Positions 1-64,000 of a stretch of DNA of 64,000 nt are shown in pieces; the stretch's first letter is position 1, and every line of letters begins with the position of its first letter. Below the pieces are notes generated by a model. The model had not been told where the DNA came from. It saw only the letters and a list, made by a program, of their open reading frames with translations, and searched no databases. Made by a program: the position numbers and the translations under genes. Origin of the DNA: Gammaproteobacteria bacterium (GTDB lineage: Bacteria > Pseudomonadota > Gammaproteobacteria > Pseudomonadales > Pseudohongiellaceae); NCBI GenBank assembly GCA_029246545.1, contig JAQWMX010000007.1, forward strand, positions 62,001-126,000, read 5' to 3'.

Positions 1-497
1 TGGCTGAAATAACATTAAGAGGCAATCCAATTCAAACTAACGGTGAACTACCTGCTGCAGGTTCACAGGCGCCTGAATTCACATTGATAAAAACCGATTT
101 GTCAGAATTGAGTAGCAATGACTTAAAAGGTCAACGTGTAATTCTGAATATTTTTCCAAGTATAGATACTCCTACTTGTCAGGCATCAACACGTGAATTT
201 AATGCTAAAGCCAGTGCTTTAGAAAATACCACAGTGGTTTGTGCCTCAGTAGATTTACCCTTTGCTATGGATCGATTTTGTGGTGCTGAAGGCTTAGAAG
301 ATGTTGTGCCAGCTTCTGCCTTTCGTTCAGGCTTTGCTGCCGATTATGGCGTTAAACAAACTGACGGGCCCTTACAAGGTTTAACAGCTCGTGCCGTGGT
401 TGTTATAGATGAAGAGGGCACTGTTAAATATTCTCAATTGGTTGGTGAAATTGCTGATGAGCCTGATTATGATGCAGCGATTGCGAGTTTGTCTTAA
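1..497 (+). CDS. tpx: Thiol peroxidase Tpx (lacks only first base of start codon)
   Basis: Atypical 2-Cys peroxiredoxin that reduces hydrogen and alkyl peroxides using thioredoxin. The window opens on the last two bases of the presumed ATG, so the readable protein starts AEITLRGNPI and is essentially full length (about 165 residues). The peroxidatic cysteine lies in NIFPSIDTPTC and the resolving cysteine in DRFCGAEGL; the family signature DGPLQGLTARAVVVIDE follows near the C-terminus. A bidirectional terminator follows at 529-552. An apparent internal TTG start at 84 would remove the conserved N-terminus and is not used. Confidence 0.96.
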   Translation, partial: AEITLRGNPIQTNGELPAAGSQAPEFTLIKTDLSELSSNDLKGQRVILNIFPSIDTPTCQASTREFNAKASALENTTVVCASVDLPFAMDRFCGAEGLEDVVPASAFRSGFAADYGVKQTDGPLQGLTARAVVVIDEEGTVKYSQLVGEIADEPDYDAAIASLS

Positions 498-528
498 GCA
501 AGATTTAATTAAGTTACTCTAAAAAAAG

Positions 529-552
529 CCGCCTCCTAAGGCGGTTTTTTTT
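529..552. terminator. Bidirectional intrinsic terminator after tpx
   Basis: A 6-bp GC stem (CCGCCT/AGGCGG, loop CCTA) is preceded by a run of seven A and followed by eight T. It can therefore stop tpx transcription on the plus strand and the antiporter remnant on the minus strand. It overlaps the last codons of the latter. Confidence 0.88.
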
Positions 553-1333
553 GAGCTTTAAACAAATTCTGTGGAGGTTTAGAGAAGTAAGTGATGTTTT
601 CTCGGCTTCCCATACTCATCAGTTTTTCTCCGACAAAATAAAGTTTCCACCAAGCAATTAGAATGGGCACTGAGACGTTTAAAAAGAAAGTTGTTCCCAT
701 TAAGGTATAGAAAACGTCGGTTGTAATTATTTGGGTTTGTACATAACCGATATCCATTACCACAAAAGCCAGTTCTGCCCACCCCAGCATACCAAAGCCA
801 ATCATAATACTTTCGTGCCAAGCAAAATTGCCGGTATATCTTGCTGCCAAACCAGCTGAGACTATCTGTACGAAAAGCAAACCAAAGGTTAATAAAATAA
901 TCTGCGGGATGACGCTGACTAAAATGCTTTGCTCAAAGGCAATTTCAGTACCTAATTGAACAAAAAATACGGGGCCGATCCAGGAAAAAGCCACATTATC
1001 GACTATCTTTTCAGATTCTTTATAAGTGTCGCCAGGTACATCATGAAAATGAAAATATTCTTCTTTCATAATTAACCCTGCCATATAGGCGCCTACCGCA
1101 GGATGAAAACCAAAGTAATACGACAGCAGACCAATTAAGAGGGCGATAAGCAGTAAACCTAAGGTGGCATGCTGTCCGCCACCCATCTGCAAGAAACTTC
1201 TTATGCCAAAGCTGCGTAAAAAAGGAAATCTGTTGAAAAGTGTTAAGTTGCTCTTATGCGGAAATAAAATCAATTCAAACAATGTGATGATGAAAAAGAA
1301 TAAAAAAGCCTTTGAGAGAATAGTAGCAATCCC
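536..1333 (-). pseudogene. Cation:proton antiporter (CPA2/Kef type), 5'-truncated remnant
   Basis: C-terminal part of a multi-spanning Na+(K+)/H+ antiporter. The visible product contains several hydrophobic helices with GFHPAVGAYMAGLIMKEE, FFVQLGTEIAF and GWAELAFVVMDIGYV, typical of the second half of the CPA2 exchanger domain. Open reading continues upstream of the first possible TTG start (1282) as GIATILSKAFLFFF until a stop at 1334-1336, exactly where the plus-strand acetolactate-synthase-like reading begins. About 150 or more N-terminal residues, the start codon and the promoter are missing. I read this as a gene decapitated by a deletion, not as a short functional protein. Confidence 0.8.
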
Positions 1334-2248
1334 TTATGTATTGGTAATGCAGCACTTTCTGATGGTGACTTTTTACATCAGGCCATCAAAAAAGCGGACC
1401 TGATTATAAATGTAGGTCACGACGTGGTCGAAAAGCCACCATTTTTTATGCGAGATAATGGTCTTAATGTTATTCACATTAATTTTAGTACTGCTGAGGT
1501 TGACCCAGTTTATTTTCCTCAGACTGAAATGATTGGGGATATTGCTAACAGTATCTGGCAGCTCAATGAAAGGTTATCTCCGCAAGCGCATTGGGATTTC
1601 ACTTATTTCATGAAAGCCAGAGATGCCATGTTGGAGCATGAGCATAAAGGCATCGATGACCCACGTTTCCCCATGTATCCGCAGCGCTTGGTAGCAGATG
1701 TGCGCAAAGTCATGGGCAAGGAAGACATTATTGCTTTAGATAACGGCGTCTACAAAATATGGTTTGCTCGAAATTATCACGCCAATTCACCTAATACAGT
1801 ATTACTGGATAATGCACTGGCATCCATGGGAGCAGGCTTGCCTTCTGCTATGGCCGCCAAGATGGTGAGCCCTGATAAAAAGGTGGTGGCTATCTGTGGT
1901 GATGGTGGCTTTATGATGAACTCTCAAGAATTATAAACGGCGGTTCGATTAAAACTCGATCTAGTGGTCCTAATTTTGAATGACAGCGCTTATGGCATGA
2001 TCAAATGGAAACAAGCCAATATGGATTTTGAAGATTTTGGTTTGGATTTTAACAACCCTGATTTTATTAAATATGCCGAAAGTTATAGTGCTAAAGGTCA
2101 TCGCTTAAGCAGTGCTGATGAATTAGCTCCCTTATTACAAAGCTGTCTTGATGAAGGTGGTGTACATTTAATTGACGCACCGGTGGATTACAGTGAGAAT
2201 GATTTAATACTGAATCGGCAATTACCTGAGTTAACTAAAAATATTTAG
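1328..2248 (+). pseudogene. Acetolactate-synthase-like ThDP enzyme, 5'-truncated with internal stop
   Basis: Remnant of a thiamine-diphosphate enzyme of the AlsS/IlvB type. Recognisable sequence begins at NPLCIGNAALSDGDF (1328) and runs through VGHDVVEKPPFFM, LASMGAGLPSAMAA, the ThDP-binding GDGGFMMNSQEL and NDSAYGMIKW to the natural C-terminus. Two lesions are seen: the N-terminal half (about 250 residues) is missing at the junction with the antiporter fragment, and codon 1934-1936 is TAA where relatives have a Glu codon (GAA) in the SQELETAVR stretch. The frame is the same before and after the stop, so this is a nonsense substitution, not a frameshift. It lies just upstream of an acylating aldehyde dehydrogenase. 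Confidence 0.85.
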
Positions 2249-2327
2249 ATTAGAATGAATAAATAATAAAATTTGTGTAACAGCTTAAAAAATAGATTTT
2301 ATTCCAAATTTTGAGGTTATGAACACA

Positions 2328-3689
2328 ATGGATACACTCGTTAAAGACATGATGGTGAAAGCCAGAATTGCACAGAATGAATTTGCAACATACAACCAGC
2401 AGCAAGTAGACGAGATCGTTTGTGCGATTGGTAAAATTGTTTATGACAATGCTGAAGAGCTTGCTAAAGATGCGGTTGATGAAACACGTATGGGTGTGTA
2501 CGAAGATAAGGTTCTTAAGAATAAAGGTAAATCTCGAAACATTTGGAACAATCTCAAAGGCAAGCGCTCCATTGGTGTTATCTCTGAGCGAGACGAAGAA
2601 GGCATCATCAAAGTAGCCAAGCCAGTCGGTGTAGTCAGCGCTGTAACGCCCACAACCAATCCAGTGGTTACACCTATGTGTAATGCCATGTTTGCATTAA
2701 AGGGTGGTAATGCGATTATTTGTGCGCCACATCCACGTTCGAAGAATGTCAGCAGCAAGACAATTGATTTAATGAACCAGGAAATTCGTAAGCTGGGCGG
2801 GCCGGAAAACCTGATTCAATGCATCTCGGAACCTTCATTGGAGCGCACTCAGGAACTAATGCGCACTTGCGACGTGTTAGTGGCTACAGGCGGCCCTGCA
2901 ATGGTTCAAGCGGCATACAGCAGCGGTAAGCCATCCTTTGGTGTTGGTCCCGGTAACGTGCAGGTGATTATCGATACAGACGTGGATGCGGATGAAACAG
3001 CAGAGAAAGTCATCACCGGCCGTGCATTTGATAACGGCATTATCTGTTCTGGAGAGCAATCCGTTATTGCCCATAAAGATCAGTATCAGGCAGTGATTGA
3101 ATCCTTTATTACTAAAGGTGCTTATTACATCGAAGATCAAGAGATTGCGGACAAACTGCGTGCAGTCTTGTTTGTCGATGGGCATATCAATGGCGAGGTT
3201 GTTGGACAAAGTGTTCAAACCATAGCGAAGATGGCAGGCATTGAGGTTCTAGAAGGCTCCCGAGTTATTCTGATTAAATCCAACGGTGCAGCAGATGACA
3301 TTCTGCGTAAAGAGAAAATGTGCCCGGTTATGGTTGCCTTTGAATACGAAGACTTCGACGATGCAGTTGCCATCGCCAAATTCAACTTAGAACTTGAAGG
3401 GGCAGGACACTCAGCAGCTATTTATTCAAAGAATGATGCTCACATCAGGCAAGCTGGCGTTGCCTTACCCATTAGCCGTTTAGTCGTAAACGAGGCGAGT
3501 TCTCTTACTGCCGGTGGTTCACTACAGAATGGCTTTGCACCAACTACAACACTAGGTTGTGGTTCTTGGGGCAATAATTCAATCTCTGAAAACCTCGACT
3601 ACAAACATCTGATCAATGTCTCTCGTATTGGCTATAAGAAAGATGCAGTAGTGCCAACGGACGAGCAAATTTGGGAAGCAACTAGCTAG
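2328..3689 (+). CDS. Acylating aldehyde dehydrogenase, sulfoacetaldehyde-dehydrogenase-like
   Basis: About 453 residues of the CoA-acylating aldehyde dehydrogenase fold (EutE/AdhE-N/SauS relatives). Visible marks are the cofactor-region AVTPTTNPVVTPM, VATGGPAMVQAAYSSGKP, the catalytic cysteine in DNGIICSGEQSV, and the C-terminal NEASSLTAGGSLQNGFAPT. It probably oxidises an aldehyde to its acyl-CoA with NAD(P)+; sulfoacetaldehyde is a guess from overall resemblance to SauS. ATG 2328 is preferred over ATG 2319 because the GAGG ribosome binding site at 2313-2316 is only 2 nt from the latter. The gene looks intact although both flanking genes of the presumed operon are broken. Confidence 0.8.
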   Translation: MDTLVKDMMVKARIAQNEFATYNQQQVDEIVCAIGKIVYDNAEELAKDAVDETRMGVYEDKVLKNKGKSRNIWNNLKGKRSIGVISERDEEGIIKVAKPVGVVSAVTPTTNPVVTPMCNAMFALKGGNAIICAPHPRSKNVSSKTIDLMNQEIRKLGGPENLIQCISEPSLERTQELMRTCDVLVATGGPAMVQAAYSSGKPSFGVGPGNVQVIIDTDVDADETAEKVITGRAFDNGIICSGEQSVIAHKDQYQAVIESFITKGAYYIEDQEIADKLRAVLFVDGHINGEVVGQSVQTIAKMAGIEVLEGSRVILIKSNGAADDILRKEKMCPVMVAFEYEDFDDAVAIAKFNLELEGAGHSAAIYSKNDAHIRQAGVALPISRLVVNEASSLTAGGSLQNGFAPTTTLGCGSWGNNSISENLDYKHLINVSRIGYKKDAVVPTDEQIWEATS

Positions 3690-3740
3690 TCTTCTAATTT
3701 TATTCAGGTAAGTAGGCGGAATATAAAAAGCGGAATAACT

Positions 3741-4040
3741 ATGTTGAAAGAAAGCTATCCTTTTTATTTGGCGAACAAAGCGGTTCAACCAAATACTGAC
3801 CTTAAAGTGATCGATAAGTTTACTGGTGAAGTAGCAACTCGTGTAGCTATGGCTTCACCAGATCATATTGATCAAGCAATAGTGGCAGCAGTTAAAGTTC
3901 AACCTACTCTTAATGCTATGCCCGCCTATGAACGCCAAGCGGTATTGCATCATTGTGTTGAGCGTTTTACTGAACGCTTTGAAGAATTAGCACAAGCCTA
4001 TATATGCTTGTTAAAGTATCGAATTTTCTTGAATACGTAG
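3741..4040 (+). pseudogene. NAD(P)-dependent aldehyde dehydrogenase, 3'-truncated
   Basis: Only the first ~88 residues resemble a classical aldehyde dehydrogenase (FTGEVATRVAMASPDHIDQAI, then AYERQAVLHHCVERFTERFEELAQ). After LAQA (about 4001) the reading turns into an unrelated AYICLLKYRIFLNT tail and stops at 4040. The cofactor domain, the active-site Cys and the Glu are absent, so the product cannot be an enzyme. It sits 51 bp after the acylating dehydrogenase and was probably the third gene of the same operon. A deletion with its left end near 4001 explains the loss. Confidence 0.8.
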
Positions 4041-4122
4041 GAGAGAACTATTAGTATCAATCTTTCAAAAATCGGGTTGAATTGATTTATTCCCATTATA
4101 TTTTTATTTTAAAACGTGGAGC

Positions 4123-4136
4123 TTGATCCAGATCAA
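4123..4136. promoter_or_regulatory. FNR/Anr-type box upstream of NhaD-like transporter
   Basis: The sequence TTGATCCAGATCAA matches the FNR/Anr consensus TTGAT-N4-ATCAA at all ten defined positions. Its centre is about 70 bp before the ATG at 4199, a position suited to activation. Binding is inferred from the motif only. Confidence 0.65.
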
Positions 4137-4198
4137 TTGGATATTAGCACCTGAGAATTAACGCTCTAAAAACGGCGAAATTGAGGTAGTTACGTATT

Positions 4199-5539
4199 AT
4201 GGAAACACTTGTTTGGAACACTGAAATGCTGGTTTCTGCGATCATTCTGGTCGTCACTTTCGTCGCTATTTTTACCGAAGGAATACATGGTGTTCATCGG
4301 GTGAAATCTGCCATGGCTGGCGCTGCAATAATGATTCTTGCTGGGCAAGTGTTTGGGTTTTATCATCCAGAAGAAGCGGTTGAGGCTATTGACTGGAATG
4401 TTGTGTTTTTACTCGGCGGCATGATGACGATTGTTGCGATCATGATTCCAACCGGTGGGTTTCAGCAACTGGCCTATAAGATTGCCGATTTTAGTAAGGG
4501 GCGTTTATTCCTTTTACTAGCTTTGATGGGAACACTGGTCACCGTACTTTCATTGTTATTAGATAACGTCACCACAGTGGTGATATTCGGACCGCTGATC
4601 ATCTTAATTTGTCAGTCTTTAAGAGTGAGCGCTATACCGTTCTTGCTTGCTGCAGCTCTGTTATCGGATACCGGTGGTGTTGCTACTCTAGTAGGAGACC
4701 CACCCAATCTGATGATTGGTTCAGCAGCCGATATTGACTTTGTAACATTTGCAAAGCACATGTTTCCGATGGTGTTTGTAGCGTGGATTGCCATTCTGTT
4801 TTTTCTTCGCATTTTATTTAAAAAAGAATTAGCAGTAATACCACATGAGTTAGATTTAACTGACAGAGAGCCTTTGTCAGACCCTAAGACTTGGTATGGC
4901 GCTTTGGCTGTGCTGGGAATTATGGTTATTGGCTTTATTATGCACAGGCAATTGGATTGGGAACCCTGGTTTGTAACTGCTATAGGTTTAACATTACTAA
5001 TATTTATCAGCAAGGATATCGACCTGGAAGAAAGTTTTGCAGAGATTGAACTTGCCTTATTGATGTTCTTTATTTCGCTATTCATTATTGTCGGCGGTGT
5101 GGAGCACAGTGAATTCCTGATGTACATCGGCCAATTTGTGATTCCATTTGTAGAGGATTATGGGCTATTAACAACCTGTATTATTCTTTTATGGGTGGCA
5201 GCAGTCATGTCGGCTGCCATTGATAACATCCCATTTACTGCCGCAATGATTCCAATAATTCTTGGCATGGAAGCTCAGGGTATTAATGTTTCACCAATGT
5301 GGTGGGCTCTTGCAGCTGGTGTTGGTATGGGTGGTAACGGCACGCATTTAGGCTCAACAGCTAACGTTTTCATTGTGACAATTTCTGAAAAAATGGCGAA
5401 AGATCAAGGTGATCCTAGTTTGGCGATTACACCAGGGCTCTGGTTCAGAAAAGGTTTGCCGGTCATGCTGATAACACTGGTTATCTGTACAATTATTATG
5501 ACTACATTCTTTCCGTTCTTTGAAAACTCTGGGGTTTAA
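4199..5539 (+). CDS. Ion transporter superfamily protein (NhaD/ArsB-type Na+/H+ or anion transporter)
   Basis: 446-residue inner-membrane carrier of the IT superfamily with about 11-12 hydrophobic segments. Two pseudo-symmetric signature loops are visible: DNVTTVVIFGP followed by LVGDPPNLMIGSAADIDF in the first half, and DNIPFTAAMIPII followed by GGNGTHLGSTANVFIV in the second. This pattern is shared by NhaD sodium/proton antiporters and ArsB/P-protein transporters; length and the GDPPN motif make NhaD-like the best guess, but the substrate is not certain. A strong terminator follows (5612) and an FNR-type box precedes it. Confidence 0.85.
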   Translation: METLVWNTEMLVSAIILVVTFVAIFTEGIHGVHRVKSAMAGAAIMILAGQVFGFYHPEEAVEAIDWNVVFLLGGMMTIVAIMIPTGGFQQLAYKIADFSKGRLFLLLALMGTLVTVLSLLLDNVTTVVIFGPLIILICQSLRVSAIPFLLAAALLSDTGGVATLVGDPPNLMIGSAADIDFVTFAKHMFPMVFVAWIAILFFLRILFKKELAVIPHELDLTDREPLSDPKTWYGALAVLGIMVIGFIMHRQLDWEPWFVTAIGLTLLIFISKDIDLEESFAEIELALLMFFISLFIIVGGVEHSEFLMYIGQFVIPFVEDYGLLTTCIILLWVAAVMSAAIDNIPFTAAMIPIILGMEAQGINVSPMWWALAAGVGMGGNGTHLGSTANVFIVTISEKMAKDQGDPSLAITPGLWFRKGLPVMLITLVICTIIMTTFFPFFENSGV

Positions 5540-5611
5540 GCGCCTATTTTTAAAAGAACTATTTTTTTAAAAACTATAGTTTTAAGAATAGATAGTTTCA
5601 ATAAATTAGAA

Positions 5612-5643
5612 GGGAGCAATTTAAAAGTTGCTCCCTTTTTTTA
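5612..5643 (+). terminator. Intrinsic terminator after NhaD-like gene
   Basis: 8-bp stem GGGAGCAA/TTGCTCCC with an 8-nt loop, followed by eight T. It lies about 70 bp after the transporter stop codon. Confidence 0.9.
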
Positions 5644-5668
5644 TTTGTATTACATACATCTATTAAGA

Positions 5669-5682
5669 TCGATTTAAATCAA
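5669..5682. promoter_or_regulatory. Possible degenerate FNR-type box upstream of the PP2C gene
   Basis: TCGATTTAAATCAA matches TTGAT-N4-ATCAA at nine of ten positions (read on the minus strand TTGAT-TTAA-ATCGA). It lies about 105 bp before the ATG at 5782. With one mismatch in an AT-rich region this may be chance. Confidence 0.25.
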
Positions 5683-5781
5683 GCTTAACTACTACTTTGC
5701 TACTAATAAGGGTTTTGCTATTTAGACAATGTAAAGAACCAGTTAAACTCCAAACTTTACGATCATCCTGGTTATAAAGAT

Positions 5782-6516
5782 ATGCTGAAAATCAGTTCTC
5801 TATCAGATACAGGGCTTGTTCGTTCTACGAATGAAGACTTTTATCTATTTAGCAGAGAGCATCGCATTATCATTGTAGCTGATGGGGTCGGTGGTTATGA
5901 CTATGGTGAAGTAGCGAGCCGTTTGGCTGCAGAAAGTGCTTATGCTTTACTTGATAACGAATTTGATGAAGATTATCAAATAGAAACAGACGAACCAATT
6001 AAGCTTTTGAATGAAGCTGTTGTCTTTGCCAATAAGAAAGTTATTGATATGAAAGTGCAAAGACCATCCCATCAGCGTATGGGAACAACCTTGACCTGTT
6101 TGTATCTCGATAAAGATTTTGTATATTTTTCTTATATTGGAGATTCTCGGGTTTATCATATTGATCTTGATGATCAAACTATATCTCAGTTAACAACAGA
6201 CCATACGCTTTCAAAAAACAAGCTCGACTCTAAAAAATTCCCAAACCTTCATGCTCGGGCTAATGATGTTTTGACAAGAATGATTGGGGCGGGCAATAAT
6301 ATTAATCCAGGCTTTGGAAAACGATCATTAAAACAAAGAGATATTATTCTTGCTTGTACGGATGGCTTATCAGACCTAATTTCAGATGAACAAATTTTAG
6401 AATGTGTTTTGCAGAATAAAGCCGATATGAATTCTTGCCTTAAGCTTTTATTAGAAGAGGTTAAGCAAGAAGGCGCCAGAGATAATATTACTGTTGTTAT
6501 GGCCAGCTCTGATTAA
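5782..6516 (+). CDS. PP2C-family serine/threonine protein phosphatase
   Basis: 244 residues, a compact single-domain PPM phosphatase of the bacterial PppA/Stp1 size class, cytoplasmic. Metal-binding motifs are in order: RSTNEDF (residues 14-20), ADGVGGYDYGEVAS (33-46), GTTLTCLYL, YIGDSRVY, TTDHTL, ACTDGLSDLI and ARDNITVV at the C-terminus. All acidic residues expected to hold the two metal ions are present. It converges with the Ser/Thr kinase gene, whose stop codon is 12 bp away, suggesting a reversible phosphorylation pair. No type VI secretion genes, the usual home of PppA-PpkA pairs, are in view. Confidence 0.93.
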   Translation: MLKISSLSDTGLVRSTNEDFYLFSREHRIIIVADGVGGYDYGEVASRLAAESAYALLDNEFDEDYQIETDEPIKLLNEAVVFANKKVIDMKVQRPSHQRMGTTLTCLYLDKDFVYFSYIGDSRVYHIDLDDQTISQLTTDHTLSKNKLDSKKFPNLHARANDVLTRMIGAGNNINPGFGKRSLKQRDIILACTDGLSDLISDEQILECVLQNKADMNSCLKLLLEEVKQEGARDNITVVMASSD

Positions 6517-6528
6517 GCTGGGAATAAT

Positions 6529-7473
6529 CTATATCGAGTATTCCTGTAGTAAACGTCTCAACTCGTTCGCTGTTTGAATGCGCTCATCAGGATTTTTCTT
6601 CAGGCAGTTCATTGTGGTTTTTTCTAATAAAGGAGGTACATTAACTGAAACAAGACTAGACGGTAGAGCAGGTTCATTGTTTTTAATTTCATTAATTATT
6701 TGATCGATGGTGTTGCCGTTTGCAGTTGTTTTTCCGCAAAGAATTTCATAAATAATTGTACCTAGGCTATATATATCAGTGCGGTTATCAATGTTGGGAT
6801 CTTTGGCTATCTGCTCTGGCGACATGTGAAGCACTGTACCTTGCAGTTTGCCTTGCCTAGTAATATTTAAATCAGATGAGTTTGTATCCTTTTGATTATT
6901 TGATAAGGGGGCATCGCTATCATCCGTTTTCCAGACTTTAGCCAATCCCCAATCGAGTAGCAAAACCTCACCGAAAGGGCCTATTAAAATATTTTCAGGT
7001 TTTATGTCTCGATGCACCACACCATGTGAGTGGGCATATTCCAATGCATGAGCTACTTGTATAACGACATCTATCAATTGGTTGAGGTCGTAACGTTCAC
7101 GATAGTCTAGTACTTCACGTAAGGTGTAACCGTGAACCAGCTTCATAGTGAAATAATAATGGCCTTTGTTATTTCGTCCTAGCTCATAGGTAGGAACAGT
7201 ATTTGGATGTTGCAGCATGGCAGATACCCGCGCTTCTCTGAGGAAACGTTGCTGCTCAATGGGGTCGTCTGCAAATTCAGCTAGTAATGTTTTATAGCAA
7301 ATGACGCGAGATAAATGTAAGTCTTTGCAGGATTGAATAAGACATTTGCCGCCTTTTGCAATTGTTTTGAAGTAGGCGTAGCGGGTGCTTAAATTGATTT
7401 TTCCCGGTAATGCTTTATCGGTATCTTCGAGGTAGACGGATGCATAATCGATTTTTTGTTCTGGAAATTTCAT
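6529..7473 (-). CDS. Serine/threonine protein kinase, Hanks type
   Basis: 314 residues, almost only a kinase domain. The P-loop is short and atypical (AKGGKC, residues 39-44), the ATP-anchoring lysine is probably K61, the helix-C glutamate E80 (FLREAR), the catalytic loop HRDIKPEN lies at 154-161, DWG (174-176) replaces DFG, and MSPEQIAKD and DIYSLGTIIYE follow. There is no transmembrane segment and no PASTA, WD40 or FHA domain, so the signal it senses is not visible. It is convergent with the PP2C gene, its likely antagonist. Promoter and start (ATG 7473) appear unambiguous. Confidence 0.92.
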   Translation of the reverse strand: MKFPEQKIDYASVYLEDTDKALPGKINLSTRYAYFKTIAKGGKCLIQSCKDLHLSRVICYKTLLAEFADDPIEQQRFLREARVSAMLQHPNTVPTYELGRNNKGHYYFTMKLVHGYTLREVLDYRERYDLNQLIDVVIQVAHALEYAHSHGVVHRDIKPENILIGPFGEVLLLDWGLAKVWKTDDSDAPLSNNQKDTNSSDLNITRQGKLQGTVLHMSPEQIAKDPNIDNRTDIYSLGTIIYEILCGKTTANGNTIDQIINEIKNNEPALPSSLVSVNVPPLLEKTTMNCLKKNPDERIQTANELRRLLQEYSI

Positions 7474-7522
7474 GGGCTAATTTTGACAGAATAATGTGGG
7501 TTTCCCAAGGTTAATAATAGAC

Positions 7523-7553
7523 AAAAAAAGGCCGGTCAATGACCAGCCTTTTT
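7523..7553 (-). terminator. Intrinsic terminator of the GSII gene
   Basis: Read on the minus strand, a 7-bp stem GGCTGGT/ACCGGCC (one G-U pair) with a 5-nt loop is followed by seven T. It lies 20-50 bp after the glutamine synthetase stop codon. Confidence 0.8.
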
Positions 7554-7572
7554 GAATACAAACAAAGAAGTT

Positions 7573-8589
7573 TTATGCTAAAGCTTCTTTAGTTGTTTTC
7601 ACAATTGCAGCTGCAATTTTGTATGGATCGCCGTTAGAAGAAGGACGACGGTCTTCTAGACGTCCAAGCCATCCATCTTCCATAGTGCTAACTGGAATGC
7701 GGATTGAAGCACCACGGTCAGATACGCCATAGCTGAATTCATGAATTGATTGAGTTTCATGCAAGCCAGTTAAACGCTGGTCATTGTGAGCACCATAAAC
7801 ACTCATATGACGTTCAATGTTTTTACCAAACTCTTCACAAATTTTAGTGAATGTTTCTTCTTTACCAGATTCACGCATTGCTGAGTTAGAGAAGTTGGCA
7901 TGCATACCAGAACCATTCCAGTCAGTATGACCAAGAGGTTTAGGATGCCAATCAATAGCTAGGCCATATTTTTCGCCTGTTCGCTCAAGAATGTAACGCG
8001 ACAACCATATCTCATCACCAGCTGTTTTAGGGCTTTTGGCAAAGATTTGATATTCCCATTGTCCAGCGGCCACTTCAGCGTTGATACCTTCAACATTAAG
8101 GCCAGCTTCTAGACAAATGTCTAAATGTTCTTCGATCATATTGCGGCAATGTGCATTTTTAGCGCCAACAGAGCAATAGTAAGGGCCTTGAGGGGCAGGG
8201 TAGCCGCCAGGTGGGAAACCAGGTGGTAAGTTTGTTTCTGGATCCCAAAGGAAATACTCTTGTTCAAAACCAAACCAGAAATCTTCATCATCATCTTTTA
8301 CGTCGATAGTTGCACGGCCATTGGTTTCATGAGGAGTGCCATCGGCGTTCAAGACTTCTGTCATTACTAAATAAGCATTGGTTCTGTCTGGATCAGGAAT
8401 AATATGAACAGGCTTTAATAGGCAATCTGATGCGCCACCTTCAGCCTGATTAGTTGAACTACCGTCAAACATCCACATAGGGCAGTTTTCTAATTTACCG
8501 TCAAAATCACTTCTAACCATAGTCTTGCTTCGAAGGCCTTGTGTCGGCTCAGCGCCGTCAAGCCAGATATATTCCAACTTACTTTTCAT
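7573..8589 (-). CDS. glnII: Glutamine synthetase, eukaryotic-type GSII
   Basis: 338 residues, the size of GSII (about 330-370) and much shorter than the GSI (about 470) usual in gammaproteobacteria. It joins ammonia to glutamate with ATP. Family marks: IWLDGAEPTQGLRSKT, MFDGSSTNQAEGG, the metal ligands in FGFEQEYFLWD, NAEVAAGQWEYQI, GSGMHANFSN, and the C-terminal DRGASIRIP with EDRRPSSNGDPY. There is no adenylylation loop of the GSI kind. A GG-N10-GC promoter at 8652-8669 suggests sigma-54 (nitrogen) control, as known for rhizobial glnII. The gene has its own terminator. Confidence 0.93.
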   Translation of the reverse strand: MKSKLEYIWLDGAEPTQGLRSKTMVRSDFDGKLENCPMWMFDGSSTNQAEGGASDCLLKPVHIIPDPDRTNAYLVMTEVLNADGTPHETNGRATIDVKDDDEDFWFGFEQEYFLWDPETNLPPGFPPGGYPAPQGPYYCSVGAKNAHCRNMIEEHLDICLEAGLNVEGINAEVAAGQWEYQIFAKSPKTAGDEIWLSRYILERTGEKYGLAIDWHPKPLGHTDWNGSGMHANFSNSAMRESGKEETFTKICEEFGKNIERHMSVYGAHNDQRLTGLHETQSIHEFSYGVSDRGASIRIPVSTMEDGWLGRLEDRRPSSNGDPYKIAAAIVKTTKEALA

Positions 8590-8651
8590 TATGAGGTTAA
8601 CTCCTTAGTTTTGTTTTCTAAATTCGTCATTTCTGTTTTACCTACTCTGCT

Positions 8652-8669
8652 CTGCAAAAACTGTTCCTG
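8652..8669 (-). promoter_or_regulatory. Candidate sigma-54 (-24/-12) promoter of glnII
   Basis: On the minus strand AGGAACAGTTTTTGCAGA contains the invariant GG and GC exactly 10 nt apart, flanked by TTTGCA as in the -12 element. The predicted start site is about 50 nt before the glnII ATG. The -24 element (GGAAC) is weaker than consensus GGCAC. No convincing NtrC site was seen upstream. Confidence 0.5.
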
Positions 8670-8838
8670 ATATGCTCAAACTTATAATGATTTTTCAATT
8701 TCGGTTCAGAATGTCGGCAGAACAGCGAAGTATAAATGATTGGGTTCTATATGCCAGTACCAAAGATGAGATTTAAGCATCTCAACACCTGCAATATCGC
8801 CCTGCATTAGTGCGAAACGCACCACCATTAAGCATTTG

Positions 8839-10179
8839 CTATTTCATCCGTAAAACAAAAATATCATCGTTCTGAGTAGGGTCAGTAGCGGCTCTAATTT
8901 CAGCAACATCATCAATTCTAATAGCGGATGCTGAATTTCCCCAGGCGGAGCGGATATAAGTCAACACATCTGCTATTTGTTGGTCATTCAGTAGCTGTCT
9001 AAAATAAGGCATATCAGTTGAGACTGGGCCTTCTGATGAAACCAATCGCAATGATCCATTTAATGTCATATTAATTAAGGAACTTGAATCTGGATCAAGT
9101 ACCCCAGGGTTTCCTGCAAGAGCTGGTTGATAGGGGTAATAGCCATTACCACTAGTCACATGACAGTTAGAGCAATATTCGTAGTAAATTTGAGCGCCCT
9201 GAGTTGAGAAATCCAAACTTAGTAAGCGCTGTGTTTCGGTATCATCATAGATAAATTCGCCTTCATCCTCAGATGCAGGAAATGAATTTAAATAGACAGC
9301 CACAGCGTTAACATCTTCAGTGCTCATATAACGAGTGCTGTTGTTAACAACTTCTACCATGGTGCCGATAGCAGTACCAAAACGATTCAGGCCAGTTAGT
9401 AGGAATTCTTCGTGGTCTTCAACTTCCCAACGGCCTCGGCCGGTTAAATTATTACCATGCAATGGTGAAGCAGACCAGAAATCTAGTGGAGCACCTGTAA
9501 GGAAGTCATCATCGCTGCTATCTAGGCCTTTTTCTTGCAGCATAATGCCCCGCGGAGTATGGCAAGCACCGCAATGTCCCAATCCTTCTGTTAAATAAGC
9601 ACCTCGATTCCAGGCATCATTTTGATCACTAGCTATTTGATACGGGTCTTCATCATGTACCAGTAAATTCCAAATACCCATAGCCCAGCGCACATCTTTC
9701 CAGAAAGGAATATCTGCAGACAGGTTTGCTTGTTGAACTGGCTCAACTTCGGTCATTAAGAAGTCATATAAAGCACGCATATCCTGCTCTGACATTTTTG
9801 CATACGAAGTGTAAGGCATGGCGGGGTACATGCGATTGTCATCTTTGGTTTTACCTATACGCATAGCACGGTCAAAATCGGTAAAACTGTAGTTACCGAT
9901 TCCTGTTTCAGCATCAGGCGTTATATTGGTGGTATAAATATTGCCAAGAAGAGGAACATTCATTTTGAGACCGCCTGCAAGAGGGGCTCCATCTTCTGTT
10001 GTATGGCAGGCTACACAATTACCAAGGCGTGCAACGTATTCGCCATGGGACAACCCAGCGGCCACTGCCTGTGCAGCGCTATCTGTAGCAAAAGTAGACT
10101 CAGTACTAACAGACTCGAATCCGCAGGCACCTAAAAGTGCACTTAAAGTAAAAATTTTAAACAGTTTGATATAACGCAT
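8839..10179 (-). CDS. Tri-heme cytochrome c lipoprotein (dehydrogenase electron-acceptor subunit type)
   Basis: 446 residues. The N-terminus MRYIKLFKIFTLSALLGAC ends in a lipobox (LLGAC), so the mature protein should be membrane-anchored in the periplasm. Three c-type heme sites are visible: CVACH, CGACH and CSNCH, each opening a cytochrome domain; distal methionine candidates are MYPAMPYTSY, GTAIGTM and MPYFRQ. The layout matches the membrane cytochrome subunits of alcohol, gluconate and aldehyde dehydrogenases (AdhB-like), which pass electrons to quinone or oxidases. No partner dehydrogenase gene lies next to it. Confidence 0.88.
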   Translation of the reverse strand: MRYIKLFKIFTLSALLGACGFESVSTESTFATDSAAQAVAAGLSHGEYVARLGNCVACHTTEDGAPLAGGLKMNVPLLGNIYTTNITPDAETGIGNYSFTDFDRAMRIGKTKDDNRMYPAMPYTSYAKMSEQDMRALYDFLMTEVEPVQQANLSADIPFWKDVRWAMGIWNLLVHDEDPYQIASDQNDAWNRGAYLTEGLGHCGACHTPRGIMLQEKGLDSSDDDFLTGAPLDFWSASPLHGNNLTGRGRWEVEDHEEFLLTGLNRFGTAIGTMVEVVNNSTRYMSTEDVNAVAVYLNSFPASEDEGEFIYDDTETQRLLSLDFSTQGAQIYYEYCSNCHVTSGNGYYPYQPALAGNPGVLDPDSSSLINMTLNGSLRLVSSEGPVSTDMPYFRQLLNDQQIADVLTYIRSAWGNSASAIRIDDVAEIRAATDPTQNDDIFVLRMK

Positions 10180-10277
10180 AGATCCCCGCGGAACTTATTT
10201 TTATGTATATAAAGCAGCTAGAGAAGGTTACCATTTTCAATTGAGAAATCACATAAAGCTATTATTTACCGACACAG

Positions 10278-10876
10278 ATGGATTTTGCCTCACCAACCCA
10301 CTTTAAAGCCTTCCATGAACTTATTAACCCTGACTTTTATGGTTTGGGAACCATTATTGGTGCAGGAATATACGTATTAATTGGAGAAGTAGCAGGTGTT
10401 GCAGACAGCTATATGCCCTTATCGTTTCTATTGGCAGGCCTTATTGCTCTATTTACGGCCTTAAGTTATGCCGAACTGGCTTCACGTTATCCGGTAGCTG
10501 CCGGTGGAGCTGTCTATGTCGATAAAGCCTGGGGCTGCTCTTGGTTCTCCGCTTTAATCGGTTGGATGATTATTCTAACGGGTATCGTTTCGGCAGCAGC
10601 AATCTCTAATGGTTTCGCTGGGTATTTAAATATTTTCATTGACGTGGAAGCGCATTGGGCAATACTTTTTTTATGTATAGCTTTATGTGGAATTGCAGTT
10701 TATGGAATAAATTTATCAGCCAGTGCTGTTTTCATAATCACAGTTTTAGAGTTGGGGGGCTTAGCTTATGTAGTTTGGGTGGCGGAGGGCATGGATCCTG
10801 TCGCAGATCAGGCCAGCTTCGAAAATTTGACAGAAGCATCAAGCTTGAATGGTATTTTTATAGGTGCGTTTTTTAC
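10278..10876 (+). pseudogene. APC-family amino acid permease, 3'-truncated
   Basis: The first ~200 residues of an amino acid/polyamine/organocation permease: the unwound helix-1 motif GTIIGAGIYVLIGEVAGVA, then AELASRYPVAAGGAVYVDKAWG and about six hydrophobic segments, ending at GIFIGAFF. At about 10870-10876 the sequence changes to that of a zinc carboxypeptidase in another frame; the permease frame runs on through unrelated residues to a stop at 10931. Half the transporter is missing, so it cannot be functional. The breakpoint falls in GGTGCGTTTTTTACC, which fits both genes for several bases. Confidence 0.82.
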
Positions 10877-11379
10877 CATCAGTGAACCCAGATGGTTTAT
10901 TAGATGGGCAGGCTGTTCGACAAAATGCTAGTGGAGTCGATTTAAATCGAAATTTCCCTAGTCAAGATTGGGAAGCAGCCGCCATAGAATATTGGCGTAT
11001 TAACACAGGCGAAAACCCTAGACGTTATCATGGTGAAGCAGCAGCGAGTGAGCCAGAAGTGCGTTGGATGATTGAGCAGATAGAAAAGTTTGATCCAGAA
11101 GTTATCGTTTCTGTTCATGCGCCGTATCATTTACTCGATTTTGGTGGGCCTTCTCAAGCCCCCGATAAAATTGGCGATTTATATCTGCATCAACTCGGTG
11201 TATACCCCGGCTCTTTAGGTAATTATGCTGGACTCGACCTTGGTATACCGGTAGTTACACTTGAACTACCCTCAGCAGGCATCATGCCTTCAATAGAACA
11301 AATCGAAACAATGTGGATCGATATGGTGGCCTGGTTAAACACTCGTTCTCAGAGCGAGCAACAAGCGGCTGCTTTGTAA
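10864..11379 (+). pseudogene. M14 zinc carboxypeptidase (MpaA-like), 5'-truncated
   Basis: C-terminal ~168 residues of an M14 metallopeptidase related to murein-tripeptide amidase MpaA. Visible marks: PSVNPDGL, SGVDLNRNFPSQDW, the third zinc-ligand region VSVHAP and the catalytic-Glu region VVTLELPSAG. The N-terminal HxxE zinc site and start region are missing. The apparent GTG start at 10864 overlaps the end of the permease fragment in a different frame and has no good ribosome binding site. One deletion that removed the 3' part of a permease gene and the 5' part of this gene explains the arrangement. Confidence 0.8.
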
Positions 11380-11490
11380 CTTTTCACGCGCTATACCCTC
11401 TTTATACCTATACTTTAATTCTTGTCCTTAAATGAATAAAAAATAGGGATATTCTGCGCATATTAAGCAGGCTCACTTACTTTTAGTGGA

Positions 11491-11510
11491 TGCGCGGTAT
11501 ATACTGCGCA
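11491..11510. promoter_or_regulatory. 20-bp palindrome upstream of the first CBM9/DUF5916 gene
   Basis: TGCGCGGTATATACTGCGCA is a near-perfect inverted repeat (one mismatched pair) centred about 45 bp before the ATG at 11546. It could be an operator or part of the promoter. No counterpart was found before the paralogue at 16557. Confidence 0.4.
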
Positions 11511-11545
11511 GCTTCTCAAACAGGCCTAAAACTAAGATTGTTCTA

Positions 11546-13768
11546 ATGAAATCAAAATCGGTTTTCATATTTATCAGTCTGGTTTTTTTTTCAAGCTCGC
11601 TACATGCGCAAATGCCACTTTCTGGCGATCTCGCTCAAAACTCTGATCGGACTCAATCCCAAGTAATCTATACAGATTTAGCACCTGATTTAGATGGTGT
11701 GCTAGATGATGAGATTTGGCAGCAAGCAACGCTAATAAGTGATTTTCATCAAACATCTCCCGTAGACCATGGCACTCCCACTCAAAGAACAGAAATTTAT
11801 GTGGCTTATTCGCAGAACAATTTTTATGTGGGCGCTCGTATGTATGATAGCGACCCATCTGCAATAAGTGCACGTCAATTAATTCAGGGTCAAAGTACAG
11901 GCTTTGACGACAGTGTTGGTGTATTCCTAGATTCATTCAATAATTCAAGAACTGGGTTTTACTTTTCATCTAATCCAAACGGAATACGTAATGAGGGTGT
12001 TTGGGAATCTGCTAATTCTTACAACAGTGATTGGAGTGGTATTTGGCAGGTTGAAGCTAGGATTGATGAAGAAGGTTGGGTCGCAGAGTTTGCTATACCT
12101 TTTACTACATTGAACTTTGATCCCACTACGGAAGAATGGGGTTTTAATTTGGTTCGATCTATATCCAGTAATAATGAAGACATAGCCTGGTCATCATTTA
12201 ATCGTAGTACTAATCCTGCAACTGCTGGGCAAATTTCTGGCATTAGGGATATCAGGCAAGGTGTGGGCTTAGATATTGTTCCTTCGGTAACTGTTGCTTC
12301 TCAAGAAGATTTTATAGCCGATACTTCGGATTCTAGATTTGATCCCTCTTTAGATGTGTTTTATAAATTTACGCCTAATCTCACCGGCGCCTTGACTATA
12401 AATACGGATTTTTCTGCAACTGAAGTGGATGATGTGCAAGTCAATTTAACGCGCTTTTCATTATCCTTTCCGGAAAAACGAGATTTTTTCTTGCAAGACT
12501 CTGAGATTTTCGGTTTTGGAGCGACTACAGGGCAAAGGTTTGGTCGCGGTGGCGGCGGGCCTAGTGATACAGACCCTTTTTATTCCAGAAAAATTGGTCT
12601 AGACCCGGCTACGGGTCAGCCAGTCGATATTGATGCTGGAGGAAAGCTTGCTGGTCGAGTGGGCGATTACAGTGTTGGCGTGCTGGCAGTTCAGCAGGGC
12701 GATAGAGTTGGACTTGACGGTCAAAATATCTTTATTGGTAGAGTGACACGAAACATCCTTGATGAATCCAGGGTTGGCTTTATTTTTACCGAGGGAGATC
12801 CAAATAGTGAAACTGATAACTCAGTAATGGGTACAGACTTTTCCTACCGCAATACTCGGTTTTCTGACTCCCACACATTGGCAGCAGCTGTTGATTATCA
12901 ACAAACCGATACCCAAGGTATGGACGGAGACGACAAGGCCTACAATGCCAGTATCGATTTTTCTACTCAGAATACAGGTTTCAGCTATGGCGCTAATTAT
13001 CGTTATGTTGGCGATGAATATAACCCGGCACTTGGTTTTGCCAGACGCAAAGGAATTGAGCGTGTTGGTTTATCTTTAATTGGGCGTTATTTCGTAAGAA
13101 ACCATCCTCAAATACGACAACTATTTAACTTTTTACGTTATTCCAAGACAGATACTCTCGACACTAAGCAACTGCAAAGTGAATCTCTCGGTTTTACTAT
13201 ACTTGGTGTTCAGACGCATGATGGTGGTTTCCATCGCTTTACATTGAACCGTGAAACTGAAGGTCTTGAGCGGGACTTTCAAATTCGACCAGGCGTTGTT
13301 ATTCCAACAGGTGAGTATACTTTTGATTCCTATAGTTTTTCGCTAAATTCATCTAGTCGACGGCAATTTGCTCCTGATTTCAGTTATGATTGGGGCGAGT
13401 TCTATAACGGTACAACAGAAGAATACGATTTGGGTATTGACTGGCGACCCAATGAGCATATATCGTTTGATTTCAGTTATAGGGTACAAAACACCGAGCT
13501 TCCTGCAGGAGACTTCACTATTCGTCAAATCTCGCTCGATGCGAATTATGCCTTTAATGCCAGATGGTCTTGGGTAAATCTGGTTCAATATGTTAATACC
13601 TCTGGAAATATAGGCCTAAACAGTCGTTTACGCTGGTCGCCAAGAGCCGGTGAAGACTTATACTTTGTAGTGAACTATAACTTCGATTCGATGGAAGCGG
13701 CGTTTGATGGTTTGAATGCTAAGAGTTCAGAGATAGTTCTTAAGTACACTCGCAACCTACGCTTCTAA
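11546..13768 (+). CDS. CBM9-domain outer-membrane beta-barrel protein (DUF5916 type), paralogue A
   Basis: 740 residues from ATG 11546, which starts a clean signal peptide (MKSKSVFIFISLVFFSSSLHAQ); the 20 codons upstream are not signal-like. The N-terminal part (about 30-240) is a CBM9-like sandwich: DLDGVLDDEIWQQAT, FYVGARMYDSDPSA, EFAIPFTTLNFD, WGFNLVRSI. The rest is rich in alternating strands (DPSLDVFYKFTPNLTG, NTDFSATEVD, FPEKRDFFLQD) and ends in the aromatic YTRNLRF, a BAM-type outer-membrane signal. Proteins of this architecture have no settled function. It is the paralogue of the gene at 16557. Confidence 0.85.
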   Translation: MKSKSVFIFISLVFFSSSLHAQMPLSGDLAQNSDRTQSQVIYTDLAPDLDGVLDDEIWQQATLISDFHQTSPVDHGTPTQRTEIYVAYSQNNFYVGARMYDSDPSAISARQLIQGQSTGFDDSVGVFLDSFNNSRTGFYFSSNPNGIRNEGVWESANSYNSDWSGIWQVEARIDEEGWVAEFAIPFTTLNFDPTTEEWGFNLVRSISSNNEDIAWSSFNRSTNPATAGQISGIRDIRQGVGLDIVPSVTVASQEDFIADTSDSRFDPSLDVFYKFTPNLTGALTINTDFSATEVDDVQVNLTRFSLSFPEKRDFFLQDSEIFGFGATTGQRFGRGGGGPSDTDPFYSRKIGLDPATGQPVDIDAGGKLAGRVGDYSVGVLAVQQGDRVGLDGQNIFIGRVTRNILDESRVGFIFTEGDPNSETDNSVMGTDFSYRNTRFSDSHTLAAAVDYQQTDTQGMDGDDKAYNASIDFSTQNTGFSYGANYRYVGDEYNPALGFARRKGIERVGLSLIGRYFVRNHPQIRQLFNFLRYSKTDTLDTKQLQSESLGFTILGVQTHDGGFHRFTLNRETEGLERDFQIRPGVVIPTGEYTFDSYSFSLNSSSRRQFAPDFSYDWGEFYNGTTEEYDLGIDWRPNEHISFDFSYRVQNTELPAGDFTIRQISLDANYAFNARWSWVNLVQYVNTSGNIGLNSRLRWSPRAGEDLYFVVNYNFDSMEAAFDGLNAKSSEIVLKYTRNLRF

Positions 13769-13834
13769 AACTACTGCGCTCGGTAATGCTTCGTTGAAAG
13801 ATTGATTTTCCTCAGTTACTTACTAATTGCAAGC

Positions 13835-13978
13835 TCCTTCATAAAATAAATCTTTCGTCTCGCCTAATCTGCGCTCGTAAAGTTTTAACTTTTAAAGCTA
13901 TTGCGCTCATAACGTTTTTAAGGTTCCAAAAGATCTTCGTAAAATAAACTTTTCGTCTCTCCTGACCTCTGCTCATGA
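13835..13978. repeat. Diverged direct repeat, two ~45-bp copies 98 bp apart
   Basis: Copy 1 (13835-13880) and copy 2 (13933-13978) share CTTC-TAAAATAAA, CTTTTCGTCTC-like and CCT-A-CT-GCTC segments in the same order, roughly 75-80 percent identical by eye. Some similarity continues into the spacer. Confidence 0.55.
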
Positions 13979-14057
13979 TGCTTTAGGTCCCAAAATATAA
14001 TCGAAAAATTATTCGATTATCTCTTTAGATTTATAATAATTAGTCAAAATCACTAAT

Positions 14058-14095
14058 GTCTGCTTTCTATTCAAAGCGGACCTTAGGGCTTTTTT
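14058..14095 (+). terminator. Interspersed hairpin copy 1 with T-run
   Basis: Inverted repeat GTCTGCTTT / AAAGCGGAC (one G-T pair), loop CTATTC, at 14058-14081, with a six-T run at 14090-14095. It is far downstream of paralogue A and belongs to the same repeat family as 15271-15293 and 22038-22061. The 8-nt gap before the T-run makes it a poor terminator by itself. Confidence 0.5.
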
Positions 14096-14179
14096 CTGAA
14101 TACTTGGTTACACTCCAACTATAATAAGAATCTTAGAGTATGGATGACCTTTTAAACTCGTCCCAATAGGAGTGAACTC

Positions 14180-15238
14180 GTGATAAAAATTATAAATTGT
14201 TCAAGGTTATTTCACTTTACTTTATTTTTGGCCAACTTGATGTTGATTCAAACTGCATTTGCTCAAGGTTCAATAACTGGGAGTTTGATTGATCCTAATG
14301 GAGCCAATATTACTGGCTTAAACCAGGATGTTATTTTGATCAATACTGGCACTAATGAACAGTATTCCGGCTCAACCAACCTGGAGGGGAATTTTACTGT
14401 TACTGAGCTCCCAGCAGGCTCATACAATCTTAGCTTCCTATTTCGTACAGCCATGTATCAATCCTACTCTGAAGAAGGTGTGCTTATTAGCGATGGTGAA
14501 ACTCTACAACATGACCTCAACATTGAATGGAGTATTAATTTAGGCACTATTGGTGATGACCCCGGGATGTTAGCAATAGATATGCTAAGAGATTCTGGTG
14601 ACCTTACTGGCGCACCACCAAGATTATTTGATGGCAAAGTTGATTTTTCAGGCATGTGGGTTGATACACAAAATCCAGAGTATGCTCCTCAACAGCCTCC
14701 CTACCAGTCCTGGGCTGCTGAAATGAATGACGAATTACGTGCCATGAATTTTCAGAACCCTGGAGCTTATTGCCTGCCTCAAAGTGCTGTAATGTCGACA
14801 GATGGGTTTCCATGGCAAATAATACAAACACCAGACATGCTGATACAAATTATGGAATTCGTGACCCCGGGTTGGCGACAGGTTTTTCTGGATGGTAGAG
14901 AAATGCCGGAATTATGGAATCCTAGTTGGCAGGGGCATTCAAGAGGGCATTGGGAAGGAGACACCTTGGTTGTCGTGAGTACTGGCTTTAATGATTATAC
15001 ACCTGGGTTTGGAATTCATACTGATAATATGATTGTGACAGAGCGTTATGCTCGTCCGCAAATGGGGCGAATGTTAGTTGAAGTAACAGTGGAAGATCCA
15101 GAAGCACTGACTGACAGTTATACCAATGTCTATGAACATGGATTAGTACTTGGTGAAGAAATCCTTGAATTTGTTTGTGCTGAAGGTAATACCGATCCTG
15201 CTCACTGGGAGCAACCTGTTTGGCAGGGAAGACCGTGA
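14180..15238 (+). CDS. Exported protein with carboxypeptidase-regulatory-like N-terminal domain
   Basis: 352 residues from GTG 14180 (AGGAG ribosome binding site upstream). Signal peptide ends near AFAQG. Residues about 30-115 form a CarboxypepD_reg/CNA-B-like sandwich (GSITGSLIDPNG, TNLEGNFTVTELPAGSYNL). The C-terminal ~200 residues begin KVDFSGMWVD and carry PGAYCLPQ and GHSRGHWEGDTLVVVSTGFND, a pattern common in exported proteins of unknown function. It shares the [V/I]DF[S/T]G-W opening with the products at 19009 and 20950. Function unknown. Confidence 0.82.
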   Translation: MIKIINCSRLFHFTLFLANLMLIQTAFAQGSITGSLIDPNGANITGLNQDVILINTGTNEQYSGSTNLEGNFTVTELPAGSYNLSFLFRTAMYQSYSEEGVLISDGETLQHDLNIEWSINLGTIGDDPGMLAIDMLRDSGDLTGAPPRLFDGKVDFSGMWVDTQNPEYAPQQPPYQSWAAEMNDELRAMNFQNPGAYCLPQSAVMSTDGFPWQIIQTPDMLIQIMEFVTPGWRQVFLDGREMPELWNPSWQGHSRGHWEGDTLVVVSTGFNDYTPGFGIHTDNMIVTERYARPQMGRMLVEVTVEDPEALTDSYTNVYEHGLVLGEEILEFVCAEGNTDPAHWEQPVWQGRP

Positions 15239-15270
15239 TGCTTAATTGTAATTAATCAAATAAAATTAAC

Positions 15271-15298
15271 GTCTGCTTTTCGTCGAAAGCAGATTTTT
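15271..15298 (+). terminator. Interspersed hairpin copy 2 acting as terminator
   Basis: TCTGCTTT/AAAGCAGA stem with loop TCGTCG, followed directly by TTTTT, 33 bp after the stop of the 14180 gene. It is both a member of the interspersed hairpin family and a credible terminator. Confidence 0.75.
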
Positions 15299-15362
15299 GG
15301 TTATAATTAAATAGAGTTATAATAAGCCTTTCAAACTCTTATTTAATAAGTGGAGGAAGCAA

Positions 15363-15569
15363 ATGACTGAACATGTTTCTGAAAAAGATTCCATTTCTTA
15401 TATAATTGGTGATCGTAAATGCTTGCTCTATATGCATGAAGATCTGCTTTATAACGGCTTTATTAATTATGAGGCATTGCAAGAATGTAAAAGTTTGGCT
15501 GATGAGTTTACTTATCTGTGGGATAAACACAGCGTACTTGATCCTTCATTACGCACCATGTTGCTTTAG
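15363..15569 (+). CDS. Small protein of unknown function
   Basis: 68 residues, acidic and soluble, with no signal peptide, starting MTEHVSEKDSISYIIG. A strong ribosome binding site (GGAGG, 7-8 nt before ATG) and a TATAAT-like element upstream (about 15316) support a real gene. The middle part (HEDLLYNGFINYEALQECKSLADEF) is predicted helical. I do not recognise the family. Its stop codon lies inside the first unit of a 13-bp tandem repeat. Confidence 0.7.
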   Translation: MTEHVSEKDSISYIIGDRKCLLYMHEDLLYNGFINYEALQECKSLADEFTYLWDKHSVLDPSLRTMLL

Positions 15570-15603
15570 TTCTTCTATTTAGTTCTTCTATTTAGTTCTT
15601 CTA
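15565..15603. repeat. Tandem repeat, 3 x 13 bp
   Basis: Three exact copies of TTTAGTTCTTCTA. The first contains the TAG stop codon of the small gene, so the repeat looks like replication slippage at the gene end. Confidence 0.95.
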
Positions 15604-15629
15604 TGTTGCTTTTAGTATATTAGGCTCTA

Positions 15630-16439
15630 ATGATGAAATATAAGAAGCAGACATTCCTAGTATTAGTGTTGTTCCTGAGCACTTTATTTAGTTCACCTTT
15701 GAGCTATGCGCAACAATCTTTATTAGAGAGCCTAGTAGAGCAGGGTGAAATACGTGTCGGCACTACAGGTGATTACAAACCTTTTTCCTACTGGAATATT
15801 GAAACTGAATCTTACGAGGGTTTAGATATTGATGCAGCACAAATGTTGGCAAGAGAGCTTGGGATAAATGTTCGTTTTGTTGCAACGAGTTGGCAAACCT
15901 TAGCAGACGGCATTCTAGAAAACCGTTATGACATTGCCATGAGTGGAATTACGCGAACTCTGGCTCGTCAGAAAATTGTTGGAATGTCTGACCCTTATAT
16001 CGATGTTGGAAAGGTCTTACTTATTCGTGATGAAGATAGAGATCGTTTTAAGTCTTTAGACGATATAAACCAAGCTGATATTCGTCTTGGTGTTAACCCG
16101 GGAGGAACTAATGAGTTATTTGTGCAAGAAAACATTACTCGTGCAAATGTTGTAATGATTGAAAGTAATCTGGAAATACCTGAACGAATTGCTAACGGTG
16201 ATGTGGATGCAATGATCACGGATAATATTGAAGCAACGTTATATGCGAATATGTTGCCTGAGCTACACATTGTGAACCCAGATCAACCTTTCACGCGTAA
16301 TAATGTTGGTTATATGACGCATCGAGATGATCAAGCTTTTCTTAATTGGCTAAACCTTTGGCTTGATCAGATGCAAAGAGACGGCTCTTACGATAATTTA
16401 AAGCTGCAATGGATAGGGCAGACAGCAGAAGGCGAATAG
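15630..16439 (+). CDS. Periplasmic SBP_bac_3-fold protein, cyclohexadienyl dehydratase (PheC)-like
   Basis: 269 residues with a signal peptide ending at LSYAQQ. The body follows the Pseudomonas PheC pattern along its length: GEIRVGTTGDYKPFSYW, GLDIDAAQMLARELG, YDIAMSGITRTLARQ, VNPGGTNELFVQENI, and MITDNIEATLYANMLPELH, where PheC has an acidic catalytic site. PheC converts prephenate or arogenate to phenylpyruvate or phenylalanine in the periplasm. Whether this protein is that enzyme or an ordinary solute-binding protein is open: no ABC permease or ATPase genes are adjacent, which favours a free-standing enzyme. Confidence 0.72.
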   Translation: MMKYKKQTFLVLVLFLSTLFSSPLSYAQQSLLESLVEQGEIRVGTTGDYKPFSYWNIETESYEGLDIDAAQMLARELGINVRFVATSWQTLADGILENRYDIAMSGITRTLARQKIVGMSDPYIDVGKVLLIRDEDRDRFKSLDDINQADIRLGVNPGGTNELFVQENITRANVVMIESNLEIPERIANGDVDAMITDNIEATLYANMLPELHIVNPDQPFTRNNVGYMTHRDDQAFLNWLNLWLDQMQRDGSYDNLKLQWIGQTAEGE

Positions 16440-16556
16440 CCATCCAAGAACATTGTTCAATCACATATAACTGAAGAATTCAAAGTTCACTATTCTTGCA
16501 TTATTCTCTTCTAATCTGACTTAAAAATTAAAGTAAATGCTGTAAAATGCGCCGTT

Positions 16557-18833
16557 ATGAATTTGAGTACAGTAGTTAGTTCTATTTTGTTTCGCCTGCC
16601 TTGCTTCTTTAAAAATAAGCTTCGCTTTTTTACCAGCACTTTCAGTTTATGTATTCTTTTTCTATCTTGCCTCTCAGCTAATGCCTTCGGTCAAACCACA
16701 CAGACTTCAGATCGAAAACAGATTGAAATTCCACGAACCGAATTAGTTCCGGTTATTGATGGTGTGCTTGATGATGAAATTTGGCAGCAAGCTGCTGTAA
16801 TAACTGACTTGCATCAAATGAATCCTGTTGATCATGGTGAGCCATCTCAGTCTAGCGTTTTTTATGTCACATACAGTGATGATTATTTTTATGTAGCGGC
16901 TAGACTTTACGATTCAAACCCCGAAGAGATCAGAGCAATGTCATTACTGCATGATACTGAGCTAATGGGGGAAGATGACACGATTAACATAATTCTGGAT
17001 ACCTTCGACAATAGCCGTACAGGATTTAGATTTGTAGGTCATCCCAATGGGATTCGCGGGGATGGTGTTTATGAAGGGCCAGGTACGATTAATTGGAATT
17101 GGAATGGGATATGGCAAACAGAATCCAGTATTGATGATGAGGGTTGGGTTACAGAAATAGCTATCCCATTTACAACCTTAAACTTTGACCCAAATATCGA
17201 TGAATGGGGGTTTAATCTGGAACGAGATATTCCACGCAACAATGAAGAAATTGCCTGGTCGTCATTCAACCGTAATAGCAACCCTTCTACAGCTGGATTG
17301 GCCTCGGGTATTAGTGACGTTAATCAAGGTCTCGGTCTGGATATTGTGCCTTCAATTACTATGGCTCAATCTCAAGACCATACCGCTAATACCAGTGATT
17401 CTCGCTTTGATCCCTCGCTTGATGTGTTCTACAAATTCACCCCAAATTTAACCGGGGCCTTAACTTTTAACACAGATTTTTCTGCCACAGAAGTGGATAA
17501 CCGCCAAGTAAATCTGACTCGATTTTCCCTGTTCTTTCCTGAAAGACGGGATTTCTTTTTACAGGATTCTGAAATATTTACCTTCGGCGGGTTGTCTTCT
17601 GGTGGAGGTGGAGGTGGACCTGCAAATACTAATGGCATTCCTTTCCATTCCCGACGCATTGGCCTCGACCCAGCAACTGGTCAATCAGTTGATCTAGAAG
17701 TAGGGGGTAAAGTTACCGGTCGAGTTGGTGATGTCAGTATTGGTGCTTTAATGGTTCAACAAGGTGATCGTCTTGGTCTTGATGGACAGGATGTATTTGT
17801 TGGAAGGCTGGCTTCGAATGTACTTTCAGAGTCTAAAATTGGACTTATCATGACTGAAGGTGATCCGAATAGTGTAACTGACAGTACTTTAACTGGAGTT
17901 GATTTTAACTACCGTAATACACGTTTTTCGGATTCTCATACCTTAACCGGAGATTTTTGGTATCAGCAAAGTGATACAGAAGGAGTTGAAGGAGACGATA
18001 AGGCATATAGTCTACAAACTCAGATTTCGACTTCGGGCACGGGGCTTGGAGGAAGACTTAGATATAGCTATTTAGGGGATAAATTTGACCCTGCATTGGG
18101 TTTTGCAAACCGTACCGGAGTAGAGCAACTCACTGGATTTGTTAATTGGCGTTATTTTCTTAGAGACCATCCACTGATTCGAAATAATTTTGGGTTTTTT
18201 AGCTTCTCACGTACCAATAGAAATGATACTGGCGAGTTACAAAGTGAGAATCTTTTTTGGCGAGTAATAAGCATTAACACACACAGCGGAGATGCACTTG
18301 AATTTCAGGTTCAACAGGAGACTGAAGGTCTTATTGTTCCTTTTCAGATTAGACCAGGAATCATTATACCTGCTGGAGAATATAGCTTTAACTCCTTTGA
18401 GATAGCCTTGAGTACGACTAATCAGCGCGATTTTTCGCCGGATATATCATACAAGCAAGGTGACTTTTTTAATGGTGAGCGGCGTGAAGTTGGCTTAGGC
18501 ATAAACTGGGCTGCCAGCCGAAATCTGACAATGGAATTCAGTTATGATTTTGCTGATGTGGAGATGCCTGAAGGTGATTTCGTTAGCCGTTTAATTAGTA
18601 TGAATATGAATTTTGCTTTTAATGCCGATTGGTCTTGGGTAAATCTTATGCAATATGATAATGGCTCAGATACAGTCGGAATAAATAGCCGCTTGCGTTG
18701 GACTCCACGAGCCGGTGAAAATTTATATTTAGTACTTAATTACAACACTGATTCTCAAGATGGCGCATTTAGAGGCTTGCAAGTTCGTGATTCTGAAGTG
18801 GTACTAAAATACACCCGTAATTTTCGCTTTTAG
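16557..18833 (+). CDS. CBM9-domain outer-membrane beta-barrel protein (DUF5916 type), paralogue B
   Basis: 758 residues; the long N-region plus hydrophobic stretch (LCILFLSCLSANAFGQ) is a signal peptide. Same layout as the product at 11546: CBM9-like domain (VIDGVLDDEIWQQAA, FYVAARLYDSNPEE, IAIPFTTLNFDPN) then a beta-strand-rich domain ending YTRNFRF. Many blocks are identical between the two (SDSRFDPSLDVFYKFTPNL, NTDFSATEVD, RIGLDPATGQ), so they arose by duplication; loops such as the Gly-rich SSGGGGGGPAN differ. A TGTAAAAT -10-like element lies just before the ATG, leaving a very short leader. Function unknown. Confidence 0.85.
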   Translation: MNLSTVVSSILFRLPCFFKNKLRFFTSTFSLCILFLSCLSANAFGQTTQTSDRKQIEIPRTELVPVIDGVLDDEIWQQAAVITDLHQMNPVDHGEPSQSSVFYVTYSDDYFYVAARLYDSNPEEIRAMSLLHDTELMGEDDTINIILDTFDNSRTGFRFVGHPNGIRGDGVYEGPGTINWNWNGIWQTESSIDDEGWVTEIAIPFTTLNFDPNIDEWGFNLERDIPRNNEEIAWSSFNRNSNPSTAGLASGISDVNQGLGLDIVPSITMAQSQDHTANTSDSRFDPSLDVFYKFTPNLTGALTFNTDFSATEVDNRQVNLTRFSLFFPERRDFFLQDSEIFTFGGLSSGGGGGGPANTNGIPFHSRRIGLDPATGQSVDLEVGGKVTGRVGDVSIGALMVQQGDRLGLDGQDVFVGRLASNVLSESKIGLIMTEGDPNSVTDSTLTGVDFNYRNTRFSDSHTLTGDFWYQQSDTEGVEGDDKAYSLQTQISTSGTGLGGRLRYSYLGDKFDPALGFANRTGVEQLTGFVNWRYFLRDHPLIRNNFGFFSFSRTNRNDTGELQSENLFWRVISINTHSGDALEFQVQQETEGLIVPFQIRPGIIIPAGEYSFNSFEIALSTTNQRDFSPDISYKQGDFFNGERREVGLGINWAASRNLTMEFSYDFADVEMPEGDFVSRLISMNMNFAFNADWSWVNLMQYDNGSDTVGINSRLRWTPRAGENLYLVLNYNTDSQDGAFRGLQVRDSEVVLKYTRNFRF

Positions 18834-19008
18834 AAGAACATAATATTTTTGTAGCTGAGATTATAATTATTAGCGTATCTATAAAATTATTGATAAAAAA
18901 TTTAGGTAGCTGTATAAGTTAGTAACTTTTAGATATCTGACTGATGTGATTTATTGTTACTTACTTTCAAATATTATAATTCAAATTTAAAACCAAGAGG
19001 AAAGCTAT

Positions 19009-19905
19009 ATGATTTCCCGCAACTTTTCTTTAATTAAGTCACTTAGTTTTCTTGCTGCTTTATTTCTCAGCCCTAGTTTGCTGGCGCAGGAGATAGATTT
19101 TTCTGGCGATTGGCGACCACTTTATTTTGAAGATTTACCTGAACGAATTCCCGGTCCGCATCTGGCAGATTATTCTGGGATGCCGATTAATGACGCTGCT
19201 AGATTGCGTGGGGATAGCTACAACCCAAATCGTATCTCTGTGGTAAGTGAATATATTTGTCGCGAACATGGTGGTGATTATTCTATGCGTGGTGCAGCAG
19301 ATATGAGAATAGAGCGTGTGGTTGATCCGCAAACTCAACAAGTTATTGCCTTTAACACTCGAATTGGCTTTATGGGTATGCAGCGAACAATCTGGTTGAA
19401 TAACCCAGAACGCCCTGCCGATATAGCGCCACATACTTTCAGAGGTTTTTCCACTGGCAGTTTTGATGGCAACATGCTGAACATTCTTACTACGGATTTT
19501 AAAGAGAGTTATTTACGCCGCAATGGATTAGCTGCTAGTGCTGAAAGGACTACTACTGAACATTGGGTCATGCATGGTGATTATTTAACGGTTGTCACTG
19601 TCATTGATGACCCAGTGTTTTTGACCGAACCCATGGTAAGAAGCCAGTCTTGGGTGAGAGACGTGTCTGCCAGGCAAGCGCCCAGCTCCTGCGTGCCTTT
19701 ACAAGAATTACCAATTAATGCATTAGGGCAAATTGTTCCCCATTTCTTACCTGGCCAGAACCCTTGGTTATTGGAGTTTGCTGAACGTTACCGCCTGCCT
19801 TATTCAGGCGTCCGTGGTGGCATCGAAACCATGTACCCAGAATATATGGATACGATGGAGGCGCCTGTTGGTGAACAGGAATTCTGTATAGAAGAGTGCA
19901 TGTAA
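19009..19905 (+). CDS. Exported protein of unknown function (DFSGDW family member)
   Basis: 298 residues; signal peptide ends at SLLAQE; ribosome binding site AAGAGGAAAG. Mature protein opens EIDFSGDWRPLY and later has ESYLRRNGLAASAERTTTEHW and VTVIDDPVFLTEP, the same order of blocks as the product at 20950 (GYLRKNGIPHSDQ, IVDDPVYLAEP). C-terminal cysteines (SSCVPL, FCIEEC) may form disulfides. I recognise the type from exported proteins found next to MBL-fold and TonB genes, but no function is known. It probably forms an operon with 19969 and 20950. Confidence 0.78.
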   Translation: MISRNFSLIKSLSFLAALFLSPSLLAQEIDFSGDWRPLYFEDLPERIPGPHLADYSGMPINDAARLRGDSYNPNRISVVSEYICREHGGDYSMRGAADMRIERVVDPQTQQVIAFNTRIGFMGMQRTIWLNNPERPADIAPHTFRGFSTGSFDGNMLNILTTDFKESYLRRNGLAASAERTTTEHWVMHGDYLTVVTVIDDPVFLTEPMVRSQSWVRDVSARQAPSSCVPLQELPINALGQIVPHFLPGQNPWLLEFAERYRLPYSGVRGGIETMYPEYMDTMEAPVGEQEFCIEECM

Positions 19906-19968
19906 GCAGAGTACTTATCGAATTATTTAGTGTAAAAATTTAGAAAAATTAGAAACGTGGACAATATT

Positions 19969-20946
19969 ATGTATAAACACAATTTCTTAAATTTATATTT
20001 TACGAAGCTAGTTTTATTCTGTTTTCTGTTTGGGACATCAGTAAATGCTGCTGAGATGGGCCTAGAATTAAGTTTATTTCATGTTAAAGGGCAGGTTTAT
20101 GTTCTCACTGGCGCTGATGCTAATGTCACCGTTCAAATTGGCGATGAAGCTATAGTCTTTGTTGACACACCAGCCCCAGAATATGTCGAAGAAATGATGT
20201 CTCTTATTCGTGAGATTTCTAACGCACCCGTTCGTTACGCTATTACTACTGCGCTTGATCCACTCCATTTAGCAGGCAATGAAACCATCGAGAATTTGGG
20301 CTTTCGAGGTTTTGGTGGTAGAGGGGTAGGTGTAGATGTTGCCATTGGCGGTAATACAACAGGCGTGACACTACTTGCTCATGAAAATGTGTTAAATCGT
20401 TTTTACCTGGCAGAAAATGATGTCGAATCTTTGACCTTAACAACTACCTACTTTACAACAGATTTTGATATCTATTTAAATGATGAAGGCATTGCCATTT
20501 ATCACATGCCAAATGCCCATACTGATGGCGATAGCATTGTGTTTTTTAGAAGCTCGGACGTTATCAGCTTAGGTGACCTTCTGGTTCAAGGACAATTCCC
20601 CGATATTGATGTCGAAGCTGGTGGCAGCGTTAATGGCTTCATCGACGCACTGAATTATACTTTAGAACTCGTGATCCCTGGCCCTAATGCTGAAGGTGGC
20701 ACTTATGTAGTTCCTGGGCATGGTCGCATTGGTGATGAAATTGATGTTGTTGAATACCGTAATATGCTGGTTATCATTAGAGATCGTATTCAATACCAAA
20801 TAGAGCAGGGAATGAGTTTTGATCAAATTATTGCCAGCGAACCTGCCCTTGATTATGACACTGAATATGGGGGGGCAAGAGGTGGGCCTTCAACCACAGA
20901 ATTTATTACCTCAGTTTTTCAAAGTCTTCAAGAAGAGGTGGAGTAG
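19969..20946 (+). CDS. Exported MBL-fold protein with degenerate zinc motif
   Basis: About 325 residues. ATG 19969 is preferred over GTG 19957: a GGA sits 7 nt before it and the product starts with a clean signal peptide (VLFCFLFGTSVNAAEM). The fold follows SoxH/quinoprotein-relay-like MBL proteins: VYVLTGADANVTVQIG, FVDTPAP, later NAHTDGDSIVFF, SLGDLLVQGQFPD and VPGHGRIGD. The first metal motif HxHxDH is replaced by ALDPLH in ITTALDPLHLAGNE, so three of its four ligands are lost while the downstream His, Asp and His are kept. It lies between two related exported proteins, 3 bp before the second. Confidence 0.82.
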   Translation: MYKHNFLNLYFTKLVLFCFLFGTSVNAAEMGLELSLFHVKGQVYVLTGADANVTVQIGDEAIVFVDTPAPEYVEEMMSLIREISNAPVRYAITTALDPLHLAGNETIENLGFRGFGGRGVGVDVAIGGNTTGVTLLAHENVLNRFYLAENDVESLTLTTTYFTTDFDIYLNDEGIAIYHMPNAHTDGDSIVFFRSSDVISLGDLLVQGQFPDIDVEAGGSVNGFIDALNYTLELVIPGPNAEGGTYVVPGHGRIGDEIDVVEYRNMLVIIRDRIQYQIEQGMSFDQIIASEPALDYDTEYGGARGGPSTTEFITSVFQSLQEEVE

Positions 20947-20949
20947 ATC

Positions 20950-21753
20950 ATGAAATTCAGCAAAGCATTTTGTTCACTTATTCTTTTTCTAGGGCTTGGT
21001 TCTACAATAGCCAGTGCTCAAATTTCTTCGATACAAGTTAGACCAAGTGGCCCAGCACCCGGTAGAGCAGAAGCGCCAATTGATTTAACGGGTACTTGGG
21101 TTTCTATAGTTTCTGAAGATTGGCGTTGGCGTATGACAACACCACTGATAGGCGACTTTGCCAATATCCCTGAGAATGAAGCTGCTAGAGAAGTTGGCAT
21201 GGCTTGGACTCCAGAAACGAATGTTGGCAATGAATGCATCGCATATGGTGCACCAGCCATTATGCACAGACCAGGCCGAATCAAAATCAACTGGGCAGAC
21301 GATCTGACACTCAAAATGGAATTTGATGCTGGCATGCAAACAAGAATGTTTCACTTTGGAGAAACATTTTCGACTACAGCCTTATCTAGGCAAGGCTATA
21401 CAGTTGCGAAATGGGAAGACGCACCTGCATCAACAACCTTCAATGGCTTGCGTATTGGTCAGACGCAAAGAGTCGGTACAAGCACTCGCTCATTAGAAGC
21501 AATAACCACAAATCTCGTTGCCGGTTATTTACGCAAAAATGGAATTCCACATAGTGATCAGGCAGTAGTAACAGAATACTTTGATGTGTTTGAGACGCCA
21601 GACGGAAGAAGTTGGTTTGTCGACACTATTATCGTTGATGACCCGGTTTACCTTGCAGAGCCTTGGGTGACTACTATGCATTTCATGAAGGAAACGGATG
21701 ACTCTAAATGGAATCCAAAAGACTGTTTTGTAATGCATGAGAGTGAGCTTTAA
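20950..21753 (+). CDS. Exported protein of unknown function (DLTGTW family member)
   Basis: 267 residues; signal peptide ends at TIASAQ. The mature part opens APIDLTGTWVSIVSEDW and carries GYLRKNGIPHSDQAVVTEYF and TIIVDDPVYLAEPW, matching the product at 19009 and, more weakly, 14180. Only 3 bp separate its ATG from the stop of the MBL gene, so the two are translated from one message. The repeated linkage of such proteins with an MBL-fold protein suggests a joint role at the cell envelope. No enzyme motif is visible. Confidence 0.8.
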   Translation: MKFSKAFCSLILFLGLGSTIASAQISSIQVRPSGPAPGRAEAPIDLTGTWVSIVSEDWRWRMTTPLIGDFANIPENEAAREVGMAWTPETNVGNECIAYGAPAIMHRPGRIKINWADDLTLKMEFDAGMQTRMFHFGETFSTTALSRQGYTVAKWEDAPASTTFNGLRIGQTQRVGTSTRSLEAITTNLVAGYLRKNGIPHSDQAVVTEYFDVFETPDGRSWFVDTIIVDDPVYLAEPWVTTMHFMKETDDSKWNPKDCFVMHESEL

Positions 21754-22087
21754 TAGGTTTGTAGCTAGAGAAAAGTTGGAAACATGATTTCTTTAAAGCA
21801 AATTTTATCTTTTGCACAAAGCAGTATGCTTAGAAGTGAATTAATTGATTCTTATCTCACTATTGATCGCTACATGGTCATTACCTGAACTTAGATATTC
21901 TTATATTTATCAAATAGTTAACTAGCTAGTTGAACTTCTCTCGCCTAATAAAGCCCAAAGCCCCCTTAAAACCCTACAAATTGCACATAAGGAAGACTGA
22001 AAGTGAAAATCATTTCATGAAATACTCAATATTTTATGTCCGCTTTCGACCCAAAGCAGAGGTTCATGAATACCTAATAAGATATAT
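21754..22087. other. 334-bp intergenic region
   Basis: AT-rich, no coding pattern. It holds copy 3 of the interspersed hairpin (22038-22061) about 25 bp before the next gene. No clear terminator T-run follows the hairpin. Confidence 0.6.
22038..22061. repeat. Interspersed hairpin copy 3
   Basis: GTCCGCTTT / AAAGCAGAG with loop CGACCC; the same arms as 14058 and 15271 with compensating or neutral changes. A degenerate half copy may lie at 34681-34702. Confidence 0.7.
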
Positions 22088-22519
22088 ATGTATGTAAAAG
22101 AAATTAAATTCAATGGCGCTGAATACAAGGCTATATTAAAACTTAGATCGACTATTCTCAGAACACCATTAGGCAAGAAACTTTCATCCATAGATACAAT
22201 TGGTGAGGAAGATCAGTTGCATTTTGGATGTATGAATAAAGACCAGCTAATTGGATGTATTGTCGTTAAACCCAGTGATAAAGAGGATTCTGCAAAATTA
22301 CGACAGATGGCTGTCGACGCTTCATTTCAAGGTAAAGGCGTTGGTAAGCAACTTATATCTTATGCAGAAAATCACCTAAAAGAAAAAGGTTTTAAAAACT
22401 TGGAGTTATCGGCAAGAAAGTCGGCACAGGTGTTTTATAAAAAATTAGGTTATGAAACTATTGGTGAATTTTATTTGGAGCAGGGTATTGAGCATATTAA
22501 AATGTATAAAATTATCTAG
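22088..22519 (+). CDS. GNAT-family N-acetyltransferase
   Basis: 143 residues, the size of a minimal GNAT domain. The acetyl-CoA pyrophosphate loop is visible as FQGKGVGKQLISYAENHL, preceded by the motif-A strand KLRQMAVD and followed by LELSARKSAQVFYKKLGYETIGE, the typical C-terminal block. It transfers an acetyl group from acetyl-CoA to an unknown amine. It stands alone between the exported cluster and serC, which is convergent. Confidence 0.88.
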   Translation: MYVKEIKFNGAEYKAILKLRSTILRTPLGKKLSSIDTIGEEDQLHFGCMNKDQLIGCIVVKPSDKEDSAKLRQMAVDASFQGKGVGKQLISYAENHLKEKGFKNLELSARKSAQVFYKKLGYETIGEFYLEQGIEHIKMYKII

Positions 22520-22603
22520 CACCTGCTAACTTTTCAAATGGACAGTATTGAATGTCTTATATTAAACTAATAAAAATTTATAAAAATATTTTAGCAATAT
22601 TTT

Positions 22604-23695
22604 TTAGTCTTGCGAGCGTTCAAACTCTTTCATAAATTCGGCTAGTTTTTCACAACCTGCGATTGGCATGGCATTGTAGATGGACGCTCTCACTCCGCCA
22701 ACATTACGATGACCTTTAAGCGCATAGAGTCCATTGTCACCAGCCTGTTTTAAAAATGCGGCTGCTGCTTCATCATTAGGTAAAGTGAAGGTTACGTTCA
22801 TAATAGAGCGATGATCAGTGTGGGCAGTACCCGTGTAATAAGAGCTTTGATCAATTACATCATAAAGTACAGCTGCTTTTGCTTCGTTGGATTTTTCTAT
22901 TGCTGCAATACCACCTTGATCTTTCAGCCACTGCATTACCAAGCCCATGGTATAAACAGCAAAAGTGTTAATGGTATTAGCCATTGAATGAGATTTATCG
23001 TAGGTGGCGTAATCGATTAATGAGGGAGTTCTCTCCAAAGCGTGACCGATTAAATCCTCTCTTACAATAACCATCGCTGTGCCTGCTGGACCTAAGTTTT
23101 TCTGCATGCCAGCAAACATTAAGCCAATTTTAGAAAAATCCACTTCTCGAGAAAAAATATCCGAGGTGGCATCAATGGCCAGAGGCGTATCCCCAGTGTC
23201 GGGAAAATCATGATAACGAGTGCCGTAGATAGTGTTATTACTGGTGATGTAGGCATAAGAAGCGTCATCAGGAATCATATCTTTAGTAAAAGCTGGGATA
23301 CGATCATAGTTTGTATCAACACTGGAGCTAGCAATAACAATCTCACCATAACGAGCAGCTTCTTTATTAGATAATTTAGAGAAATTACCCGTTTCGCTGT
23401 ATACCGCTTTATGCGCAGGCTTTAACCCCATCAAGTTAAGAGGGACGCCAGCAAATTGCATTTGCGCGCCACCGTGGGTGTAAAGAATTTTATAGTTTTC
23501 AGGTAAATTGGCTAACTCTCTGATTAATTCATCACAGTTGTTGATGACAGCTTCGAACTCTTTAGAACGATGACTTAATTCAATTAGAGAAATACCCATG
23601 CCCTGGAAATTGAGAAAATCTTCCTGGATCTGCTGCATAACTGGTGCTGGCAACATTGCTGGTCCGGCACCAAAATTATAAACCTGCCTAGTCAT
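22604..23695 (-). CDS. serC: Phosphoserine aminotransferase
   Basis: 363 residues; PLP enzyme that converts 3-phosphohydroxypyruvate and glutamate to phosphoserine. Full-length match to the SerC pattern: YNFGAGPAMLPAPVMQQI, MGISLIELSHRSKEF, THGGAQMQFAGVPLNL, the PLP lysine in MFAGMQKNLGPAG, and C-terminal GHRNVGGVRASIYNAMP. It follows serA on the same strand with a 51-bp gap, giving two consecutive steps of serine synthesis in one unit. Confidence 0.97.
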   Translation of the reverse strand: MTRQVYNFGAGPAMLPAPVMQQIQEDFLNFQGMGISLIELSHRSKEFEAVINNCDELIRELANLPENYKILYTHGGAQMQFAGVPLNLMGLKPAHKAVYSETGNFSKLSNKEAARYGEIVIASSSVDTNYDRIPAFTKDMIPDDASYAYITSNNTIYGTRYHDFPDTGDTPLAIDATSDIFSREVDFSKIGLMFAGMQKNLGPAGTAMVIVREDLIGHALERTPSLIDYATYDKSHSMANTINTFAVYTMGLVMQWLKDQGGIAAIEKSNEAKAAVLYDVIDQSSYYTGTAHTDHRSIMNVTFTLPNDEAAAAFLKQAGDNGLYALKGHRNVGGVRASIYNAMPIAGCEKLAEFMKEFERSQD

Positions 23696-23746
23696 TTACT
23701 TATCCGATTTAATTAATTGATAATATTTGGTTGAGAGTGAAAACGC

Positions 23747-24916
23747 CTAAACTATCCAAGCTTTTGTGACATGCTCAATTTTTTGAATGTCGGCAATAGT
23801 TGCGTCATCAGGTCGACTTTCAATATCGATCAAATTGTAAGCTATATCACCTAGGCTTTTGTTTGATAATTCCAAAACGTTAATGTGTTTATCAGCGAGT
23901 ATTGAGGTGATTTCCCCCAATGTGCCAGTGATATTCTCATTAACGATAGCTAGGCGAACGCCACCATTCCTGTCCATTGCTATTTGAGGAAAATTAACTG
24001 AATTTTTTATATTGCCGTTTTCCAGGAAGTCTCTTATTTGATCAACTGCCATCACTGCACAGTTATCTTCAGCTTCTTCAGTACTGGCGCCAATATGTGG
24101 CATCAGTATAGCGTTCTCATGGTTGAGTAATTCTTCAGTAGGGAAATCACAGACATATTTACCAACTCGATCATTATTCATACCATCTAAAATGGCTTTA
24201 GTATTTACGATCGCATCGCGGGAAAAGTTAAGTAATACGCAACCGGGTTTGAATAAATTGACGGCTTTGTCATCAATGAGATTTCGAGTACTTTCCAGCA
24301 TAGGCAAATGCAAAGTGACAAAGTCTGCTTTAGCTAATAATGCAGCCATGCTTTCTTGTTTCTTTACTTGGTTGGATAGACGCCAAGCCGCTTCAATAGA
24401 AATAGCTGGGTCATAGCCTATTACTTTCATACCAAGATCAATCGAGGCATTTGCAACCATGGCGCCGATGGCACCAAGACCAATCACACCTAAGGTCTTG
24501 CCAGCTAGCTCGGAGCCTTTGAAGTTTTTCTTACCAGCTTCTACTTGAGGGCCTAAGCCACTTAAATCCTCTTGCTCAGACAAAGAGTTAACCCAGTTAA
24601 TACCCGGTACAATGCGGCGTGAAGAAAGTAACATGCTGCAGATGACAAGTTCTTTTACAGCATTTGCGTTGGCGCCTGGGGTGTTAAACACCACAATACC
24701 TTGTTTGGTGTAATCATCAACAGGAACATTGTTGACTCCGGCGCCAGCTCGACCAACGGCCTTCAGGTTAGGGGTAACATTATCCATGGATAATTTGAAA
24801 CTGCGCAGAACGATAGCGTCCGCATTTTCAACTTCAGAAGAAACATCATAATCTGAGCTTGGAAAGCGTGACAGGCCTTTATCAGAAATTTGGTTAAACG
24901 TCTGAATCTTATGCAT
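23747..24916 (-). CDS. serA: D-3-phosphoglycerate dehydrogenase with C-terminal ACT domain
   Basis: 389 residues; first committed step of serine synthesis. NAD-binding GLGAIGAMVANASIDLG, substrate region GRAGAGVNNVPVDDY, catalytic Arg in NFSRDAIV, and His in LMPHIGASTEEAE. The final ~70 residues (LAIVNENITGTLGEITSIL...) form an ACT domain that usually binds serine for feedback. It lacks the extra intervening domain of long SerA proteins. The start ATGCATAAGATTCAG follows an AAGAG ribosome binding site. Confidence 0.96.
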   Translation of the reverse strand: MHKIQTFNQISDKGLSRFPSSDYDVSSEVENADAIVLRSFKLSMDNVTPNLKAVGRAGAGVNNVPVDDYTKQGIVVFNTPGANANAVKELVICSMLLSSRRIVPGINWVNSLSEQEDLSGLGPQVEAGKKNFKGSELAGKTLGVIGLGAIGAMVANASIDLGMKVIGYDPAISIEAAWRLSNQVKKQESMAALLAKADFVTLHLPMLESTRNLIDDKAVNLFKPGCVLLNFSRDAIVNTKAILDGMNNDRVGKYVCDFPTEELLNHENAILMPHIGASTEEAEDNCAVMAVDQIRDFLENGNIKNSVNFPQIAMDRNGGVRLAIVNENITGTLGEITSILADKHINVLELSNKSLGDIAYNLIDIESRPDDATIADIQKIEHVTKAWIV

Positions 24917-25089
24917 CTCTTGGGTATTCCTTTGCTGAAATATCTGGTCAATAAGTAGCCCAGATTTCGGATTGGTTTTTGAGCGGAGTTACCCTCAAAA
25001 AGGAGCCGCATTTATACAAGGAAATAGGTAAAATTTCCAGTGAAAGCATGTGTTTTTTTAATTTTTTTTAAAAATATCAAGGGCAGAGA

Positions 25090-25389
25090 ATGTTAAGTGA
25101 TCAAAACCCGGTTTGGAGCCTGTATTTAATCAAAACTGCGCAGGGGAAAATTTATACAGGAATCACTACAGATGTTAAGCGTCGCTTTGAGGAACATCAG
25201 GCTGGGGGCAGGCTTGCTGCAAAATTTTTACGAGGAAAGGGCCCTTTAAGTTTAGAATTCTTTGCCGAAGTGGGTGATAGAGCATTGGCTTCTCGTTTGG
25301 AATATCGAATTAAGAAACTACCAGCTGCAGAAAAGACAAAAATCATAAGTGGAAATCGTTCAATAACTGAGCTAATAAACACTGATTGA
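25090..25389 (+). CDS. GIY-YIG domain protein (YhbQ/UPF0213 type)
   Basis: 99 residues, only the nuclease module. The GIY-YIG core reads SLYLIKTAQGKIYTGITTDVKRRFEEH; the conserved C-terminal Glu is in SRLEYRIKKLPAAEK. YhbQ-type proteins are thought to be structure- or damage-specific DNA endonucleases. It starts 78 bp after the divergent serA region and ends shortly before the proA promoter. Confidence 0.88.
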   Translation: MLSDQNPVWSLYLIKTAQGKIYTGITTDVKRRFEEHQAGGRLAAKFLRGKGPLSLEFFAEVGDRALASRLEYRIKKLPAAEKTKIISGNRSITELINTD

Positions 25390-25438
25390 CTTCTGAGTGA
25401 TAAAGAAGACCTGTGCTCTGTTTTACAAAATTATCAGG

Positions 25439-25444
25439 TATAAT
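25439..25444 (+). promoter_or_regulatory. -10 element of proA promoter
   Basis: TATAAT lies 31 bp before ATG 25475; no good -35 element is seen. It shows that the in-frame extension up to 25397 would start upstream of transcription. Confidence 0.45.
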
Positions 25445-25474
25445 CGCGCTTCTTTAAAAATTATGGATTTAAGA

Positions 25475-26734
25475 ATGTCTGAAATTAAGGGCTTGATGCA
25501 GCAACTTGGGAAAAACGCCCGCACTGCATCCAGGGAAATGGCTACCGCCTCAGCAGAAGCAAAGAATCAAGCTTTGCACTTTACGGTAGAGGCAATTGAG
25601 ACGAGCCGTGAGCAGCTCGTTAGTGCCAATGCTAAGGATTTGGCTGCGGGTAAAGAAAAAGGCTTATCAGCAGCAATGTTAGACAGGCTGGAATTAACCC
25701 CAACGCGTATAGACAGCATGATTGAAGGTATACAGCAAGTAGCCGCTCTAGTTGACCCTATAGGTGAAATTAGCGACTTGCGTTATATGCCAAGTGGTAT
25801 TCAAGTAGGCCGCATGCGAGTTCCCCTGGGAGTCATTGGTATCATTTATGAGTCTCGCCCAAATGTAACAGCTGAAGCTGCAAGCTTATGCTTGAAATCA
25901 GGTAATGCCACTATTTTGCGTGGTGGTTCTGAAGCTATTCATTCCAATCAAGCGATAGCAAAGTGTATTAACCAAGGCCTAGAAAAAGCAGATTTACCTG
26001 CGGCAGCGGTTCAGGTGGTTGAAACGACAGACCGAGAAGCAGTAGGACACATGATTACAATGCCAGAATATATTGATGTGATTGTTCCTCGTGGTGGTAA
26101 AGGCCTAATTGAGCGTGTAAGTAAGGATGCCCGTGTACCAGTCATTAAACATCTTGATGGAATTTGTCACGTCTATGTTGATGACGGTGCTGATATGACT
26201 AAGGCGGTCAATATCGCTCTGAATGCAAAAACAAATAGATATGGCGTATGTAACGCGATGGAAACATTACTGGTTGCAGATTCAATGGCTGAAGAATTTT
26301 TGCCACAAATCATGCAGGTTTATGACGAGAAAGAAGTAGAGCTCCGAGGTTGTGAAAAGACGCTTAAACTTCTTCCAGGTATCAACGCCGCCACTAAAGA
26401 GGATTGGGTGACAGAATATCTAGCTCCTATCTTGGCGGTTAAAGTTGTTAGCGGTCTAGATGAAGCTATCGATCATATAAATACATATGGGTCACAACAT
26501 ACTGACACTATAGTGTCTGAAGATTACGCTAATGGTATGCGATTTCTACGAGAAGTAGACTCTAGTTCAGTTCTTATCAACGCTTCGACTCGCTTTGCCG
26601 ATGGCTTTGAGTATGGTCTGGGCGCTGAGATAGGTATTTCAACGGACAAGATACACGCGAGAGGACCAGTTGGACTAGAAGGGCTGACATCCCAGAAATA
26701 TATTGTCCTTGGTGATGGTCAAATCCGAAATTAG
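25475..26734 (+). CDS. proA: Glutamate-5-semialdehyde dehydrogenase (gamma-glutamyl phosphate reductase)
   Basis: About 419 residues; second step of proline synthesis, NADPH-dependent reduction of gamma-glutamyl phosphate. Marks: [36 protein letters not shown], the catalytic-Cys region [13 protein letters not shown], and [26 protein letters not shown] near the end. ATG 25475 ([12 protein letters not shown]) fits the family start and lies after a TATAAT; ATG 25463 is an alternative. The stop is immediately followed by the ATG of nadD. proB is not in the window. Confidence 0.95.
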
Positions 26735-27382
26735 ATGGGCATACCCGAAAAAAAAAATATAGGCATACTAGGCGGTACATTTGACCCTGTTCATTTCGGG
26801 CATTTACGTACCGCGTTAGCTGCGCAACAGGAATTCGCCTTAGATGAAGTGCGTTTAATCCCTTGCCACCATCCTGTACATAAAGAAGAACCCGAAGTTT
26901 CTGCTCAAGGTCGTATTGAGATGTTGCATAAGGCTACTAAGACTGAAAAACGCTTAGTGGTAGATGTACGCGAATGTATGCGTCCAGGTCCTTCCTATAT
27001 GATTGAAACGCTGGAGTCTTTACGCACAGAATATCCAAAAGAGAGGTTGTTTTTGCTTTTAGGTGTTGATGCCTTTAATAATTTAGAAGCATGGAAAGAC
27101 TGGCAAAAGATTTTCGAAATAGCACACCTCATTGTAATTACTCGACCTGGATGGGAAATAAACCCATCTTCATTGGTTAAGAAATTTTGTAAGAAGAGAA
27201 TGGCTTCTAGTTTTTCTGAGATGTCTGAGGCGAAAAAAGGCAATGTACTAGCTTATAGTTTTATGCCTTTGATGATTTCGTCGAGCGAAATTCGCTCACT
27301 CTTGAAAGAAAACAAATCAGTGCGTTATTTAACTCCAAATAAAGTCATTAAATATATTAAAAAACATGAACTCTATAAATAA
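26735..27382 (+). CDS. nadD: Nicotinate-nucleotide adenylyltransferase
   Basis: 215 residues; makes deamido-NAD from nicotinate mononucleotide and ATP. Nucleotidyltransferase motif GGTFDPVHFGHLR near the N-terminus and the C-terminal ISSSEIRSLLKENKSVRYL, the SxTxxR-type motif. Its ATG abuts the TAG of proA, so the two are translationally linked; rsfS follows after 21 bp, the common gammaproteobacterial order. Confidence 0.96.
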   Translation: MGIPEKKNIGILGGTFDPVHFGHLRTALAAQQEFALDEVRLIPCHHPVHKEEPEVSAQGRIEMLHKATKTEKRLVVDVRECMRPGPSYMIETLESLRTEYPKERLFLLLGVDAFNNLEAWKDWQKIFEIAHLIVITRPGWEINPSSLVKKFCKKRMASSFSEMSEAKKGNVLAYSFMPLMISSSEIRSLLKENKSVRYLTPNKVIKYIKKHELYK

Positions 27383-27403
27383 TTTTACGAACGAGGTTAA
27401 GCA

Positions 27404-27754
27404 TTGAAGGCAAATGAATTAAAAGTGTTGGCTATTAAAAGCCTGGAAGACGTGAAAGGTCAGAACATTGTTTGTTTAGATGTTAAAGAGATGACGTCTG
27501 TCTGCGACTACATGATTGTTGTAACTGGTACTTCGAATCGGCATTTAAAATCTTTGACTGATGAGCTGGGGAAAACAGTCAAGCAAGCAGGAGCTAAAGT
27601 TAATGGGATGGAAGGTCAGAACCAGACTGAATGGATATTAGTAGATTTGGGTGATGTAATTGTCCATGCCATGTTATCTGCTACCCGCGAGCTTTATGAT
27701 CTTGAGGCGCTTTGGAGTATCACAGCTGAACGTGCTGAAAATGAAATCTTATAA
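27404..27754 (+). CDS. rsfS: Ribosome silencing factor RsfS
   Basis: 116 residues from a TTG start 7 nt after GAGG. RsfS binds L14 of the 50S subunit and blocks subunit joining under starvation. Family marks: DVKEMTSVCDYMIVVTGTSNRHLKSL, EGQNQTEWILVDLGDVIVHAM, and REFYDLE-like RELYDLEALW at the end. Lies between nadD and rlmH, the usual neighbours. Confidence 0.96.
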   Translation: MKANELKVLAIKSLEDVKGQNIVCLDVKEMTSVCDYMIVVTGTSNRHLKSLTDELGKTVKQAGAKVNGMEGQNQTEWILVDLGDVIVHAMLSATRELYDLEALWSITAERAENEIL

Positions 27755-27757
27755 AGC

Positions 27758-28228
27758 ATGAAAATCCGCTTAATTGCAGTTGGCAATAAGATGCCTAGCT
27801 GGGTTGAAGCCGGAGTTGCAGAATATCAAAAACGCTTACCTTCAGACTTCAGTTTATCTATAACTGAAATTCCCTTAGCTAATCGAAGTAAAAACTCACC
27901 TCTCGCGCCTGCTATGGAAAAAGAAGCTAAGGCGCTTCTGGAGGCCTGTGGTAAAAATGATTATATAGTAGCTCTAGATGTTAAAGGTCAGAGTTTGAGC
28001 ACTGAAAAACTGGCTGAAAAATTCAATGTAGTTAGAGAAGATGGGGAAAATATTTCATTACTTATTGGCGGGCCAGATGGCCTAACAAGCGCCTGTTTGG
28101 AAGCAGCAGACGCTCGTTGGTCTTTATCAGCGTTGACACTTCCTCACCCGATTGTGAGAGTGGTGTTAGTGGAACAAATCTATCGGGTATGGTCTATTTT
28201 AAATAACCATCCTTATCATAGATCTTAG
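27758..28228 (+). CDS. rlmH: 23S rRNA pseudouridine-1915 N3-methyltransferase
   Basis: 156 residues, SPOUT methyltransferase acting on the 70S ribosome. MKIRLIAVGNKMPSWV start, EAKALLEACG, ALDVKGQSLSTEKLA, the SAM-binding knot LLIGGPDGL and C-terminal RVVLVEQIYRVWSILNNHPYH are all present. Three base pairs separate it from rsfS. It ends the proA-nadD-rsfS-rlmH run. Confidence 0.97.
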   Translation: MKIRLIAVGNKMPSWVEAGVAEYQKRLPSDFSLSITEIPLANRSKNSPLAPAMEKEAKALLEACGKNDYIVALDVKGQSLSTEKLAEKFNVVREDGENISLLIGGPDGLTSACLEAADARWSLSALTLPHPIVRVVLVEQIYRVWSILNNHPYHRS

Positions 28229-28243
28229 TCATAGATCTCAATT

Positions 28244-29023
28244 TTAGAGCAGGCTAAAAAATTCCTGCAATCGCAATCCGTTAGCACCTAAATCACCACG
28301 TCCAACTCTTGAAAGTGAGCGCGCATCGATTCGAGTTTGATTACCTTCTGATTGAATACGAATAATCACGTCATCTTTAAAGCGGAACCAGAAAGTTGAG
28401 GCCACAGCTTCGATACGGCCTTCTTCGGGTACAGCAGCCGTGATTTCGAGTCCCATTGTTTCAAGCGCAGCCAAAGCACGATCAAAGACTTCTTGCGGGC
28501 TGCCATCTATTAGTTGAGGAACTAAATCTGGGAAAGCTTCTTGCTGCAGCTGGATGTGTTCTTCTAAGGTAAAACCTTCAACAGTGCCATATTCCATTGG
28601 GTTTGCAGCTTCTGCTCTAAGTGGCACATTAGTAACATACATTGGAGGATTTACTACATCGGTAGAAGCATCGTGAATTACCGGATAGACCAAGCGAGCT
28701 TGCACGGTGTTAGGGATGTACCAGGCAATAACTGCAGATAAAGTGCCTATTGCAGCTAAGGAACAAAGTTTGGCGGTATTCTTTGCTTTAGACTGTAAAG
28801 ACATAACTATCACTGCAAGCAATCCAACTGCACACACAATAGCTATCCAAGGAGTGAAAGGGTCTAGCGTGATCAATATTTGGAAACCCGTACCAAACAC
28901 CCAAAGGCCAAGCCAGGTTCCTGCTGGGGCGGAAAGTATGATAAGACCAATAATTAGCCCAACAGCTAATACGGCAATGGCTATCCAGTCCAGGTAGGTC
29001 TTTGAAGAAGTACTGTCATTCAT
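28244..29023 (-). CDS. DUF1499 domain membrane protein
   Basis: 259 residues. The first ~105 residues hold three to four transmembrane helices; the rest is a DUF1499 domain: VYPVIHDASTDVVNPPMYV, EEGRIEAVASTFWFRFKDDVIIRI and IDARSLSRVGRGDLGANGLR. DUF1499 has no established activity. It converges with rlmH and is divergent from the cytochrome gene at 29269, sharing a 245-bp intergenic region with a 17-bp palindrome. Confidence 0.87.
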   Translation of the reverse strand: MNDSTSSKTYLDWIAIAVLAVGLIIGLIILSAPAGTWLGLWVFGTGFQILITLDPFTPWIAIVCAVGLLAVIVMSLQSKAKNTAKLCSLAAIGTLSAVIAWYIPNTVQARLVYPVIHDASTDVVNPPMYVTNVPLRAEAANPMEYGTVEGFTLEEHIQLQQEAFPDLVPQLIDGSPQEVFDRALAALETMGLEITAAVPEEGRIEAVASTFWFRFKDDVIIRIQSEGNQTRIDARSLSRVGRGDLGANGLRLQEFFSLL

Positions 29024-29073
29024 GGTTTTATCCCCTACAGTTTTTATTTTATTTTTTGTTTTGTTGGATCACT

Positions 29074-29090
29074 ATAATTCATAGAATTAT
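29074..29090. promoter_or_regulatory. 17-bp palindrome between divergent genes
   Basis: ATAATTC-ATA-GAATTAT is a perfect inverted repeat located 50 bp before the DUF1499 start and 180 bp before the cytochrome start. Possible operator; in AT-rich DNA chance is not excluded. Confidence 0.3.
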
Positions 29091-29268
29091 TCGATGCTAG
29101 CTAGATTAAGGTTAAGTTTATTTTTAACTAAAGTAAGTTTAATGAAACAATAGTTGGCTAAATGGCTATAGAGATTTGATGTCTATCAAGAGACTTTTCC
29201 AAATTACTTTTAACTTAAGCTAAAAGCATCTAGATTTAATGCTTTAGATAATCACTGAACAGAGAAAA

Positions 29269-30030
29269 ATGAAATTCCTGCAGCTCATAACACAGAATTT
29301 ATTCAGTAAAATACTACTCATACTTTTATGTTTGGTTTCCTTGCCAGCATGGTCTCAGAATAATCTTGAGGCTCTTTTGCTGAACGCTTCACCCGAAACC
29401 ATTCAAGCCAATCCCGAGCTTTTCGACTACATGAATAATCTTGCTGAGCCGGCTCTGGCTGATAATTGTACGTCTTGCCATGGTTCTGTGCTAACTGGTG
29501 GTGTTGGAGTGCCAAACCTGGTTGATTATGAATGGCTGTGGGGCATCGATGGATTTGAAATGACGGGTGTCGAGTCCGTAATGGAGATCATGCAAACTAT
29601 TCTTTATGGCGTTAGGAATACCGACTGTGATGAAGAAATTAAAATGTTTGGTGGTTGTCCGGATACTCGTTATTCAGAAATGCCTGCTTATGCTGAATTG
29701 GGCTTTGATGAGGCAAGTCTTAATAATATGGTGGATTATGTTTTATCCTTAAGTGGTGAAGATGCAAACCCCTTTGCAGTTGAGGCCGCTTCCAGCCAAT
29801 GGCCTTTATGTGTTGAATGCCACGGTGTCGATGGGACAGGTTACACTCCATTTGGAGGGCCTGATCTGACTGATGATATATGGCTTTTCGGTTCTAGTGG
29901 TCGAGATATCTATGATGTTGTGGCTAATGGACGAGTAGGTGTTTGTCCTGCCTGGTCTGAAGTGCTGGATGCAGCAACTATCAAGGCTTTAGCCACTTAT
30001 ATCTATTACAAGGCAAACGGTTTTATCTAA
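29269..30030 (+). CDS. Periplasmic di-heme cytochrome c (CcoP-like soluble part)
   Basis: 253 residues with a signal peptide ending at PAWSQN. Two heme motifs, CTSCH and CVECH, each open a cytochrome c domain. The first is followed by GVPNLVDYEWLWGIDG and the second by GPDLTDDIWLFG, the pattern of the two domains of cbb3 oxidase subunit CcoP; methionine ligand candidates include SEMPAYAE. There is no CcoP membrane anchor besides the signal peptide and no other oxidase genes nearby, so it is probably a free electron carrier. Confidence 0.85.
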   Translation: MKFLQLITQNLFSKILLILLCLVSLPAWSQNNLEALLLNASPETIQANPELFDYMNNLAEPALADNCTSCHGSVLTGGVGVPNLVDYEWLWGIDGFEMTGVESVMEIMQTILYGVRNTDCDEEIKMFGGCPDTRYSEMPAYAELGFDEASLNNMVDYVLSLSGEDANPFAVEAASSQWPLCVECHGVDGTGYTPFGGPDLTDDIWLFGSSGRDIYDVVANGRVGVCPAWSEVLDAATIKALATYIYYKANGFI

Positions 30031-30050
30031 ATAGGAAGAATGCGTTTTAT

Positions 30051-30088
30051 AAGAACGCTAATGGCTGTTTAAAAGAACGCTAATGGCT
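30051..30088. repeat. Direct repeat, 2 x 16 bp with 6-bp spacer
   Basis: AAGAACGCTAATGGCT occurs at 30051-30066 and 30073-30088, just after the cytochrome stop codon. Another short duplication at a gene end. Confidence 0.9.
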
Positions 30089-30164
30089 TCTAATTCCTCG
30101 CACTTCTAACCCTTTCTTGCTATGATTCGCCGCTTTTCTTGCATAAGTGGCTACTCAGGCAGGC

Positions 30165-31331
30165 ATGAAAGCATTCTATAAAGACTTCAAGTTAGGCATC
30201 CTCGGCGGCGGGCAATTAGGGCGCATGTTGATTCAAGCCTGCCCAAATTTCGATATTTATACATCTATACTAGACCCTTCAGCTAATGCTTCCTGTCAGG
30301 GGATTGCTAACGAGTTTCATCAAGGTTCATTTGATGATTACGAAACGGTTTACAATTTTGGTAAACAAGTCGATTTACTGACGATTGAAATTGAAAACGT
30401 AAACGTCGCCGCTCTATATCAGCTTGAGAAAGAAGGTTTAGCGGTTTACCCGCAACCTCGTGTAATCGAAATCATTCAGGATAAACGCAAACAGAAACAG
30501 TTTTATTTGGATAACGCTATTCCTACAGCAGAATTCGTACTAGTTGAAAATCGAGAAGACATTCATCGGCATGAAGCTTTCTTGCCGGCTTTTAATAAAA
30601 TAGGGCAGGGTGGCTACGACGGTGGAGGGGTTACTAAGCTAAACAGCCTAGTTGATTTAGATAAGGCTTTTGATGCCCCTGGGCTGTTAGAAAAAGCAGT
30701 AGAACTTGATTGTGAAATTTCTGTCATTGCTGGGCGTAATGCCAGCGGTGATATAGCCGTGTTCCCAATTGTTGAGTGTGTTTTTCATCCAGAGCATAAT
30801 TTAGTCGATTATCTAATTGCACCCACTACGCTTTCAGATGAAATTCAAAACAAAGCAAATGAAATAGCCAGTGATTTGGTCGAGAAACTGGATATCGTCG
30901 GAATTCTCGCAGTAGAAATGTTCATCACACCGGCTGGCGAAGTTCTGGTTAATGAGGCCGCACCGAGGCCGCACAATAGTGGACATCAAACAATTAATGC
31001 CAACGTCACTTCACAATATGAGCAGTTGTTACGTGCCATATTAAACTTACCATTAGGGTCTACCGCCATCAATAAACCTTCAGCTATGGTGAATTTGCTC
31101 GGAGAAGAAGGCTATACTGGACCTGTGCATTATGATGGGCTTAACGAATTGTTAACTATTCCTGATGTGCACTTATTCCTATATGGCAAAGCCGAAACAC
31201 GGCCGCATCGTAAAATGGGTCATATCACCATAGTTGATGAAGACAGAAATAAGCTAATCAATAAGATTGAATTAGTGAAACAAACAATAAAAGCAGTGAG
31301 CCAAAATAAAGAGGAATCCTCGGATGACTAA
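30165..31331 (+). CDS. purK: 5-(carboxyamino)imidazole ribonucleotide synthase
   Basis: About 388 residues, ATP-grasp enzyme that carboxylates AIR with bicarbonate in purine synthesis. N-terminal [16 protein letters not shown], the ATP-binding loop [15 protein letters not shown] (GxGGYDGxG), and [15 protein letters not shown] near the metal site. ATG 30165 is favoured; an in-frame GTG at 30147 is closer to a TATGAT -10-like element at 30121. It overlaps purE by 8 bp. Confidence 0.95.
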
Positions 31332-31824
31332 GCCAGTAATTAACAGTCCAAAAGTCGGCATTATTATGGGTAGCAGTTCAGACCTGAATGTGATGCAGCA
31401 GGCAGCGGATATACTGAAAGAATTCGAAGTTGATTGCGAAGTATCTGTAGTTTCTGCGCATAGAACCCCAGAAGCGATGATAGATTACGCAAGTTCGGCC
31501 AGAGGTCGAGGGCTAACCGTTATTATTGCGGGTGCCGGTGGAGCAGCGCATTTACCAGGAATGGTTGCTTCTGTGACGACATTGCCGGTTATTGGCGTTC
31601 CCATAAAATCTTCAAACTCTATCGACGGTTGGGATTCAGTCTTATCAATTTTGCAAATGCCTGCGGGAATACCTGTAGCTACTGTTGCTTTAGATGGTGC
31701 TAAGAATGCGGGTATTTTAGCCGCTGAAATAATTGGTGCTTTTGATTCAGAAGTTGCTGACAAACTGTCTACTTATAAACAAACACTGAAAGAAAAAGTT
31801 CAGCGTATGAATGATGAGTTATAA
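31324..31824 (+). CDS. purE: N5-carboxyaminoimidazole ribonucleotide mutase
   Basis: 166 residues; moves the carboxyl group made by PurK to give [33 protein letters not shown] with the catalytic His, [14 protein letters not shown] and [19 protein letters not shown] are all conserved. Its ATG lies inside the end of purK with a GAGGA ribosome binding site, so expression is coupled. Confidence 0.97.
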
Positions 31825-31945
31825 ATCAATCTAAAAGATAATTGAGCTTGCAGCTTAAGTGAGTTTCCGTCACTGCTTCTTATTGATATAATTTTAAATT
31901 GTTTCTGTCGAACAAAATTCTTTTAATTAATTAACGGATAATAAG

Positions 31946-33139
31946 ATGTTTCAGTCTATCGAGCGCCGTCCTCCTGACACTATTCTAGGGCTTTCAGATA
32001 CCTTTAAAAAAGATGCTAATCCAAACAAAATCGATTTGGGTGCTGGTGTATATAAGGACGTAAATAGTAATACACCAATAGTCTCTGCAATTAAAAAAGC
32101 TGAACAGAAGCTGTGGGAAACTGAAGATTCAAAATCTTATATCGCCCAGGCAGGGCCAGAAGGTTTTAATCGTCAAATTGTATCCATGATCCTTGGTGGA
32201 GACAGTGCTGCTGTAAAAGAACAACGGGCCATTAGTATTTTGGCACCCGGCGGTTCTGGCGCCTTGCGAATAACTGCAGAATTTGTGAATGCTAACTTCC
32301 CTGGCACACGCACTTGGATTAGCGCCCCTTCCTGGGCTAACCATGTACCAATACTGGGTTCAGCTGGACTGAGTCTGGTTGAATATCCTTACTACAACTA
32401 TGATAAGCATGAAATTGATATTGATCAGATGATGGATACCTTAAAAGGTGCCACCACAGGTGATCTAGTATTGATCCATGGTTGTTGTCATAACCCTTGT
32501 GGTGGGGATTTAAATAAGGAGCAATGGCAGGCTTTTGCCGAAGCGGCTGAGAAGCAAGGCTTTATACCTTTTGTTGATTTGGCTTATCAGGGCTTGGGTG
32601 ATGGCTTGGAAGAAGATGTCTACGGCGTCCGTTTACTGGCGGAAAAACTGCCAGAAGTGATTGTTGCCTCATCCTGCTCTAAAAATTTTGGTTTATACCG
32701 GGAAAGAACTGGAGCCGTGACCCTGATTGGAGAAACAGCTGATCAGATAAGTGCTTCTGTGTCACAGGTTATTTCAACAGCTAGACAAATGTATTCCATG
32801 CCACCATCACACGGTGCAGCAATGGTCGATATTGTGCTTTCTGATTCAGGACTCAAGCAAGAATGGATTTCCGAGCTAACAGAAATGCGTGAACGTATTG
32901 ATGGTTTGCGAAGTCAATTAGTGGCTAAACTTAAATCAGTCGGTGTTGATCAAGACTTTTCATTTATTGAAAAAGAAAAAGGCATGTTTTCATTTTTGGG
33001 ATTAAGTCCCGAACAAGTGCAGACTTTAATCAATGACTACAGTATTTACATGGTTAAATCGAGCCGCATCAATGTCGCTGGAATTAGTAGTAGAAATATT
33101 GATTATTTAGCTGAGTCTATTGCTAAGGTACTTAAATAA
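31946..33139 (+). CDS. Aromatic amino acid / aspartate aminotransferase (class I)
   Basis: 397 residues, PLP-dependent homodimer of the AspC/TyrB family. Marks: DLGAGVYKD, ISAPSWANH, HGCCHNPCGGDLN, FVDLAYQGLGDGLEED, the PLP lysine in SSCSKNFGLYRERTG, and the C-terminal SRINVAGIS with the substrate-binding Arg. The usual Thr of NPTG is Cys here. Substrate preference between aspartate and aromatic amino acids cannot be read from sequence. Its stop codon lies in the first unit of a 15-bp tandem repeat. Confidence 0.93.
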   Translation: MFQSIERRPPDTILGLSDTFKKDANPNKIDLGAGVYKDVNSNTPIVSAIKKAEQKLWETEDSKSYIAQAGPEGFNRQIVSMILGGDSAAVKEQRAISILAPGGSGALRITAEFVNANFPGTRTWISAPSWANHVPILGSAGLSLVEYPYYNYDKHEIDIDQMMDTLKGATTGDLVLIHGCCHNPCGGDLNKEQWQAFAEAAEKQGFIPFVDLAYQGLGDGLEEDVYGVRLLAEKLPEVIVASSCSKNFGLYRERTGAVTLIGETADQISASVSQVISTARQMYSMPPSHGAAMVDIVLSDSGLKQEWISELTEMRERIDGLRSQLVAKLKSVGVDQDFSFIEKEKGMFSFLGLSPEQVQTLINDYSIYMVKSSRINVAGISSRNIDYLAESIAKVLK

Positions 33140-33155
33140 AAGGTACTTAAATAAA
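33126..33155. repeat. Tandem repeat, 2 x 15 bp spanning a stop codon
   Basis: Two exact copies of AGGTACTTAAATAAA; the first holds the TAA of the aminotransferase gene, and a third, diverged unit (AGGACTTGTATAAAA) follows. Looks like slippage at the gene end. Confidence 0.95.
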
Positions 33156-33317
33156 AGGACTTGTATAAAAAAGCATATAACCCAAGTGCGTTCTTAAGTA
33201 CTTTGATTGAGGGGTCTTGAAGACTTTCTAGTAGCTTTAAACTTTTTTCCAATACTTGGAAGGTTTTTCTGATAAATAGATAAAGTGTATTGATGTCTAT
33301 CTAATTAGTTTGAAGTT

Positions 33318-33368
33318 CTTAATCAAGGATACTAAAAGCTAAACTTTATGCATCCCTGATTAAGGTTT
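33318..33368 (+). terminator. Large hairpin with T-run between aminotransferase and csp genes
   Basis: 13-bp arms CTTAATCAAGGAT and ATCCCTGATTAAG (one mismatch) with a 21-nt loop, followed by GTTTTTC. It may terminate plus-strand transcription about 180 bp after the aminotransferase stop. The long loop makes it weaker than a classic terminator. Confidence 0.5.
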
Positions 33369-33388
33369 TTCTTGGTATTGCTTTAAAA

Positions 33389-33595
33389 CTATAGAGCTTT
33401 TACTTGATTAGCGCATGGTCCTTTTTGACCTTGGCCAACTTCAAACTCAACTTGCTGTCCATCATTTAACGTTGCATATTCGCCACCAGATTGAATCTCT
33501 GAATGGTGAACAAAAAGGTCTTTACCGCCATCTTCTGGAGTAATAAAACCAAAGCCTTTATCTGGGTTGAACCACTTAACTGTACCTTTAGCCAT
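33389..33595 (-). CDS. Cold shock protein, CspA family
   Basis: 68 residues, one OB-fold cold shock domain. The two RNA-binding motifs are [11 protein letters not shown] (RNP1) and DLFVHHSEI (RNP2, with HH in place of the usual HF). It starts [17 protein letters not shown] and ends [11 protein letters not shown]. The group acts as RNA chaperones. Upstream lies a long gene-free region where a csp-type long leader could reside, but no cold box could be identified. The genome surely has other csp genes, so no number is assigned. Confidence 0.95.
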
Positions 33596-34224
33596 AATGT
33601 AATCTTCTTTTATTGGTGATTAAAAAGGGCTATTTTTGCTGTCACCATCACAAAAGTAGCTTTGAGATTACTAATTAAACATAAGATTTAACATTACGAG
33701 AGGCAAATTCCTAGGAAAGAGATAAACCGTAATTCTTTCTTGTTTATGTACTGCATTAGCAAACACAACCCCCAGTATACTCTTTGTAGCAGAAAAATGC
33801 TTTTTTTGAGGCCAGACTATAGAAATTCCTACGAATGCTTCTAATGTTCATTTCGGATAGGAAACAGACCAAAAGTCGTTTTTTTGAATGGGGTCACCAT
33901 TAAAAGCCAGAAAACTCTACCGTTAATCCACTGCTGTTTGATTAATACAACTGCGGTAAAGCTAAATCACTATGAAACTGCTATATGTTTTCCTCATTAC
34001 AAGCTGTTTAAAAATCGCCGTTATTGATGATTTGATTTTAATTTCGCACCGCAATAGCTTACGACATAAATTCGCCGCTTTTAACAGACCAATCTGCTGG
34101 AGTGCTAAAGTATTTGTTGTAAAAATGCCGACCGATAATGAGTAATGGTTAGCCTCTGATGGGGAAGTGTTGTAAAATAAAGATTGTTAAAGCATAAGGA
34201 CATAAGGACATAAGGAAAAGTGTA
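33596..34224. other. 629-bp region without a convincing gene
   Basis: The left part is the leader and promoter region of the csp gene (minus strand). An open frame of 57 codons at 33972-34145 (starting MKLLYVFLITSCLK) has no ribosome binding site and an un-gene-like second half. Three 8-bp repeats lie at the right end (34193-34216). No RNA gene is recognised. Confidence 0.5.
34193..34216 (+). repeat. Tandem repeat, 3 x 8 bp containing ribosome-binding sequence
   Basis: Three exact CATAAGGA units precede the ATG at 34225; each holds AAGGA, a Shine-Dalgarno core. The last is 10-12 nt from the start codon. Copy number could tune translation. Confidence 0.9.
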
Positions 34225-34515
<291 letters not shown>

Positions 34516-34554
34516 TAGTTCAATTATATAAATAAAATTGATTGCAATATGAAT

Positions 34555-34594
34555 AGTAACTAATCGATAAATACTTATTTATCCGTTAGTTACT
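34555..34594. repeat. 40-bp near-perfect palindrome between convergent genes
   Basis: Outer arms AGTAACTAA/TTAGTTACT and inner arms GATAAATA/TATTTATC pair completely, separated by a 2-nt mismatch (TC/CG) and a CT centre. It lies 40 bp after the Thr-tail gene and 127 bp after the convergent TonB receptor gene. It has no T-run. It could be a bidirectional RNA-stabilising hairpin, an operator or a cruciform site. Confidence 0.7.
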
Positions 34595-34680
34595 TACTTA
34601 TTCAGCTAAGCTACGTACCTTCCTCCCTTCCTTTCGTCCGTCACGATTCTTTTAAGTTACATCAATTTCTGTTTTTATTA

Positions 34681-34702
34681 ACTTTGGCTAAAAGTGGACG
34701 TT
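34681..34702. repeat. Degenerate copy of the interspersed hairpin
   Basis: ACTTTGGCTAAAAGTGGACG resembles one arm and loop of the GTCCGCTTT...AAAGCGGAC element, with AAAGTGGACGTTA at the right. Only half is convincing. Confidence 0.3.
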
Positions 34703-34720
34703 AATAATTTTTCGATAAGC

Positions 34721-36856
34721 TTAGAACGAATAAGTTGCGTTTAGTCCAAATGTTCTTGGCGCGCCTGCTTGTTGATATATTTCATTCTGCCAGCCGTTAC
34801 GGGCATCGGCAGCAAAATATAAACCGTGCACTGAATAGTCTTCATCTGTCAGGTTTCGGGCCCACAAAGTAAGTTCAACATCACCTAGTTGATAGTTAAT
34901 GCTCGCATGCATCTGGTTGTAGCCATCGAGTTGACCATCGTGATAGTAGCCATAATAGCTTTGGTCTCTACCTTCCAATTCTACTTTAAGTTTTAAATTT
35001 GAATTAAAAGAATACTCACCGCCTACAGCATATTGCCAGCTAGGTGCTTTAGCTTGGTCACGATCGTTCCGCGAGACAAAAGCATTAGCATCTAGATCGA
35101 ATACGCTGAGATTATTTATTTCAGTTTCTAGAAAGCCAAGACTAAGGAAATAACCCAGATCAGAGTTGGCTTGATAGTTAACTTCAATTTCAGCGCCATA
35201 ATTACTCGCATCGCTGTTACTATCAAGATAACCAATCCAAAGGCCTGCGCCAGCATCCCACATCCAACTTTCTAATTGAGCTTGGTCTCTGTCTGTATGG
35301 AAGAGGGCAGCACGTAAGCTAAGTGCATCATTAAAAAAGTAACGTTTTAATCCAACTTCTTTATTCAGCAATGTTTCAGTTTCAAAACGTAACTTATCAG
35401 CTGTAAAAGCTTGAAATGGTGCTGACATCCAGATTGCATTAGCGCTAGTGGAAGTGTTTACACCACCAGGTTTCTCCGATTGGGTTAGGCCGGCATAAAG
35501 TAATGTGTCATTGATGCAATATTCCAGTCTTATCTCACCACCCCACAAATTTTCTTTACTGTCAGTTACAAAAAGGTTGGTGTCTGAATAATCATCAGAA
35601 TAACGCTCAAAACGTAAGCCAGCTGTCAGAGTTAAATTGTCGCTAAGACTAAATTGATATTGACCATATAGTGCATAACGTAAGGCAGAATAGTCACTGT
35701 TTGAAGCAAAGTTGCCGAAAAATACACTGTTGTATTGATAGGCTAATTCTTCATCAGTTTTTTTCACATAAAAACCAGCAACTAATTTTTCGTTAACTGA
35801 ATTAAGTCTTACATCCAACACGTTTTGTTTTGAATCTCTGACAAAGCCTTCACTGGCTTGGTCAAAATCAAATGCCGTACAAGCAGGGTCTGTGTTACAA
35901 AAACTATTGTTAACCCAGTCGGCATCATAGGCGTAGTCATTATTACTATCATTTAAGCTATAACTTGCGGTTAGTTCATAGTTGTCACTAATTGACCAAA
36001 TAGAGCTAATTGAAGCTGCGTATAATTCATTTTCATCTTTACCTGGCTGATCTGATTGAGTATCTCTAATATTATCAAGTGACCAAGCGTCATAGCCGTT
36101 TTCACTATTAAAATGTATAAGGTTGAATGCAAAACTAAGATCATCGCTAACTTGCCAATCAAGCATTCCTCGAAAATTCTGCTCTCCATAAGCATTAGAA
36201 TCATTAATGTTAAGAAAACGATTTTGCACAAAACCATTCCCCTGGTTTTGTTGTAAGGTTAAACGCCCAAGTAAATTATTGTTCAAAGCCCCGCTCGTGC
36301 TTAGCCCCAAGTTACGCTGGCCATAATTCCCAAAGCCAGTTGAAAGTGTTGTGTTGAATTCGTCAGTTGGGGGGATAGTTTTTAAATTAATTAAACCTGC
36401 ATGACCCGAGCTTCCATAACGAGTTCCTTGCGGACCTCTTAAAACTTCTATTTGTTCAACACCAAATAATGAAGCTGCTGCTGCGTTAGAACCAAGTTCA
36501 ATATTGTCCAGATTAATTCCGACTGAGGGGTAATATTTAGGATCTTGAAATTGTTCTAGGTCACCTATGCCTCTGAGTTGTATAAAACGGCTGCGCGACC
36601 CTGCTGAAGACCAATTAAGATTAGGTATTGATGAGAATGCTTCCTCAAGATGCTGTGCACCACGCATCTGTATAGCCCCACTGGAAATTGCGCTCACACT
36701 ATTAGCACTTTGCATTAAAGGTGTATTGAAAAAATCAGCAGTGATTACTATTTCTTCGATTGATGGATTGCTTTGTTGTGCCAAAGTAAAAGCACTGTGC
36801 GCACTAAAGATTATTGTAGTAACTAGCGTTAGTAGGTATGAGGAAATTTGTCTCAT
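34721..36856 (-). CDS. TonB-dependent receptor under TPP riboswitch control (probable thiamine transporter)
   Basis: 711 residues; signal peptide ends at TLAQQ. The plug domain has EEIVITADFF, LEEAFSSIPNLNW, FIQLRGIGD and IEVLRGPQGTRYGSSGHAGLINL; the rest is a 22-strand-type barrel ending NATYSF with a terminal Phe. Such receptors import scarce ligands across the outer membrane using TonB energy. The TPP riboswitch directly upstream indicates that the ligand is thiamine, a phosphate ester or a precursor, as proposed for riboswitch-linked receptors (omr1) in other Proteobacteria. No inner-membrane thiamine carrier lies beside it. Confidence 0.9.
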   Translation of the reverse strand: MRQISSYLLTLVTTIIFSAHSAFTLAQQSNPSIEEIVITADFFNTPLMQSANSVSAISSGAIQMRGAQHLEEAFSSIPNLNWSSAGSRSRFIQLRGIGDLEQFQDPKYYPSVGINLDNIELGSNAAAASLFGVEQIEVLRGPQGTRYGSSGHAGLINLKTIPPTDEFNTTLSTGFGNYGQRNLGLSTSGALNNNLLGRLTLQQNQGNGFVQNRFLNINDSNAYGEQNFRGMLDWQVSDDLSFAFNLIHFNSENGYDAWSLDNIRDTQSDQPGKDENELYAASISSIWSISDNYELTASYSLNDSNNDYAYDADWVNNSFCNTDPACTAFDFDQASEGFVRDSKQNVLDVRLNSVNEKLVAGFYVKKTDEELAYQYNSVFFGNFASNSDYSALRYALYGQYQFSLSDNLTLTAGLRFERYSDDYSDTNLFVTDSKENLWGGEIRLEYCINDTLLYAGLTQSEKPGGVNTSTSANAIWMSAPFQAFTADKLRFETETLLNKEVGLKRYFFNDALSLRAALFHTDRDQAQLESWMWDAGAGLWIGYLDSNSDASNYGAEIEVNYQANSDLGYFLSLGFLETEINNLSVFDLDANAFVSRNDRDQAKAPSWQYAVGGEYSFNSNLKLKVELEGRDQSYYGYYHDGQLDGYNQMHASINYQLGDVELTLWARNLTDEDYSVHGLYFAADARNGWQNEIYQQAGAPRTFGLNATYSF

Positions 36857-36859
36857 GCA

Positions 36860-36885
36860 TTCTCCGTTTAAATAGTATCGGAGAA
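36860..36885 (-). promoter_or_regulatory. Hairpin that sequesters the ribosome binding site of the TonB receptor
   Basis: On the minus strand TTCTCCG pairs with CGGAGAA across a 12-nt loop; CGGAGA is the Shine-Dalgarno sequence 4-5 nt before the ATG (36856). This is a natural expression platform for the riboswitch: ligand-bound state with the site closed, unbound state with it open. Confidence 0.7.
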
Positions 36886-36921
36886 AAAGGAAAAGTTGTT
36901 GATTTACAACTTATAAAACCC

Positions 36922-37020
36922 TATTCCTACGCCAGTATTAGCTGGTTCAGGTTCAAAGGGTTTGTTTCTTTATTAATCAAATTAACAGAAACATCTCAGG
37001 CATTAGCCACCCCTCAGGAT
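36922..37020 (-). ncRNA. TPP (thiamine pyrophosphate) riboswitch
   Basis: Read on the minus strand the conserved THI-box blocks occur in order: ATCCTGAGGGGTGGC, GCCTGAGA, then after a variable P3 arm CCCTTTGAACCTGA, and finally ACTGGCGTAGGAAT. P1 forms between ATCCT and AGGAAT at the ends. The CTGAGA and CCTTTGAACCTGA cores, which contact the pyrimidine and pyrophosphate, are exact. It lies about 65 nt before the TonB receptor start. Confidence 0.93.
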
Positions 37021-37213
37021 GCTGGGCACTTTATTATAAGAATTGGTTTTTTACAAGTGTAGTTTCTGCTAAATTAAGTAATGTTTAATTCATCTTATTA
37101 TTTTATTGATATCAATATGCCTTCATTCTAGTTATGCAATGAATCACTTAAAGTAATAGTTATGATTATACTATTCGTGCAGAATATATTAATAAATTTT
37201 GAAGAGCTTCAAC

Positions 37214-37579
37214 ATGGCTGTTAGTGGTACTCAATTATTTATAGATTATCTTTCATTAGAGTTAAATTTAGATAAGTCAGTTGCACCTGATCTGGGCAGC
37301 TGGGGTCGAGTGGGCACAACACTAGGCGCACTAAGTCTAAAGTTAAGCCTGATGGATATGGAAAAGATTAATAATTTGTTGGAAATTCAAGAACAATCTG
37401 GCGGGTTATTTGGAGATGTTGCGGTTGAGCTTGGTTACCTGACTCTGGGGCAAGTTGATAAATTATTAAATATTCAAAAATGGTGTAGACGAGAAGAAAT
37501 CTTACATCGCCTTTTACTTTCCAGCACTATCAACGAAGATCAATACCGCAGGTTTGCACCTAAAGTTTACTTATTCTAA
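37214..37579 (+). CDS. Small protein with MshEN-like helical repeats
   Basis: About 121 residues from ATG 37214; the TTG at 37199 lacks support. Two similar helical units occur: LGALSLKLSLMDMEKINNLLEIQEQSGGLFGDVAVELGYL and TLGQVDKLLNIQKWCRREEIL (given here in parts: LLEIQEQSGG, FGDVAVELGYL, QVDKLLNIQKW). This LxxLGxLT-xQ-x-LLxxQ rhythm is that of the N-terminal domains of GspE/PilB/MshE ATPases, which bind cyclic di-GMP in some members. A free-standing protein of this kind is of unknown role. No operon partner is visible. Confidence 0.65.
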   Translation: MAVSGTQLFIDYLSLELNLDKSVAPDLGSWGRVGTTLGALSLKLSLMDMEKINNLLEIQEQSGGLFGDVAVELGYLTLGQVDKLLNIQKWCRREEILHRLLLSSTINEDQYRRFAPKVYLF

Positions 37580-37598
37580 TTAGGTAAAGTAATCTAAA

Positions 37599-38150
37599 TT
37601 AAGCTATCGCAGCATGCACCTGATTGAATCTCTGCATATTACTGCCACTCACCGCAGTATATTCTATCGAGTAATCACCCAATTTATTTTGATATATGCG
37701 AAAAAGCTGCTCTCTATCTACTGGGTTTTCTCTAAGTGGATCAGGCTCCCAAGGAATTTGCCAATCACAAAGGATGTAATGCCGCGAATTGGTTTTGAGC
37801 TCCAGCTCAAATTGTTCAAGAATCCATTGCTCACAGCGGCCAAATTTAACTTCACTCCAAACGATTAAAACTAAAAGGTCAGTATCACAAACAAGGTGAT
37901 TGGGTTTTTGAGTTAGCGCTTCGTGTTCTTTTTCGATGTGCTGTTTTGCAATGTTAAGAATATCTGATTGTTGATAGCTGAAAGAGTCGAAAACTGAGTC
38001 ACTAGTTTTTTCTTCAAAGCTTTTTTTTTCTTGAAGATAGGCGCGAGACTGCTCTAGTAGAATAGGGGAGGACCAATAATTAGCTAGTGCAGATGCCAAA
38101 GTCGTCTTACCTGACGACTCTGGCCCAGTGAGGACATGGATTTGGGTCAT
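37599..38150 (-). CDS. P-loop kinase-like protein, NadR/ribosylnicotinamide-kinase type
   Basis: 183 residues. Walker A GPESSGKTTLASALA at residues 9-23, then LEQSRAYLQ where NadR has its E-x-AR-x-Y motif, VCDTDLLVLIVWSEVKFG (Walker B region), and CDWQIPWEPDPLRENP resembling the kinase lid. NadR-type kinases phosphorylate nicotinamide riboside; related proteins near thiamine genes exist. The start lies 24 bp after the end of the M16 peptidase gene on the same strand, so they are probably co-transcribed, though no functional link is evident. Confidence 0.78.
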   Translation of the reverse strand: MTQIHVLTGPESSGKTTLASALANYWSSPILLEQSRAYLQEKKSFEEKTSDSVFDSFSYQQSDILNIAKQHIEKEHEALTQKPNHLVCDTDLLVLIVWSEVKFGRCEQWILEQFELELKTNSRHYILCDWQIPWEPDPLRENPVDREQLFRIYQNKLGDYSIEYTAVSGSNMQRFNQVHAAIA

Positions 38151-38174
38151 AATCTTGTATGCTAAAGCCAGTTT

Positions 38175-41093
38175 TTAAAGAGGCTGGCCTTCGCTATCTA
38201 ATTCTACGATGTTATATCCAAGGTCAATTAATGATTGCTCAATTAATGCCTTATCACCAACGACGACTAAAATCATTTCTTCAATTGGTAGATGTTCTCT
38301 GGCTAGGTCATTAACCCGATCCGAAGTCAGATCATTAATAATTTGTTGTTGTACGTTTACGAAGTTTCTATCCAAGTCATATTCAATAATCTGTCCAAGT
38401 AAGCGTGATTTTTGCCCTGGTGTTTCATAATCTAATGCTTCACTTTGGCCAATGGCACTCTTGGTGAAAGCAAGTTCTTCTGCTGTGATTCCTTGATCTC
38501 TGAACTGTGTTATTTCATTGGTAAATTGCACTATGGAGTCAGCGGTAGAATCTGCTCTAACACTGGCAGAGGCAGTAAAGGGCCCTGGGTATTGAGTGGC
38601 AGAAAATCGACTACGGGCGCCATAGGTATAGCCTTTATCTTCACGTAAATTAAGGTTTATTCTGCTGTTGAATGCGCCACCAAGGGTATAATTCATCAAA
38701 TAGCGTTCAAAATATTCACCGGTAGGGTCATAGGTTAAATTGCCCATATGACCGATTCGAATTTCTGATTGTGGTGCTAGTGGTTTATCGATCAGATACA
38801 AAGTGTTTTCAGTTATTACTGGCGTCGATGGTAATCCAACAAGCTCAATTCCTTGGTTAGGGATATTTGTCAAAAAGTCTAATTTTGGCAAGATTTCATC
38901 TTGTTCAATATCGCCAATCACGATGACATCTAATACTTGAGAAACGAGGCTTTGACGACTGAAATTTTGAATGTCTTCAAGAGTAATAATCTCTAAGGTG
39001 TCAATTTCTCCAGCTGGAGAAACTGCAAAGGGGTGGCCTGCACCATAGATCAACTCCCGATAAACATTCGCAGCGATTGAACTTGGCTCTTCTTTATCGG
39101 CTTCAATACTTTCTATTGTTTGTTGGCGTAATCGGATTAAGTCATCTTCTGTAAAAACTGAAGAAAATAGTCGTTCTTCAAGCAATTCTAAAGTTGCATC
39201 AAGATTGCGACTTAAGCTACGCATACTGATAGTAGTACCTTGTGAACCAGCAGTAACGGAAATGCTACTGCCGAGTTTATCTAATTCAATCTCAAACGCT
39301 TCCGATGTGAAATTTCCAGTATTTTCATTCATCATGTCAGCGGTAAGACTAGCTAAGCCATATTTCTCTGGGCTCTCCAGTAAATGTCCGCCATCAAAAC
39401 TCATTCTGATATTTACAGTAGGTATTTCATCACTCAATGCGCCTATGATATCGATGCCGTTATCCAAAGTGGTTTCCCAATATTCTGGCATGATGACTAA
39501 AGGACTAGGGCCGGCTTGAGGCTGAGAGGATCGATCAAAAGCAGACACAACTACGCGTTCTTCTAGGTTGCCATTACTGCTTTCTAAGCGGCTAAGTTGA
39601 GAGGGAATCATGAAGTTATCTGGTTGCGCCTGACCTTCTGGATCGTCACTAGGCACGACACTTAAAATGACTGCTGCTTTATCTTTAATATAGGTATTGA
39701 AAACACGAATGACATCTTCCTTAGTAAGATTTCGTATGGTTTCTAACTCATCAGGAATAATATTCGGGTTGTCATATAAATACTGGTAATAAGCTAATTG
39801 CGAGACTTTACCGCTGACACTAGCCAAGCTATTGATCAAGCTACTTTCTTGCTGTGCTTTATATATCTGTAGATCATCGTCAGAGATAGAATCGGCATCA
39901 AAGTTTGCCAGCACTGCTCGCATTTCCTCTTCAAACTGACTCAATGGCGTGCCAGGATAGGGTAATACAAGAAAGGTTAAGGATCCTGCTAGTTCCATAT
40001 CGCGGTTAAAGCCACTTGCTTGGATAGCTTTATTGGTGAGAATAAACTCCTTATAGAAAAAAGATTTTCTGCCTACAGTAATTACTTCATTCAGGGCTTC
40101 AAGAGCAACACGATCAGGGTGATCAGAAGGCACTGTTGGAAAAGTAAAAAATAGCCCTGGAAATCGAATATTCTGATCGACATAGGAAACATAGCGATCG
40201 GCATCAAGTATCACAGGCTCTTGAGAATCTGGAAGTACTTCAGGTCCGGCAGGCATTTCTCCAAAATATTGGTTAACTAGATTCAGAACTTCGGTTTCAT
40301 CAACGTTACCACCAATAGTCAGTGTGGCATTATTGGGGCCATACCAGCGCAGAAAAAATTGCTTTAAGTCGTCTAGAGTTGCAGCGTCTAAATCTTCAGT
40401 GAAACCAATTGTGGGCCATGAATAGGGGTGTTCAGGCGGATACAATGTTGAGTTATTAACTTCATTCCAGCGGCCATAAGGGCTGTTATCATAATTAACG
40501 CCACGCTCATTTTTGACGGTATCGCGTTGGTTTTCGAATTTCTCCTGAGTAACAGCGTCCAGTAGAAAACCCATACGATCAGATTCCAGCCACAACATCG
40601 TTTCTAATTGATTGCTGGGTACTGTCTGATAATAATTAGTGCGATCAAAGCTAGTAGTCCCGTTCATAGTACCGCCAGATTCAGTCACAATACGAAAGTG
40701 TTCTTCATCGCCAACATGTTCGGAACCCTGGAACATCATATGCTCAAAGAAATGAGCAAAACCCGAGCGCCGTGGTTCTTCACGGGCAGACCCGACATGA
40801 TAAGTAACGTCAACTCTAACTAATGGGTCTGAGTGGTCTTCATGAATGACTATCTTTAAACCGTTTTCCAACTGAAATTTGCTATACGGGATAAGCAAGT
40901 CATCAGCTTCAGCTTCTACTCTTTCTAGCAGAGTAACGCCAATAGGAAGAGCATTACTTTCAGATGAGCTATCTGTTACAACCGAGATGTCGCCATCTAC
41001 ATTTGAATTTTCAGAAGCACCACAAGCAAATAGTAAAGTGCAGAGAACACTTAAAATTAGAGCTTTTAATGGAAGTTTTATTGTAGGGAGCAT
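38175..41093 (-). CDS. M16-family zinc metallopeptidase lipoprotein (pitrilysin type)
   Basis: About 972 residues from ATG 41093, which has GAGG 6 nt upstream; earlier in-frame starts lack one. The N-terminus MLPTIKLPLKAL... ends in a lipobox LLFACGAS, so it is anchored in the envelope. The inverted zinc motif HFFEH lies in SGFAHFFEHMMFQG with the downstream Glu in the usual place (NERGVNYDN). Two M16 repeats are present; the second (after about 500) keeps the fold (LTADMMNENTGNF) but lacks HxxEH, as normal for pitrilysin proteins. It probably degrades peptides in the periplasm. Confidence 0.93.
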   Translation of the reverse strand: MLPTIKLPLKALILSVLCTLLFACGASENSNVDGDISVVTDSSSESNALPIGVTLLERVEAEADDLLIPYSKFQLENGLKIVIHEDHSDPLVRVDVTYHVGSAREEPRRSGFAHFFEHMMFQGSEHVGDEEHFRIVTESGGTMNGTTSFDRTNYYQTVPSNQLETMLWLESDRMGFLLDAVTQEKFENQRDTVKNERGVNYDNSPYGRWNEVNNSTLYPPEHPYSWPTIGFTEDLDAATLDDLKQFFLRWYGPNNATLTIGGNVDETEVLNLVNQYFGEMPAGPEVLPDSQEPVILDADRYVSYVDQNIRFPGLFFTFPTVPSDHPDRVALEALNEVITVGRKSFFYKEFILTNKAIQASGFNRDMELAGSLTFLVLPYPGTPLSQFEEEMRAVLANFDADSISDDDLQIYKAQQESSLINSLASVSGKVSQLAYYQYLYDNPNIIPDELETIRNLTKEDVIRVFNTYIKDKAAVILSVVPSDDPEGQAQPDNFMIPSQLSRLESSNGNLEERVVVSAFDRSSQPQAGPSPLVIMPEYWETTLDNGIDIIGALSDEIPTVNIRMSFDGGHLLESPEKYGLASLTADMMNENTGNFTSEAFEIELDKLGSSISVTAGSQGTTISMRSLSRNLDATLELLEERLFSSVFTEDDLIRLRQQTIESIEADKEEPSSIAANVYRELIYGAGHPFAVSPAGEIDTLEIITLEDIQNFSRQSLVSQVLDVIVIGDIEQDEILPKLDFLTNIPNQGIELVGLPSTPVITENTLYLIDKPLAPQSEIRIGHMGNLTYDPTGEYFERYLMNYTLGGAFNSRINLNLREDKGYTYGARSRFSATQYPGPFTASASVRADSTADSIVQFTNEITQFRDQGITAEELAFTKSAIGQSEALDYETPGQKSRLLGQIIEYDLDRNFVNVQQQIINDLTSDRVNDLAREHLPIEEMILVVVGDKALIEQSLIDLGYNIVELDSEGQPL

Positions 41094-41218
41094 CCCGAGC
41101 CTCATGTTTATTAAAAGAAGGAAGTGAAGACGCAAGATTAAAGCATAAGATGCCTATTGCCGCTAGCCATAGGGGAGATAATCGGATAGCTTTGGAGTCC
41201 AATTACCTGGAGATAAAT

Positions 41219-41749
41219 ATGTTTAATGAGTTAATGCAAAAATTATCCGCATTGTTAGCTGAGAACCCTTTAACAGACTTGTTAAACCTGTCTTATTATA
41301 GTTTTCCAGTTGTTGAGGTCATTCATGTTGTGACCTATGGCACTTTTTTTGGCGGCATGATGATGTTGGATTTTCGCTTGTTAGGCATTGGTCGTTTCAT
41401 TTCAAGTCAGCAAACTATCCGTCATATTTTAAATATTGCTTGGTTTGCGTTTGCTCTTGCAGTTTTAAGCGGCATTGTTTTTTTCTTTGTGACACCTTGG
41501 GAGTATCCAGTAAATCCAATATTCCAATACAAGATGCTGCTGATAGTGCTGGCAGGATTAAACGCCCTGTGGATGCATAAGTATCTATTAGCCGACATTG
41601 ATCAATGGGATATGGGTGTTCTTCCGCCTATTAAAGTCAGGATTTCTGCTTTTGTTTCGATATGTCTGTGGGTGGGTGTAGTAGCCTGTGGCCGCCTTAT
41701 TGCCTACAGTTCAAGCTATGGTTTGAATTATCCTGGTTTAGGTTTTTAG
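41219..41749 (+). CDS. Integral membrane protein of unknown function (DUF6644-like)
   Basis: 176 residues from ATG 41219 with GGAGA ribosome binding site; upstream in-frame codons overlap the divergent peptidase promoter. Four to five transmembrane helices. Conserved-looking polar points are the His in EVIHVVTYGTFFGG, Arg/Asp in MMLDFRLLGIGRF, and His in NALWMHKYL, which might ligate heme, but this is speculation. Divergent from the M16 peptidase. Confidence 0.65.
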   Translation: MFNELMQKLSALLAENPLTDLLNLSYYSFPVVEVIHVVTYGTFFGGMMMLDFRLLGIGRFISSQQTIRHILNIAWFAFALAVLSGIVFFFVTPWEYPVNPIFQYKMLLIVLAGLNALWMHKYLLADIDQWDMGVLPPIKVRISAFVSICLWVGVVACGRLIAYSSSYGLNYPGLGF

Positions 41750-41797
41750 CGCTAGGTATTAACGAGTTCCTTCATAGGAAGTTTTATTGGCAGCTTT

Positions 41798-42040
41798 TTA
41801 ACGAAAAGATTCATACTTCTTAACTGAAAAAGTTAATAAGCCTGCTACAAAAGCAAAGATCAACACAATAGTATCGATAAAGATTTTAAGGCATAGCCAT
41901 AATACAAATTGAATTCTTCGCATCCAACTCAAATTTAAAAAGCCCTCGCCGCTGTCTAGATAACCTTTAATAATTCTATTTTTTCTAAGCCAACGGTCGA
42001 GGGAGGGTGAATGCCTGGCTGTAATCATGGCGGCTACTGC
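41798..42040 (-). pseudogene. Membrane protein fragment, weakly DUF454 (YbaN)-like, 5' end lost
   Basis: The minus-strand frame gives ITARHSPSLDRWLRKNRIIKGYL followed by basic residues and two hydrophobic segments (IQFVLWLCLKIFI, TIVLIFAFVAGLL). ARHSPSLDRWL recalls the FARSSPRFHRWL block of DUF454 proteins, which normally follows a LPTTPF segment that is absent here. Upstream of about 42030 the bases read better as the tail of a plus-strand gene. I infer a decapitated fragment. Uncertain: it may be a short real protein starting at ATG 42082. Confidence 0.4.
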
Positions 42041-42168
42041 TTGAAAGTAAAATTGAACAAGAAGAAAAGTTAATTCAGTCACACATAGATGGCAGTGATG
42101 ATGGTTTTAATTTTTTGCGAGAAAAAGAAAAACTCGATAGTAAATCTGATCAATTATTAGACAAATAA
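42025..42168 (+). pseudogene. C-terminal fragment of an unknown hydrophilic protein
   Basis: Open plus-strand frame ending at TAA 42168, without a start codon: ESKIEQEEKLIQSHIDG then SDDGFNFLREKEKLDSKSD and QLLDK. The composition (charged, helical) is that of a genuine C-terminus and unlike random AT-rich DNA. No start or ribosome binding site precedes it. Together with the minus-strand fragment at 41798 it suggests another head-to-head deletion scar near 42030, like the one at 1328. Confidence 0.35.
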
Positions 42169-42217
42169 AGCCTTGCCGCGCTTTATAGTTTAATAAGCTT
42201 GCTGTAAATTCCATTCC

Positions 42218-42580
42218 ATGGCTAAACAACTCTTAAAACTGCGTAATGTTCCGCAAGATGAACTCGCCGAAATCTACGAATTGCTGGAGTCTAATGAGAT
42301 TGAATTTTATGAGACTAGTGCCGGTAATTGGGGAATTTCCATGCCGGCATTGTGGTTAGCTGATGATGAAGATTACCCTCAGGTACGTGCTATGTTGGAT
42401 GACTACAGCGAGCAAAGATACCAACGTGCGCGTGAGGAATATGAATACTTGAAGCAATCGGGTAAAACCCGTAATTTTTTTGATATAGCTCGTGAAAACC
42501 CTTTTAAAGTCGGTCTATATTTGGTTATCGTATTTGTATTAGTGTATTTTTCAATTGCCCCATTCACATCCATAATGTGA
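42218..42580 (+). CDS. DUF6164-type small membrane protein
   Basis: 120 residues. N-terminal LLKLRNVPQDELAEIYELLESNEIEFYETSAGNWGISMPALWL is a small ferredoxin-like fold typical of this family, followed by a charged linker (REEYEYLKQSG) and one C-terminal transmembrane helix (VGLYLVIVFVLVYFSIA). Function unknown. It precedes the pirin gene by 35 bp in the same direction and may be co-transcribed with it. Confidence 0.82.
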   Translation: MAKQLLKLRNVPQDELAEIYELLESNEIEFYETSAGNWGISMPALWLADDEDYPQVRAMLDDYSEQRYQRAREEYEYLKQSGKTRNFFDIARENPFKVGLYLVIVFVLVYFSIAPFTSIM

Positions 42581-42615
42581 ACAATTCTTAATACTTTAGA
42601 GGAAGTACATCAGCA

Positions 42616-43632
42616 ATGTCAGAAGCAATAATTAGTACACAAGTTTTAGGTTTACATTGGGAAGTTTCAGACCCTTTTCTATTTTGTGCATTTCACAACG
42701 ATAAATTTCCAAAAGGCAATGATAATTTAGGGCCTGACGCCTCCTTAGAAGGTAGACCTATGGGTCAAGACTTTCAGCTTAAAGATGGCTGGCGTATGTA
42801 TCACGGGCAACGTGTTGCAGGTTTTCCAGTGCACCCTCATAGGGGCTTTGAAACAGTCAGTATTGTTCCAGTAGGTCTGGTTGACCATGCTGATTCTATG
42901 GGAGCAGCTGGTCGTTACGGCAATGGTGACGTGCAGTGGCTTACAACAGGTAAAGGGGTGCAGCACAGTGAAATGTTTCCGCTGGTTAATAAAGAATCTG
43001 AAAACCCATTATTATTTTTCCAAATTTGGCTGAATATGCCAGCTGAAAGCAAAATGGCTAATCCTCATTTCGCCATGTTCTGGGATGAAGAAATTCCTAT
43101 ATATGAGACACAAGATGAAGCAGGCAATCAGATAAGGGCTAAAGTTATTGCCGGTGAAATAGATGGAGTAAAAGCGCTTACCCCTCCACCTGATTCTTGG
43201 GCTGCTAGAGCTGAAAGTAAAGTGACTATGTTATTAATTGATTTAGCTCCCGGAGCAAGCTGGACACTAGTTGCAGAAGACGCTGGTTTAAACCGTAGAC
43301 TTTATTTTTATGATGGCAATAGTATACAAGCTGAAGGGCACACTATCGCTGTGAATACTGGTATGCATTTAAATTCTGATGTGGATCTTAATATTAAAAA
43401 TACTGGCGAAAAAGCGGCACGCTTTTTGTTGCTGCAAGGTAAACCGATTGGAGAGCCTGTTGCGCAATATGGACCTTTCGTGATGAATACTCGTAATGAA
43501 TTAGAACAAGCCTTTAGTGATTATCAGAAGGATCAGTTTGGTGGTTGGCCATGGCAAGATCAGGACCAGGTGCATGGCACAAGAGGGCGCTTTGCTATTC
43601 ATGAAGATGGACGCGAAGAAGAGCCAACTTAA
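42616..43632 (+). CDS. Pirin family protein
   Basis: 338 residues, bicupin. The N-terminal cupin holds the metal ligands HPHRGFETVSIV and, later, the GVQHSEMFP His and Glu; VDHADSMGAAGRYGNGDVQW between them is the pirin hallmark. The C-terminal domain (LLIDLAPGASWTL, GKPIGEPVAQYGPFVMNT) matches pirin_C. Bacterial pirins include quercetin 2,3-dioxygenases and redox-linked regulators; which applies is unknown. RBS GAGGAAG precedes the ATG. Confidence 0.93.
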   Translation: MSEAIISTQVLGLHWEVSDPFLFCAFHNDKFPKGNDNLGPDASLEGRPMGQDFQLKDGWRMYHGQRVAGFPVHPHRGFETVSIVPVGLVDHADSMGAAGRYGNGDVQWLTTGKGVQHSEMFPLVNKESENPLLFFQIWLNMPAESKMANPHFAMFWDEEIPIYETQDEAGNQIRAKVIAGEIDGVKALTPPPDSWAARAESKVTMLLIDLAPGASWTLVAEDAGLNRRLYFYDGNSIQAEGHTIAVNTGMHLNSDVDLNIKNTGEKAARFLLLQGKPIGEPVAQYGPFVMNTRNELEQAFSDYQKDQFGGWPWQDQDQVHGTRGRFAIHEDGREEEPT

Positions 43633-43670
43633 TTAGTATTTAAAAATAAAATAAAGAAAAAGAGAAAATA

Positions 43671-44409
43671 ATGTCTGACGAAATACAACAAGCAGAAGAA
43701 CTTTACGACTTGATCATGTCATACCTAATTACTTATGGGTTCCAGGTGCTTGCGGCAATTGTAATTTTGCTTATCGGGATTTTTATTGCCGGTAAAATTG
43801 CAGGCATGCTGAATAAAATCATGGTCAGCAAAGAAATTGATGTAACGCTGAGTAAATTTACAGCCAATACGCTTAAGATAATAGTTATTGTTATGGTGGC
43901 CATTATGGCTTTGGGGCAGATTGGTATTAGTGTCACGCCCTTTCGTGGTAGGGGATACCATCATGGTGCAGGGTGTAAGTGGTGTAGTGGAAGAAATTAA
44001 GCTGGGTTATACCATTTTAACGAATGAGGATGATGTCAAAATTACCATTCCAAACCGGCATATTGTAGGTGAGATTATTCATAATTCCTTCGAGAGCAGT
44101 AGTTTAGAATTATCTATAGGTATCGCTTATCACTGTAATCCAGAACAAGCTATAACCGTTATTACAAAAGCATTGGAAGGAATGGAAGGGTTTGACCCAG
44201 CAAAAGCACCGCAAATTGGTATCGATGAATTTGCTGATAGCAGTATTAACATCAGTGTGCGCTGTTGGGTAAAAACGACAGAGTTATTCGATACAAAATA
44301 CCGAATCAATATGGCAATGCATCAAGCACTTACTCAAAACAATATAGAAATTCCCTTTCCTCAGCGTGATGTGCATCTAATTCAAAGTGACCAGGAATCT
44401 AGTTCCTAA
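43671..44409 (+). pseudogene. MscS-type mechanosensitive channel with internal frameshifting deletion
   Basis: Frame 1 (43671-43943) encodes the N-terminus and first helices to ALGQIGISVTPF; a different frame (from about 43936) continues RPFVVGDTIMVQGVSGVVEE through the beta and C-terminal domains (TIPNRHIVGEIIHN) to QESSS at 44409. Relatives have ~35 further residues between these points, the pore-lining Gly/Ala helix VAVLGAAGLAxGLALQG and the SNFAAGVLLI loop. The junction ACGCCCTTTCGT fits both the codons for TPF and those for RPF, so a short direct repeat CGCCCTTT could have mediated the deletion. Pore loss plus frameshift means no channel. Confidence 0.9.
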
Positions 44410-44444
44410 GTTAGCTGTGCACTATTTAATGCACTTTTAATATA

Positions 44445-45017
44445 ATGCAATATTCAATTCTTCTAGCTGGTGGCTTGTCTTCACGAATGGGTGAAGATAA
44501 GGCAAAGCTGCAGTTTGAAGGAAAAAGTCTTCTACAAAGAGGCCTTAGCTTACTCGAGACAACTGATAATGATCTTATTCTAGTCAGTGGACGAGAAGGT
44601 TTTCCAAACTCCGTTGAAGATATCATTCCGCATTCAGGTCCACCGGGTGCACTTTATTCTTGCCTCAACTATTTGCTAAAACTAGAGAAGTTAGATGGCT
44701 CGCCATTATTAATAATCCCAGTGGACATGCCGTTATTAAATCAGGAGGTTCTAACTACATTGTTAACCATCGTGCAGGGGCATGATGCATGTAACTTCGA
44801 AGGAGAAATCTTTCCTTGTGTAGTTAGGGCTAGTGAAAATTTACGTCAGCATCTAGAAGAGCTATTTAACGAAAGTCACGAGCTAGGAAAAAAGCGATCA
44901 ATGCGCGCTGTGCTTAAATTCTGCAGCAGTAAAGTTATACCAAAAAGTTTATTTGCAGATGAAATGTTTAAGAATATCAACACACCTGAAGATTATAAAA
45001 ATGCGCTTTTAGATTAA
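44445..45017 (+). CDS. mobA: Molybdenum cofactor guanylyltransferase-like protein
   Basis: 190 residues, nucleotidyltransferase fold. LLAGGLSSRMGEDKAKLQFEGKSLL is the GTP-binding signature, IIPVDMPLLNQE the metal-binding Asp, and FKNINTPEDYKN the C-terminal MobA block. It attaches GMP to molybdopterin to make the bis-MGD cofactor. No other molybdopterin gene is in the window. Confidence 0.88.
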   Translation: MQYSILLAGGLSSRMGEDKAKLQFEGKSLLQRGLSLLETTDNDLILVSGREGFPNSVEDIIPHSGPPGALYSCLNYLLKLEKLDGSPLLIIPVDMPLLNQEVLTTLLTIVQGHDACNFEGEIFPCVVRASENLRQHLEELFNESHELGKKRSMRAVLKFCSSKVIPKSLFADEMFKNINTPEDYKNALLD

Positions 45018-45095
45018 AAGGTGAAAGAGAATAACAGGCCTCTAACCAGTTACCCGAGGCTTCGAATATCTGTGAGCGATCCACTTTCTAGATTG

Positions 45096-46283
45096 TTAAC
45101 ACTGCGTAGTTTTATAAATTGCCAGTTTGATAACCAATAAAACGCTAAGTACTGAAAGAATTACCCCAATAGTAATTACCATGTTGAAACCCAAAGATTG
45201 CTGAACTAATGCTGCTAAAGCGGGACCTGCTGCAAGGCCAGCACTACTAGAAACACTGGTTAGAATAATCAGTTTGCCTGTCATGTCTACAGCTGCAACA
45301 CATGCCATAAGGTAAGGAAGAACAAAATTAAACATGGAGTTAAAAATACATGCCGCAATAAGAAATTGCTTAGCACTAAAATCATTTAGAAAAATAGTCA
45401 TCGCTATAATTGATAAAGTGACGCCGATGGCTATTGGTAATAAACGGCCAAAACGTGAACTTAACATTGCCGCTCCTAAACTGCCGCCAATGCCAATTAT
45501 CGTCGCTAAGCCTAGCGATTCTCCAATACTTTCTTGCCCTAAACCTACAGACGATCCAATACGGTCAATATAGGCCCATACACCAAACTGACCGGTATAG
45601 TAGACAAAAATTGAGAGTAAACCTGCCACGGCCCATAACAGTATTGGTTGCTGATTTTCTTCTTTATCTTTTGGCTCTTCACGTCCTCGATTAGGTAAAA
45701 AACGCAGCATAAATATCAGCAAGATAGTTAATGGGATAGTTAGGGTATAAACAAAGCCAAAACCCCAAGTAGGAAATAAAGTTGGTAAAACAAATAAACC
45801 AAGTGCGCCCATTATTAACTGGCCAGTTACCCAAAATCCAAAGGTGCGATCAGGGTCTGAAGTTAAACCAATAATTGATAAACAAATAGCCATGGAAAAA
45901 CCTGCGGCTAAACCAAATAAAAATCGAGAAATTAATAAGGCTTGAAAAGTTTCTGTGGATGCAGAAATGAGGCCAAAGCAAATCATAAAGATTAGTGCTG
46001 ATAAAACCCCTTTGCGCCAGCTGATTCTTTTTACGTAGTAAAGGGCTGGGAAAGTGGCTAGCAACATTCCTAATAATTCAGCTGAAATCACATAGCCTGC
46101 TTTGGCTTCTGTAAATCCGACTACTTCGACCATTGCCCCAATTAAAACCGGCGCTACATACAAAATCGCAATATTCACCATTCCCAATATCACAATGGTA
46201 AAAATACTGAGCTTACTGTCAATGTCTATAGTTTTATTTACTGAAAGAATTTTCTCTAGCATTGTGAGGTTTGTTGAATTCAA
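45096..46283 (-). CDS. MFS transporter
   Basis: 395 residues with 12 predicted transmembrane helices; the loop 2-3 motif is degenerate (ALYYVKRISWRKG) and the helix-4/5 FLFGLAAGFSMA block is clear. A hydrophilic middle loop (NRGREEPKDKEENQQ) separates the halves. Its start overlaps the end of the agmatinase gene by 4 bp, so they form an operon; export or uptake of a guanidine compound, putrescine or a related amine is a reasonable inference. Substrate unknown. Confidence 0.85.
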   Translation of the reverse strand: MNSTNLTMLEKILSVNKTIDIDSKLSIFTIVILGMVNIAILYVAPVLIGAMVEVVGFTEAKAGYVISAELLGMLLATFPALYYVKRISWRKGVLSALIFMICFGLISASTETFQALLISRFLFGLAAGFSMAICLSIIGLTSDPDRTFGFWVTGQLIMGALGLFVLPTLFPTWGFGFVYTLTIPLTILLIFMLRFLPNRGREEPKDKEENQQPILLWAVAGLLSIFVYYTGQFGVWAYIDRIGSSVGLGQESIGESLGLATIIGIGGSLGAAMLSSRFGRLLPIAIGVTLSIIAMTIFLNDFSAKQFLIAACIFNSMFNFVLPYLMACVAAVDMTGKLIILTSVSSSAGLAAGPALAALVQQSLGFNMVITIGVILSVLSVLLVIKLAIYKTTQC

Positions 46284-47305
46284 GCGGACTTTTCCGAAAC
46301 AGATTCAGCAACCACACAAAGAATTTCCCACATCATCGTCGCAGCAACTAAGGCTGTGTTACCACTTGGGTCATAAGGGGGTGCAACTTCAACTACATCA
46401 CCTCCGACCAAATTAAGCCCTCGCATACCTCGAATTAATTGCTGTACTTCTCGAGGTGTTAAGCCGCCAACTTCTGGCGTTCCTGTACCAGGGGTAAATG
46501 CTGGATCGATACCGTCAACATCAAAGGATATATACGTAGGTCCATCACCCACAACTCGACGCGCTTCTTCAATTACTTTATCCAAGCCCATTTGATAGAA
46601 CTCTTCAATATGTACAACTCGCATGCCGCTGTCATAAGAAAAATCCCAATGCGGCTCGGCCCGACCACGAATACCTATTTGGATAGTTCGTTCAGGGTCT
46701 AATACGCCAGCCAATGCCGCATTTCGAAAAGGACCGCCGTGGTGAAACTTTGAACCATTAAAAGGGCCGCCCGTATCGGCATGTGCATCAATATGGATTA
46801 AACCAACAGGCTCATCTTTGCCCACAGCTTTTAAAATTGGGTAGCTAATAGAGTGATCCCCACCAGCAGAGATTGGAATTACGCCTGCATCGATGACCTT
46901 ATGATAATAAGCTTCGATCTCTTCAATGCCTTGATCTAGATTATAAGTGCTAGCAAAGTTCACATCGCCATAATCGCCAAAGCGACAAAGTTGCGAAGGT
47001 ATAATGCCGCTTTCATGATGCATTGGGCCATCAGCCATTGAGGAAACCTCTCTGATTTGTTGAGGCCCAAAACGTGCACCTGGTCGATTAGTAACACCGA
47101 AGTCAAAGGGCACACCAATCAAAGCAATTTCTAATTCTTCAAGGCTGGTATATTGTTGCGCTCTTAAAAGAGTTGAATAGCCTGCATACGGTTTTATGTT
47201 GGCAGAAGCTTCTTCCAAAGCTTGATAGTGTTGATTAAGCCTACTATCGTTAAAATCAATTTTTTCAGCTAACTCTTGTAGCTTTGCTAGTTTTTTCGAA
47301 TCCAT
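46280..47305 (-). CDS. speB: Agmatinase/arginase family ureohydrolase
   Basis: 341 residues. The binuclear manganese motifs are complete: GGDHSISYPI, HIDAHADTGGPF and SFDVDGIDPAFTPGTGTPEVGG. PYAGYSTLLRAQ and GVPFDFGVTNRPGARFGPQQIR resemble SpeB and guanidinobutyrase. It hydrolyses agmatine or a related guanidino compound to urea and an amine. The substrate cannot be fixed from sequence; the coupled MFS gene may carry substrate or product. Confidence 0.9.
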   Translation of the reverse strand: MDSKKLAKLQELAEKIDFNDSRLNQHYQALEEASANIKPYAGYSTLLRAQQYTSLEELEIALIGVPFDFGVTNRPGARFGPQQIREVSSMADGPMHHESGIIPSQLCRFGDYGDVNFASTYNLDQGIEEIEAYYHKVIDAGVIPISAGGDHSISYPILKAVGKDEPVGLIHIDAHADTGGPFNGSKFHHGGPFRNAALAGVLDPERTIQIGIRGRAEPHWDFSYDSGMRVVHIEEFYQMGLDKVIEEARRVVGDGPTYISFDVDGIDPAFTPGTGTPEVGGLTPREVQQLIRGMRGLNLVGGDVVEVAPPYDPSGNTALVAATMMWEILCVVAESVSEKSA

Positions 47306-47348
47306 AAAGACTATTTCCGTTCTGTTAATTATTCTCTAGACTTAAGAA

Positions 47349-47378
47349 TAAAAAAGCTGCTCAAGAGCAGCTTTTTTA
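47349..47378. terminator. Bidirectional terminator after the tricorn-type protease gene
   Basis: AAAAAGCTGCTC / GAGCAGCTTTTTT with a two-base centre forms a strong stem with A and T tracts on both sides. It follows the protease stop codon (47413, minus strand) by 35-60 bp. Confidence 0.85.
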
Positions 47379-47412
47379 AATCTTAAATTTTAGAAGATCT
47401 AAAGCGTTATTT

Positions 47413-50400
47413 TTAATTTGCTGCTGGTGTTGAAAAAGGTGGTGGTTGTATATCCATTTCGCCTTGTTCCTCTAATAAGCGTAGTGTTTCTGCAACGGCT
47501 GCTTCTAATTGAGGGTCTTCACCATTATTTAAAGATTGAGCGTCTTGATAAACGTCAATATCAGGTGTTATTCCTTCATTCTCTGCGACCCATCTATTGT
47601 TAAGGGGGTCAAAGATAGCATTATCAGGGGCCGTTAAAGCACCTCCATCGACTAAGCTATAATGTACTGAAGACTTTACAAGACCACCCCAAGAGCGTTT
47701 GCCAATTAATGGGCCAGCTTGCTGTTGGCGGAATATCCAAGGGAAGAAATCTCCGCCAGACATCGACATTTCATTGATCATCAATACTTTCGGTCCAAGA
47801 ATGCCGCCTGGTATTCTCATTGGTGCTCCATTCGGGACCTCATTAGTAATGGCAACTCTTAGTTTTCGAGTCATCAAATCAACCATGTAGTCATCTAATT
47901 GGCCGCCGCCATTATATCTTTCATCGATAACCGCACCGGCTTTATCTTGCTGGGCAAAAAAGTAGCGGTTGAAAGAGACAAAACCAGGTGTGCTGGTATT
48001 TGGCACCCAAACATAGCCTAATTTACCACCAGAGAGTTCATCTACTTTGCGTCGGTTATCTTCAACCCAAGTGCGTTGTCTTAATGAATTTTCGCTACTG
48101 ATGGGCACAACTGTTTCCAGCCAGGCATTATCAAAATTTGGTGAGTCATTAAGATGTAAAACTGTTTGTTGATCAGCAGTATCTTCTAAAAAAGCAAAAG
48201 GGTTATCGCTGGCGCTTAACTCTCTACCATTAATGCCAACCAAATAATAACCTTCTTCAATATCCAAGCCAGGTTGATCAAGAGGTCCTGTTAGTTCAGG
48301 ATTCCAGCTTTCAGAAGTATAAATGCGCTCAATTCTCCAGCGATTACGTTCCGCTACTAAATCAGCACCAAGTAAGCCGACAGTAGATTCTTCTACTTCT
48401 GGGTAATCACCTCCGAAGACAAAGCTATGACCAACGGACATTTCACCGTTAACTTGGTCAAGAATATAAGTTAGCGCTGTACGATGTTTAATAAAAGGGA
48501 TCAGTGGTGCATAACGGTCATAAACATCGTTCCAATCACGGCCATGCATGTTGGGGTCATAAAAATAATCTCTTTCATAACGCCAAGCTTCATCAAACAT
48601 TTGCTGCCATTCAGCTTCTCGATCAAGCCTCATGGTTAAGTTCACTTCAAGATTTGTTGCGCCACCTTCATTTCCTCCCATGTAACCACTCGGGCTTGCG
48701 GCATCCAGAATTTGCCAAGCATTACCTTTGCTGACTAATAAGCTATTGCCATCTGCCGAAACAGATACCGCGCTGATACCATCGGTAAATGGTTGAGCTT
48801 CTCTTCCTTCAAGAGTGAATTTATGCAGAACCATTGCTTGGCTATTGGGTGATTGTTCACCAATAAATACTGAACCAGAAGGCCCGCTAATAGTTGTTCT
48901 ATAGTTTCTTGCCGGGAGCGGGAGCGCCAAAATTCTACGTCCAATCCCTTCAATATCGATTACCACTGAAACAGCAGTAGGCTCACCCTCAGAATCAGCT
49001 TCTGTTGCAGCTACTTCTTGATTTGTTTCTTCATCACTTAAAGGTTCGAATGGCGAATTTGAAGTTTCATTGAGGTTAATTATGTAGGCTGCGTATTCAG
49101 GCTGAGATGGAATGGCACTGGTACTTGCCCAGCTAGAGCCTAAGGCTAAATCAGTACTGGCAAGAAAGTAAATATGTTTGCCATTTCTATCCCAGGAAGG
49201 AGCAAAAGCATCCGCGAAAGCATTAGTTAGCGGGCTAACATTGTTTTCTTCTCTCGACCAGGCAACTATTTGTCTGAAACTATTACTGCCGGTTTTCGAG
49301 TAGGCCAGCCAGTTTGAATCTGGCGACCAAGTTAAACCATTAAACCCTCTTTCTATATTGTTACCACCAACATCGATAGTCATGATTTCTTCGCTGTTTA
49401 TATCTAACACACGAATTCTGACATCATCATCAACAAAGGCTATTAATTGCCCATCGGGTGACCAGCTAGGCTCCCAGGCCATCTTCGATTCACCGATAGA
49501 GATACTTTCAACTTCTGACATGCCGTCTTGATCAGCAATTAACAAACGATAAAATTCACCATTATTATCTGAAAACCAGGCAATTTTATCCCCTTGAGGA
49601 GACCATATTGGCGCACGATCAGCAGCATTTGAGCTTTGGGTGATATTTCGGGTGTCACCATTTTCTATAGGAACGGTAAATATTTCGCCTCTAGCAGCCA
49701 TAATGGCTCGCTTACCGGAGGGTGATAGAGAAGCAGAGTCCACATTAGCACTGACATCTTCACGTTGGGTTTCTGCCCACGGAAAGTCACCGATAACGTC
49801 AATCTCTAATCGGCTTATCTCGTTGCTTTCTGGATCTAATGTATAGAGATAGCCACTTTGTTCAAAAGTAAGTAATTGGTTGTTACCCGAAAGCTGTTTT
49901 ACATCACTGTCAGAAAATTCAGTGTGCTGTCTCAGAGAATTAGAGCTTGGAGAAAAAGACCAGACGTTAGATGTCCAATCACGATCAGATAAGAAATAAA
50001 TGCTGTCGCCAAGCCAAAAGGGTTCTATATCAACCGATGACTCATTGGGTAATTGAATTTCAGCGTTATTATCTAAATCTAATATGACTAAAGGGGTGTT
50101 TTGGCCACCGCGATAGGCACGAAATTCCTCATCTCGACGAGTCATGCGATCGATGATTATTTGATCGCCGTCAGGAGAAAATGAGCCGTTATATCCCCAT
50201 TGTTCAGATAATAAAACAGGGGCACCACCACTTAATGGAACGGTCCAGAGTCGATTAAACTCGATTGGTGCTGAGCCTCGGCTGGAAGCATATAAAACGT
50301 GCTCTCCATCAGGCGTCCAGCCTCGAGTTATGACTGGAGAAGGGTGCCAAGTAAGTCTGTTTACAGCTCCACCAGTAGCTGGAACTGTATATACAGAAGC

Positions 50401-50727
50401 CGTGCCGGAGCGATTTGAAGTAAATGCGATAGTTTGCCCGTCAGGTGAAAAATTCGGATCACTTTCAATTGCTGCTGTGCTAGTTATTCGAACGGCTTGT
50501 GATTGCCCTAATTCGGCAACCCAAATATCACCGCCATAAACAAAAGTAATATGTGAATCACTAATACTTGGTTGTCTGAGCAGGCGGGTGCCCTGTGCGT
50601 TGGCGGATAAAGAAAGTAGGGCGCTACAACAAAGAGTTATCATCAGAAATATGAAGCGGTTATAGGTTTTAGTATAAAAAAATCTAAAAAAATGAAGGTT
50701 GTTTATTTTTATTATCATATTAATCAT
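47413..50727 (-). CDS. Tricorn-type S41 serine protease, exported
   Basis: 1104 residues; the hydrophobic stretch FIFLMITLCCSALLSLSANAQ is the signal peptide, so a start later than ATG 50727 (for example 50643) is possible. Residues about 50-620 form beta-propellers with many PD40/TolB-like repeats (DPNFSPDGQTIAFTS, PSWSPDGQLIAFVD). A C1 helical domain, a PDZ-like part (IEEGYYLVGINGRELS) and the S41 core follow; the nucleophile Ser lies in MSMSGGDFFPW with GKRSWGGLVKS after it. Tricorn proteins cut peptides; this exported form probably digests periplasmic oligopeptides, as the M16 lipoprotein may. Confidence 0.92.
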   Translation of the reverse strand: MINMIIKINNLHFFRFFYTKTYNRFIFLMITLCCSALLSLSANAQGTRLLRQPSISDSHITFVYGGDIWVAELGQSQAVRITSTAAIESDPNFSPDGQTIAFTSNRSGTASVYTVPATGGAVNRLTWHPSPVITRGWTPDGEHVLYASSRGSAPIEFNRLWTVPLSGGAPVLLSEQWGYNGSFSPDGDQIIIDRMTRRDEEFRAYRGGQNTPLVILDLDNNAEIQLPNESSVDIEPFWLGDSIYFLSDRDWTSNVWSFSPSSNSLRQHTEFSDSDVKQLSGNNQLLTFEQSGYLYTLDPESNEISRLEIDVIGDFPWAETQREDVSANVDSASLSPSGKRAIMAARGEIFTVPIENGDTRNITQSSNAADRAPIWSPQGDKIAWFSDNNGEFYRLLIADQDGMSEVESISIGESKMAWEPSWSPDGQLIAFVDDDVRIRVLDINSEEIMTIDVGGNNIERGFNGLTWSPDSNWLAYSKTGSNSFRQIVAWSREENNVSPLTNAFADAFAPSWDRNGKHIYFLASTDLALGSSWASTSAIPSQPEYAAYIINLNETSNSPFEPLSDEETNQEVAATEADSEGEPTAVSVVIDIEGIGRRILALPLPARNYRTTISGPSGSVFIGEQSPNSQAMVLHKFTLEGREAQPFTDGISAVSVSADGNSLLVSKGNAWQILDAASPSGYMGGNEGGATNLEVNLTMRLDREAEWQQMFDEAWRYERDYFYDPNMHGRDWNDVYDRYAPLIPFIKHRTALTYILDQVNGEMSVGHSFVFGGDYPEVEESTVGLLGADLVAERNRWRIERIYTSESWNPELTGPLDQPGLDIEEGYYLVGINGRELSASDNPFAFLEDTADQQTVLHLNDSPNFDNAWLETVVPISSENSLRQRTWVEDNRRKVDELSGGKLGYVWVPNTSTPGFVSFNRYFFAQQDKAGAVIDERYNGGGQLDDYMVDLMTRKLRVAITNEVPNGAPMRIPGGILGPKVLMINEMSMSGGDFFPWIFRQQQAGPLIGKRSWGGLVKSSVHYSLVDGGALTAPDNAIFDPLNNRWVAENEGITPDIDVYQDAQSLNNGEDPQLEAAVAETLRLLEEQGEMDIQPPPFSTPAAN

Positions 50728-50913
50728 CGCTCAATTTTCTCCGAATAAGAAAGTGCATGCTGCTTATCACTATTTATTATATTTGAATAATTTTGCTGCT
50801 CTAACAATATACATTATCAATTTGATACTGCTATTGGCAATAGAAAACACCGTCGTTAGGGTTATCTCGAATGCTAGTTTTAAAAGATAGCAGATTTTAG
50901 AGTCTGGCTATAG

Positions 50914-51024
50914 TCTGAACCTCCACTAGCGGTTTCGGGTTATGTTGATCGATACTCGCATCAAGAAGATGATAACTATACTCAGGCTGACGGGATACAG
51001 GATAGGGTTTTGGAAAAGTTATAA
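50914..51024 (+). pseudogene. Probable catalase C-terminal remnant
   Basis: An open plus-strand frame with no start codon reads SEPPLAVSGYVDRYSHQEDD, NYTQADGIQDRVLEKL, stop. It closely follows the catalase C-terminal-domain pattern PPLxISGDADRYDHRxGNDDYTQ, then jumps to what looks like the last residues of such an enzyme. The catalytic His and heme Tyr domains are absent. It sits between two minus-strand genes. The short length leaves room for chance, but the run of matching positions is long. Confidence 0.5.
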
Positions 51025-51027
51025 AGC

Positions 51028-53280
51028 TCAGAAATTCATCCTTAAACCAAGACTCGCGGTTCTATCTTTATTTGGTCTCGCACCATAAGGATGACGTCCC
51101 ATAATGTTTTCTTCTGACGTAATATTTTCTATTCGCGTATAGATGTTTAGCGCGTCATTCACTTGATAGTTGGCAATTAAGTCGACTGTTAAAGTGTCAT
51201 CAGTTCTTTCAAAAACATCACAACTGGCTCGAACACATACTTCATCAATATAGTTTGCCTTAGCTTGAATGCCCCAACGGTTAGATTCTAGCCCTAAAGA
51301 AATTTGTAGTTGATTTTTAGGTATATAAGGAATGGGGTCTCCAGCACTTACGTTACCATAAAAGTCTGTACTAGCAATGTCAGTATCAAACTCACCGTTA
51401 ATGTGTGTGTAAGACAGCATCAAAGGAACGCTTAAGCCGTGGTTTAAATCTATGCTTGAAGATGCAATGAATTCGAGGCCTTGAACAGTCGCTGCATCAC
51501 CATTAAAGGCATCGCCTATTGTGCAATCAGCACCAGAAGAAGCTGTGCATACGCCTAAAAGGTTTTCGTAGTCACTATGAAAACCTATAAGCTCAGTATT
51601 GATATAAGAATTTGAATAACGAATACCTGCTTCATAGTTTATTGCTTCTTCGGGGTTTACGCCTGGAGAGTTAGAAGGAGTTGTAAAACCTTTATGCGCA
51701 CCAGCCAATAAAGTTATGCCTGAGTCAAAATTATAAGAAATACCTGCGCCGGGTAACCAGACTTGAGTGTCATTTTCACGACTATCTCTAATTGTTCGTG
51801 ATACACCATTGTTGTACCGTGTCCGCTTAAGTTCTATGTCTTCGAAACGTATGCCGGGAGTGAATGCCCAGTTACCGAATTCAATTCGATCATAAATATA
51901 GATGGCAGTGGCGTCAGCTTCCTGTACTCGGTTTCCCGCTGCACCCAAGACACCAACATCATTCAAAACTAATGCGCCGGAAACTTGTTGATAGCTTGAA
52001 TCATATTGCATGCGATCTTCTTCATCTTGATGCACGCGTATGCTGCCTTCTAGGGAGTGGGTGACATCTCCTATAGAGCCACTCCAGTTGAAACCTAATT
52101 GAATGCCGCGTGAAAAATATTCTCGATTATTAGAGCGCATATCTATACTGCCAACTGCGGTATCTAATTCTCCACTAAGAATTCTACTTAGGTCAGAGCT
52201 GGAAACACCATCACGTGAGCTATTGGTATTAATGTCATTAATAATATTTGACCAACTAGTTCTGCTTAAAGAATCAGCATCAGCACTACCATTTAAGTCG
52301 ATGCCTTCAGTTTTGAACCAGTTTCTAGCATGTTCATTGTTGTAGGCTACGGCAGTGAAGCCAAGAGTGTCGCTGTAGTCATAGTTATAACGAAGGACTA
52401 CCTGTTTATGCTCAGTCTTTATATTGTCTATAGCCGATATGCCATAACGTTGATAGGAGTCTTGTAGAAAGTCATTATCCGTTAAACCCAAATAGCTTTG
52501 ATTAGAGTCTTGATCAACATATTGCAGCTTTAGTTCGATGCTGCTTTTTGAGTCAAGTGGGGCATAACCTAATTTTACCGTGTAATCATTTACTTCAAAG
52601 CCTGTGTCATTGCTGCTTCGGTTTATTTGCTGAAAACCGTCTGATGACCAGTTATGTGTTTCTACTAAGAAACCGAATCCAGACTCTGTGTAGCCACCGT
52701 AATTAGCGTGTAATCTGTTAGTGGAGTCTTGGCCGCTTTCCAATAAAATATTTCCTTCCATTTGATTAGGAATAGGCGTTGAAATCATATTTAATGCCCC
52801 ACCAATTGTATAAGGGCCTTGTGTAATTGCAGAGGGTCCTTTAACCACTTCTACTGAATTAAGTCGTCCAGAAGTAGGGAAGTAATAGGCTGATGGAGCA
52901 GCATACGGGGCAGGGGCTATCAGTATGTTGTCTTCTAATAAAGTTATTCTTGAGCTGCGCTCAGTTGTTACACCTCTAATGCTGATGTTTGGCCTTAAAC
53001 CGTAACCATCTTCAACTTGAATTGATACACCAGGAATTTCACGAATAATTCTTTGGATATCAGAATAAGAGAACGTTTCAAGTTGTTCTGTGCTAATTAA
53101 ATAGGCTGACCCCGTAACGCTGGAAATATCATCCTGATGACCAATAATGGTGAATTCTTCAAAAAAGTGGTTTGATTTCTTTGCCTCTGATTCGTGTTGC
53201 GATAAGCCCGATGTTGCAGCAGTAGTTGTTACTAGCAGAGTGATTAAAGAAGGTAATATGGTTAGTGCAGAGCGTTTCAT
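51028..53280 (-). CDS. TonB-dependent receptor, iron-type (FecA-like), Fur controlled
   Basis: 750 residues; signal peptide MKRSALTILPSLITLLVTTTAA. Plug domain: EEFTIIGHQDD, IIREIPGVSIQVEDGYGLRP, ISIRGVTTERSSRITLLED, VEVVKGPSAITQGPYTIGGALNM. The barrel ends SLGLRMNF with terminal Phe. The plug pattern ILIAPAPYAAPSAYYFPT is shared with receptors annotated as Fe(III)-dicitrate or siderophore receptors. A perfect Fur box precedes the gene. No FecR/FecI pair or siderophore genes are adjacent, so the ligand is unknown. Confidence 0.9.
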   Translation of the reverse strand: MKRSALTILPSLITLLVTTTAATSGLSQHESEAKKSNHFFEEFTIIGHQDDISSVTGSAYLISTEQLETFSYSDIQRIIREIPGVSIQVEDGYGLRPNISIRGVTTERSSRITLLEDNILIAPAPYAAPSAYYFPTSGRLNSVEVVKGPSAITQGPYTIGGALNMISTPIPNQMEGNILLESGQDSTNRLHANYGGYTESGFGFLVETHNWSSDGFQQINRSSNDTGFEVNDYTVKLGYAPLDSKSSIELKLQYVDQDSNQSYLGLTDNDFLQDSYQRYGISAIDNIKTEHKQVVLRYNYDYSDTLGFTAVAYNNEHARNWFKTEGIDLNGSADADSLSRTSWSNIINDINTNSSRDGVSSSDLSRILSGELDTAVGSIDMRSNNREYFSRGIQLGFNWSGSIGDVTHSLEGSIRVHQDEEDRMQYDSSYQQVSGALVLNDVGVLGAAGNRVQEADATAIYIYDRIEFGNWAFTPGIRFEDIELKRTRYNNGVSRTIRDSRENDTQVWLPGAGISYNFDSGITLLAGAHKGFTTPSNSPGVNPEEAINYEAGIRYSNSYINTELIGFHSDYENLLGVCTASSGADCTIGDAFNGDAATVQGLEFIASSSIDLNHGLSVPLMLSYTHINGEFDTDIASTDFYGNVSAGDPIPYIPKNQLQISLGLESNRWGIQAKANYIDEVCVRASCDVFERTDDTLTVDLIANYQVNDALNIYTRIENITSEENIMGRHPYGARPNKDRTASLGLRMNF

Positions 53281-53312
53281 TTCAAGAATTGTTCAGCTGT
53301 TAAAAAGAAAGT

Positions 53313-53333
53313 AAATGATAATGATTATCATTT
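53313..53333. promoter_or_regulatory. Fur box upstream of TonB receptor
   Basis: Perfect 21-bp palindrome with 10-bp arms AAATGATAAT and ATTATCATTT around a central G, matching the Fur 19-mer at nearly all positions. It ends 33 bp before the TonB receptor start, where Fur with Fe2+ would block transcription. Confidence 0.92.
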
Positions 53334-53447
53334 AGATTGTCAAGTGAAAATGAGCAATGCAAAGAAATAATTCGTTTTTAAAAAAACCTCGTGTTGTTAG
53401 GTATAAGAAGTGCTGATAAAACTAGAGATTAAGAATAGTGCCGATTC

Positions 53448-54080
53448 TCAAAGAGCTACTAAGCCACTTTGTTTGATGCCATCAATGATAAATTGAATAG
53501 CCAGAGCTGATAATAGAACACCCATGACTCTTGCGATTACATGCATACCAGTGACACCAAGTAGTTTTTGTAATTTGGCGGCAAGTATCAAACAGGCAAA
53601 TGTTAATAACAAAATAGCCAGTAAAGATGCAATGATTATTGCCTGGCCGGTGACATCGCCTTCTTGATTGGCTATAAGTAATATGACAGCGCCCATAGCT
53701 CCGGGACCGGCGATTAGTGGGGTGGCTAAGGGGAAGACCGAGATATCAGATTTGGTGAAAGCTTCCTGTTCTTCTTCACTGGTAGTGGATGTGACCCCTG
53801 AAGAACGCGCAAAGACCATTTCAATACCAATGAGAAGTAGTAAAACACCGCCGGCGATTCTTAATGCGGCAAGGGAAATACCGAGACTCGATAAGAGAAT
53901 CTCTCCGATTAGAGCAAATGTGACTAAAATAATAGTAGCGATTAATGTGCCACGAATGGCGGCAGACATTTTTTGTTGAGCATTATAGTCTGCTGTTAGT
54001 ACGGCAAACATAGCGGCAACGTCCAACGACCCAATAGTGGCAAAAAAAGTAGTTAATGCAAGAATTGCAGTTTCAAGCAT
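53448..54080 (-). CDS. MarC family integral membrane protein
   Basis: 210 residues with six hydrophobic segments. The family motifs FFATIGSLDVAAMFAVLT and FPLATPLIAGPGAMGAVILL are visible, one in each half. MarC proteins are of unknown function despite an old link to antibiotic resistance; they may be transporters. It lies alone between the Fur-controlled receptor gene and the cupin gene. Confidence 0.92.
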   Translation of the reverse strand: MLETAILALTTFFATIGSLDVAAMFAVLTADYNAQQKMSAAIRGTLIATIILVTFALIGEILLSSLGISLAALRIAGGVLLLLIGIEMVFARSSGVTSTTSEEEQEAFTKSDISVFPLATPLIAGPGAMGAVILLIANQEGDVTGQAIIIASLLAILLLTFACLILAAKLQKLLGVTGMHVIARVMGVLLSALAIQFIIDGIKQSGLVAL

Positions 54081-54167
54081 GCTTGTTATTTAGATGAGAA
54101 GCTTTCCTTATTATTGACCCAAAACCATGGTTACACGGTCTTGAGCCAATATCCAGAACCAAGTTAT

Positions 54168-54953
54168 TTAGTTAGCAGGTAGTGCAATTAATTCACGATA
54201 GAGATCATTGCCATCAGCAGTCCAGTTGCCATCCCAGCCTTCTGGGACAACAAAAAAATCGCCAGCGTAAAAAGTCTGTGGCTCACCACCAACTTGAGTC
54301 AGGGTAGCAGAACCATTTAAGACATAAACAAATTCCTCACTCATATCTGTAAAATCAGCTGAATTAGGCGAAACATCCATTACCGTTATAGCTAATTCTG
54401 CGCCATCCCAAATAGTTTTTCTGTTTGATTCTGCATCAGGACCTGCCGGTGGAAATGAAGAAACATCCAGGCCTAAGCCTGACATGTAGGTAGGGCCAAC
54501 CATTGTTGGGAAAGCGCCAGGAATAGCTTCACCACGCTCGTCACTAATGACTAGCAATACCTGATATAAATTGTTGCCTTGGGTAATAAAGGTGCCAGAC
54601 CAACCTAATGGGATTACGAAGAAGTCCCCAGTATTAAAAGTCGCAGTTTGCCCATCTTTGCCTATAAAAGTTGCTGAACCATTAATAAGGTAGCAGAACT
54701 CTTGAATAGGAAAGCTGTCAACTTCAATGACCTCGATATTGTTGGGTCCATTACCAGCAGCCATAGAAACATTGAATTTGTCTCCATCGTAAAGTGTTTT
54801 CCCATAGCGCATGATGCCATTTTCGTCTGCGCCTCCCTCAAGTCCTAGTCCTGATAAGGTTGCTCTATCTAAGCGCAATACATCTTGAGCGAATAATTGT
54901 GAACTAAAAGCTAAGCCGAATAGGCAGGTTAAAAGTATTTTTATAGATTTCAT
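54168..54953 (-). CDS. Exported double-cupin protein
   Basis: About 261 residues from ATG 54953, which starts a signal peptide ending at QLFAQ; the longer frame to 54995 overlaps its ribosome binding site region (GAGAG). Two cupin_3-type domains in tandem: SFPIQEFCYLINGSATFIGKDG...NTGDFFVIPLGWSGTF and DMSEEFVYVLNGSATLT...YAGDFFVVPEGWDGNW. They are close in sequence to each other, a fold duplication. Metal-binding His residues are lacking at the usual cupin positions. Such domains resemble (S)-ureidoglycine or EutQ-type cupins, but the exported form has unknown function. Confidence 0.82.
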   Translation of the reverse strand: MKSIKILLTCLFGLAFSSQLFAQDVLRLDRATLSGLGLEGGADENGIMRYGKTLYDGDKFNVSMAAGNGPNNIEVIEVDSFPIQEFCYLINGSATFIGKDGQTATFNTGDFFVIPLGWSGTFITQGNNLYQVLLVISDERGEAIPGAFPTMVGPTYMSGLGLDVSSFPPAGPDAESNRKTIWDGAELAITVMDVSPNSADFTDMSEEFVYVLNGSATLTQVGGEPQTFYAGDFFVVPEGWDGNWTADGNDLYRELIALPAN

Positions 54954-55004
54954 TTTGATTTCTCTCATCTCTTTTTTAAGTGAACAATATTGCAATTTCG
55001 TTTG

Positions 55005-55742
55005 TCATTGTTGAGTCATACTCACATAAGCTTCTGTAATCGCGATCCAAGGTTCGCTGTTGTAAAAAACAATCCTAAACACTTGAGAAACTACGAGTGC
55101 GGTACCACCCCAAATATACGCTTTGTTTATCTTGCCGTGAACTACTTGATCGTAAATAACGCCTGCCAGAAGCGGAATATCAGCTCCAACATACATCCAG
55201 AATGACCCTATTGTTAAGGTATCTAATGATCCAAACATTGGTCTTAGCATTGGCCAGCGTAATACAGCTGCACCTAGAATTGTTAATGTTGTGAGAAGCA
55301 TTAAGCGTTTATGCAGGTCCGATTTAGTCTGAAAGTATATTGCACTACAGAAAAATACTGTGAACATGATCATGTCGATGCCAGAGATGGCTAGAAGTCA
55401 CGGTGGATAAAAATGCGTTTGTGCGCGTGCGGTAAACACAGTTGTACCTACGACAACTAATAATGCTGCAATAGCAACACCAAATACGCCTAGCTTGCGG
55501 TGAAAAGAAACGTTGCCTGTACGAACTAGAAAGGCTTGTACGATAAAAAGAATAATCCAGGCTGAAAATACTAATCCGTGAAGATGCACGCTAAGTCTTA
55601 ACTCACGTGCATCTGTAAATTCTTTAAAGTAATAAGAAGGCCCAAAACCGACGATGACAATAAATGCTGCAAATAATGCAATTGCAGGGAAAAATATTCT
55701 ATCTGCAGATCTGGGGTTGATATTCAGTGCTTGTTCAGTCAT
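55005..55742 (-). pseudogene. Multi-spanning membrane protein interrupted by TGA
   Basis: Read as one frame, the protein has ~245 residues with seven or so transmembrane helices: LSVHLHGLVFSAWIILF, FHRKLGVFGVAIAALL, then ARAQTHFYPP-stop, and in the same frame LLAISGIDMIMFTVFF, LHKRLMLLTTLTILGAA to the C-terminus. TGA at 55398-55400 is the only lesion and could come from CGA (Arg) by one transition. The His-rich segments (HLHG, HRKLG, LHKRLM) recall exported-protein neighbours of unknown function in many aerobic bacteria. It is a nonsense pseudogene unless the codon is a sequencing error. Confidence 0.75.
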
Positions 55743-56141
55743 TAAAATTCTCTTTTAGGAATAAAGTTAAGGTAATAATTGGGATAGATTAATTTTTTAA
55801 TGAAAATCGCCAAGACCTATTTTTCCCTTATAAAAAAACAGATCTTGGCGGCACTTACCCTACATTGCTACATTCGAGGAAAAAAAATGCAATAGGTGAT
55901 TTACATCCGTAATACACCTGTGGTTAATCTAAAAAATCCTCATATGTAATGCAATACTTATGCAGATAATAGTCTGTTTATACCTAAAACTGAATTAAGT
56001 GAGGGTGCCATAAACTTGATTTTAGCAGCTACAGCAAGCGAATCTTCTGGAAGTGTATATAAAGTGACACTACCTAAGAGTGTTGGTAAAAAGGCCGGGG
56101 TGCACTTTCAACTAATTAGCCATAACTTACTAGCGAATAAG
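55743..56141. other. 399-bp region with an orphan open frame
   Basis: Mostly without genes. The plus-strand frame 55950-56168 has no convincing start or ribosome binding site but reads protein-like in its middle (YADNSLFIPKTELSEGA, then VYKVTLPKSVGKKAGVHF). It overlaps the end of the MBL gene on the other strand. It could be a gene remnant; I do not recognise it. Confidence 0.3.
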
Positions 56142-57083
56142 CTATGGTGGTGGTTCACCTTGCATTAGATGAGGTGGCAAGGTGTCTGTAATAGCTTCAG
56201 GGACGCCTAATGGGCCGGGGCCTGCTATGCCAAAACCTGGGCCTCTGGTCCACCATAAAAAAGTCGGAGAATAATCAGGAAATCGCGCAGCCATTATCGG
56301 TGCAAATTCACGTAAGGGTACACCCGGTTGTGCGACATCTTGATAAACTTGCATATAATTAATTGCTTCATCAAGCACTTCAGGTCCGCCATTTGGACCA
56401 TGTCCAGGGTAAACCAGGTTGATAGGTGAGAATGCTTGTACTGATTCAAGTGCTCCGATCCAGCTTGCAGGATTGTTTAAATCAGCAAAGTAGGGATGCA
56501 TTTGCGCGAAGATTAAATCGCCAGTAATTAATGCCTCTAATGATGGAATATAAAAGACCATTGCATCCATGGTTTCTGCTGGGATCAAATCCATAAACTG
56601 GATTTCATAGTCTTCTAGGAAAATGTTATTGCCAATTAGAAGCTCAGGAATAACTGGTTGTATTGGAAGCTGAGAGCCATAAAGCGGCTCCCAATGTACC
56701 CATTTAGATTGAAATTGTGTGGAAATTTCATCGATCACTGGCTGGCGGGCTAAAACCTGAACGTCTGGAAAAGCTTCGACAAGTGGGGCGAGCCCCATAT
56801 AGTGATCAGGATGGCCATGGGTTAATAAAATATGGGTAAGTTCACGACCATTACTTTTTAATCTTTCAGCAAGTATTTCCCCGTCGCCTAGCAACCAAGG
56901 TGAATCAATTTGGATAGCTTCATTTTCGCCGAGCAGGGTAAAAGAGTTTTCTCCGATACCGCTATACTGACCTGTATAAACCTCTAGTTGTAGTCCATTC
57001 GATTCAGCCGCACAGGCTGATAATTGAAATGAAATAAATATAATTAAAGCTGGGTATGTAAATAATTTATTAGTTTTTATCAT
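56142..57083 (-). CDS. MBL-fold metallo-hydrolase, lipoprotein
   Basis: 313 residues; signal sequence with lipobox FQLSACAAE. The zinc motif is complete, THGHPDHYMG (HxHxDH), followed by TGDLIFAQMHPYF and YPGHGPNGG, which carry the other ligands. Overall similar to the SoxH/quinoprotein-relay group of MBL hydrolases of unknown substrate. It differs in this from the exported MBL-fold protein at 19969, which lost the motif. Direct upstream neighbour is the symporter gene on the same strand, 63 bp away. Confidence 0.88.
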   Translation of the reverse strand: MIKTNKLFTYPALIIFISFQLSACAAESNGLQLEVYTGQYSGIGENSFTLLGENEAIQIDSPWLLGDGEILAERLKSNGRELTHILLTHGHPDHYMGLAPLVEAFPDVQVLARQPVIDEISTQFQSKWVHWEPLYGSQLPIQPVIPELLIGNNIFLEDYEIQFMDLIPAETMDAMVFYIPSLEALITGDLIFAQMHPYFADLNNPASWIGALESVQAFSPINLVYPGHGPNGGPEVLDEAINYMQVYQDVAQPGVPLREFAPIMAARFPDYSPTFLWWTRGPGFGIAGPGPLGVPEAITDTLPPHLMQGEPPP

Positions 57084-57146
57084 TTTATTTTTACCATATT
57101 TATTGTGTTAAATATTTTTAATTTAAAGTTTAAATAATTCGGGTAT

Positions 57147-58820
57147 CTAACCTGGCACGCGTATATCTTCAACCATCGCTTGTACTTCTTGCGGTGGTGC
57201 TGCGGTAAAATGGCAAACAACAAAAGCCGTTACGAAATTTAGTAGGGTGCCAAGTGTCCCAACACCTTCTGGCGAAATACCAAGCCACCAACCATCAGCG
57301 TTATCAGCTGCTGGGTTAATAAAGGTGTAATAAATAATGTAGCTTGCTGTAAAGATGATTCCCACCAGCATGCCAGAAATGGCACCTTCTTTATTCATGC
57401 GCTTATAGAAAATCCCCAATACTATGGCAGGGAAGAAGGAAGAACTCGCAAGACCGAAGGCGAACGCTACAACCTCTGCAACAAAGCCAGGCGGATTAAT
57501 GCCAAAATAACCAGCAATACAAACTGCGAAAAATATAGCGATACGCGCTGAAAGCAATTCTTTTTTCTCACTAATATTGGGCATCAAATTTGATTTTAAT
57601 AAATCGTGAGAAATGGCAGATGATATGACTAAGAGTAAGCCGGCAGCTGTGGAAAGTGCAGCAGCAAGTCCTCCCGCTGCAACTAAGGCAACCACCCAAT
57701 TTGGTAGCTGAGCTATTTCTGGATTCGCCAATACAATAATATCCCGGTCTACTGTAAGTTCGTTATCTTGTGGGTCAGCAAGATACTGAATGATTCCATC
57801 ATTATTTTTGTCTTCGAAGCTGATGAGATTTGTTGCTTCCCAAGTTTTAAACCATTCCGGCATGGCACTGTATTCAACATTACTAACAGTATTAATTAAA
57901 TTTGCTCTGGCAAAAGCTGAAATAGTTGGAGCAGTGGTATACAAAATGGCAATAAAAAATATTGCATAAAGTGCTGACTTCCGTGCAGCTCTAACACTAG
58001 GCACCGTAAAAAAACGAATAATGACATGAGGTAAACCGGCTGTACCAAACATTAGTGCAGCTGTAATAAAAAATACATCTAACTTGCTGCGGATACTTTC
58101 GGTATATGCCGCAAAGCCTAATTCCTGATTTAAGCCATCTAAGCGATCAAGTAGATAGCCGCCACCATATTCAGGATTTAATTCTGCACCAAAACCAATA
58201 TGGGGAATGACATTGCCTGTCATTAATAGTGAGATAAAAATGGCTGGCACCATAAACGCAAAGATCAACACACAATATTGCGCTACCTGGGTATAAGTAA
58301 TGCCTTTCATGCCGCCTAGCACCGCATAAAAGAACACAATGGTCATGCCAATTAAAACACCAATGTTAATGTCGACTTCCAAGAAGCGAGAAAAGACTAC
58401 ACCAACGCCACGCATTTGTCCGGCAACGTAGGTAAAAGAAATGAAAACTGCACAAAGCAAAGCCACGATTCTAGCGGTCTGAGAGTAATAACGTTCACCA
58501 ATAAAGTCGGGCACGGTAAATTTACCAAAGTCACGTAAATAAGGGGCAATCAACATGGCAAGCAGCACGTAGCCGCCAGTCCAGCCCATTAGGTAAACAG
58601 AGCCGTCGCGCCCCATAAAAGAAATAATGCCTGCCATAGAAATAAATGAAGCCGCCGACATCCAGTCAGCAGCAGTAGCTAGTCCATTTGCAAGCGGCGG
58701 GACATGCGCTCCGGCGATATAAAAATCACTGGTTGAAGAGGCGCGGGATTTGATAGCAATTGTGATGTACAGCAGAAAAGTTATGCCGACAAAAAGGTAG
58801 GTCATTTCCTGAACGGACAT
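57147..58820 (-). CDS. Sodium:solute symporter, large subunit type (ActP-like)
   Basis: 557 residues of the SSS family with about 13 transmembrane helices. MARKS: YIAGAHVPPLANGLATAADWMSAASFISMAG, FTVPDFIGERYYSQ, GGMKGITYTQVAQY, AAGGLAAALSTAAGLLL. This subgroup occurs with a DUF4212 small subunit, as here (start 6 bp after it), and is usually linked to acetate or short-chain acid uptake. An inserted loop (FEDKNNDGIIQYL) is a feature of the subgroup. Substrate unproven. Confidence 0.9.
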   Translation of the reverse strand: MSVQEMTYLFVGITFLLYITIAIKSRASSTSDFYIAGAHVPPLANGLATAADWMSAASFISMAGIISFMGRDGSVYLMGWTGGYVLLAMLIAPYLRDFGKFTVPDFIGERYYSQTARIVALLCAVFISFTYVAGQMRGVGVVFSRFLEVDINIGVLIGMTIVFFYAVLGGMKGITYTQVAQYCVLIFAFMVPAIFISLLMTGNVIPHIGFGAELNPEYGGGYLLDRLDGLNQELGFAAYTESIRSKLDVFFITAALMFGTAGLPHVIIRFFTVPSVRAARKSALYAIFFIAILYTTAPTISAFARANLINTVSNVEYSAMPEWFKTWEATNLISFEDKNNDGIIQYLADPQDNELTVDRDIIVLANPEIAQLPNWVVALVAAGGLAAALSTAAGLLLVISSAISHDLLKSNLMPNISEKKELLSARIAIFFAVCIAGYFGINPPGFVAEVVAFAFGLASSSFFPAIVLGIFYKRMNKEGAISGMLVGIIFTASYIIYYTFINPAADNADGWWLGISPEGVGTLGTLLNFVTAFVVCHFTAAPPQEVQAMVEDIRVPG

Positions 58821-58826
58821 TTTTAT

Positions 58827-59093
58827 CTATTCCTCATCATTAAGCTTGTACTTATCGTCGAGCTTATCCATCGCTTTAAGGTAGAAATAGATTAGAAATA
58901 CATAAATAAAAATGGCGCCTTGTTGTGAAATCCAGAAGCCCAATTTGAAACCGGCAAAACGAAAGTTGTCGAGCACATCGACGAAAATAATGCCTAATAA
59001 AAAGGAAACGACAAACCAGATGCCTAGTAAGATTTTCACTAGACGTATATTTTCCTGCCAGTAGCCAGGAGAGTCTTTTTCAGTATGCTTCAT
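58827..59093 (-). CDS. DUF4212 symporter small subunit
   Basis: 88 residues with two transmembrane helices (LLGIWFVVSFLLGIIFVDVL and GAIFIYVFLIYFYL) joined by FKLGFWISQQG, the family signature. Always found before the large symporter subunit in such operons, and it is thought to support it. Confidence 0.92.
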   Translation of the reverse strand: MKHTEKDSPGYWQENIRLVKILLGIWFVVSFLLGIIFVDVLDNFRFAGFKLGFWISQQGAIFIYVFLIYFYLKAMDKLDDKYKLNDEE

Positions 59094-59133
59094 TCGCCCG
59101 ATTATACTTATGCGGCTAAAAATCGAAAGTTTA

Positions 59134-59940
59134 TCATGAAAGAGTTAAGACACCCTGCTTAACTTTACTGAGAACTTTTTCGGAAGTATTACCACGCATT
59201 AACGCAGCGGCACCTTTTCTATGCATCGTGCCAATTACTACCAAATCGGCATTGATCTCTTCAGCATAGCGGGAAATAACTTCAGCGGGATCACCTTCTT
59301 CTAAATGTACATTTTCTGTATCAAGACCAGTGAATTTAAGTAATTGTTCTCGATCCGGGTAATGCATACTGTCTTTATAGGAATTGATGGCATAAAGTTC
59401 AGCATTATAAAGGGATGCAACCCTATCGGCGTGTTTAAGAATTTTTTCATTTAATTCTATATATTTTGATTTTTCAGTTCTGATATTCAAAGCCGCGAGA
59501 ATAACTTTCCTTTGGCTCCTGGATTCGGGTCGTACGATCGTCACAGGACAGGGTGATTTGCGTAATAAATCCCATTTAGAATTAGTGAACATGCTGCGGC
59601 GTACAGTAGCGTTGTAATCAGGAATGAAAATAACGTCCGGTTGAATACGATCGGCGCAATTTAAAACCGCTTCTGACCATTCCATTGTCCAACATAGCTC
59701 ATAGCTAAAATCCAGGCCTGATTCAACTGCAGGTTTGGTGAGTTCATCCAGCCACTTACTGTCTCTGTATAAACCCTGATTGCGGGCTTTAAGGTCGGTA
59801 TTGTCTACATCAGGGCAGATGAATAAATGCAATTTTGGTGGCACTTTTCTAGCTTTTAAGGTAACTAGCGCGCGATCAAGAGCAATATGGGTATCTTGAC
59901 TTGGTTCGATAATAACGAGTATGTAATCCTGTGCGCTCAT
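59134..59940 (-). CDS. Tandem universal stress protein (UspE-like)
   Basis: 268 residues with two Usp domains. The second is better conserved, with GTMHRKGAAALMRGNTSEKVL (the G2xG9xGS-type ATP-binding loop) near the end; the first has FIPDYNATVRRSMFTNSKW. Such proteins help survival in stasis or oxygen limitation. It is the first gene of the unit usp-DUF4212-symporter. An FNR-like palindrome lies 80-95 bp upstream. Confidence 0.88.
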   Translation of the reverse strand: MSAQDYILVIIEPSQDTHIALDRALVTLKARKVPPKLHLFICPDVDNTDLKARNQGLYRDSKWLDELTKPAVESGLDFSYELCWTMEWSEAVLNCADRIQPDVIFIPDYNATVRRSMFTNSKWDLLRKSPCPVTIVRPESRSQRKVILAALNIRTEKSKYIELNEKILKHADRVASLYNAELYAINSYKDSMHYPDREQLLKFTGLDTENVHLEEGDPAEVISRYAEEINADLVVIGTMHRKGAAALMRGNTSEKVLSKVKQGVLTLS

Positions 59941-60018
59941 GTTAAAACTCCAGATTAATGCCTTACTTATTTATTAAAAGTTAATAGATAAATGGTAATA
60001 CTAATTATCTAAAGTGAA

Positions 60019-60034
60019 TATGATCGAGATCATA
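60019..60034. promoter_or_regulatory. FNR-like palindrome upstream of the universal stress protein gene
   Basis: TATGATCGAGATCATA is a perfect 16-bp palindrome and contains TGAT-N4-ATCA, the core of FNR/Anr boxes (outer T/A differ from TTGAT/ATCAA). It lies about 85 bp before ATG 59940. Usp genes are often Anr/FNR-dependent. Confidence 0.5.
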
Positions 60035-60079
60035 TGAATTGTAATTGATGAAAAATAAAAGGTGAATAACAAAAAGTTG

Positions 60080-60856
60080 CTAATCGGTGCGCAAAACTTT
60101 CAGAAGAGGTTTAAAACATTTGGGATTAGCAAAAACCAATTGATTGCTTTGTAGGCAATCTGGGTTGCCCTGATGATCGCTGATTAAACCGCCAGCTTCC
60201 TGAATTAATAGGATTCCTGCAGCTACGTCCCACTGCTTGAGACCAGAAACCCAACCTGCATCTAGTTTACCACTTGCGACATATGCTAGATCGAGAGCGG
60301 CTGAACCAGTAACGCGAATCCCGCCGATGTTATCTTTGATCTTTTTTTGCAGAGCGAGTGCCAGTTCATAGTGATCACCACCGGCAAAGCTCATGCTAAG
60401 AGCAACTTCTTGTAATTTAGTTTTCTTGCCAACTCTAATGCGAGTGTCATTTAAACGCGAGCCTTCGCCTTTCGTGGCAGTAAACTCATCTTGCCGAATT
60501 GGATCAAGAATTACTGCATGTTCAAGCTTGTTATTTTTTACACAGGCCATGGAAATGCAGAAATGTGGAAAGCCACGCATGAAATTCCGAGTGCCATCTA
60601 TAGGGTCTATATACCATATTGTTGATTTATCTTCACCCTCGATCAGGCCGGATTCCTCTCCAAGAAAACTATGTTCCGGATACGCTTTTTGAATAGAGCT
60701 AATCAGAAGTGTTTCGACTTCTTGATCAACGTTAGTGACGTAATCATTATCGCCTTTATCAAACACCTGTATCCGATCAAGTCTATCTGAAGCTTGAACA
60801 ATAATATCTGATGCTTCTCGGGCGGCGCGAAGAGCGATATTTACAATCGGATGCAT
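60080..60856 (-). CDS. suhB: Inositol-1-monophosphatase family protein SuhB
   Basis: 258 residues. Metal motifs FLGEESG, WYIDPIDGTRNFMRGFPHF and WDVAAGILLIQEAGG are complete. Besides the phosphatase activity, SuhB in gammaproteobacteria supports rRNA antitermination with Nus factors. It is divergent from trmJ, the same arrangement as in E. coli relatives, with a 117-bp shared promoter region. Confidence 0.95.
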   Translation of the reverse strand: MHPIVNIALRAAREASDIIVQASDRLDRIQVFDKGDNDYVTNVDQEVETLLISSIQKAYPEHSFLGEESGLIEGEDKSTIWYIDPIDGTRNFMRGFPHFCISMACVKNNKLEHAVILDPIRQDEFTATKGEGSRLNDTRIRVGKKTKLQEVALSMSFAGGDHYELALALQKKIKDNIGGIRVTGSAALDLAYVASGKLDAGWVSGLKQWDVAAGILLIQEAGGLISDHQGNPDCLQSNQLVFANPKCFKPLLKVLRTD

Positions 60857-60973
60857 GTGGTTTAAGCCTTATGGTGAACGGGATAAAAATCGGGCGCTAT
60901 AATATCAGAGCCAGCCGGTTTCTGCTAAGATGCGCGCTCTGTAACTTTCAGCAAAATAGCTCAGCCAAAGAAA

Positions 60974-61720
60974 TTGCACTTAGATAACATCCGCATTGTA
61001 CTAGTAAACACTTCTCATCCAGGAAATATCGGAGCAGCCGCGCGTGCCATGAAAAATATGGGGCTGTCGAAACTTTATTTGGTCACCCCTAAAGATTACC
61101 CTTCTGGAGTTGCAATAGGTAGAGCATCATCAGCTCTGGATATTCTTGATAATGCTGTCCTTTGTGAAGATTTAACGGAAGCCATCGCTGATTGCAGTTT
61201 GGTGGTTGGCACCAGCGCCCGATCCAGAAGAATTCCTTGGCCAGTAGTTGATCCTGGAACTTGCGCAAAGAAATTAGTCGAAGAAGGCCAGCAGCAGAAA
61301 GTAGCGCTAGTGTTTGGGCGTGAAGACAGGGGCTTAAGTAATGAAGAGTTGCAGCTTTGCCATTTTCATGTGCAGATTGCGGCAAACCCAGAATACAGTT
61401 CTTTAAATCTAGCCGCAGCAGTGATGGTGCTCAGTCATGAGATATACCAGTTAAAAGAACAGCTTGAAGAAGGTAATCAGGAAGTAACAGAAAGTTGGGA
61501 TAATGATTTAGCCACAGTCGCTGAAGTTGAGACCTATCTAGAGCATCTTGAACAAATGCTTATCCAAATCGACTTTCATGATCCTGAGAACCCTCGACAT
61601 TTAATGCCTAGGTTGAGACGGCTCTATAATCGTGTGCGTGTAGATAAAATGGAAATTAATATCCTGCATGGCATTGTTTCGGAAACACGGAAAATGCTGA
61701 ATAAGCTAAGTAAAAAATAA
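60974..61720 (+). CDS. trmJ: tRNA (cytidine/uridine-2'-O-)-methyltransferase
   Basis: 248 residues from a TTG start. It methylates the ribose of position 32 in tRNA. SPOUT motifs: IRIVLVNTSHPGNIGAAARAMKNMGL, ALVFGREDRGLSNEEL, SSLNLAAAVMVLSHE. The C-terminal extension with HLEQMLIQIDFHDP and MPRLRRLYNRVRV is TrmJ-specific. It precedes iscR, a standard gammaproteobacterial order. Confidence 0.95.
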   Translation: MHLDNIRIVLVNTSHPGNIGAAARAMKNMGLSKLYLVTPKDYPSGVAIGRASSALDILDNAVLCEDLTEAIADCSLVVGTSARSRRIPWPVVDPGTCAKKLVEEGQQQKVALVFGREDRGLSNEELQLCHFHVQIAANPEYSSLNLAAAVMVLSHEIYQLKEQLEEGNQEVTESWDNDLATVAEVETYLEHLEQMLIQIDFHDPENPRHLMPRLRRLYNRVRVDKMEINILHGIVSETRKMLNKLSKK

Positions 61721-61790
61721 GCTGCATAAGTAAGAGTAGGGCGAAAAGGGCGATTAACTGCATTTCACTGAATGCTTAGCTACTTGTTTA

Positions 61791-61815
61791 ATACTTGACC
61801 AAAAGAGTTGGTTAT
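61791..61815 (+). promoter_or_regulatory. IscR type 1 site 1, overlapping the iscR promoter
   Basis: The 25-bp site starts ATACTTGACC and ends AGTTGGTTAT, matching the type 1 IscR pattern (ATA..TGAC...AGT.GG.TAT). It overlaps the -35 element TTGACC (61795-61800); a GATAAT -10 element lies 17 bp further on (61818-61823). Holo-IscR binding here would repress the isc operon. Confidence 0.85.
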
Positions 61816-61821
61816 TAGATA

Positions 61822-61846
61822 ATACCTGAGTAATTTAATCAGGATT
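61822..61846 (+). promoter_or_regulatory. IscR type 1 site 2
   Basis: Begins ATACCTGAGT and ends ATCAGGATT; agrees with the type 1 pattern at most positions and overlaps the -10 and start region. Two adjacent sites are also known before the E. coli iscR gene. Confidence 0.7.
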
Positions 61847-61870
61847 AGATACAGAGTTAAAAAGACAACT

Positions 61871-62359
61871 ATGCGTCTTACTACAAAAGGTCGTTATGCC
61901 GTTACAGCGATGCTGGATTTAAGCATTAACGCTAGTGATGGCCCAGTTAGCTTGGTTGATATTTCACAACGCCAGGATATCTCACTGTCTTATCTAGAAC
62001 AGCTGTTCTCTAAGTTGCGTAAGAAAGAGTTAGTTAATAGTGTGCGTGGTCCAGGTGGAGGCTATCAATTAAGCCGAGCTGAAAGTGATATTGATATGGC
62101 CGAAATTATTGATGCCGTTAGTGAATCCTTGGATACAACCAAGTGTCAGGGTTCCGGTGATTGTCAGAATGGTTCTATCTGTTTAACCCATCATTTATGG
62201 GAGGATTTAAGTGAGCAGATATATAGTTATTTAAGCAATATTTCTCTGGCGGACCTAATCTCAAAAAGAGAAATCAGTCAGATAGCGCAAAGCCAACAAG
62301 ATAGGCATATAGAAAAACTAGAAAAAAGTTTTGACACTATTGCCAGTAGTACTAGCTAG
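61871..62359 (+). CDS. iscR: Fe-S cluster regulator IscR
   Basis: 162 residues, Rrf2 family. Winged helix [47 protein letters not shown]. The [2Fe-2S] ligands are Cys92, Cys98, Cys104 and His107 in [10 protein letters not shown] and ICLTHHLW, at the E. coli positions. It represses its own operon when it holds a cluster. Confidence 0.97.
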
Positions 62360-62430
62360 TTAAATTAAAAGTAAAAAAGTTAGAAAAAGTAATAACAATT
62401 AGCAAACAAGAGGTTTAAGAAGTAGACGTT

Positions 62431-63645
62431 ATGCGAGAACCAATTTATTTTGATTATTCAGCTACTACACCGGTCGATCCACGTGTGATGGATGCCATGA
62501 TGAAATGCCTGACTCTGGAGGGCAATTTCGGTAATGCGGCTTCACGTTCTCACGTATTTGGCTGGAAAGCAGAAGAAGCCGTTGAAGAAGCACGTCAACA
62601 CGTGGCTGACCTTATGCATTGTGATCCGCGTGAAATTGTCTGGACCTCTGGTGCTACAGAATCTGACAACTTAGCCCTTAAAGGTGTTGCTCATTTCTAT
62701 CAGAGCAAAGGCAAGCACATAATCACATCAAAAATTGAACACAAAGCTGTGCTGGATTCTTGTCGTCAACTTGAACGTGAAGGTTTTGAAGTAACTTATC
62801 TGGACCCAGATGAAAAAGGTTTGATACAGCCTGAAGAAGTTGGCAAAGCCATAAAAGAAGACACAATTTTGGTTTCCCTGATGCATGTTAATAATGAAAT
62901 CGGTGTTATCAATGATATCGCTGCTATTGGAGAAATAACGCGTGAGAAAAAAGTGTTATTCCATGTTGATGCCGCGCAAAGTGTCGGCAAAATTGCCATT
63001 GATATGGAAAATATGAAAGTCGACCTAATGTCAGTAACAGCGCATAAAGTGTATGGACCTAAAGGTATTGGTGCACTTTATGTACGTCGTAAACCGCGCG
63101 TGCGCCTGGAAGCACAAATGCACGGCGGTGGTCATGAAAGAGGTATGCGGTCAGGCACCTTGGCGACTCATCAAATAGTTGGTATGGGTGAAGCTTATCG
63201 AATTGCCTTAGAGGAAATGCAATCAGATGCAGAACACAGTTTGGCACTAAGGCAACGTTTTCTTAAGGGGCTAGAAGGGATGGAAGAGATTTATATCAAT
63301 GGTGATATTGATCAGCGAGTGCCGAGCAATTTGAATGTCAGTTTTAATTTTGTCGAAGGTGAGTCACTTATCATGGCATTAAAAGATCTTGCGGTTTCTT
63401 CGGGCTCTGCTTGTACATCAGCCAGCCTAGAGCCTTCTTACGTGCTAAGAGCAATTGGTCTTAATGATGAACTGGCGCATAGTTCATTACGTATTACTAT
63501 TGGCCGATTCAGCACTGAAGAAGACGTCGACTTTGCAGTTGAAAAAGTGAAAGAAGCTGTAACCAAATTAAGAGAGTTGTCGCCACTTTGGGATATGTAC
63601 AAGGATGGCGTCGACATTAGTAAAATTCAATGGGCAGCCCATTAG
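62431..63645 (+). CDS. iscS: Cysteine desulfurase IscS
   Basis: 404 residues; PLP enzyme that takes sulfur from cysteine for Fe-S clusters and tRNA thiolation. [19 protein letters not shown] start, the PLP lysine in [13 protein letters not shown], the persulfide cysteine in [19 protein letters not shown] and C-terminal [18 protein letters not shown] are as in E. coli. It lies 71 bp after iscR. Confidence 0.98.
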
Positions 63646-63856
63646 GAGGTGTTAAAGCGATTGCGCTTATCAATGCGGCGTTAAAAATTTTATTAAAATG
63701 CTCATTTACAAAACTGTAAACTGCGCTTTTTCAAAAATTTTTGCCTAGCCTTGATTTCGCTCTTGACGCTTTAAAACCTCCTAACAAGAAAAGATTAGAA
63801 GTGAAAAAAAGAGACGGTTAAATTTAGAAATTTAATAAGTTAAAAAGGTAAATATT

Positions 63857-64000
63857 ATGGCTTATTCAGAAAAAGTTTTAGATCATTATGAAAATCCACG
63901 CAATGTCGGCAAGTTAGATGATGACGACAAAAATGTCGGTACCGGTATGGTCGGTGCACCTGCATGTGGTGATGTTATGCGATTGCAAATTAAGGTTAGT
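63857..64000 (+). CDS. iscU: Fe-S cluster scaffold IscU (partial, runs off the window)
   Basis: The first 48 residues are visible: MAYSEKVLDHYENPRNVG and VGTGMVGAPACGDVMRLQI, with the first scaffold cysteine in GAPACGD. The 211-bp gap after iscS is longer than usual for isc operons and contains no gene. RBS AAGGT precedes the ATG at some distance. Confidence 0.97.
   Translation, partial: MAYSEKVLDHYENPRNVGKLDDDDKNVGTGMVGAPACGDVMRLQIKVS

Follow-up and report, generated by a model that had tools for sequence, protein, structure and literature searches.

Between positions 11546 and 21753 of the window (the whole 64,000-nt stretch of DNA analysed here), a run of plus-strand genes raises the question of which of them belong together and what they do. 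A preliminary description had taken the run for one undescribed envelope system. Its open reading frames are present, all on the plus strand, and every product except one of 68 aa carries, as it had claimed, a hydrophobic, signal-peptide-like N-terminal segment (judged by simple hydropathy, without SignalP). The claim of an undescribed system was right in part: an exported set of genes that is duplicated as a unit does exist here, but its boundaries were misdrawn, and only the last three genes belong to it.

Extent and copies of the A-MBL-B module

The recurrent unit consists of three plus-strand genes only. The first, A (19009..19905, assigned by profile A3/A5), encodes a calycin-like 'DFSGxW' protein of 298 aa; the second, MBL (19957..20946, with an alternative ATG start at 19969), encodes a metallo-beta-lactamase-fold protein with a degraded metal site; and the third, B (20950..21753), encodes a calycin-like 'DLTGxW' protein of 267 aa that is homologous to A. 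Judging from their N-terminal segments, all three products are exported. The gaps between the genes are tight (51 and 3 nt). The final part of the MBL gene contains a Shine-Dalgarno-like stretch, GAGGTGGAG, and B starts 3 nt after the MBL stop; translational coupling from MBL to B is plausible.

MBL was found directly upstream of B in 75 of the 81 B genes, with a median gap of 20 nt, and in 70 of these 75 cases A was also present upstream or downstream. In addition, A, MBL and B show correlated pairwise identities (r 0.70-0.83), a level reached by 0 of 999 within-genome shuffles. These results show that the three proteins diverged together and that duplication and diversification affected the entire module. 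The 2.25-Mb genome that holds the window has at least seven A-MBL-B modules, which are diverged from one another, and its relatives in the genus have 7-11 modules per genome. As many as 25 copies occur in other genomes, a figure that counts B genes and not whole modules. The carriers are some soil and marine bacteria, a Bryobacterales acidobacterium among them, and the distribution is patchy. At two loci of the own genome (L026 and L027), A occurs without MBL and B, which suggests that A can work alone.

The neighbours vary between modules and are often housekeeping genes; no neighbour family is widely recurrent except DUF6152, and no constant transporter was found in the neighbourhoods. A plasmid search with B gave no match, so there is no sign of plasmid carriage. 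PADLOC models of known anti-phage defence systems did not match A, MBL, B, the related protein encoded at 14180 or DUF6152, and literature searches on operons of calycins and MBL-fold proteins found no description. A-MBL-B is an undescribed, recurrent module of predicted exported proteins.

Flanking genes of the run

Two genes of the run (11546..13768 and 16557..18833, both plus strand; the second is referred to as BAR2) encode barrel proteins of about 750 residues with CBM9_1 and DUF5916 matches. They are paralogues, as had been proposed, with 57% identity over 735 residues, and they lie outside the recurrent module: the DUF5916 barrels are a separate family with about 6-9 members per genome in the genus. 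Of 55 cases, 3 had a DUF5916 barrel and a B gene no more than 5 kb apart, where 1.55 would be expected (P about 0.2). It is absent beside the other modules of the own genome and beside the orthologous modules, the only matches being 7-8 kb off, at the far end of loci L030 and L031, and the closest relatives of BAR2 in sister species (77-79% identity) are on contigs away from the module. On these neighbourhood counts, the DUF5916 barrels were rejected as module components, and with them the proposed repeat of a barrel followed by a DFSGW protein. Literature searches on DUF5916 found no description.

The product of 15630..16439 (plus strand) had been called PheC-like, and this label is well founded: in a phmmer search the cyclohexadienyl dehydratase 5jos (E=2.9e-74) ranked well above amino-acid-binding proteins, which identifies the product by sequence as a periplasmic cyclohexadienyl-dehydratase (PheC) homologue. 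As a module partner it was rejected, since it is near no other module, and it is considered a bystander. The 68-aa product (15363..15569, plus strand) matches DUF7931 (Pfam PF25559) over the model's 61 C-terminal positions, scoring 27.4 bits where the cut-off is 27, and at L029 a copy with 80% identity precedes the orthologous module by about 0.9 kb; the product is probably a remnant or a small protein, and likewise a bystander. Because the run has gaps of 411, 124, 117 and 175 nt and a 10-bp terminator-like stem at 15271-15294, 3′ of the 14180 gene (from a scan that yielded 10 sites of this kind where chance predicts 8.6), it is probably not one operon. Linkage across genomes divides what the preliminary description had joined: A, MBL and B are strongly linked, while the DUF5916 and PheC genes are unlinked to them elsewhere.

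The gene at 14180..15238 (plus strand) encodes an exported protein with a CarboxypepD_reg domain (Pfam PF13620) and a C-terminal DFSGxW domain. The suggested kinship of this product with those of 19009 and 20950 extends beyond shared motifs. The A and B profiles align in hhalign with a probability of 100% (E=4.7e-44), and the 14180 protein matches the A profile with 97.3% (E=1.8e-11), which places it, by profile comparison, in the same superfamily as A and B, outside the module.

Predicted barrels and a degraded metal site

The AF2 models of A (pLDDT 88) and B (pLDDT 86) have about 8-9 strands, and the first strand begins at the GxW in both. The best structural matches of the A model are FABP/CRBP/NanoLuc-type barrels (Z 7.5-8.3), and such barrels are nearly all of those among the matches listed for A and B. 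The B model best matches FABP/NanoLuc chains (Z 8-9.1 over about 115 residues; best 2.8 Å over 117 residues), where a Z of 8-9 just exceeds the range that the structure-comparison tool flags as possibly a mere common arrangement. Foldseek gave no match with an E below 0.001. Among the 73 B proteins, G48, W50, C96 and C259 are invariant; among the 72 A proteins, G33 is invariant, W35 is kept in at least 90%, and C84 and C228 are conserved. The two conserved cysteines in each family probably form a disulfide.

Taken together, the models predict that A and B are calycin (lipocalin/FABP-like) barrels with a GxW first strand. They would share this strand and the up-and-down beta barrel with the calycin superfamily, which includes lipocalins, fatty-acid-binding proteins and avidins. 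Unlike known calycins, they carry two conserved cysteines and, between the first two strands, about 45 additional residues, are mostly paired with an MBL homologue, and match no Pfam model at E 0.01 among the 73 B or 72 A proteins, lipocalin and FABP models included. Similarly, NCBIfam gave no family match for A (72 members), and PDB sequence searches with the A and B profiles gave no useful match.

In the MBL protein of the window, A-x-D-x-L-H replaces H-x-H-x-D-H (ligand columns A-D-L-H / H / D / H), so that the set of HxHxDH plus the downstream His ligands is incomplete. All six tested metal ligands are kept in 25 of the 89 module MBL homologues, and the ligand state changed at least 13 times on the tree; in the own genome, C17 and C7 have modules with an intact site. 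The dN/dS between the window MBL and its orthologues is about 0.05-0.1, which shows that the protein is under purifying selection although the metal site is lost. The window MBL has no Pfam match of its own; it aligns over its full length with homologous copies, intact paralogues among them, that match PF00753 above the cut-off. The MBL profile matches PDB 8d2z, the nearest solved MBL structure, with an E of 9e-22.

Possible functions of the module

Tentatively, we propose that A-MBL-B deals with small molecules in the periplasm, as a module that is complete in itself, present in many copies and patchily distributed. By analogy with calycins, A and B would each hold a small ligand in the barrel, probably a hydrophobic or amphiphilic one. 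An MBL with the H-x-H-x-D-H site would act on this ligand, hydrolysing a lactone, ester or amide; an MBL without the intact site may have turned into a ligand holder that is non-catalytic or binds a single metal, or into a scaffold for A and B. PqsE offers a precedent for such a non-hydrolytic partner: this MBL-fold regulatory protein acts through partner binding and not hydrolysis. Unlike the exported module MBL, it works in the cytoplasm, where its partner is a LuxR-type regulator. The high copy number may reflect divergence to different ligands, as in expanded families of substrate-specific binding proteins. With no transporter accompanying A-MBL-B, its role is more probably binding or modification than uptake.

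The one recurrent neighbour bears on a different role, in copper or other metal handling or in the periplasmic oxidation of substrates, with the barrels working together with DUF6152 and the MBL as a metal-site relative. DUF6152 (PF19649) repeatedly lies next to genes of the barrel superfamily or is fused to them. At 17 loci in 16 genomes it is encoded no more than 400 bp from module genes and in the same orientation, mostly just upstream of B, and at least 12 of the 19 DUF6152 genes of the own genome, three fusions included, adjoin or are fused to a DFSGxW protein (chance about 3e-15). A paralogue of the 14180 protein on another contig (C16, 53% identical) is likewise followed by a DUF6152 gene. 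In all 19 own-genome DUF6152 proteins HH directly follows the signal-peptide site, and a further His is conserved in NPH; the predicted mature His-His start and the NPH His may resemble a histidine-brace copper site. Metal binding has been shown for DUF4198 and DUF6702, other DUF families with an N-terminal His (PMC12537917), and a BIM1-like copper-protein match, weak and below cut-off, lies beside A at L025. However, most modules have no DUF6152 nearby; around the window module no remnant of it was found, with the orthologous module at L029 having DUF6152 just downstream, and no recurrent cytochrome or copper transporter accompanies the modules. We therefore regard a metal or redox role as unlikely. 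Literature searches on DUF6152/PF19649 found no description.

Calycin folds include enzymes too (isomerase, cyclase, hydratase and decarboxylase types exist), so that A and B might be enzymes themselves and, with the MBL as hydrolase, break down hydrophobic or aromatic compounds in the periplasm. In B, R61, W115, Q130, R132, R195 and E209 are strictly conserved, A has such polar residues as well, and alcohol dehydrogenase, PQQ dehydrogenase and molybdenum-oxidoreductase-like genes are near some modules. With no constant pathway among the varying, often housekeeping neighbours, and no catalytic motif recognised in A or B, this too is unlikely.

The nearest named MBL families are the quinoprotein relay/SoxH-type zinc metallohydrolases, which are exported, like the module MBL, and A-MBL-B might accordingly assist quinoprotein dehydrogenases, as the SoxH-type MBL of PQQ systems would. 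TIGR04559 and TIGR04558 are the best NCBIfam matches, and one module (L022) has a PQQ dehydrogenase gene 2.7 kb away. However, the scores of 71.7 and 40.5 bits are far under the curated cut-offs of 280 and 300, the module MBL has other partners and has often lost metal ligands, and the modules lack a nearby SoxYZ-like carrier, a rhodanese and a constant PQQ enzyme, which makes such a helper role improbable.

By profile match, the fold of the module MBL is also that of metallo-beta-lactamases of subclass B1/B2 and of further MBL-fold proteins (PDB 8d2z, 3q6v and 5ew0), from which it differs by a long C-terminal extension. Antibiotic-binding bacterial lipocalins are known; the module could then sequester and hydrolyse toxic compounds such as antibiotics. 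We consider this quite improbable: the class B1/B2 models score 24.9 and 29.2 bits against cut-offs of 200-240, all beta-lactamase cut-offs are missed by far, the HxHxDH site is incomplete in most copies, and as many as 25 B copies in a genome would be excessive for resistance. A single envelope system of DUF5916 barrels, DFSGxW proteins, MBL and PheC-like protein, to which adjacency on one strand and the export of all its parts had pointed, is largely refuted and highly improbable, since DUF5916 and PheC are found by neither the other modules nor the orthologous ones.

It is conceivable, if rather doubtful, that DFSGxW barrels, decaying MBL partners and His-His DUF6152 proteins form one large, undescribed modular system of the periplasm whose modules multiply to many diverged copies per genome and in which MBL catalysis was lost many times in favour of holding ligand or metal. 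By eye, the decay of the MBL and the presence of DUF6152 follow no common pattern. The predicted mature N-terminal His-His of DUF6152 is a concrete lead for metal binding. Two of the three module families, A and B, have no Pfam model, and A-MBL-B constitutes a natural experiment in which an enzyme fold is losing its active site while the operon stays conserved. With at least seven modules kept in a marine genome of 2.25 Mb, and up to 25 copies of B, loss of the function must be costly.

The exported gene run and its repeat unit

All of the open reading frames named in the preliminary description were found where it had placed them, and every product of the exported run has a signal-peptide-like start except one of 68 residues (15363-15569), which matched the C-terminal part of DUF7931. 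The two large proteins (11546-13768 and 16557-18833) both carry CBM9_1 and DUF5916 and are 57% identical to each other, and the product of 15630-16439 was rightly called PheC-like since its nearest relatives are cyclohexadienyl dehydratases (5jos, E=2.9e-74). The kinship suspected among three exported proteins also held, as hhalign showed true homology between the protein at 14180-15238 (CarboxypepD_reg plus a C-terminal domain with the DFSGxW opening motif), A (19009-19905) and B (20950-21753). A aligned with B at E=4.7e-44 (probability 100%) with both conserved cysteines in register, and the C-terminal part of the 14180 protein aligned with A at E=1.8e-11 (probability 97.3%).

When the genome of the same bacterium (2.25 Mb, 97% complete) was searched with B, A- and B-type genes lay about 1 kb apart on the same strand at seven places, and a metallo-beta-lactamase-fold (MBL) gene lay between them at all seven. 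In the window, MBL (19957-20946) follows A after a 51-nt gap and is followed by B after 3 nt. The flanks of the seven copies are unlike one another and include housekeeping genes, which shows that the A-MBL-B module stands alone. In two of these modules, a DUF1554-like exported protein lies directly 5' of A (L021:10513-11163 and L024:11455-12129; one of the two matches is under the Pfam cut-off). A-type genes without MBL or B were also seen (L026:8798-9703 and L027:7772-8671), so A can occur alone.

The larger system proposed at first reading, in which DUF5916 barrels and PheC join the DFSGxW proteins and MBL, did not recur beside the module elsewhere. Genomes of this genus encode 6-9 DUF5916 proteins each; of the 55 cases counted, 3 lie no more than 5 kb from a B gene, when 1.55 would be expected (P about 0.2). 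Beside the orthologous modules of sister genomes (L029-L031; B 76-84% identical), neither DUF5916 nor PheC was found, and DUF5916 matched there only in L030 and L031, at the end far from the module; the nearest relatives of the second large protein in sister species are on contigs away from the module. Since DUF5916 is near chance level by B genes and orthologous modules lack both neighbors, the larger system is a local coincidence. Upstream of the run (10278-11379), an amino-acid permease gene breaks off after about 190 residues and continues, in another frame, as the C-terminal portion of an M14 carboxypeptidase; either a deletion has joined the two or the assembly is chimeric here.

Recurrence and co-inheritance of the module

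A scan of species genomes confirmed 386 B relatives, and the best 80 loci, which come from Gammaproteobacteria and Acidobacteriota plus three from a record labeled Acidimicrobiia, were read with mechanical gene calls; the sample, drawn with B as the query and one peptide pattern, is biased to window-like B genes. At these loci, MBL lies directly 5' of B on the same strand for 75 of the 81 B genes that had sufficient sequence ahead of them (median gap 20 nt), and A is also present in 70 of these 75 pairs (53 upstream of MBL, 14 downstream of B and 3 both). A strong correlation (r 0.70-0.83) links the pairwise identities of the three proteins across the 73 complete modules of 41 genomes. When paralogues of the same genome were re-paired, the observed correlation was reached in 0 of 999 trials, which indicates from sequence that the module is inherited and duplicated as a unit. 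Its distribution is patchy: at strict cut-offs, B was found in 1 of 232 genomes drawn evenly from the class, the one being the window's own, and in 3 of 149 genomes from the phylum of an acidobacterial carrier. Carriers have 7-11 copies in the window's genus and 2-25 outside it, counted by B genes alone.

Folds of A and B and the metal site of MBL

Pfam has no match for the B family (73 proteins) or the A family (72 proteins), and NCBIfam has none for A. AF2 modeled both with confidence (mean pLDDT 86 for B and 88 for A); Foldseek alone gave weak matches with avidins, which are calycins, at the top. A second-look structural alignment listed almost exclusively calycin-type matches (NanoLuc, fatty-acid- and retinoid-binding proteins), with Z of 8-9.1 for B and 7.5-8.3 for A. 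A first-strand G-x-W, the classical calycin signature, is invariant or near-invariant in both families. The predicted calycin fold is thus a good assignment but not a certain one, because Z of 8-9 is barely over the tool's "possibly only common arrangement" range. Two highly conserved cysteines in each family probably form a disulfide.

Among named families, the window MBL comes closest to the quinoprotein-relay/SoxH MBLs and to class B beta-lactamases, with every score far under its cut-off, and the nearest solved structure is 8d2z. The window protein has A-D-L-H in place of H-x-H-x-D-H and retains H196, D221 and H263. Only 25 of 89 aligned module homologues keep all six tested metal ligands; where they are lost, H116 is most often replaced by Ser or Ala, and H118 by Asp. 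The site is intact in three of the seven modules of this genome (C17, C7 and C6) and decayed in four. Its loss has probably been repeated, because the tree has at least 13 changes of its state, a count in which gain and loss are not told apart. Against three orthologues, the window MBL has dN of 0.12-0.15 and dS of 1.3-3 (near saturation), and this purifying selection indicates that it is not a dying gene. Thus, the module's MBL-fold protein tolerates metal-site loss. Two further MBL-fold genes were noted: one with an intact HxHxDH after a module on contig C6 (L025:7339-8241), and an exported one at 56142-57083 with an intact THGHPDH motif, at a position unrelated to the module.

DUF6152 and possible functions

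DUF6152 lies within 400 bp of module genes on the same strand at 17 loci in 16 genomes, mostly directly upstream of B; none is in the window. The bacterium's genome has 19 copies (for example L125:561-998 and L126:602-1018, and others at L119, L124 and L127), of which at least 12 adjoin or fuse to a DFSGxW protein (chance about 3e-15), with three fusions. All 19 have His-His straight after a signal-peptide-like cleavage site and a conserved N/S-P-H C-terminal to it, and the cleavage-site pattern is present in 33 of 36 DUF6152 proteins of the locus set. An N-terminal His made by signal-peptide cleavage is a hallmark for finding secreted metal binders, by which DUF4198 and DUF6702 were confirmed (PMC12537917); DUF6152 is not among the families named there, and our literature search found no paper on it. 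The predicted mature His-His start and the NPH histidine suggest an undescribed N-terminal-His metal site, a lead rather than a result. Adjoining an A gene, the protein at L025:10951-11550 matches the copper-acquisition family BIM1 weakly, under the cut-off, and has a predicted mature N-terminal His.

Taken together, these results show that A-MBL-B is a conserved, exported, co-evolving, multi-copy module in which an MBL-fold protein accompanies two barrel proteins. No described system matches it and two of its three families have no Pfam model, but its folds are themselves already known. Rival readings are a metal or redox role together with DUF6152, enzymatic barrels that take part in periplasmic catabolism, assistance to quinoproteins, and detoxification. 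In the ligand-binding reading that we propose, the A and B barrels would bind small ligands, and MBL would process the ligand where its site is intact and hold the ligand or its partners where the site is lost; an MBL-fold protein that works via partner binding has a precedent in PqsE. The copies of the module may have diverged toward different ligands.
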